DNA from: a virus
DNA: 25,027 nucleotides
Virus record (IMG/VR): IMGVR_UViG_3300048107_000066
Coordinates: 1 to 25,027 of that record
Strand: one strand, 5' to 3'
The position numbers and the translations under genes are program-made. The notes under the pieces are model-generated. The model did no database searches and had not been told where the DNA came from. It worked only from the letters and a program-made list of their open reading frames with translations. How positions within the stretch are numbered: the stretch's first letter is position 1; each line of letters starts with the position of its first letter. Shown here in pieces: positions 1-25,027 of this stretch.

Positions 1-1732
1 ATAAGTCTTTTGCTTGTACCCATACGCTAGAAGGGTCAGAACTTGCATTTTGCATTTCTTCTATTTCTTTTAAAATTATACTATCAGCTGCGTGTGCTTT
101 AACTTCTTTAGGCATATCTTCTGCATTTATAAACTTTAGAGCACCAGAAGTAGTATCATCAACAAAAGATAATTTCTGCTCGATAAACTGAAAGTTCTTT
201 TCTTTCATTGGCTTACCATCTTTTACTAATGTTTGACTTAATTTAACAAACATTTCGTCACCATTATTAGATCGTTCAACCTTATATTCCCAATCTACGG
301 AAGCTTGTATAACAGATGAACCCCTTGCTCGACCTGAATTACTATGACCAGTATGATGCACGATGGCAATTGTGCTGCCATAATTTTCTTTTAGTTCATC
401 AATTCGTTCAATAAAAGTGGACATATCTTCAGTGCTATTTTCATTACCACCACCACCAAAGTTTCTTTGTAAGGTATCAACAACTATTAAACCAATTTCA
501 CCATGTTCTGCTTCAATCTTATTGATAGTATCTTTTAATAAAATAAAATCTTTTTCATCTAACATTCTTGAACCTCTATTAGATATAAATAAAGGCATAT
601 CACTGATGTCTTGATGCTCATTTAAAGTACCCCATGAATACACCCTGCGTGATAAGCCTCTAACACCTTCCCCGCACAAATATAAAACATTTGACTGTTT
701 AACCTTGTGTCCATGCCAGTCTCTGCCTTGAGCAACAGAACAAGCTAAATCTACCGCAACAAATGACTTACCTGATTTAGCTTGACCAAAAATTGCTAAA
801 ACACTTTCATATTCAGCTATATCTTTTACCAACCAATTAGCAGGTTTTATATTCTTAACTACATCTGATGCTCTAGTAAATTCAAAACTAACTCTTTCTT
901 TATAAGTATTATTTACACAATAATTAATAAATTCTTCTGGTGATTTAAAATAATTGTTTTCGTTTGCATCATATAAATCATCTTTATCTTTAAATTCTCT
1001 CGGTGGTTTTACAATCAAACATTCTTCAGTGATGTCAGCTAATAACTGTTGTAATTCATTGGCTACTTTTAAACCAGCTTCATCATTGTCTGGAAAGATA
1101 ACAACTTTACGATTTGTTAAAGGTGACCAGTCTTGTTTACTAATAGCATTGACACCACCATGCCAACAACAAGTATCTGCTTTATCTTGCACAATAGCTT
1201 CACAACCAATTGATGCTTTTTCACCTTCATTGATAACTACATAACCTTCTGGATTTTTATTGGTACAAAAGATCGGTAGCTGTCCTTCTGGTCTTTTCAT
1301 TGTCCATTCACCATTAGTTTTAGTGAAAGGTGCATACTTTTGTTTTATTGCATGGTCAGTAGGAAATCGCATTACACAAAAAGTATTACTATATCTAACA
1401 AAGATTTCTGCTTGTTCTTTTAAAACAAACATTTCTTTATCAGTATAAGTTCTGCTAGGTTTTTTTACTTTAACTTCAGTAATGTTTATTGGTTGGACAT
1501 TAGGCGTTTGATCTTTGTAAGGTGCTAAGATCGCATCGACATCTAAACCTTTTGATTCAAGGAAGGCGATAAGACCATAGCCTTCGCCTCCCTCAAAATC
1601 ATAGAAAGTGCCATTTTCTAAATCAAGAGCTAAAGAACCCTTGTTACCCCATCTTAAATGCGTACCGTCTTTTTTAGTTGGTTGTCCTAAAATATCTACC
1701 GCAATTAATGGTGCAATTTTTTCCCATTGCAT
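1..1732 (-). CDS. DNA primase/RepA-type helicase, C-terminus cut by window edge
   Basis: The frame is open to base 1, giving at least 577 residues from ATG 1732; a GTG at 1738 would add two residues. Seen: an N-terminal region with GSLALDLENGTFYDFEGGEG (33-52), resembling the primase entry domain of phage primase-helicases but without zinc-binding cysteines; TOPRIM-like motifs EGE (169-171) and FPDNDEAG (213-220); Walker A GQAKSGKS (316-323); Walker B LIVVDT (415-420); and IVHHTG...RARGSS (457-473), as in RepA/AAA_25 hexameric helicases. Inferred role: priming and unwinding at the phage fork in the cytoplasm. It starts 3-9 nt after the SSB-like gene, so the two are probably translationally coupled. 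Left-edge truncation hides any C-terminal domain. High confidence for the ATPase, moderate for primase activity. Confidence 0.87.
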   Translation of the reverse strand, partial: MQWEKIAPLIAVDILGQPTKKDGTHLRWGNKGSLALDLENGTFYDFEGGEGYGLIAFLESKGLDVDAILAPYKDQTPNVQPINITEVKVKKPSRTYTDKEMFVLKEQAEIFVRYSNTFCVMRFPTDHAIKQKYAPFTKTNGEWTMKRPEGQLPIFCTNKNPEGYVVINEGEKASIGCEAIVQDKADTCCWHGGVNAISKQDWSPLTNRKVVIFPDNDEAGLKVANELQQLLADITEECLIVKPPREFKDKDDLYDANENNYFKSPEEFINYCVNNTYKERVSFEFTRASDVVKNIKPANWLVKDIAEYESVLAIFGQAKSGKSFVAVDLACSVAQGRDWHGHKVKQSNVLYLCGEGVRGLSRRVYSWGTLNEHQDISDMPLFISNRGSRMLDEKDFILLKDTINKIEAEHGEIGLIVVDTLQRNFGGGGNENSTEDMSTFIERIDELKENYGSTIAIVHHTGHSNSGRARGSSVIQASVDWEYKVERSNNGDEMFVKLSQTLVKDGKPMKEKNFQFIEQKLSFVDDTTSGALKFINAEDMPKEVKAHAADSIILKEIEEMQNASSDPSSVWVQAKDL

Positions 1733-1741
1733 CGACACTGC

Positions 1742-2359
1742 TTAAAATGGAATCTCATCGTCAACAAAAGTAGATGTCTTAGCATCAGAAGAAGGTTCAT
1801 CAGGGAGAAAATCAGCTTTCGCTTCCCCTTCTTCTGAGCTAACCCACGAAGGTATTATAAAATTATCAGGTCGTTCTTTAAATGCTGCTAATTCAAATTT
1901 AGGTATAGCAGTGTTACCCATGCCTACTGTCATTGCTTCAGAACCTACCCATTTAACAACTGGCAATTTGTTTTGATTTTCAGGCTTGAGCGATTCTTCA
2001 TAGAAACTTGCACCCATTTGTTGAAAACCAGAATATTCACCGAAACTATGTCTTTGCCATAAGCAAGGTGCGTGTTCAATATTCTTATCGCCATCGACAT
2101 ACTTAGGCAAGACCCACACGCTAAACGCTTTTTTATGGTCATCACTAGGTTTGTCCATCGGCGTAAATAAATCTTTTTGCCAGACATACGAGTATCCAGA
2201 TTCAGGACTATATGTCCCCCAACCAAAACGCATAGTTGCTGTATCAATCATAAAATAATTGACATCTAATTCTTCTTTATTTTTATACCAGCTTTTAGTA
2301 GCTGCCTTGTGTGAAATGTAAACGCTATCTTCGCTGTCTACGATAAATGGGTTACTCAT
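1742..2359 (-). CDS. SSB-like single-stranded DNA-binding protein
   Basis: 205 aa, soluble. The last residues are acidic and end in DDEIPF (200-205), almost the same as the DDDIPF tip by which bacterial SSB recruits helicases, nucleases and other replication proteins. The C-terminal third (about 173-205) is rich in Asp, Glu and Ser and looks disordered, like an SSB tail. The N-terminal body is rich in aromatic residues (for example FGWGTY at 45-50, VWQKDLF at 59-65), as expected of a nucleic-acid-binding fold, but I cannot confirm an OB fold by eye. It lies between a small hypothetical gene (8-nt overlap) and the primase-helicase, which fits replication. The alternative is a replication accessory protein that has copied the SSB tail. 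Confidence 0.68.
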   Translation of the reverse strand: MSNPFIVDSEDSVYISHKAATKSWYKNKEELDVNYFMIDTATMRFGWGTYSPESGYSYVWQKDLFTPMDKPSDDHKKAFSVWVLPKYVDGDKNIEHAPCLWQRHSFGEYSGFQQMGASFYEESLKPENQNKLPVVKWVGSEAMTVGMGNTAIPKFELAAFKERPDNFIIPSWVSSEEGEAKADFLPDEPSSDAKTSTFVDDEIPF

Positions 2360-2561
2360 GTGTTACTCCTTCTTGTATTAATTGATTAAATGAAACTGTC
2401 AGTAAATCAAGATTCTCTAAATAAAAAGCATCAAAAGGTAATTCTGGTAATTCAAATAAAGTTCGCAACTTACAATTTAATTTATGTGTGTTGTGGCAAT
2501 ATTCGACAAACAGAAAGTCACTGTCGTAATGATTGTGACCATTTGGCTTTTTTTCTTCCAT
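2352..2561 (-). CDS. Hypothetical protein, first gene of leftward replication operon
   Basis: 69 aa, not recognised. It starts at an ATG preceded by AAGGAG about 8 nt upstream, a strong ribosome site, and its stop region overlaps the start of the SSB-like gene by 8 nt. The protein is acidic with a hydrophobic leucine/phenylalanine-rich second half (FELPELPFDAFYLENLDLL, 36-54) and no membrane span. It is the promoter-proximal gene of a leftward operon that continues into SSB-like and primase-helicase genes. Function unknown; reality of the gene is well supported by its Shine-Dalgarno and overlap. Confidence 0.65.
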   Translation of the reverse strand: MEEKKPNGHNHYDSDFLFVEYCHNTHKLNCKLRTLFELPELPFDAFYLENLDLLTVSFNQLIQEGVTHE

Positions 2562-2583
2562 CTAAATCTCCTTAGTTTTTTAG

Positions 2584-2613
2584 ATAATAAAACTTTTTTT
2601 TAATAAGTGTCAA
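2584..2613 (-). promoter_or_regulatory. Predicted sigma70 promoter for leftward replication operon
   Basis: On the minus strand a perfect -35 TTGACA (2613-2608) is followed after 18 nt, including an A8 run, by TATTAT (2589-2584, one mismatch to TATAAT). It sits 20-50 nt upstream of the AAGGAG site of the first leftward gene. This is the best consensus promoter I found. Its match to host sigma70 suggests early expression by host RNA polymerase. Confidence 0.6.
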
Positions 2614-2632
2614 ATAAATTTACATAAATTAT

Positions 2633-2704
2633 TTAAAATAATAGTTGTAATATGTAATAGTATCTGTAATATATATACTATAATTTATAAAAAAGGAGAA
2701 AATT
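2633..2704 (+). promoter_or_regulatory. Rightward early promoter-leader, copy 1
   Basis: A block of about 72 bp ends directly at the ATG of the 59-aa gene and is nearly the same as 5672-5742. It holds TTGTAA (2645-2650), a 16-nt spacer and TAATAT (2667-2672), a conserved 14-mer TAATAGTATCTGTA (2655-2668), an AT-rich stretch containing TATACT/TATAAT, then AAAAAAGGAGAAAATT before the start codon. The region is almost pure A/T, so the exact -10 is uncertain; duplication upstream of two gene starts is the strongest evidence that it is a promoter-leader. Confidence 0.6.
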
Positions 2705-2884
2705 ATGAAACTTACAAATAAAGAACTAAGACAAAAACTTAATGAATTAATGGATGAAATTATTTCTGTTAAAGAATGGATTTTTAACGCTATTGAAATT
2801 GAACCACAATTACCAGAAATGAAAAATAAGTTAAAAGAACTTGAAGAAGAATTATCTAAAATAAAAGCTACAGAAAATAATTAA
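2705..2884 (+). CDS. Small early protein, coiled-coil-like (59 aa)
   Basis: First rightward early gene, 59 aa, beginning MKLTNKELRQKLNELM and ending KIKATENN. ATG follows AAGGAGAAAATT, the early-gene leader shared with other genes here. The sequence is highly charged with heptad-like leucine/isoleucine spacing (residues 8-55), suggesting one or two helices or a coiled coil; no signal peptide or membrane span. Family not recognised. Position right after the early promoter suggests a high-expression early protein, possibly host-directed, but that is inference. Confidence 0.6.
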   Translation: MKLTNKELRQKLNELMDEIISVKEWIFNAIEIEPQLPEMKNKLKELEEELSKIKATENN

Positions 2885-2894
2885 GGAGAAAAGT

Positions 2895-3113
2895 ATGAGA
2901 ACAGTAAAACTTACAGAAGAACAAATAGACGTAATTGCTTATGCATTAGAATACATGGGCACTGAATGGGCTTATGTAGCAAGACAATTGTCTGACTCTA
3001 AAAGTGTTGAATCTACTAACATGAAAGACTCTGACAAAAAAGAAGTCCGAAAACAACTTAGAGTTGCTAGAAACATTTTACCCAAACTTGGTTTTAGCAA
3101 AGACAATTTTTAA
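2895..3113 (+). CDS. Hypothetical early protein (72 aa)
   Basis: 72 aa starting MRTVKLTEEQIDVIAYALEY, preceded by AAGGAG with 8-nt spacing and 10 nt after the previous stop. Predicted mostly helical, with a basic C-terminal third (KKEVRKQLRVARNILPKLG, about 49-67). The 'LTEEQIDVIAYAL' opening is reminiscent of small helical phage proteins but I do not recognise a family. It belongs to a run of short early genes sharing the same ribosome site. Confidence 0.6.
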   Translation: MRTVKLTEEQIDVIAYALEYMGTEWAYVARQLSDSKSVESTNMKDSDKKEVRKQLRVARNILPKLGFSKDNF

Positions 3114-3123
3114 GGAGAAAATT

Positions 3124-3381
3124 ATGAATAAATATATGCGATTACTCACTTACATTAATCAAGATCAAAAGACTTGTTCTTTCTTGGTTTTAGCAGATCA
3201 TACATCTGGTATTGACTATAAAGCTAAGATTGAAACTTTTTATAAAGGTCTTACTTTAATTAGTGCAAACGACTATCCAGTATTAAATAAAACTGTAGAT
3301 CAGCAAAATTTAGAAGCTGATAGTTTTGCTAATTATATGGATGCAAAGTTAATTTCTTGCAACGACCTTTACAAGCTTTAG
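3124..3381 (+). CDS. Hypothetical early protein (85 aa)
   Basis: 85 aa from ATG 3124, chosen because AAGGAGAAAATT directly precedes it; an upstream in-frame ATG at 3064 would overlap the preceding gene by about 50 nt and has no ribosome site. The product starts MNKYMRLLTYINQDQKTCSF and appears alpha/beta, with no membrane span. Family not recognised. Next gene starts 9 nt downstream. Confidence 0.6.
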   Translation: MNKYMRLLTYINQDQKTCSFLVLADHTSGIDYKAKIETFYKGLTLISANDYPVLNKTVDQQNLEADSFANYMDAKLISCNDLYKL

Positions 3382-3390
3382 GACAAAACC

Positions 3391-3582
3391 ATGAATAAAA
3401 AAATAGACTTCTCATACCAAGAACATAGAACCGACTTTGAACTTTTCTATGGACAACTGTATTATGACTATCGAAGGGAGTGCGATCTTGACCAAGAATC
3501 TTTTCTTACGCAAAAGAAATGGTTGCTTAAAAATTATAAATTTATCGTGCAACAGTACGAAAAAAGTAGGAGAAACAAATGA
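3391..3582 (+). CDS. Hypothetical early protein (63 aa)
   Basis: 63 aa, rich in Tyr, Arg, Lys and Glu (FELFYGQLYYDYRREC, 16-31), ending in a basic KSRRNK. The ATG follows TTTAGGACAAAACC, where AGGA overlaps the stop of the previous gene. Its TGA overlaps the ATG of the next gene (ATGA), so translation is coupled. No family recognised. Confidence 0.55.
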   Translation: MNKKIDFSYQEHRTDFELFYGQLYYDYRRECDLDQESFLTQKKWLLKNYKFIVQQYEKSRRNK

Positions 3583-3716
3583 TCTTAATAAAAGTTAAAT
3601 ATGATAATGACTGGTTGCCACCCATGCAATACAAAGACAAACAACAAGCAATCATCAAGTACAACAAACTCATTGCTGCTGGACATCAAGTGGAGTACAT
3701 CGACCATGCGTCATAA
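3579..3716 (+). CDS. Small early protein (45 aa)
   Basis: 45 aa, from MILIKVKYDNDWL to EYIDHAS. The ATG shares the ATGA overlap with the preceding stop and has GTAGGAGAAACAA upstream, a good ribosome site. The pattern of a short beta-like start and a KQQAIIKYNKLIAAGHQVEYID helix-strand ending suggests a small alpha/beta fold. Family not recognised. Its end overlaps the DUF3310 gene by 11 nt. Confidence 0.5.
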   Translation: MILIKVKYDNDWLPPMQYKDKQQAIIKYNKLIAAGHQVEYIDHAS

Positions 3717-3963
3717 ACAAAAAAAAGTTTCAGTGCTAGATTCAAAGTCAACAGATAATATTAATCCACAACATTATAAATCTGGAAACATTGAGTGCAT
3801 TGATACTATCAAAGCAAGTATGACTCACGAAAGTTTTAAAGGCTATCTAAAAGGTAATATCCAGAAATACATCTTTCGTTATGAAAAAAAAAGTTTAGAA
3901 GATTTACAAAAGGCGGAATGGTATTTGACTAGATTAATTCAGGAGTGTAAAAAATATGAGTAA
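3706..3963 (+). CDS. DUF3310 family protein (T7 gp1.7-like putative nucleotide kinase)
   Basis: 85 aa from ATG 3706, chosen for GGAG 10 nt upstream and the usual short N-terminus of the family; an in-frame ATG at 3601 would overlap the previous gene throughout. Family signatures seen: INPQHYKSG (19-27), IECID (29-33), YLKGNIQKYIFRY (47-59) and DLQKAEWYLTRLI (66-78). These match DUF3310, widespread in phages. T7 gp1.7 of this family has been reported as a nucleotide kinase, so a role in dNTP supply is plausible; activity here is inferred. The stop overlaps the next ATG. Confidence 0.85.
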   Translation: MRHKQKKVSVLDSKSTDNINPQHYKSGNIECIDTIKASMTHESFKGYLKGNIQKYIFRYEKKSLEDLQKAEWYLTRLIQECKKYE

Positions 3964-4081
3964 CAACGAAAACGAAATAATTATGGAACGTCTTTATGAA
4001 GAAGCTATTGCTAAAGGTATGAGTGTACAAGCAGCAATCAAATACGCTAACGAAGAATTTCAAAAGCTACCACAACCATGA
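3956..4081 (+). CDS. Small early protein (41 aa)
   Basis: 41 aa, starting MSNNENEIIMERLYEEAIAK and ending FQKLPQP. AGGAG lies about 10 nt upstream of its ATG (inside the DUF3310 gene), which it overlaps by 8 nt, and its own stop overlaps the next ATG (ATGA). Predicted as two short helices. Family not recognised; the overlap on both sides argues that it is translated. Confidence 0.5.
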   Translation: MSNNENEIIMERLYEEAIAKGMSVQAAIKYANEEFQKLPQP

Positions 4082-4224
4082 GATTTCAAGTAAAAGGTCA
4101 CGCTATCTTTGGCACTTATGCCAAGACCTTAAATGGCAAGATAGTTATACAAGATGAAGAAACCCATGAGTATATTGCTTATGAAAGATCACAATTAAGG
4201 AGAATACATGACAAAGACTATTAA
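4078..4224 (+). CDS. Small early protein (48 aa)
   Basis: 48 aa, from MRFQVKGHAIFGTYAKTLNG to RRIHDKDY. It starts in an ATGA overlap with the preceding gene and runs 17 nt into the next. Strand-rich sequence (GHAIFGTYAKTLNGKIVIQDE) could form a small beta barrel such as an SH3-like fold, but this is a guess from pattern. No family recognised. Confidence 0.5.
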   Translation: MRFQVKGHAIFGTYAKTLNGKIVIQDEETHEYIAYERSQLRRIHDKDY

Positions 4225-4489
4225 CAGAAAAAAAGTAAGAGCCGATCACAAACTGGCTAACTCTTGGCTCAAAGCTGGAGAGAAACACACCGAAAACTAT
4301 GAGCAGTTTAAAAAAGACTTAGCACCAATAATTAAGGATATTAGAAAAGATGGTATTAATACTTTACAAGGTATTGCCGATGAATTGACCAGACGTAAAG
4401 TAAAAACCAAAAATTGGAAATACTTGAAGAAAAAAAATCAACCTATTAAGTGGTATCCATCACAAGTTAGAAACTATTTGGAGAAGTAA
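4208..4489 (+). CDS. Small basic protein resembling the serine-recombinase linker region
   Basis: 93 aa, strongly basic. ATG follows AAGGAGAATAC. Residues 48-91 (DGINTLQGIADELTRRKVKT, a basic stretch, then KWYPSQVRNYL) follow the pattern of the region between catalytic and DNA-binding parts of large serine recombinases (G-x-x-x-L-x-x-I-A-x-x-L-x-x-x-x-x-x-T ... W-x-x-x-x-V-x-x-x-L). No resolvase catalytic domain is present or nearby, so it is probably a standalone DNA-binding helix-turn-helix protein, possibly an early regulator. Family resemblance is from memory and moderate; function is inferred. Confidence 0.6.
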   Translation: MTKTINRKKVRADHKLANSWLKAGEKHTENYEQFKKDLAPIIKDIRKDGINTLQGIADELTRRKVKTKNWKYLKKKNQPIKWYPSQVRNYLEK

Positions 4490-4600
4490 TTGCAAAAGAT
4501 CGAAACTATAAGGCAGCACATTGAACTTTGTGAGAAAATCAAGAAAGAGAATAAGAAAAAACAAAAGAGAAGAAAAAATAAAAATGCAAATAAAAGTTAA
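4490..4600 (+). CDS. Possible small basic protein with TTG start (36 aa)
   Basis: A TTG directly after the preceding stop opens a 36-aa frame that is extremely Lys/Arg/Asn-rich in its second half. GGAG is 6 nt upstream of the TTG, inside the previous gene. No family recognised. The lysine-rich composition could merely reflect an A-rich stretch, so this is a weak call. Confidence 0.3.
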   Translation: MQKIETIRQHIELCEKIKKENKKKQKRRKNKNANKS

Positions 4601-4676
4601 AGAAAATGGTTATTTAACTAAATCAACACTTATAAAAGTACAGCAAAATATTAATAAAAAAAGGAGAAACAAATGA
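4584..4676 (+). CDS. Possible small basic protein (30 aa)
   Basis: A 30-aa frame from MQIKVKENGYLTK to KKRRNK overlaps the preceding small frame and its TGA overlaps the ATG of the exonuclease gene (ATGA). It has no clear ribosome site. The exonuclease's own AAAGGAGAAACAA site lies in its last codons. Could be a leader peptide or non-coding spacer. Confidence 0.25.
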   Translation: MQIKVKENGYLTKSTLIKVQQNINKKRRNK

Positions 4677-5671
4677 TTGTTAAAGATAAATTAGTAGCAA
4701 AATATTCTGAGTATAGAGTAAGTGCTGTCGGTAAATTAACACCAGACTTTGAACCTTCATGTTCAGTAGTTTGCGATATATTTAACGTCAATCCGTATTG
4801 CAATCCTAATGAAAGATTAAAACTTTGTCACGATGCTATGAATGGTAAAGACATTAGCATTGAAACTAATAATTATATGGACATGGGTAACAGATTAGAA
4901 AAGGCTATAGCTTTAGCTGCTTTTGATCGCATTGGTTTATTAGATATAGAATTAGAAGTTACAAAACCAGTACGTCATCCTAGTATTACTTTAAATGGTT
5001 CAGTAGATTGTTATGGGGTAGCTGATAATTTATTTGTGAGCAAAGATACTGACAAAGGTTTTTATCTGCCAGAAAAAGCCGATGATGAAGGCATCAAAAT
5101 AAATGGTAAAGGTATTATAGAGATTAAGGCTACTAATGCACCCCATCAAGAAGCACCACCGCTTTATCGTGGGGTATTGCAAGTCAAAGCACTTATGGCT
5201 TGTACTGGCTTAGAATGGGCAGTAATAGCTATTTTAAATGGTACTGATCTTAGATGTTATTTCTATGAAAGAGATTTAGTTTGGGAAGCAGAAGAGTTAG
5301 AACCTAAGATAAGAGAGTTCAATAATAAAATTGCTAACTGTGATTATTATTCACCTTTTGATACGCAAGATGCAGCTCGTATCAATCCTCAAGACAATGG
5401 GGAGACAACTGAACTAACTAAGACAGCACAAAAACACATAGATAATATTGAAATTTGGCAAGGACAACAAAAAGATTTAACTGACCTAATACAAAATTCT
5501 AAGACTAAGTTGATGGAAGAAATAGGTGAATCGCAACAAGGCTTTTCTAAAACTCACAAGGTCATTTGGAAAACTGTCAATTACAAAGCCCAACCAGAAA
5601 AGACAAAGGTAACACCAGCAAAAGAAGCTTTTACACAAAGAAGATTTAGTATAAAAAAACTTGAAAAATAA
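4673..5671 (+). CDS. YqaJ/lambda-exonuclease-type PD-(D/E)XK nuclease
   Basis: 332 aa. ATG follows AAAAGGAGAAACAA. Motifs in the order of the lambda exonuclease/YqaJ fold: MGNRLEKAI (71-79) with the upstream Glu, GSVDCYG (109-115) with metal-binding Asp112, IIEIKAT (148-154) giving the E-x-K catalytic pair (Glu150, Lys152), and YRGVLQVKALMA (165-176) with the conserved Gln170. The C-terminal 120 residues are charged and helical. Expected role: 5'-3' digestion of duplex ends for single-strand-annealing recombination or host DNA breakdown. No Beta/Erf/RecT annealase is visible next to it; the SSB-like protein in the leftward operon is the only ssDNA binder in the window. Its end abuts the second promoter-leader copy. 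Confidence 0.8.
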   Translation: MIVKDKLVAKYSEYRVSAVGKLTPDFEPSCSVVCDIFNVNPYCNPNERLKLCHDAMNGKDISIETNNYMDMGNRLEKAIALAAFDRIGLLDIELEVTKPVRHPSITLNGSVDCYGVADNLFVSKDTDKGFYLPEKADDEGIKINGKGIIEIKATNAPHQEAPPLYRGVLQVKALMACTGLEWAVIAILNGTDLRCYFYERDLVWEAEELEPKIREFNNKIANCDYYSPFDTQDAARINPQDNGETTELTKTAQKHIDNIEIWQGQQKDLTDLIQNSKTKLMEEIGESQQGFSKTHKVIWKTVNYKAQPEKTKVTPAKEAFTQRRFSIKKLEK

Positions 5672-5742
5672 TTAAAATAATACTTGTAATTTATAATAGT
5701 ATCTGTATATTTATAATATAATTTATAAAAAAGGAGAAAATT
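5672..5742 (+). promoter_or_regulatory. Rightward early promoter-leader, copy 2
   Basis: Near-copy of 2633-2704 with one indel, starting at the last base of the exonuclease stop codon. It has TTGTAA (5684-5689), a 16-nt spacer, TATATT (5706-5711), the same 14-mer TAATAGTATCTGTA (5694-5707) and the same AAAAAAGGAGAAAATTATG ending. It would give a second early transcript covering the two genes before the convergence point. Confidence 0.6.
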
Positions 5743-6045
5743 ATGAAAACAATAAAACAAATACAAGATGAAAAATTATTTGACTACGATCAATCTTATA
5801 AAATTGAATGTGGTCATAATGCTCAGATTGATTTAGAAGAAATGTTTAATTTAAAAGGACTTAATGATAAACAGCTCAAACATTTAAAAAAATCTATAAA
5901 AGCTGAATTAGATCAAAAGGCAAGAAGTTACGAAGAAGTAGCAACAAATATAAGAGTAGCTAAACATCACTTCACTAAAGCTTTAGTAGATCAAATTAAA
6001 CAAAATCAAATGGAAAGACTTCTTTCTAAAATTGAAAATAATTAA
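5743..6045 (+). CDS. Hypothetical early protein (100 aa)
   Basis: 100 aa, the gene directly behind promoter-leader copy 2, with AAGGAGAAAATT before ATG. Highly charged and helical, Lys/Glu/Gln-rich, with heptad-like spacing over about 45-95, so a coiled coil is possible. No membrane span or known domain. Not recognised. Its first 16 codons share only the MK start with the 59-aa gene behind the other promoter copy, so the duplication is of the control region, not the gene. Confidence 0.6.
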   Translation: MKTIKQIQDEKLFDYDQSYKIECGHNAQIDLEEMFNLKGLNDKQLKHLKKSIKAELDQKARSYEEVATNIRVAKHHFTKALVDQIKQNQMERLLSKIENN

Positions 6046-6055
6046 AAAGAAAATT

Positions 6056-6505
6056 ATGAAAACATTATTAGACCAAATTGGTAGAATATTTGCAGATTTA
6101 GACAATCAAGCAATTACAGACTTGCCTAACAAGTGCAAAGAATGGCAAAAAAAAGCTAAAGATTATGTTGCTAATAACGATAACAAATATGGTTTAAGTT
6201 TCGAATTTGCAGATAAAACTTGGGGTAGATATTGCAGATCAAGACTAGACCACTACATTGCAGATGAAAATCAAACTTTATTAAAAAAACATGAAGTTAG
6301 AAACAAAAAAATAGCTGATAAATTAATGAAAAACAACATAAATACAATCAATGTAGCAACAGCAAATATAATTTGGGGTACTGACTTTGAAACTAAATTT
6401 ACAGTAGATAACTGCATAGTTACTTTAAAGGTTATATTTGCTGGTGGTCACAATATACAAAAAGGACATTACAGAACACTTTGTAATGTTAAAACTAATT
6501 TTTAG
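6056..6505 (+). CDS. Hypothetical early protein (149 aa)
   Basis: 149 aa from ATG 6056. An in-frame ATG at 6032 would add MKIIKKKI and overlap the previous gene by 14 nt. I prefer 6056 because it sits in AAAAAGAAAATTATGAAAACA, a version of the early leader whose GGAG has decayed to AAGA, suggesting weaker translation. The N-terminal half is charged and helical; the second half (about 98-149) looks strand-rich, with NIIWGTDFETKFTVDNCIV and GGHNIQKGHYR. Not recognised. It is the last rightward gene, and its stop codon lies inside the convergence hairpin. Confidence 0.58.
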   Translation: MKTLLDQIGRIFADLDNQAITDLPNKCKEWQKKAKDYVANNDNKYGLSFEFADKTWGRYCRSRLDHYIADENQTLLKKHEVRNKKIADKLMKNNINTINVATANIIWGTDFETKFTVDNCIVTLKVIFAGGHNIQKGHYRTLCNVKTNF

Positions 6506-6521
6506 TTTATTTGGCTTTTTT
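6492..6521. terminator. Possible weak bidirectional terminator between convergent operons
   Basis: A perfect 7-bp inverted repeat AAACTAA (6492-6498) / TTAGTTT (6502-6508) with a TTT loop overlaps the stop of the rightward 149-aa gene. On the plus strand ATTTGGC and a T6 tract (6515-6520) follow. Leftward and rightward operons end here, 14 nt apart. The stem has only one G:C pair, so it would be weak on its own. Confidence 0.35.
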
Positions 6522-7074
6522 ATATAACACTCAACACCAATTTAATATTACGTTTAGCTCTGTTTGGTACTTGAGTAAAGTATTTAGATTTTTTTAATTC
6601 TAAGGCAGCTTCTTCATAATCGGCATCTTCCACAGCTTCTAAAAACTTCTTAAATTTGGTTAGACCTTTAATACCTAAATTGAAACACATATCACAAAGC
6701 ACTAAACGAATGTTAAAAGGTTCATACTTCCAATGTGGTAGTTCACGATCTAAATCTAGAAATACGTCTGCAATATCATTTTCAAACATGAAATCTATTT
6801 CTGCTACATTTAAGCCTTTGCTCTCTAAATTACGACCTACCCCAATAGTTAAGTTGCCTTCGCTACAATGATAAGGTCTATATTCATAGCCTTCTTCATT
6901 TTTAAGTTTACCCTTTAGCTTTTCTTTCAAAGCTGGAGTAACACCGATATCATCTTTCATTTCTTCTGCCACCTTAAAGACATCAGTAAAATCGGAATAC
7001 TGCACATAAGCATCCAATTCATCATTATCTCTATACTTAACATTTTTCTTTTTCTTTTTAAACAAACCAAACAT
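6520..7074 (-). CDS. Endolysin, T4-lysozyme-like muramidase (GH24)
   Basis: 184 aa. The muramidase core starts near residue 50. The catalytic pattern E-8aa-C-5aa-T is exact: Glu61, Cys70, Thr76, in EEGYEYRPYHCSEGNLTIGVGRNL (60-83 region; TIGVGRN matches TIGxGHx of the family). Cys in place of Asp at the second position is an accepted variant of phage E-D/C-T lysozymes. It cleaves the MurNAc-GlcNAc bond of peptidoglycan at lysis. The N-terminus (MFGLFKKKKK and about 40 charged residues) is not a signal-anchor-release or Sec signal, so it should need the holin for release. It ends the late operon, 3 nt after the GTA-type holin gene. Confidence 0.88.
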   Translation of the reverse strand: MFGLFKKKKKNVKYRDNDELDAYVQYSDFTDVFKVAEEMKDDIGVTPALKEKLKGKLKNEEGYEYRPYHCSEGNLTIGVGRNLESKGLNVAEIDFMFENDIADVFLDLDRELPHWKYEPFNIRLVLCDMCFNLGIKGLTKFKKFLEAVEDADYEEAALELKKSKYFTQVPNRAKRNIKLVLSVI

Positions 7075-7077
7075 AAA

Positions 7078-7461
7078 TTATTTAGCGTGGACATTTTTAG
7101 TTTTTTCAAAGCTACGTAAGCCCGACATTCCGAGCATAGCCATTAAAATAGTGCTAAGTTGTGCAAAGTCAAAGTCAGGTAGTTCTACTTGTATACCTGT
7201 CGCAGTTAAAATAGTTAAAAGTAATGGTTGAATAATAAAGTGATACGCCATTGCTACACCACATGTCCATCCTACAAAGGGTCTCCATGAATTTTGAAAC
7301 CAATTAGTAGACTTAGCATCTTCTTTTAATATTTCTATCTGAGCTAAATTAGCCTGATGAAATAAAGTCTGTAGCTCATGATCTAATTTAGCTTGTAGGT
7401 CTTTGTCTTTTACAAACTTATTAACGATTTTTGATACTGGTGCTATTAATTGATCTATCAT
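7078..7461 (-). CDS. Holin of GTA three-TM family
   Basis: 127 aa. An N-terminal charged helix (1-50) is followed by SWRPFVGWTCGVAMAYHF (58-75) and a hydrophobic stretch to about 86, then a second hydrophobic segment (about 100-114) ending in MLGMSGLRSFEKTK (109-122). The SWRPFVGW and GMxGLRSxEK signatures match the 3-TM holin family first described for gene-transfer-agent release in Alphaproteobacteria. Role: inner-membrane lesion that lets the endolysin reach the wall. It is directly upstream of the endolysin and overlaps the end of a 47-aa gene, completing a lysis cassette. Confidence 0.85.
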   Translation of the reverse strand: MIDQLIAPVSKIVNKFVKDKDLQAKLDHELQTLFHQANLAQIEILKEDAKSTNWFQNSWRPFVGWTCGVAMAYHFIIQPLLLTILTATGIQVELPDFDFAQLSTILMAMLGMSGLRSFEKTKNVHAK

Positions 7462-7601
7462 TCAAACCACTCTCTTTCCATATTTTTTTCAAACAAAGGT
7501 CTATATTGTTCTATAGTTACCATTGCCATACCTGATCTTAGTCTTACTTTGTTAAATTCTTTTAAGGCTTTATCAAGTTGTGCTTCTGTATAAAGAATCA
7601 T
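7458..7601 (-). CDS. Small protein in lysis region (47 aa)
   Basis: 47 aa, from MILYTEAQLDKALKEFNKVR to MEREWFE. Its TGA overlaps the holin ATG (ATGA), and its start overlaps the end of the neighbouring TM protein by 4 nt. Amphipathic, helical, no TM segment or lipobox. No clear ribosome site, so it may depend on coupling to the upstream gene. Not recognised; the tight overlaps on both sides support it being real. Confidence 0.5.
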   Translation of the reverse strand: MILYTEAQLDKALKEFNKVRLRSGMAMVTIEQYRPLFEKNMEREWFE

Positions 7602-7813
7602 ACAAAACTTTTAATTACTAAAGACATTAACAAAGTCAGAATAATACCAGCAAACCACCACAACCTTTGATTGTTAGTGCTAATCATACTTTCTATAGAG
7701 TCCAACCTACGATAGTTTTCTTGCCATCGTTGTTGACACACTTGTTCGTGTGTATCTAAAGCGTTGGCTACAGAATTAACTGTTGTCCTCTGTGCTACTT
7801 TCTTCTTCGTCAT
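7598..7813 (-). CDS. Small C-terminally anchored membrane protein, XhlA/holin-accessory-like
   Basis: 71 aa from ATG 7813, chosen because GGAAG lies 7 nt upstream; an ATG at 7840 would add 9 residues and a longer overlap with the upstream gene. An amphipathic helical stretch (RRLDSIESMISTNNQR, 35-50) leads into one C-terminal TM span (LWWFAGIILTLLMSLVI, 51-67). This topology resembles XhlA-type lysis accessory proteins. It lies in the lysis region, so a role as a second holin or holin modulator is likely, but sequence alone does not settle it. Confidence 0.6.
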   Translation of the reverse strand: MTKKKVAQRTTVNSVANALDTHEQVCQQRWQENYRRLDSIESMISTNNQRLWWFAGIILTLLMSLVIKSFV

Positions 7814-8042
7814 CTGCGACTTCCATAGTAGATGCTTCAAATGCTTTTATCATAATGTTTTTGTAATCATTAGTAATTACATAATCATCGTAAGCTTCTT
7901 GCAATCTTGCTAATTTTTTACCAGATGCATTTAATTTCATAGCAATATCTTTTTGCATATCAGATAAATCTTCTGCTCGATATTCTACTTCGTTAAAAGT
8001 TATTATTACTGGTTCTTTATTTTCTATTATTTCTTCTGTCAT
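7776..8042 (-). CDS. Hypothetical late protein (88 aa)
   Basis: 88 aa, acidic. ATG is preceded by AAAAGGAGTAAATA. Begins MTEEIIENKEPVIITFNEVE, with a helical middle (SDMQKDIAMKLNASGKKLARLQEAYDDY shape, about 27-54) and an acidic Glu/Asp/Ser C-terminus, probably disordered. Its last 38 nt encode the start of the downstream membrane protein in another frame. A similar opening ('PVIxFNxxEYxxEDLS') is something I associate with small proteins near tail-fibre genes in marine phages, but I cannot name a family. Confidence 0.6.
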   Translation of the reverse strand: MTEEIIENKEPVIITFNEVEYRAEDLSDMQKDIAMKLNASGKKLARLQEAYDDYVITNDYKNIMIKAFEASTMEVADDEEESSTEDNS

Positions 8043-8078
8043 TATTTACTCCTTTTATTGGTTAAAAAAATATTATAA

Positions 8079-8198
8079 CTATTCTTTGAACCAATTTAAA
8101 AGGTTTTGTTTGATTTCATTATATCTTATTGGGTCAGACACTTTTAAATACACTGCTATAAAAAATATAACAAAACCTAAAATCAAAAAATAATCCAT
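8079..8198 (-). CDS. Small N-terminal membrane protein (39 aa)
   Basis: 39 aa. The first 19 residues (MDYFLILGFVIFFIAVYLK) form one TM helix; the rest is a short charged tail ending LLNWFKE. The ATG overlaps the preceding stop as TAATG, with GGTGA 5 nt upstream. Single-span proteins next to holin genes often modulate lysis, but nothing in the sequence proves it. Confidence 0.5.
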   Translation of the reverse strand: MDYFLILGFVIFFIAVYLKVSDPIRYNEIKQNLLNWFKE

Positions 8199-8512
8199 TA
8201 TTCACCAATCGTTTTAGTTTCAGAAGTAGGGTTTTTTTGATCTTCTATCTGAGCAGCTAAACTAGCTTCTAAGTCAGCTACTGCTTCTTCACCCATAGCA
8301 GCTATAACCCATGCTTGTACTTCTTCAGTGGTTACTTTATCAAAGTCAATAAAGCTACCAAGCTCGTCAGTATTTAAAGTTTGTGTACCATAACTAGAAG
8401 CTGAATAATCTTCACCTTCAGTTTTAGACACACGCCAGTGTACATTGTAGATCACATTGCTATGATCTTCTTTTGTAGGGTACACATCTACAGTTTTTAC
8501 ATCCCATTCCAT
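8198..8512 (-). CDS. Conserved phage protein next to tail fibre (104 aa)
   Basis: 104 aa, with the late ribosome site GAGGT (8524-8520) 7 nt before ATG, inside the last codons of the fibre gene. The shape M-x-W-x-V ... NVIYNVHWRVSKTEGE ... LTTEEVQAWVxxxMGEE ... LEASLAAQI is one I recall from small proteins downstream of tail-fibre genes in marine phages (DUF7936-like). Expected to be a structural or fibre-associated factor. Family assignment from memory is tentative; the gene itself is secure. Confidence 0.7.
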   Translation of the reverse strand: MEWDVKTVDVYPTKEDHSNVIYNVHWRVSKTEGEDYSASSYGTQTLNTDELGSFIDFDKVTTEEVQAWVIAAMGEEAVADLEASLAAQIEDQKNPTSETKTIGE

Positions 8513-8513
8513 T

Positions 8514-11500
8514 TTATTTACCTCTTAAGTTATTTATTTGTGTTTGTAAATCTTCTATTAATTCTTGTTGTTCTTGGATTGCTTTAGTTAATACTGCTGT
8601 TAATTGACCATACGCCACACCTTTAGAACCATCCTCACCATTAACAATTTCAGGAATGTCTAATTCTAATTCTTGTGCAACAAAACCAATTTGTTGCTCA
8701 TCATCAGGTTTCATTTTATAAGTTCTAGGTTTTAATTTTTTAACAGTGTCTAAACCATAATTAATATCAACAATATCTTTTTTATAAGCCACATCAGAAG
8801 CATCTACCCATGCACCTGCTGCTGATAATTGTGCTTGATTAGAGCCACTTGTAAAATATAAAATCATACTAGCAGAATCATTACCATACATCAGTCTATA
8901 TTCGCCACTACTTGTACCTCTAGCTATTGCAATACCCTCTCTTGATACAGCTACTTTTTCACCTGCATTTGGTTTAGAAGTTCTATCAACTAACAGCGTT
9001 CCAGAAGAATCAATTCGCATTCTTTCAGAGCCATTGTTAAAAAATTGCATACTGCCACTTTCAAAATTTCGTATTCTAAAATCGCCATTATCATCAGCAG
9101 CTAACTCAGTTCCATCCGAAGCTGTAGTGCCTACACCTGCTCCAGTCAATTGCAATATTGCTGTACTTGAACCATTATGAATGTGCATCCTTGTAGTGCT
9201 AGATGCACTTGCTGGAGTTGTGCCAATTCCAACATTTCCAGAAGAATCAATTCGCATTCTTTCTGAATTGTTAGTTGAGAAACTAACCTTTGAACTACCA
9301 TCACCATCAGAACCAAAGTATGCCATTTGACGATTAGTACCATCTAATACTGCTTCTATTGCTAAAAAACCACTTCTACTTGTGCCACTTGTCCAATCTT
9401 CACCCTTACCAGCTCTTAATGTACTAGCAGCAACTTGACCACTTGAACCTGCTAATTGTAATTCAACAGCAACAGTATCGTTTGTGCCACCTTGAACAGT
9501 GTTAGCAAATATTGCAGAAGTTAAATCACCATCACTACTACCAGTAACTTCTAACTTAGCGTTTGGCGATGAAGTTCCAATTCCAACATTTCCAGAAGAA
9601 TCAATTCTTAGAGCTTCTGAGTCGGCACTGCCACCGCCACCACCAACATGAATAACAAAAGAACCACTTCCTGCGGTAGCACCATAAGACCTTAATTTAA
9701 AAAAGTTTGAAGCATACTCTAAAACTCCTCTATTAGTTTGATGTGCAACTATGCCTCCAGCTACTTTAACCGCACTATTAAAGTCTGCTTCTCCTGCTTG
9801 AGACATATCAAGAGTAAGGGCAGTTATTTGTGAACCACCATCGTTTCCATAAAACTTTATATCCCCGTCAGATATATCTGACTGCAAATAGAGATGATTC
9901 CCGCTTTTAAAGATACCTCCGAATGACACGCCACCATCTCTAAATTTAATATCCCCACCATCGGCATCTAAAATAATATCTCCACCAACATCAAGTGTTA
10001 AATCACCAGAAGGTGTAGTTATATTACTTGTATAAGCTGCACCTGAAAGGTGAAGGTCTTTGAATCGGTTAGATGAACCACCAATATCAATGGCATTATC
10101 TTTTGTTGAACCTGTAGAAGTAGCGGGATGTATTAGACCATTACCTATAAGCAAGTGTGCATCTGTGCCTACGGGAGAACCAATAACCATATAGCCAGAA
10201 TTAGTCCCAATACTACCGACTGTTGTGTTATCTTTTAAAAAAACTGCTATGTCACCATCAGATGTTTTTCTGTTTAAAACTAATGGTCTATTACCATCAG
10301 CAACAAAAGAAGCATCACCTGATGCGTTCAAACGAATACCAACAGTAGAATTATCTAAAGCAGTTTTAGCTACTAATATATTTCCTGAACTATCTATTCT
10401 GGCTCGTTCTGTACTGCTTGTGCCGAAAGCTAAAGTGCCTGTGCTTGGAGTAATAAGAGTGACTGCTGAAGCTGTTTGTATATTTAAATCTGCATCTACA
10501 TTATTTGAAAAAAGAGCAAGACCGCCATCTGCTCCTACAACGTGCAAAGGTCTTGATGGCGTTGTACCAATTCCAACTCTATCATTACCACCATCAACAA
10601 ATAACATATTTGCATTATTATTAGATTCGACTCGGAAATCTGCATCAACACCACCATCGTTAATAATAATTCCACTATTACTTACTTCCAATCTTTCAGC
10701 ATTACCAGTTACTACTCGCCATAAATCGTCACCATGAAAACCAAAGAAAGTATCACCATCTCCTACATGATTGACATTTGCAGTAATATTTACATCTACA
10801 CCACTTACAGACAAATTGCCACCAACAGTTACATTAGAATTAAATGTTGCTTCTCCTGCTTCAGACATATCTAAAGTAAGAGCAGTAATCGTAGAACCGC
10901 CATCAATGCCTTTGAAAACAATATCTTTGTCATCTATTCTGGACATGATTGAAAAGTTACTACTTGAGTTACCTAAAGAACCAATAAAGTCACTTCCATC
11001 ACGAAACTGCCAACCACCACCATCAGCATTGAAAACAATACCCCCTACTGCATCAATGGTAAAATCACCCGACCCACTTTCAGTTAAAGTTGTTGCATTA
11101 CTGCCATCACCTGTAATTGATACAGCACCATTTACCTGTAATGCACTTGATGGTGAAGTTGTACCTATTCCAACTCGACCTGATGAATCAATGGTCATAC
11201 GAGTTGAGCCTGTTCGTGTTGTAGTATTTGCTGCGGTATAAAAGTTTATTGAAGTAGCAGCATTGTATGGAGAGGAAGCACCACCTAAATCTATTCTATT
11301 TTCTGATGAGTTTGAAAAGTATTGTAATATCTGGAAACCTTCTGTCTCTGTTCCAGAGTCGTATTGACGTGCTAAGAAGTGTCCTTCTTTATTAGTATCA
11401 TCAGTATTATTATTAGCAGTTAATAAAGCATCAGCAGTAACTGTGCCTGTAACGTCTATACCTGTGCTGGTGGTGCGAGTCTTTTCACTATCATTAAAAT

Positions 11501-13682
11501 AAGTTATAAAAGTGTCACCATCAACACCTTGTGCATAGTTACCACCATTTACAGATTGAAGGCGTAAATTGTTTGCTTGTACATATAAATTACCACTACC
11601 TGTTTCTTTAATAAATGTGTGATTATTACTACCATCGTGATAAATTTCTAAATCATTACCAGTACCAAAGATGGCTTTTGAGTTATCAGCAAAATTTAAA
11701 TCACTTGTTAAAGTAGAAGTTATATTACCTTCTAAATTAGATACTAAAGTACCGACTGCATAACCAGTGCCAGAAGTATTAACTGTCGTGGTTGGTTCTG
11801 CTTGTAAATCTTTAAATAATTTAAACTTACCTGAATCGTTAGCATCTCTAAATAAACCTGCATATAAATCTTGTGAACCTGACGTATCGTATAAACCATA
11901 AAAACCTATATCTACAGAATCAGCACCAGAATTACTATTAGCTAGTTTTATTAAAGGGTCTTCAACAGATAGTGTCGAAGTGTTGACAGTTGTCGTTGTG
12001 CCATTGACAGTTAAATTACCAGCTATAGTGACATCATCAGGTAAACCGACAGTAACACTTGCTGTTTCACTACCAGAACCAGATACTTCTATTTCATTCG
12101 TTGTTCCTGCAATTGTTGCTACATAATTACCACTAGATTGCGTACCTAATACAACTGCATTGTTTGCAAGTTGATCGGTAGTAATTGCATCATCAGCAAT
12201 ATCAAGAGTTATCGCTGCACTTTCTGCACCACTATTAGCAACTGTTATTCTTGAATTACCAGCATCAGCTATTGTTGCTACATAATTACCAGTTGTGTCT
12301 GTGCCTAAAGCTACACTATTAGCTTGTATTGTTGTAGATATGGTAATTCCAGCAGTGCCATCAAAGTTTGCTGTACCGACAACATCGCCTGATAAAGCAA
12401 TAGCTCTGGCAGTAGCTAAAGCAGTTGCTGTTGAAGCATTACCAACTAATGCAGATGTAACTTGATTGAATTGAACATTATCACCAGTGCCGACTGCTTG
12501 ACCAATAGCAAAAGTAACACCATTCCCTGATGCAGAAGAACTAACACCAGTACCACCTAATAATGATAAGGTTTCTGAATCTAAGTCTATGGCTATGGTA
12601 TTTGAACCATCTGTAATGTCTAAATCTTGAACAGTAACTTGAGCATCAACATAAGTTTTTATAGCTTTTGCTGAAGCAAGAGTATCATCTGAACCTGATA
12701 CGCTTGATAGATCGGTATCTAAAACACCTGATTTTAAATTGTCTACCTCTAAATTTGTTAAAGTATTGTTATCAAGATCAATACTTTTGTTTGTCAAAGT
12801 TTGTGAACCAGTCAGTGTTGCAACTGTAGAATCTATTGCAAAAGTAAAACTATTACCAGAAGCTATTGAAGTTAGACCAGTACCACCTAACAAAGACAGT
12901 GCTTCTGAATCAAGATCAATGCTAATACTGGTTGTGCCATCTGTCGCATCTAAATCTTGTGCAGTTACTTGGGCATCAACATAAGTTTTTATAGCTTTTG
13001 CAGATGCTAAAGTATCGTCACTGCCAGATACTGAACTTAAATCTGTATCTAAGACACCTGATTTTAAATTGTCTACTTCAACATTACTAAGTGTATTGTT
13101 GTCTATGTCTAAAGTTTTATTGGTTAAAGTTTGACCACCAGTCAAAGTAGCTACAGTAGTATCAATTGCAAAAGTAACATTGTTACCTGATGCACTAGAT
13201 GTTAAACCAGTGCCACCCAACAACCCTAAAGATTCAGAATCTAAATCTATAGATATTGAACTGCTGCCATCTGAAATATCTAGGTCTTGTGCAGTTACTT
13301 GTGAATCAACATACGCCTTGATGGATTGTTGAGTAGCTAATGCTGTAGCAGAATCCGATGCTAAATTATCTTCATCTAAAATTGTTGTTACTGTTGAACC
13401 TGAACTGAAACTTAACGATGAAATGCCATTAACAGTACCACCATTTATATCTACTGTATTATCTGCTGTGACAGATATCGGTAAAGTAATCCATGCGTTA
13501 TCAGCACTATTTCTAATTTTTAAAACATTACTTGAAGTATCTACCCACCATTCATAAGCAAAGGTTGTAGCTGGTTGTGAACTGCCACTATTGTTAGTAG
13601 CAATAGCACTTAGTGCATTGTTTAAATCGGCACGAAAATCTGCACCTGATTGATTCGCTAAATTATAATCGTGTTGTGCCAT
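8514..13682 (-). CDS. Tail fibre/spike with C-terminal S74 intramolecular chaperone
   Basis: 1722 aa, the largest gene. The N-terminus (MAQHDYNLANQSGADFRADLN, Trp-rich 44-65) is a virion-attachment type common in marine phages. Residues 120-393 contain 110-residue tandem repeats, then low-complexity Ser/Thr/Gly/Asn-rich beta-helix-like sequence with many RIDSSGNVGIGTTP-type modules (the 'IDSSGxxGIGTxxP' unit appears repeatedly between about 830 and 1560). The C-terminus is a Peptidase S74 chaperone: Ser1629-Asp1630 and Lys1634 in SDVAYKKDI, then LKPRTYK, IGFVAQEL and a terminal coiled coil (about 1699-1720). S74 domains fold the trimer and cut themselves off at the Ser. Role: host receptor binding. 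It is preceded by AGGAATTTATT. Confidence 0.88.
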   Translation of the reverse strand: MAQHDYNLANQSGADFRADLNNALSAIATNNSGSSQPATTFAYEWWVDTSSNVLKIRNSADNAWITLPISVTADNTVDINGGTVNGISSLSFSSGSTVTTILDEDNLASDSATALATQQSIKAYVDSQVTAQDLDISDGSSSISIDLDSESLGLLGGTGLTSSASGNNVTFAIDTTVATLTGGQTLTNKTLDIDNNTLSNVEVDNLKSGVLDTDLSSVSGSDDTLASAKAIKTYVDAQVTAQDLDATDGTTSISIDLDSEALSLLGGTGLTSIASGNSFTFAIDSTVATLTGSQTLTNKSIDLDNNTLTNLEVDNLKSGVLDTDLSSVSGSDDTLASAKAIKTYVDAQVTVQDLDITDGSNTIAIDLDSETLSLLGGTGVSSSASGNGVTFAIGQAVGTGDNVQFNQVTSALVGNASTATALATARAIALSGDVVGTANFDGTAGITISTTIQANSVALGTDTTGNYVATIADAGNSRITVANSGAESAAITLDIADDAITTDQLANNAVVLGTQSSGNYVATIAGTTNEIEVSGSGSETASVTVGLPDDVTIAGNLTVNGTTTTVNTSTLSVEDPLIKLANSNSGADSVDIGFYGLYDTSGSQDLYAGLFRDANDSGKFKLFKDLQAEPTTTVNTSGTGYAVGTLVSNLEGNITSTLTSDLNFADNSKAIFGTGNDLEIYHDGSNNHTFIKETGSGNLYVQANNLRLQSVNGGNYAQGVDGDTFITYFNDSEKTRTTSTGIDVTGTVTADALLTANNNTDDTNKEGHFLARQYDSGTETEGFQILQYFSNSSENRIDLGGASSPYNAATSINFYTAANTTTRTGSTRMTIDSSGRVGIGTTSPSSALQVNGAVSITGDGSNATTLTESGSGDFTIDAVGGIVFNADGGGWQFRDGSDFIGSLGNSSSNFSIMSRIDDKDIVFKGIDGGSTITALTLDMSEAGEATFNSNVTVGGNLSVSGVDVNITANVNHVGDGDTFFGFHGDDLWRVVTGNAERLEVSNSGIIINDGGVDADFRVESNNNANMLFVDGGNDRVGIGTTPSRPLHVVGADGGLALFSNNVDADLNIQTASAVTLITPSTGTLAFGTSSTERARIDSSGNILVAKTALDNSTVGIRLNASGDASFVADGNRPLVLNRKTSDGDIAVFLKDNTTVGSIGTNSGYMVIGSPVGTDAHLLIGNGLIHPATSTGSTKDNAIDIGGSSNRFKDLHLSGAAYTSNITTPSGDLTLDVGGDIILDADGGDIKFRDGGVSFGGIFKSGNHLYLQSDISDGDIKFYGNDGGSQITALTLDMSQAGEADFNSAVKVAGGIVAHQTNRGVLEYASNFFKLRSYGATAGSGSFVIHVGGGGGSADSEALRIDSSGNVGIGTSSPNAKLEVTGSSDGDLTSAIFANTVQGGTNDTVAVELQLAGSSGQVAASTLRAGKGEDWTSGTSRSGFLAIEAVLDGTNRQMAYFGSDGDGSSKVSFSTNNSERMRIDSSGNVGIGTTPASASSTTRMHIHNGSSTAILQLTGAGVGTTASDGTELAADDNGDFRIRNFESGSMQFFNNGSERMRIDSSGTLLVDRTSKPNAGEKVAVSREGIAIARGTSSGEYRLMYGNDSASMILYFTSGSNQAQLSAAGAWVDASDVAYKKDIVDINYGLDTVKKLKPRTYKMKPDDEQQIGFVAQELELDIPEIVNGEDGSKGVAYGQLTAVLTKAIQEQQELIEDLQTQINNLRGK
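9223..9607 (-). repeat. Exact 31-bp direct repeat in fibre gene
   Basis: Positions 9223-9253 and 9577-9607 are identical, encoding the RIDSSGNVGIGT module. A third, shorter match (GAAGAATCAATTCGCATTC) lies near 9004-9022. Such repeats could drive deletion or exchange of fibre modules. Confidence 0.75.
12504..13325 (-). repeat. 330-bp tandem repeats within the fibre gene
   Basis: Two complete units (13325-12996 and 12995-12666) and a partial third (12665 to about 12504) have an exact 110-codon period. Each holds IKxYVDxQVTxQDLD, SISIDLDSE, LLGGTG, TLTNKxxDxDNNTL, LKSGVLDTDLSSVSGSDDTLASAKA. Units 2 and 3 share long stretches with codon-level differences, so the repeat is recent but not identical. 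Confidence 0.85.
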
Positions 13683-13725
13683 AATAAATTCCTATTATAT
13701 AATTTTTATTGTTTTATCTCATTAA

Positions 13726-14121
13726 CTATTCTGGTTCTTTTGGAAAAATAACTTCATCTACTGACTCAATATCTGTGTAGGCAGTTGGTAAATCTCTTAA
13801 TGCTTGTCGGTAAGTTTGCCATTCTATTTTTTTAGCTTCTGTCAAAGGGTTATCAACTACTTGTGTCCAATCAGTTGAATCCAACATAGCACCACGATAA
13901 TTTCTTAAATCTATTTGTGCTTGTTTTTTATTTTGTTCTACAAGTAACTCTGAACTTTTTTCTTCTACAATACCATTCACAACTGTATAAAAATCAGTAG
14001 AATAGTTGCCTTCTATGTAATCTTCACCTGCTTGTACATTGTTAGTTACATCTTCTGCACCATAAACATTTCTTATAATTACACCAGTTTTTTTGTTATA
14101 AATTGTTATTGTTTTAAACAT
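13726..14121 (-). CDS. Phage tail assembly chaperone (Phage_tail_APC-like)
   Basis: 131 aa. The C-terminal half has the family signature: RNYRGAMLDSTDWTQVVDNPLT (73-94; DWTQ at 84-87), WQTYRQALRDLP (101-112) and a final IFPKEP (125-130). These match the Phage_tail_APC / fibre-linked chaperone pattern 'R..lL..sDWtq..d..l......W..YRqaLRDlP...... WP..P'. The N-terminal half (1-55) is strand-rich. It sits between the tail-tip gene and the fibre gene, consistent with fibre or tip assembly. The ribosome site is weak (AAAGATAAAG), and the upstream gene ends 2 nt before. Confidence 0.78.
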   Translation of the reverse strand: MFKTITIYNKKTGVIIRNVYGAEDVTNNVQAGEDYIEGNYSTDFYTVVNGIVEEKSSELLVEQNKKQAQIDLRNYRGAMLDSTDWTQVVDNPLTEAKKIEWQTYRQALRDLPTAYTDIESVDEVIFPKEPE

Positions 14122-14123
14122 CT

Positions 14124-16739
14124 TTATCTTTGAAATTGTTCTAAAGCTAAAAAGTGTTGGTGTCTTTGTATTACACCACCACCAGCAATTAGTCTAACCT
14201 GAATATTATAAGTTGTACTGCCAGTGCCAGTATCAGTATCAGTTACAACTAACGTATCTGATTTTCTTAACCTTCTTGAAATACCCATAGCATAAACTTC
14301 TTGTATTTGTGTTGTATCTCTTAAAACTCTTATTTCATAAGCCGATGAAAGATCGCCAGTAGCTGCAGCTTGTATAGTAAAAGTTATCAAAGTTGCAATA
14401 CCTTTTCTAACTATTGTGCCTGATTCTATGGTTGCAAAGGTTGAATTATTGAAATTAGTAGCAGTAGCTGAACCACCGATAACATAAACTGGCACTGTCA
14501 CTGCTTGACCTGCTATTTGCAAAGTATCTACTTGTGCATTACCGATCTTAGCTGTGGTTATATTTGCATCAGCAATCTTGACTGTAGTAATTGCTGAATC
14601 TTGTACATCAGCAGTTTTAGTAGGTGGATTAGCTACACTAAAAGTAAGACTGGTTGTCGGTGATTCAACACCTAAAGCATTTAAAGCAGAAACTGTAGCT
14701 ACATAGTTACTGGCTACTGGTAGAAAAGTTAAATCAACATTATTAACTGCAACTATTTTATTTAGAACTTGATTACCTGAACTATCTACCACATTTACTT
14801 TGTATTGATTATCAGGATAGTCTGTAGGTTGTGTCCATGAAATAAAAGGTCTGCCAGTTGAAGATGAATTAGTATCAGTGAAAGCTAAATTAGTTGGTGC
14901 TTTAATTGCATAAGCAGTAGGCGTATCACTTTGGTCAGCTACACTTTCTACACTTGGTACTGTCCATGTATAAACATCAAAGTATTCAATCATATTGACT
15001 TGTAATAATCCGCTTGATTGCAATACTAATGATTCAATAACAAATACCTTAGAACTAAATCCTAAACCTGCATAAGTTAGATCAACAATATCACCAACAT
15101 TTAATTTATACATTTCTGGTGTACCTAAGAAAGATACTTGCGTTTGATGTCTGCTTCTAGTCAAAATTGCTTTACCCATATTATGAGCAATATAAGGGTC
15201 AGATATAAAAGGAAATTCAGCTTTCAATTCTAGTATTTCATCACCATCATCAGAAAAATAATTTGGACTAGCACTGTGTAAAACTATGGCAGTGTCTTGC
15301 TCAAATTTCTTTTGACCATTGAAAAACTCAACAATAACTTTATTAGCTTTTTGATCTTTAGAACCATAATCAACTGATATTCCTGCATCACTAATTATAT
15401 GATCTTCGGTAATACTAAAACTAGATGAGCCAGTATCTTCAATTTTTAATTCATACTTACCATCAATATAAGTAAAAATACCACGCATATTAGCTAATAA
15501 ATCTTGTGCATTTTCCATGACAGTTCTGTTGATATCGACTACACCATTACAATGAAATCTTTTAACTTTAGATAAACCATTATTCACACTACCTGAGACA
15601 GAATGATCGGCAGTCAAAGGATGAGCAGAATCAAAATAAATTACATATTTAGGCGTACTGTCATAAAAATTAGTCATCTGCATATCAGTAATAATTCTGT
15701 TATCAACAATGACAGTACCACTATCATTTTTTAATTCTAATAATTCACCAGTCTTAAATTTAGACCAATTAGAAAAATTACCCATTAAAACAAAATTATT
15801 TCCATTTTGTCCTGACCATGCCATTTGCGAAGCATTACCATTAAAATCAGGTGTATCTACTTGCGTGTCAGCAATATTAGCTGCTGATGTAAAAGTAGAC
15901 ATATTTATTTGTGAACTGGTTAAACCTTTACCATATTCATCATTAGTTATGTAATCTAAAAAAGTTAAAGCTGGATTATCTGACCATTTATAAGTTGAGA
16001 TCGTGCCAAAAGTTTGATTGCTATCTCTAGGGTCAAAAACTTTTTTACCTTGTACACTAACTGTTAATTGTGGCACACCTGACCACATACCACCTTCGTC
16101 ATAATGATATTTAGCTGCTATGTAAGCAATACCATTTAATTTGTGTGCTGAACCCCATTTACTCGTTGCCAAAGAAGCATCAAACATTGGGTCTACTACT
16201 TGTGTTGTTGCTCCATGATGCAAATTAAAAACCATGCGATAAGATAAAGCTGGATTAGTGCCAATCGTACCAGCAGAAATAGAAGTGATTGCAGCAGTGT
16301 TATTAGCTGTATTTAAAGAACCAGAACCAGAACTAATTTTATCTGAACCAATATAACCACCATCTTTAAATCTTTTATCATCGTTTATAGGATTACCATC
16401 TAATTCTATTGATGCACCATCTATATTTTCTAATTCACCTACTGATAAAGCGTAGATAACAAATAAATCTCTTGATTCATTTTCTGCTGTGTCCATAAAT
16501 ACTATTTGTGCACCAACTCGTCTTGAACCATAAACTACTGGTATCTTTCCACCAGCAGAAGTTTTATTAGCTAATATTTCTGAGCCTTGACTTTGTAAAC
16601 TACTAGCTAAAGATTTTGCTTGTTTGTAGGCTTTTACACCAGTGACTAAAGAAGCAGCAGTAACTGCTGTAGTTATTATTGTTTTAACAGTAAAACCTAA
16701 AATTTCTTTTGCTAATAATTTACTAAAAAAATTAAACAT
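14124..16739 (-). CDS. Central tail-tip/host-specificity protein, lambda gpJ-like
   Basis: 871 aa. An N-terminal hydrophobic segment (about 15-40) precedes KIPVVYGSRRVGAQIVFMD (65-83), typical of siphophage tip proteins. The middle region has the tail-tip fold signatures (PALTFLDYITNDEYGKGL; DGKYELKIED). A fibronectin type III domain lies at about 614-703 (APTNLAF ... ISWTQP ... YVATVSALNALG), followed by ITTVKIADANITTAKIGNAQVDTLQI (715-739 region), a repeat often found before J-like C-termini. Role: closes the tail and contacts the cell surface. Starts in a TAATG overlap with the upstream distal-tail gene. Confidence 0.83.
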   Translation of the reverse strand: MFNFFSKLLAKEILGFTVKTIITTAVTAASLVTGVKAYKQAKSLASSLQSQGSEILANKTSAGGKIPVVYGSRRVGAQIVFMDTAENESRDLFVIYALSVGELENIDGASIELDGNPINDDKRFKDGGYIGSDKISSGSGSLNTANNTAAITSISAGTIGTNPALSYRMVFNLHHGATTQVVDPMFDASLATSKWGSAHKLNGIAYIAAKYHYDEGGMWSGVPQLTVSVQGKKVFDPRDSNQTFGTISTYKWSDNPALTFLDYITNDEYGKGLTSSQINMSTFTSAANIADTQVDTPDFNGNASQMAWSGQNGNNFVLMGNFSNWSKFKTGELLELKNDSGTVIVDNRIITDMQMTNFYDSTPKYVIYFDSAHPLTADHSVSGSVNNGLSKVKRFHCNGVVDINRTVMENAQDLLANMRGIFTYIDGKYELKIEDTGSSSFSITEDHIISDAGISVDYGSKDQKANKVIVEFFNGQKKFEQDTAIVLHSASPNYFSDDGDEILELKAEFPFISDPYIAHNMGKAILTRSRHQTQVSFLGTPEMYKLNVGDIVDLTYAGLGFSSKVFVIESLVLQSSGLLQVNMIEYFDVYTWTVPSVESVADQSDTPTAYAIKAPTNLAFTDTNSSSTGRPFISWTQPTDYPDNQYKVNVVDSSGNQVLNKIVAVNNVDLTFLPVASNYVATVSALNALGVESPTTSLTFSVANPPTKTADVQDSAITTVKIADANITTAKIGNAQVDTLQIAGQAVTVPVYVIGGSATATNFNNSTFATIESGTIVRKGIATLITFTIQAAATGDLSSAYEIRVLRDTTQIQEVYAMGISRRLRKSDTLVVTDTDTGTGSTTYNIQVRLIAGGGVIQRHQHFLALEQFQR

Positions 16740-17290
16740 TATTTAGTACCCCATCTAACATCTTCTTTGACTTGCGTAGCATATTCCAAGCCCTTATCAC
16801 CTGAACTAAAATCTTGTTGTGAAGCGTCAGAAAAATGCCTACCTTTTGTCAAATTCCAATTTGCCCAATGACTAGCAACTACCAAAGATATATTAGAAGC
16901 ATCTATAGTTTCATTAATAGATACATTTCTTATTTGTCCAGTAAAATAAGTTATTGCACCAACTAATTCTTCATCTGAATCAAAATAAGCAATATATATG
17001 TTTGCAATTTTATCGGTAAATGCACCTGATTCTACTAAAGCTCTAACTTCATTACTTACGTTAGAAAAGCCTAAATTTATTTCATCAACTTGTAATTTGC
17101 CTGATTCAGTAGTTGCATCAACAGTAACAAAAGAACCACCAGCAGTATAAGTATTTGAATTAAACACAACGTCACGACCAAAATCTGTAACTCTAACAAC
17201 AGTAGATAATTGCAATTCAACTAAGAAAGCGATCTTAGTTGCATCTGCTGATACTTGATTTTGTAATGCTGTAGATAATGTTCTTGGCAT
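16739..17290 (-). CDS. Distal tail/hub protein, DUF2163-like
   Basis: 183 aa. The opening (LSTALQNQVSADATKIAFLVELQL ... VRVTDFGRDVVFNSNTYTAGG, residues 4-52) matches the pattern of DUF2163/BR0599-type baseplate-hub proteins, whose members lie upstream of tip proteins in GTA and siphophage tails; lambda L has the equivalent position. The remainder is beta-rich, with a C-terminal SDASQQDFSSGDKGLEYATQVKEDVRWG. TAATG overlaps on both sides show coupling with its neighbours. Domain assignment is moderate. Confidence 0.65.
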   Translation of the reverse strand: MPRTLSTALQNQVSADATKIAFLVELQLSTVVRVTDFGRDVVFNSNTYTAGGSFVTVDATTESGKLQVDEINLGFSNVSNEVRALVESGAFTDKIANIYIAYFDSDEELVGAITYFTGQIRNVSINETIDASNISLVVASHWANWNLTKGRHFSDASQQDFSSGDKGLEYATQVKEDVRWGTK

Positions 17291-17895
17291 TAGGTGATAA
17301 CCTCTCTAACATCAAATGAAATACTAAATAAACCACTAATATCAGTGCTGTATACAATTTCATTGCTTTCAAGATATACAGTAAAACTTGGTTTATTGAC
17401 AGTAACAGCTTCATTATCAGCTAGAGTAGCTACCAAATTTGGTGATATAGATACAGTTGTTTGTCCACTACCATTAGAATCTACATCAGCTTGTACCATA
17501 TAAACTTTTGTGTGATTAGCAAACTTTATTAAGTCACCTGCTTTCAAAACACCAGTTGTTGAATTAGTAAAGCCATCTATAACTATAGTTGCATCTGATA
17601 AAGCGTGTGTACCGACAACTTGTATATCTGTTTCTGCTTTACCGACACCAAGATTATCTAATGGATGCGTAATAGTAAAATTTTCAAAACTCCCTTTTTG
17701 TTTTTGTAAAAAAGCAAAGATAGCTTGTGAATCTAATTGTTCTAATGGTGGCATTGCTACAGTAAAAGAAAAATATTGACCGCCAATCTGTCTAACTTGT
17801 TTTTTACCAGATATAGTTTGATTTAGTAAAGTAGGTCTATTATCTTTAAAATTTAAAGTTCTAAAACTAGGACTTGTTGGAAATGCACCACTCAT
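17290..17895 (-). CDS. Minor (distal) tail protein
   Basis: 201 aa, all-beta by appearance. It opens FPTSPSFRTLNFKDNRPTLLNQTISGKKQVRQIGGQYFSF, followed by MPPLEQLDSQAIFAFLQKQKGSFENFTI, a layout I associate with siphophage minor tail proteins placed between tape measure and DUF2163-like genes (lambda M position). A probable distal-tail ring component that joins the tube to the tip. No catalytic motif. Overlaps its neighbours by 1 nt on each side. Confidence 0.65.
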   Translation of the reverse strand: MSGAFPTSPSFRTLNFKDNRPTLLNQTISGKKQVRQIGGQYFSFTVAMPPLEQLDSQAIFAFLQKQKGSFENFTITHPLDNLGVGKAETDIQVVGTHALSDATIVIDGFTNSTTGVLKAGDLIKFANHTKVYMVQADVDSNGSGQTTVSISPNLVATLADNEAVTVNKPSFTVYLESNEIVYSTDISGLFSISFDVREVIT

Positions 17896-19355
17896 TACAC
17901 CACGCCCATTTTGCCTTGATTATTCATAGCGTTATTTATTATTTGAGTAATTGTACCTTTTCTTGAAAGTAGCAACTGGTCAAAGCCAGTAGCATCAACT
18001 GTATTTATATTAAAGTTTACTGTAGTACCCATCCCTTGTCCTTTCGTGTGATCTATTACAGTTTCATTTGGATGTAACATAGCCATAAAACCACCTCTAC
18101 CATCCATACCACCTGCTCTTGCACCTGAACCAGTGAAACCACCACCATCAGCACTAGGAACTTTAAGGCTTGGAAAAATATCTGAAAGACCACCAGTAAT
18201 TGTACCAGTAATAGATTTAACTAAAGGTGCAATTATCATTAATCTAATAACTTCATTAATAACTTGATTTAAAACGCTTTTTGCTAAATTACCAAAATTT
18301 AAAAATTCTGCATTTGTAAAATCAAAAAACTTTCTGAAAGAGTTAGTTAATTGTCCTTCAACTGTATTTGAAAAATTTTCAACCACTTTTATCTGATCTT
18401 CAACAGCTTTTTTATCTCTATCTTTAGCCTTCTTTATATTTGCTAAACGCTCTTGTTCAGCTAGAAGTTTTTTTTCTTTTTCTTCTAACAATAAAATTTC
18501 GTCTTTTATTGCTTTGGCGTTATGTTTTCTATGGGTCATACCATTAGCAATTAGTCTATTTTGTTCTATTAATTCTTCATTTAATTTTTCTAAATCATGC
18601 CTTACTAATGTTAAACCTTTTTCTTCAGCAGTTATCAAGCCTAATGCTTCAAAAGTATCTAGTACACTAATTGATAAACTTATAAAAGCAGCTTGTAAGG
18701 GTACTAATATTTGCCTTTTTAATCTATTCATAGTGTCGTTGAATAATTCAGCTTGAGCAACAGTCTCATTTGAAAATATACCAGTAGCAGAAGCTGCTAA
18801 TTCTTCCATTGCAGCAGCACCATCTTTAGAAATATTTTTCAAATCAACCATTTTTGAACCAAAAAGACCTGCTAAATTTGCAGATTTTTCTGATTCACTT
18901 CCTACTTTTTCTAATGCTTTGAATGTTTCAACAAATAATTTTTCAGCAGTTTTGGTTTTACCACCTGCTTCAAAAATAGAGATACCTAGCTCGTCAAATT
19001 GTATTTTTGCTAAACCTCTGCCTTGTTCTGCTTCACCAATACCTTTAGAAAAGAATTTTAACGCTTTATTAAATTTTTCTGTTTCAACTCCAGCTTGTTG
19101 TGCTGCAAACTGATACCTTTGCAAAAATTCAGCAGTCACACCAACTGCTACAGCAGTTTTACCAATTGAATCTGCAACTTGTAATGCTTCGTTACCAAAC
19201 TGTACTATCTGTCTTATTGCAAATGCACCAGCAAATGCACCAGCTAATTTTTTCATAGCTGATTGCGTAGAATTAATATTTTTATTTACCTTACCAAACG
19301 CTTTACCAGTTTGATCTTGTCCTTTAATCCTTAATTTATAATCAGTTCCTGCCAT
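17895..19355 (-). CDS. Tape measure protein, short
   Basis: 486 aa. A small-residue hydrophobic N-terminal part (38-50, 64-75), a helical middle, a strong coiled coil (about 245-330, Glu/Lys/Leu-rich), a hydrophobic segment (MIIAPLVKSITGTITGGL, 373-390), a Gly-rich stretch (403-422) and GGFMAMLHPNETVIDH (421-436) at the C-terminal end, the last being common in lambda-type tape measures. It sits right behind the G/GT frames. At about 1.5 angstrom per helical residue the tail would be roughly 70 nm, about half of lambda's. The gene start overlaps the end of the -1 frame. Confidence 0.87.
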   Translation of the reverse strand: MAGTDYKLRIKGQDQTGKAFGKVNKNINSTQSAMKKLAGAFAGAFAIRQIVQFGNEALQVADSIGKTAVAVGVTAEFLQRYQFAAQQAGVETEKFNKALKFFSKGIGEAEQGRGLAKIQFDELGISIFEAGGKTKTAEKLFVETFKALEKVGSESEKSANLAGLFGSKMVDLKNISKDGAAAMEELAASATGIFSNETVAQAELFNDTMNRLKRQILVPLQAAFISLSISVLDTFEALGLITAEEKGLTLVRHDLEKLNEELIEQNRLIANGMTHRKHNAKAIKDEILLLEEKEKKLLAEQERLANIKKAKDRDKKAVEDQIKVVENFSNTVEGQLTNSFRKFFDFTNAEFLNFGNLAKSVLNQVINEVIRLMIIAPLVKSITGTITGGLSDIFPSLKVPSADGGGFTGSGARAGGMDGRGGFMAMLHPNETVIDHTKGQGMGTTVNFNINTVDATGFDQLLLSRKGTITQIINNAMNNQGKMGVV

Positions 19356-19832
19356 TGTTTATTTGCCTATTCTTTTCTTCTAAATATGCTAACCATCCAG
19401 TAAATTCAGATAAAGACATTTTTTCTTCTAATTCAGCTACTGTTACTCCCAACAATTCTGCTAAATAGTATCTTGCAAATAAATCTTTATCTTCCCTTAC
19501 TTTTTTAGTTGTTCCTCTACTGAAGGTGCTGACATTATTTCTGTAGCTACTCTAGCTAAGACATCTTTATCAACGCCATTCATCAAGGTTGTTTTATCAC
19601 CTATATCAAATACTTTATTACCTTCAGCATCAAGTGCTTTGTGTATTAAGCAATAAGCCATCAACGCCACATCATCGTCTTTTGCATATTTTTGCAATTT
19701 AGACATTTCCGCTAATGTTAATGGCTTTGCATAAACTTTAAGTATTTCACCATCGTCACTCCATTCTGGTATTTCAATTTCTTTAATATCTAAAGAATTA
19801 AAATGTGCTTTAGCTTTATCAATAACTTTCAT
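19342..19832 (-). CDS. Tail assembly chaperone GT-like frameshift product
   Basis: A -1 slip at 19506-19500 adds 52 residues (VREDKDLFARYYLAEL ... ending NNGRN, stop 19344-19342), giving about 163 aa. The -1 frame has no usable ATG near its start, is open exactly from the heptamer onward, and has the T-domain shape LSEFTGWLAYLEEKNRQ. Its stop lies 9-13 nt inside the tape-measure start. This is the conserved lambda G/GT arrangement. The extension is not an independent gene. Frameshift efficiency cannot be read from sequence. Confidence 0.82.
19497..19832 (-). CDS. Tail assembly chaperone, G-like product (0 frame)
   Basis: 111 aa, starting MKVIDKAKAHFNSLDIKEIE, rich in charge, with a helical middle (LTLAEMSKLQKYAKDDDVALMAYCLI, 38-63). 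Position between tail tube and tape measure is that of lambda G. The last codons CTA AAA AAG TAA carry an in-frame A-AAA-AAG slippery heptamer, so a fraction of ribosomes should continue into the T-like frame. Role: binds the tape measure and recruits tail-tube subunits; not in the mature virion. One nucleotide separates it from the upstream tail-tube gene. Confidence 0.85.
   Translation of the reverse strand: MKVIDKAKAHFNSLDIKEIEIPEWSDDGEILKVYAKPLTLAEMSKLQKYAKDDDVALMAYCLIHKALDAEGNKVFDIGDKTTLMNGVDKDVLARVATEIMSAPSVEEQLKK
19500..19506 (-). promoter_or_regulatory. Programmed -1 ribosomal frameshift site A-AAA-AAG
   Basis: The heptamer is in the correct phase (X-XXY-YYZ) for the 0 frame and the 0-frame stop TAA follows directly. 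A purine-rich GAGGAAC lies about 6-12 nt upstream and could act as an internal Shine-Dalgarno stimulator. No strong downstream stem is obvious. Confidence 0.82.
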
Positions 19833-19833
19833 A

Positions 19834-20220
19834 TTAAGCTGTTGAAGTAGTTAAGCCACCTGAACCTTGTAAAGTTACACTAGCTTCTACTAAACCATCA
19901 AATGATGCACTTCTAGTGAAACCAGTAACAATTGCTGAACCATTATAATAAGTGTCACCAGTTGATGCACCTTCAGGATAAACCTCTAGTGTCACAGTAG
20001 AACCTATTGATAATGCAGTTTGTGCAGTGTCAGTTTCATCAAAAAATACATCTACAGATGCTGTAAATTGCGTAAGCGTAGATAAATAAGACCTAGAAGA
20101 ATCGCCCATTGCAGTTTTTTCAACTACATCAGCACTTTCTTCTAAAGAATATGATCTAACTTCAGCAACAGTAGCTGAGCCAACTTTAATTAAGCCTTCG
20201 CTTCCTTTATGTACTGCCAT
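19834..20220 (-). CDS. Major tail (tube) protein
   Basis: 128 aa, mostly beta. It opens AVHKGSEGLIKVGSATVAEV (2-21), then SYSLEESADVVEKTAMGDSS and SVDVFFDETDTAQTAL, a layout shared by short siphophage tail-tube proteins. Ribosome site GAGGT (20233-20229) 8 nt before ATG, inside the 49-aa gene, is the strong late type, fitting an abundant product. Position immediately before the G/GT frames supports the call. It forms stacked hexameric rings around the tape measure. Confidence 0.82.
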   Translation of the reverse strand: MAVHKGSEGLIKVGSATVAEVRSYSLEESADVVEKTAMGDSSRSYLSTLTQFTASVDVFFDETDTAQTALSIGSTVTLEVYPEGASTGDTYYNGSAIVTGFTRSASFDGLVEASVTLQGSGGLTTSTA

Positions 20221-20356
20221 TTTCTTTTACCTCTTTTTTTGAAGAAGATTTAATTTCTTTGGTTGCTTCTTCTTTCCAACCTTTATTCAATAGACTTTCA
20301 ACTCTTGAAGGATGAGCATCTATAGAAATCTTGCCATCTGGACTAAATAGTTTCAT
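20207..20356 (-). CDS. Small late protein (49 aa) upstream of tail tube
   Basis: 49 aa, from MKLFSPDGKISIDAHPSRVE to EVKENGST. Its ATG follows GAGGTAAAA, where the TAA is also the stop of the tail-terminator gene, so translation is coupled. The second half is Lys/Glu/Ser-rich and disordered. Its end overlaps the tail-tube start by 14 nt. Its form (short folded part plus charged tail) resembles the 71-aa protein at 21562-21777, but I do not recognise a family. Confidence 0.6.
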   Translation of the reverse strand: MKLFSPDGKISIDAHPSRVESLLNKGWKEEATKEIKSSSKKEVKENGST

Positions 20357-20358
20357 TT

Positions 20359-20805
20359 TTACCTCGCTACATCAGGTGCTTGTTCCTGATTAAAATAATT
20401 AACATTAAATGTTAAGGTGGCATAGCCAACTGGCTTTTCACCTTCTGCATTATATTCTATTTCGGTACTTTCTAAAAAAGTATCTTTCGCTAAATTGTTC
20501 AAAGTTGGGTCAGCAGCTATAGCTGTTTCTACTTCTTTGCATATTGTATCAACTGAATCATCGAAATTACTTGTTGCTTTTACATAACATTCTATAGCTA
20601 CTGATAAATTTCTTTCTAATAATCTATTTGTGCCTATTACAATAGGTTCAGATGTTTCTGATTTTGTGTAAATCAATAATGAAGGCAAACTAGCTGTTTC
20701 TAAGGGGTAAACTCTTGATTCAAATACATTTGAACCAGTTGTAGTTAAACCAGTTAAGACAGTGCCTAAACGCTCTCTAATCTGCTGTCTGACATGGTTA
20801 GCCAT
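20359..20805 (-). CDS. Tail terminator, lambda gpU-like
   Basis: 148 aa, alpha/beta. Opens VRQQIRERLGTVLTGLTTTGSNVFESRVYPLETASLPSLL in pieces that match the tail-completion family (early helix, then VYPLE...LPSLLIY). Later NLSVAIECYVK and ATLTFNVNYF strands are typical. Gene order (connectors, terminator, tube, G/GT) matches lambda FII-Z-U-V. Role: caps the tail tube and joins it to the head connector. Starts in an overlap with the upstream connector paralogue. Confidence 0.78.
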   Translation of the reverse strand: MANHVRQQIRERLGTVLTGLTTTGSNVFESRVYPLETASLPSLLIYTKSETSEPIVIGTNRLLERNLSVAIECYVKATSNFDDSVDTICKEVETAIAADPTLNNLAKDTFLESTEIEYNAEGEKPVGYATLTFNVNYFNQEQAPDVAR

Positions 20806-21158
20806 TATAATTCCTCTAACATTAAAGAAGTAAAACCAGTGTTGTCCTTTTGCACATTAACAATACTATAAGTTTTAGCTCCAACTAAAGTATTACCATC
20901 AACATCTTTATAAGCAGCTACTGCTAAAGTGTTGCCATGTTTGACACTTGGTACATCTACAGATCGACAATAAGCAATTGGTTTTGTGCCTTCAACACCT
21001 ACTCCAAATTCTTCTTCAAAATATTCATTATTTAAAATAAGTTGTATATTTGATGTTTGACCACTTGTGTTTGTAAAAGTAGCAGTACGCCCATGACCAA
21101 AATCAGCATCAAGATAAGAACTCATATCTTCTTCAGTTTCTAATCTATATTGAGACAT
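20805..21158 (-). CDS. Head-tail connector paralogue B
   Basis: 117 aa, mainly beta. It shares with the adjacent 134-aa protein: SYLD...GHG.TATF (14-28), I.LI...EYF, V.VEG.KP.A...S.DVP...H...L.V.A, and NVQ.DNTGF..L.LEE at the C-terminus, roughly 40% identity by eye. This form corresponds to lambda FII-type head-tail joining/stopper proteins. TAATG overlaps both neighbours. Likely part of the head-completion ring; which of the pair fills which layer is unknown. Confidence 0.7.
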   Translation of the reverse strand: MSQYRLETEEDMSSYLDADFGHGRTATFTNTSGQTSNIQLILNNEYFEEEFGVGVEGTKPIAYCRSVDVPSVKHGNTLAVAAYKDVDGNTLVGAKTYSIVNVQKDNTGFTSLMLEEL

Positions 21159-21562
21159 TATTGTTCCTCTAAAATTAATTCTATGAAACCAGTGTTATCT
21201 GGTTGTACATTTTTAATTACAAAAGTTGTTTCCGCTTTTAAAACAGTGCCTTTATTAGTTGTGATTGCATTAACAATTAAACGATCTTCATGCGATATAT
21301 AAGGCACATCAGAAGATTTTACTAACGCTTTTGGTTGAAAGCCTTCGACTGCAACACTATTTCCAGCAATATCAAAATATTCTTGGTCAATAATTATGTT
21401 TATATTTTCTCTGTTGCCTGAATCTATATCAAACCAAGAATCTATAAATCCAACTCTTTGATCGAATAAAGAATTTTGTACTTCAAAAAATGTAGCAGTT
21501 ACACCATGTCCAGTAGTTGAATCAAGGTAAGAATTAAAATCTGCTGCACTTTCTAACGCCAT
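21158..21562 (-). CDS. Head-tail connector paralogue A
   Basis: 134 aa. Same scaffold as the 117-aa neighbour with an insertion of about 20 residues (about 29-49, including FDQRVGFIDSWFDIDSGNRE) before the INIIIDQEYF strand. Shared elements: SYLDSTTGHGVTATF, DQEYF, VAVEGFQPKALV, SSDVPYISHEDRL, NVQPDNTGFIELILEEQ. Tandem duplication with divergence is the simplest explanation. Lambda FII-like head-tail joining role is inferred from position and form. Confidence 0.7.
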   Translation of the reverse strand: MALESAADFNSYLDSTTGHGVTATFFEVQNSLFDQRVGFIDSWFDIDSGNRENINIIIDQEYFDIAGNSVAVEGFQPKALVKSSDVPYISHEDRLIVNAITTNKGTVLKAETTFVIKNVQPDNTGFIELILEEQ

Positions 21563-21777
21563 TATTTTTTAGTTCTTTTTTTTGGTCTAGGTGCTTCAGA
21601 TGTTTCTAAACCAACGCTACGATTGCTTTCTTTTTTAGTTTCTTTAGCAGTTGATATTTCAGCTTTACCATAATTTACTAAGGCTTTACCTTCGTCAATA
21701 TCTAGTTCAACAATATCACCAGCTTTGACATTTTTTTTATCTGCAACAGTGTCAGATAAGATTAAATATTTATTCAT
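21562..21777 (-). CDS. Small late protein after capsid gene (71 aa)
   Basis: 71 aa from ATG 21777, chosen for AAAAGGAAAAAGTT upstream; an in-frame ATG at 21843 would read through the GC-rich hairpin and overlap nothing useful. A folded part MNKYLILSDTVADKKNVKAG...ALVNYGKAE (1-40, SH3-like strands; 'G-D-x-V-E-L' and 'G-x-A-E') precedes a Lys/Arg-rich tail ending RPKKRTKK. It occupies the place of lambda FI or a decoration protein. The fold resemblance to small capsid-adjacent phage proteins is tentative. Confidence 0.65.
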   Translation of the reverse strand: MNKYLILSDTVADKKNVKAGDIVELDIDEGKALVNYGKAEISTAKETKKESNRSVGLETSEAPRPKKRTKK

Positions 21778-21801
21778 AACTTTTTCCTTTTTATTAGGAA
21801 A

Positions 21802-21820
21802 GGTGGGCGTTAAGCCCACC
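21802..21820 (-). terminator. GC-rich hairpin after major capsid gene (attenuator or partial terminator)
   Basis: A perfect 7-bp stem GGTGGGC/GCCCACC with a 5-nt loop lies about 27 nt past the capsid stop and 25 nt before the next start codon. Such G:C density is rare in this AT-rich window. On the transcribed strand it is followed by TTTCCTAATAAAA, so the T-tract is poor: partial termination or mRNA 3'-end protection seems more likely than full stop, because the operon continues. Confidence 0.6.
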
Positions 21821-21846
21821 ATTCCATCAGTTGTCATTACCATCTA

Positions 21847-24411
21847 CTAGGTAGATTTACAGAATGACACAGCGTGTCTTACAGCAATATCACAAGATTG
21901 TAATGCTACTATTCTCACAGTTCCTGATTTCGAGTGCGTGAAAGGGTCAACAACGATGTCTAAACCACCGAAGAAACCAACTAACAAGTCACTGAAATTA
22001 CCAAACAACATAACACCATTAGTAATTTGATTACTAACGACTGCATTGTAACCATTGATCTCACCATCAACTGCAATAAATTGTGCAGTGTTAGTGGCTT
22101 TTTCAGTAGTTTTCAATGTACCAAATGTTGAAGGATTAACTATGTAAGCTAAGTTACCTAGTAAAGCATTATCAGCACTTACAGCAGTTTCCATTGCTAC
22201 AACTTCAGCAAAAGTTGGTGCAGTATCTGTGCTAAATGCTTGAGTGTTAATACCAGATTGGTTAATAATTCCAGTAGGATTACCACTTGAACCAGAACCA
22301 CTTATAGCAACATTATCAATGTGTGTAGCCATTGCAGCAGCTAAATCATTTCTTATTAAGTTCTCAACATCTAAAGATGATTGAATTAATAATTGACGAG
22401 TAGCTTCTGTGTGAGCTCCTAAAGTTTTAGGTGTCATTGAGACATTACCAACTGTCATTTCAGATTCAGAAGAATCTCCGCCTTCTGCACTAATAAAAGC
22501 AGCAGTAGAACCAGCAGTTTTCTTTGGTATTTTGACATCACCAGTCAAACCTTGTAGCACACTAGCTAAAGGAAGCACTGCTGAATTATTTCTCAATACC
22601 TCAATAAAATCCCCACCTCTGTAATCTTCAGCTATTAAGCTGGAATCATCAGAAGAATTAAGATCACGTTGTCCCCAAGTTCTTAGAACTTCTGGTGGAA
22701 GCAGCACGCCTTGTGCAGTCTTACCATAAAGTTCACCAGCAGCTCTTGAACAATCAAATTCAAAGGCAGCATCTTCTTGTGCTTTGCGATCAGTAGGATT
22801 AGCCATTGCATTAACAGCTCTTAAAATACTAAATCTTTTAGTTTCTTTTTCGGTTAAACCGATTTCAGAAGGAGTTTCTAAAGGTTCGCTATTAGAAATA
22901 TTGTCTAATAATACACCTCTAAATTCTTCCACTGATAAACCATTAGAAATAGCTTCGTCAGCTAAATCTCTTTTGTTGTGTTGACTAGCTAGATCGAGAA
23001 TCTCTTTAGAGTTTCTTTTAAATTCAGCTTTAGCTTCAACAACAGCTTTAGATTTAACTTCATCAAGATTAATTTCTTGTTTTTCGTTTTCCATTTTTTT
23101 TACCTCTTTGTGTAAAATGTGTTGTTTATTTTCAGAACGCCCAACGCCAACTAGCCTGCTTTGATCTGCGGGCAAACTGACTGAGCTTATCTCCATAGGA
23201 GTCCAGCTTGCACGATAATAATCTTCATCCTTATCATCCATGCGTTCCAGTTTATCTACTCTGTAACCGACTGATATATTCATGCGTATACCATCTTTTA
23301 CGTCTTCAAACACTTCACGAGCTAGGGAAGATTTTCCAAATCTTACCAGTGCAATTGTTCTTTTAGCACTCTCATCCAGTTTAAATTGCTCTATCACACC
23401 TATTTGCTTAGTCATGTCATGATCTAACAAAAGTGGTGCACGACCAGATGAAATAAATTCCATATTTATATCACCTTCAGAATGTCCTAGCACTTCCATA
23501 CCAAAACTTCTTTCAACTGGTTCTTCTGACGAAACGCCAATACGAACCAATCTCTTTTCTTCGTCAATGTAAGAAGCTCTGGACAAATCAATAGTTCTAT
23601 ACTTGATAGCACCATCAATATGCCTTTCTTCTTCATCAACTATGGCTTCTTCTTCAGATTCTTCAATATCTTCCATTTCTGCCATTTCTTCTTCAACCTT
23701 TTTGAATTCAACAATTACTGAATTGTCGGTTTCAGAAACATTGAGAATATGTCTATCTTCTTTTTCAATATCCATAATTTTTACCTCATCGTTTATTGTT
23801 AAAGGTTTAACATTTGAATCTAATGATTCAAAATTTCTTATCGGGTCAATTTTTCTTAGCGTACTGAATTTATGACCAACTTCTGTATCAGTGGGTTCAC
23901 CACTTCTATAAACTTGTATTAAAGCAGCAGGGTCTTCTGCTGTACCAGTAATAGTAAGATCAGAATTAGGAATATTTATTTTCCCATCTCTTTCTATTTT
24001 GATAATCTTTCCTCTAGCTCTACCACCAGCACTATTCCAACTGACAAAGTCACCAGTTTTAAGTGCATCTGGTTCTGCTCTATTTAATTTTCTTTCATCT
24101 TCTTTTTTCATTTTTTCCACCAATCTTTTTGACCAACTAAAACCAGCATCACCACCCCATAATGCCCATGCTATTCTACCATTAGAAGGATAACCATCCT
24201 CGCCAGAACTAAATCCTTCTGCTTGTTTATCTACCTCATGTCTACTAAAAAAACTATACATTCTTTTAATAGTATCATCAGATAAATTTTCACCTGCAAC
24301 TATTTGTCTAGCTCTAATAGCACCAACTCTAGTACCACCACGACCAAATTCTTCACGCCAGTCTAAACCCTTCTGTGCTTCAGCTTTCATACCAGCATTA
24401 GGGTTAGCCAT
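21847..24411 (-). CDS. Accessory module + HK97-type prohead protease + delta domain/major capsid protein, single open frame
   Basis: 854 aa from ATG 24411 (AAGGTGGGG upstream); an ATG at 24459 adds 16 residues without support. Numbering below is from 24459. Module 1 (17-228): a helical domain with SFFSRHEVDK (68-77) and RIAWALWGGDAG (94-105), then a Tudor/HVA1 (DUF2945)-like domain starting LKTGDFVSWNSAGGRARGKI. Module 2 (229-455): acidic stretch, then protease with LLLDHD (His347), DGIRMNISVGYRV (Ser396) and MEISSVSLPAD (Glu423), the HK97 gp4 arrangement. Module 3 (456-870): charged helical delta/scaffold domain, then HK97-fold capsid (GNPTGIIN; DIVVDPFTHSKSG). Modules 2 (227 aa) and 3 (415 aa) match the sizes of stand-alone proteins, and each has its own GAGGT site and ATG in frame. 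Role: capsid assembly and maturation. Confidence 0.88.
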   Translation of the reverse strand: MANPNAGMKAEAQKGLDWREEFGRGGTRVGAIRARQIVAGENLSDDTIKRMYSFFSRHEVDKQAEGFSSGEDGYPSNGRIAWALWGGDAGFSWSKRLVEKMKKEDERKLNRAEPDALKTGDFVSWNSAGGRARGKIIKIERDGKINIPNSDLTITGTAEDPAALIQVYRSGEPTDTEVGHKFSTLRKIDPIRNFESLDSNVKPLTINDEVKIMDIEKEDRHILNVSETDNSVIVEFKKVEEEMAEMEDIEESEEEAIVDEEERHIDGAIKYRTIDLSRASYIDEEKRLVRIGVSSEEPVERSFGMEVLGHSEGDINMEFISSGRAPLLLDHDMTKQIGVIEQFKLDESAKRTIALVRFGKSSLAREVFEDVKDGIRMNISVGYRVDKLERMDDKDEDYYRASWTPMEISSVSLPADQSRLVGVGRSENKQHILHKEVKKMENEKQEINLDEVKSKAVVEAKAEFKRNSKEILDLASQHNKRDLADEAISNGLSVEEFRGVLLDNISNSEPLETPSEIGLTEKETKRFSILRAVNAMANPTDRKAQEDAAFEFDCSRAAGELYGKTAQGVLLPPEVLRTWGQRDLNSSDDSSLIAEDYRGGDFIEVLRNNSAVLPLASVLQGLTGDVKIPKKTAGSTAAFISAEGGDSSESEMTVGNVSMTPKTLGAHTEATRQLLIQSSLDVENLIRNDLAAAMATHIDNVAISGSGSSGNPTGIINQSGINTQAFSTDTAPTFAEVVAMETAVSADNALLGNLAYIVNPSTFGTLKTTEKATNTAQFIAVDGEINGYNAVVSNQITNGVMLFGNFSDLLVGFFGGLDIVVDPFTHSKSGTVRIVALQSCDIAVRHAVSFCKST
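23092..23106 (-). promoter_or_regulatory. In-frame internal ribosome site and ATG starting capsid module
   Basis: GAGGT (23106-23102), 7-nt A-rich spacer, ATG (23094-23092), in frame (residue 456). Translation from here gives a 415-aa delta-domain plus capsid protein, a normal length for HK97-type precursors. This would supply capsid subunits in excess of protease. Confidence 0.65.
23773..23787 (-). promoter_or_regulatory. In-frame internal ribosome site and ATG starting protease module
   Basis: GAGGT (23787-23783), 7-nt spacer, ATG (23775-23773), in frame with the long capsid ORF (residue 229). The spacing and sequence match the start signals of other late genes. If used, it yields a 642-aa protease-capsid protein without the accessory module. 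Confidence 0.6.
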
Positions 24412-25027
24412 CGTCATCCCCACCTTGAATATTCGCTTCCACTGGCATTTTTTGTCCAAATGGTTGATAAGCTATTTCAATACCATATTGTTTTGCTAAT
24501 TCAACTTCTTTTTGATGTTGTTCAAATAGTTCTTCAGTATCACGACCATAAGCAGCAGATATATCTGAATAAGTCATTGTGCCATTTTGCAAACCTAAGA
24601 CACTTGATTGCATTTCTTTTAAAGGGTCAATCCATTGGAAACTTCTAGGAATATAATTTACAGAATTAGCAAATTTATCAAACTTACCCATTGGTAAGTT
24701 AATATAACCAGTTGAGATTGCCATTTCTAACCAAGATTTAAAAATTGGGTCTATAAAATGTTCAATGACAAATTGTTGATATATCTGAAACATTGAACGA
24801 TCTTCTAAAGCACCTTGACGAATAGAAGAATAATTAACTGAAGTTAAATCGTTACTTAATGAGTGATAAGAAATATTTAAACCAGATGCGATTGATCTTA
24901 ATACTGAAGTAGTAAAAGATTCAAAAGCAGATGTTGGGTGGTTAGGGTCAAAAGCCTTAAAATCCATTCCAGCAGGTAATTGTTCAAAAGTTCCAGCGTT
25001 TGCTGAAGCCACTGGATTATAAGTATC
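24404..25027 (-). CDS. Portal protein, lambda gpB-like, N-terminus cut by window edge
   Basis: The last 207 residues of a frame open to the right edge; a GTG at 25012 inside it is not the true start. Key region: LPAGMDFKAFDPNHPTSAFE, then SVLRSIASGLNISYHSLSND, TSVNYSSIRQGALEDR and QFVIEHFIDPIFKSWLE, the strongly conserved C-terminal half of the lambda-type portal (Phage_portal_2). It forms the 12-fold vertex ring for DNA entry and tail attachment. The acidic end (GGDDDG) overlaps the next gene's start by 8 nt. Terminase genes are expected beyond the right edge. Confidence 0.88.
   Translation of the reverse strand, partial: DTYNPVASANAGTFEQLPAGMDFKAFDPNHPTSAFESFTTSVLRSIASGLNISYHSLSNDLTSVNYSSIRQGALEDRSMFQIYQQFVIEHFIDPIFKSWLEMAISTGYINLPMGKFDKFANSVNYIPRSFQWIDPLKEMQSSVLGLQNGTMTYSDISAAYGRDTEELFEQHQKEVELAKQYGIEIAYQPFGQKMPVEANIQGGDDDG

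Follow-up and report, generated by a model that had tools for sequence, protein, structure and literature searches.

In phage lambda, the C protein has the maturation protease as its N-terminal part, and an internal in-frame start allows its C-terminal part to be produced by itself as well. The herpesvirus UL26/UL26.5 arrangement is alike in that a protease-scaffold gene has a nested, co-terminal, scaffold-only product; it differs in that a separate transcript is used and the capsid protein is separate. Lambda C/Nu3 is a known case of nested in-frame head genes (Shaw and Murialdo 1980, cited in PMC8508860), and a tripartite capsid gene is named for Gifsy-2 in a title cited in PMC8538268. In HK97, the protease and capsid are two separate genes (PMC8508860). 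Fusions of the two are already on record, as the initial annotation of our sequence had said (PMC5513430, PMC8601537, PMC13313380, PMC8508860), and in a roseophage paper, the gene of CRP-811 figures as that of the major capsid protein, with protease and fusion unmentioned in the text (PMC12629253). Our literature search, which was poor in subscription journals, found no report of a capsid start nested within a fusion of protease and capsid; fusions and nested head genes are separately known.

We analyzed a 25,027-base virus record from IMG/VR (the window, taken at its whole length), the minus strand of which holds a head-and-tail module. The features on which the argument depends are as follows, each with its basis.

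24404 to 25027, minus strand: portal protein, C-terminal part, running off the window and overlapping the start of the fused gene (Pfam, PHROG).
21847 to 24411, minus strand: stop-free fused gene of accessory module, S78 protease, and delta domain/HK97 capsid, 854 aa (ORF reading, Pfam, PHROG 617 and 2859).
24418 to 24426, minus strand: Shine-Dalgarno (SD) sequence AAGGTGGGG for the full-length start, ATG 24411, located within the last part of the portal gene (SD energy -7.3).
23776 to 24411, minus strand: accessory module M, residues 1-212 (Pfam and structure prediction).
23783 to 23787, minus strand: internal SD 1 (J1), GAGGT 7 nt before ATG 23775, residue 213 (conservation and codon test).
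23095 to 23775, minus strand: protease module, residues 213-439 (Pfam; Peptidase_S78 324-418 = 23158-23442).
23102 to 23106, minus strand: internal SD 2 (J2), GAGGT 7 nt before ATG 23094, residue 440 (conservation, codon, and structure tests).
21850 to 23094, minus strand: delta domain and HK97-fold capsid, the predicted 415-aa capsid-only form (Phage_capsid 601-852; long helix 449-477).

With ATG 24411 as its start and the stop at 21847-21849, the fused gene has 854 codons, and a recoded stop is not needed, as the frame contains no stop. It had been proposed from the letters alone that three structural modules share one stop-free frame and that these are an accessory module, a protease, and a delta/capsid; both statements were borne out, on the minus strand from 24411 to 21847, with Pfam placing Hva1_TUDOR at residues 120-171 ahead of the two domains listed above. 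The internal starts had been put at residues 229 and 456. The sites are real, with GAGGT, 7 nt, and an in-frame ATG at both junctions, but the numbering began at a TTG (24459) chosen mechanically; counted from ATG 24411, the likely start, they are residues 213 and 440 (window 23775 and 23094). Among the internal in-frame ATGs, J1 and J2 alone have a well-spaced SD match of 5 nt, against ≤4 nt at all the others, and their SD energies (-6.9 at J1 and -7.1 at J2) are similar to that of the full-length start. The predicted 642-aa protease-capsid form would start at the first codon of the protease module. From J1 to J2 there are 227 codons, and from J2 to the stop 415. Both lengths had been given correctly, although calling them equal to those of free-standing proteins was loose: separate protease and capsid genes measure 176 and 530 aa in FP_Epona and 185 and 513 aa in Dulem virus 34. 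Rfam and tRNA scans of the window gave no matches.

Two further observations concern other genes of the minus strand. The tail assembly chaperone ORF (19350-19832) ends CTA AAA AAG TAA, with an A AAA AAG slippery run before the stop, and its -1 frame is open to near the tape-measure start; the slippery run together with the open frame makes a programmed frameshift of the lambda G/GT type likely. At 20805-21562, two adjacent genes match the Phage_attach/PHROG 82 head-closure family as a tandem paralogue pair.

The single frame with S78-type protease and HK97-fold capsid matches PHROG 617 (E 1.9e-139, residues 270-852), and in Pfam, Peptidase_S78 scores 25 bits (cut-off 21) and Phage_capsid 142 bits. 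H331 and S380, which we take to be the putative catalytic residues of the S78 protease, are invariant in 33 relatives. The model of the capsid domain matches the R4C capsid 8gta (E 5.7e-19), with HK97 proheads among the top fold matches, and the profile match to 8gta has an E value of 4.5e-73. The R4C virion shell consists of 415 capsid subunits from a homologous gene (PMC10276861). The solved R4C chain spans only residues 362-629 of the 629-residue product, and the protease and delta domain are thus missing from the mature shell. A true polyprotein would account for this: the full-length chain alone would be made, its protease would cut itself and free M and delta after co-assembly, and the SD-ATGs would be remnants of the fusion. 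The R4C chain is without its first 361 residues, as cleavage would give, and proteolytic release also yields mature capsid; the chain is compatible with cleavage alone too and does not discriminate between nested starts and a polyprotein. That papers call such genes simply fused proteins (PMC5513430, PMC8508860) also fits a polyprotein.

Relatives bear on the same point. The family set of 161 ORFs was drawn from phage isolates, viral contigs, and two cellular assemblies; the window's fused protein matches that of CRP-811 at 57%. Protease and capsid lie in one open frame in 161 of 161, never separated by a stop codon, which a polyprotein would share. A sequencing artefact merging genes is ruled out, as the common protease-capsid frame recurs in ORFs across numerous assemblies and isolates. 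The accessory module belongs to the same frame in 111 of 113 and is split off only in L093 and in Roseobacter phage CRP-823 (L162), through frameshifts. The L093 frameshift lies downstream of J1. In CRP-823, a 1-nt T insertion relative to CRP-821 (L161) falls between module M and J1, at position 2200, and leaves J1 (GAGGGccgcaccATG) intact downstream of the frameshift. Since the frameshift precedes an intact J1, the full-length chain looks dispensable in CRP-823, barring a sequencing error in the extra T; that this phage would be unable to make the chain by ordinary translation counts against a polyprotein. A scan of genome contigs for the family gave two loci only. One close relative, L180 (CACEDS010000004.1, SAR86 AG-390-L11), sits in a SAR86-labelled assembly, which may be a hint of the host or a co-sorted phage.

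Module M is made up of a helical domain (residues 1-110), the Hva1_TUDOR domain (23899-24054), and a disordered linker (193-212). A PDB profile search with it gave no matches, and its predicted fold had no PDB match at E≤0.001, the best being Tudor/CAP-Gly/SH3-like barrels (best E 0.03-0.1). Five loci (L026, L044, L045, L049, and L067) are without module M; in these, the gene begins right behind the portal and retains J1 20-40 codons in. In five others (L120, L122, L127, L139, and L145), module M, helical and TUDOR parts alike, is fused to the portal C-terminus, as confirmed by Pfam for the portal plus TUDOR of L122. Because it is also found on portal C-termini, module M is, by its distribution in these sequences, a mobile head-associated module that moves between head genes. 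In L010, L019, L035, and CRP-821, another domain stands in place of the TUDOR half and always ends ahead of J1; it has a weak DUF5824 match in the first three, and the CRP-821 sequence is similar by eye. The L035 version (L035:3162-6245) is 1028 aa long, with ∼120 extra residues in its N-terminal module (YYYCVNHSGMGG) that resemble a cupredoxin by eye and to which Pfam gives no match.

The internal sites themselves were assessed by a synonymous-shuffle test, in which the protein was kept fixed, the codons were resampled, and the SD pairing upstream of the ATG was compared, with p values combined by Stouffer. Observed and shuffled pairing were -7.67 and -3.51 kcal/mol at J1 (38 representatives, p 8e-21) and -5.48 and -2.84 kcal/mol at J2 (59 representatives, p 2.5e-18); these p values overstate, as the sequences are related and not independent, and the safer argument is the contrast with control in-frame ATGs of the same genes, which have no bias (-1.83 versus -2.05, n = 602; -1.88 versus -2.12, n = 870). 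The shuffles and control ATGs rule out a chance SD-ATG. One fetch pattern contained the J2 peptide MENEKQEI, a possible selection bias; with stricter thinning and loci not fetched via that peptide, the J2 signal remains (p 6.6e-8, 37 representatives), which eliminates this bias as its source, and J1 in the same re-test is weaker than in the full set but clear (p 4e-8, 15 representatives). Codon usage carries the signal directly: Glu is encoded by GAG at 84% in the J1 SD versus 19% elsewhere, and at the J2 SD, GAG stands at 67% versus 27% and AAG at 79% versus 38%. When all ATGs of the protease-capsid part are ranked by SD strength, J2 comes first in 21 of 40 divergent representatives, against an expectation of 2.5, and J1 in 13 of 26, against 1.2. 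The peptide upstream of J2 varies (KEVKK, TKVKI, FKEIK, RKEDT, QRSDP, or IRGAE directly before the Met, and also IEKEETA), and an SD at the correct distance persists despite the changed peptide and codon phase. These comparisons support the internal SD-ATGs as true nested starts and not chance. Remnants of a fusion should decay, yet the SD pairing stays above what synonymous resampling would give, both in divergent lineages and where the codon phase has changed. Compared with the remainder of the ORF, the RNA at J2 is far more open (mean 88th percentile of openness, p 5e-12), which likewise speaks against a polyprotein, and we regard that explanation as quite unlikely.

AlphaFold confidence is <50 at residues 193-272 and 413-453, around J1 and J2, consistent with disordered linkers there, and in the same model the delta helix starts at residue 449. 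SD-like sites that fall exactly in interdomain linkers could also act by programmed pausing, slowing ribosomes between domains for co-translational folding without any initiation. Pausing would make an ATG at fixed spacing unnecessary, yet the J2 linker has an in-frame ATG in 161 of 161 ORFs, including lineages that lack the SD, and the RNA at J2 lacks structure, as it does at genuine starts; we consider pausing very improbable.

The two internal starts differ in reach. The capsid start J2 spans most of the phrog_617 family, including VP882, phiHAP-1, Persinger, PPpW-3, RcRhea, and R4C. In S-CBS1/3, S-LBS1, L131, L148, and L150, the ATG is kept at J2 and the SD is absent; several, but not all, other starts in those contigs are also without an SD. 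The protease start J1 is limited to the subfamily of the window and a few others. By anchor, 73 of the 108 full-length loci have the J1 ATG, and 35, among them Roseobacter phage CRP-811, have no ATG at the scored position, a count in which the anchor missed an SD-ATG in a few loci (L065/L070 type). All three starts have an SD in 71 of the 108. The expectation that SD and ATG are kept in relatives is thus borne out for the capsid start across most of the family and for the protease start in a subfamily only; the fused frame does occur with the motif lost, in the lineages lacking the J2 SD and the 35 loci without a scored J1 ATG.

This distribution is what would be seen if J2 alone were used, with J1 weak or vestigial and two forms made. 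J1 is missing in CRP-811 and others outside its subfamily, and its RNA is not clearly unstructured, openness there being a trend only (p 0.07). Within the subfamily, though, no codon signal is stronger than that of J1, and J1 is retained where module M has been lost. Use of J2 alone is therefore, in our estimate, unlikely.

We consider it highly probable, from comparisons among relatives and from codon choice, that the locus comprises nested, co-terminal, in-frame genes whose three products arise from three starts, each with its own SD, much as the initial annotation had suggested. Ribosomes starting at 24411 would make the full-length M-protease-capsid (854 aa), those starting at 23775 the protease-capsid (642 aa), and those starting at 23094 the delta-capsid (415 aa). 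We infer that the capsid-only form, delta plus capsid, would be the bulk shell precursor, like a conventional HK97-type precursor, and that the longer forms would co-assemble via the common C-terminal capsid domain, bringing protease and module M into the prohead in minor amounts. There, the protease would cut off the delta domain and itself. The product ratio would be set by relative initiation and not by a stop codon. In the window, the three starts have SDs of similar strength, so the SD alone does not predict an excess of capsid. In CRP-811 and CRP-821, the full-length start is without an SD (0.0) and J2 is strong (-8.2 and -8.4), which favors capsid-only as the major product in those two phages.

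If nested starts are indeed used, the widespread genes for "one large fused capsid protein" make two or three proteins, with the capsid precursor starting mid-gene, and this would explain how a several-hundred-subunit shell (415 in R4C) escapes an equal number of proteases. The lambda C/Nu3 principle would be extended to the capsid protein itself, with testable predictions at the codon level. Synonymous codon choice can statistically reveal nested in-frame starts, which gene callers leave unreported.

Unrelated protease-capsid fusions were compared at the same boundary. The protease boundary carries the best or second-best internal SD-ATG in Stenotrophomonas S1, Bordetella PBb002, a Helicobacter prophage, and Pseudomonas Y8, and likewise in the unrelated fusions of Arthrobacter Circum, Arthrobacter Maggie, and MD8. 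The fraction with SD ≤ -4 at the junction versus other ATGs is 0.63 versus 0.33 for the Circum type and 0.73 versus 0.26 for the S1 type, positional figures that may be inflated because one fetch pattern each spanned the junction, and 0.69 versus 0.18 for the MD8 type. Codon-level selection at the junction is significant among these in the Circum type only (p 0.004); Maggie-type fusions gave no codon signal with five representatives, which are too few (p 0.87). In the unrelated fusions, the pattern is present in weaker form, and its generality is a lead, not a result. Whether protease-capsid fusions of tailed phages (S78 with HK97 capsid, S78 with Mu-type capsid, the Arthrobacter Circum type, and ClpP with capsid) are nested genes as a rule seems to us evenly poised; in that case, the capsid start would have been repeatedly kept or regained, and the window's lineage would have added the protease start after gaining its N-terminal module. 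The database "major capsid protein" of such phages would then be a minority product.

Among described systems, the same fused architecture is found in PHROG 617, the Arthrobacter AM/AU/AN, Rhodococcus CF, and Rhodobacter RcC clusters, and Roseobacter CRP-811; those genes differ in being annotated as single fusion proteins, with an internal start unmentioned in the papers we consulted. HK97 gp4 (protease) and gp5 (delta and capsid) share the module order and capsid fold. Gifsy-2 and gp5 of Pseudomonas phage MD8 also have protease, scaffold/delta, and capsid in one frame, and MD8 has an SD-ATG at the protease/scaffold boundary (RMQEFAH before it, MPEALK after), which is the second-strongest SD-ATG only and where codon selection is not significant; their protease is of the ClpP type and there is no accessory TUDOR module, whereas the protease of the window is S78. 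With lambda C/Nu3, the window gene shares an internal in-frame SD-start, J2, under codon-level selection, for a co-terminal product that would exclude the protease. In lambda, the nested product is the scaffold, and another gene encodes the capsid, whereas here the short product would contain the capsid, and the window gene has two internal starts, with protease-capsid and delta-capsid as the predicted products. By this analogy, the window gene resembles C/Nu3 in how it would work, yet is not that gene pair.
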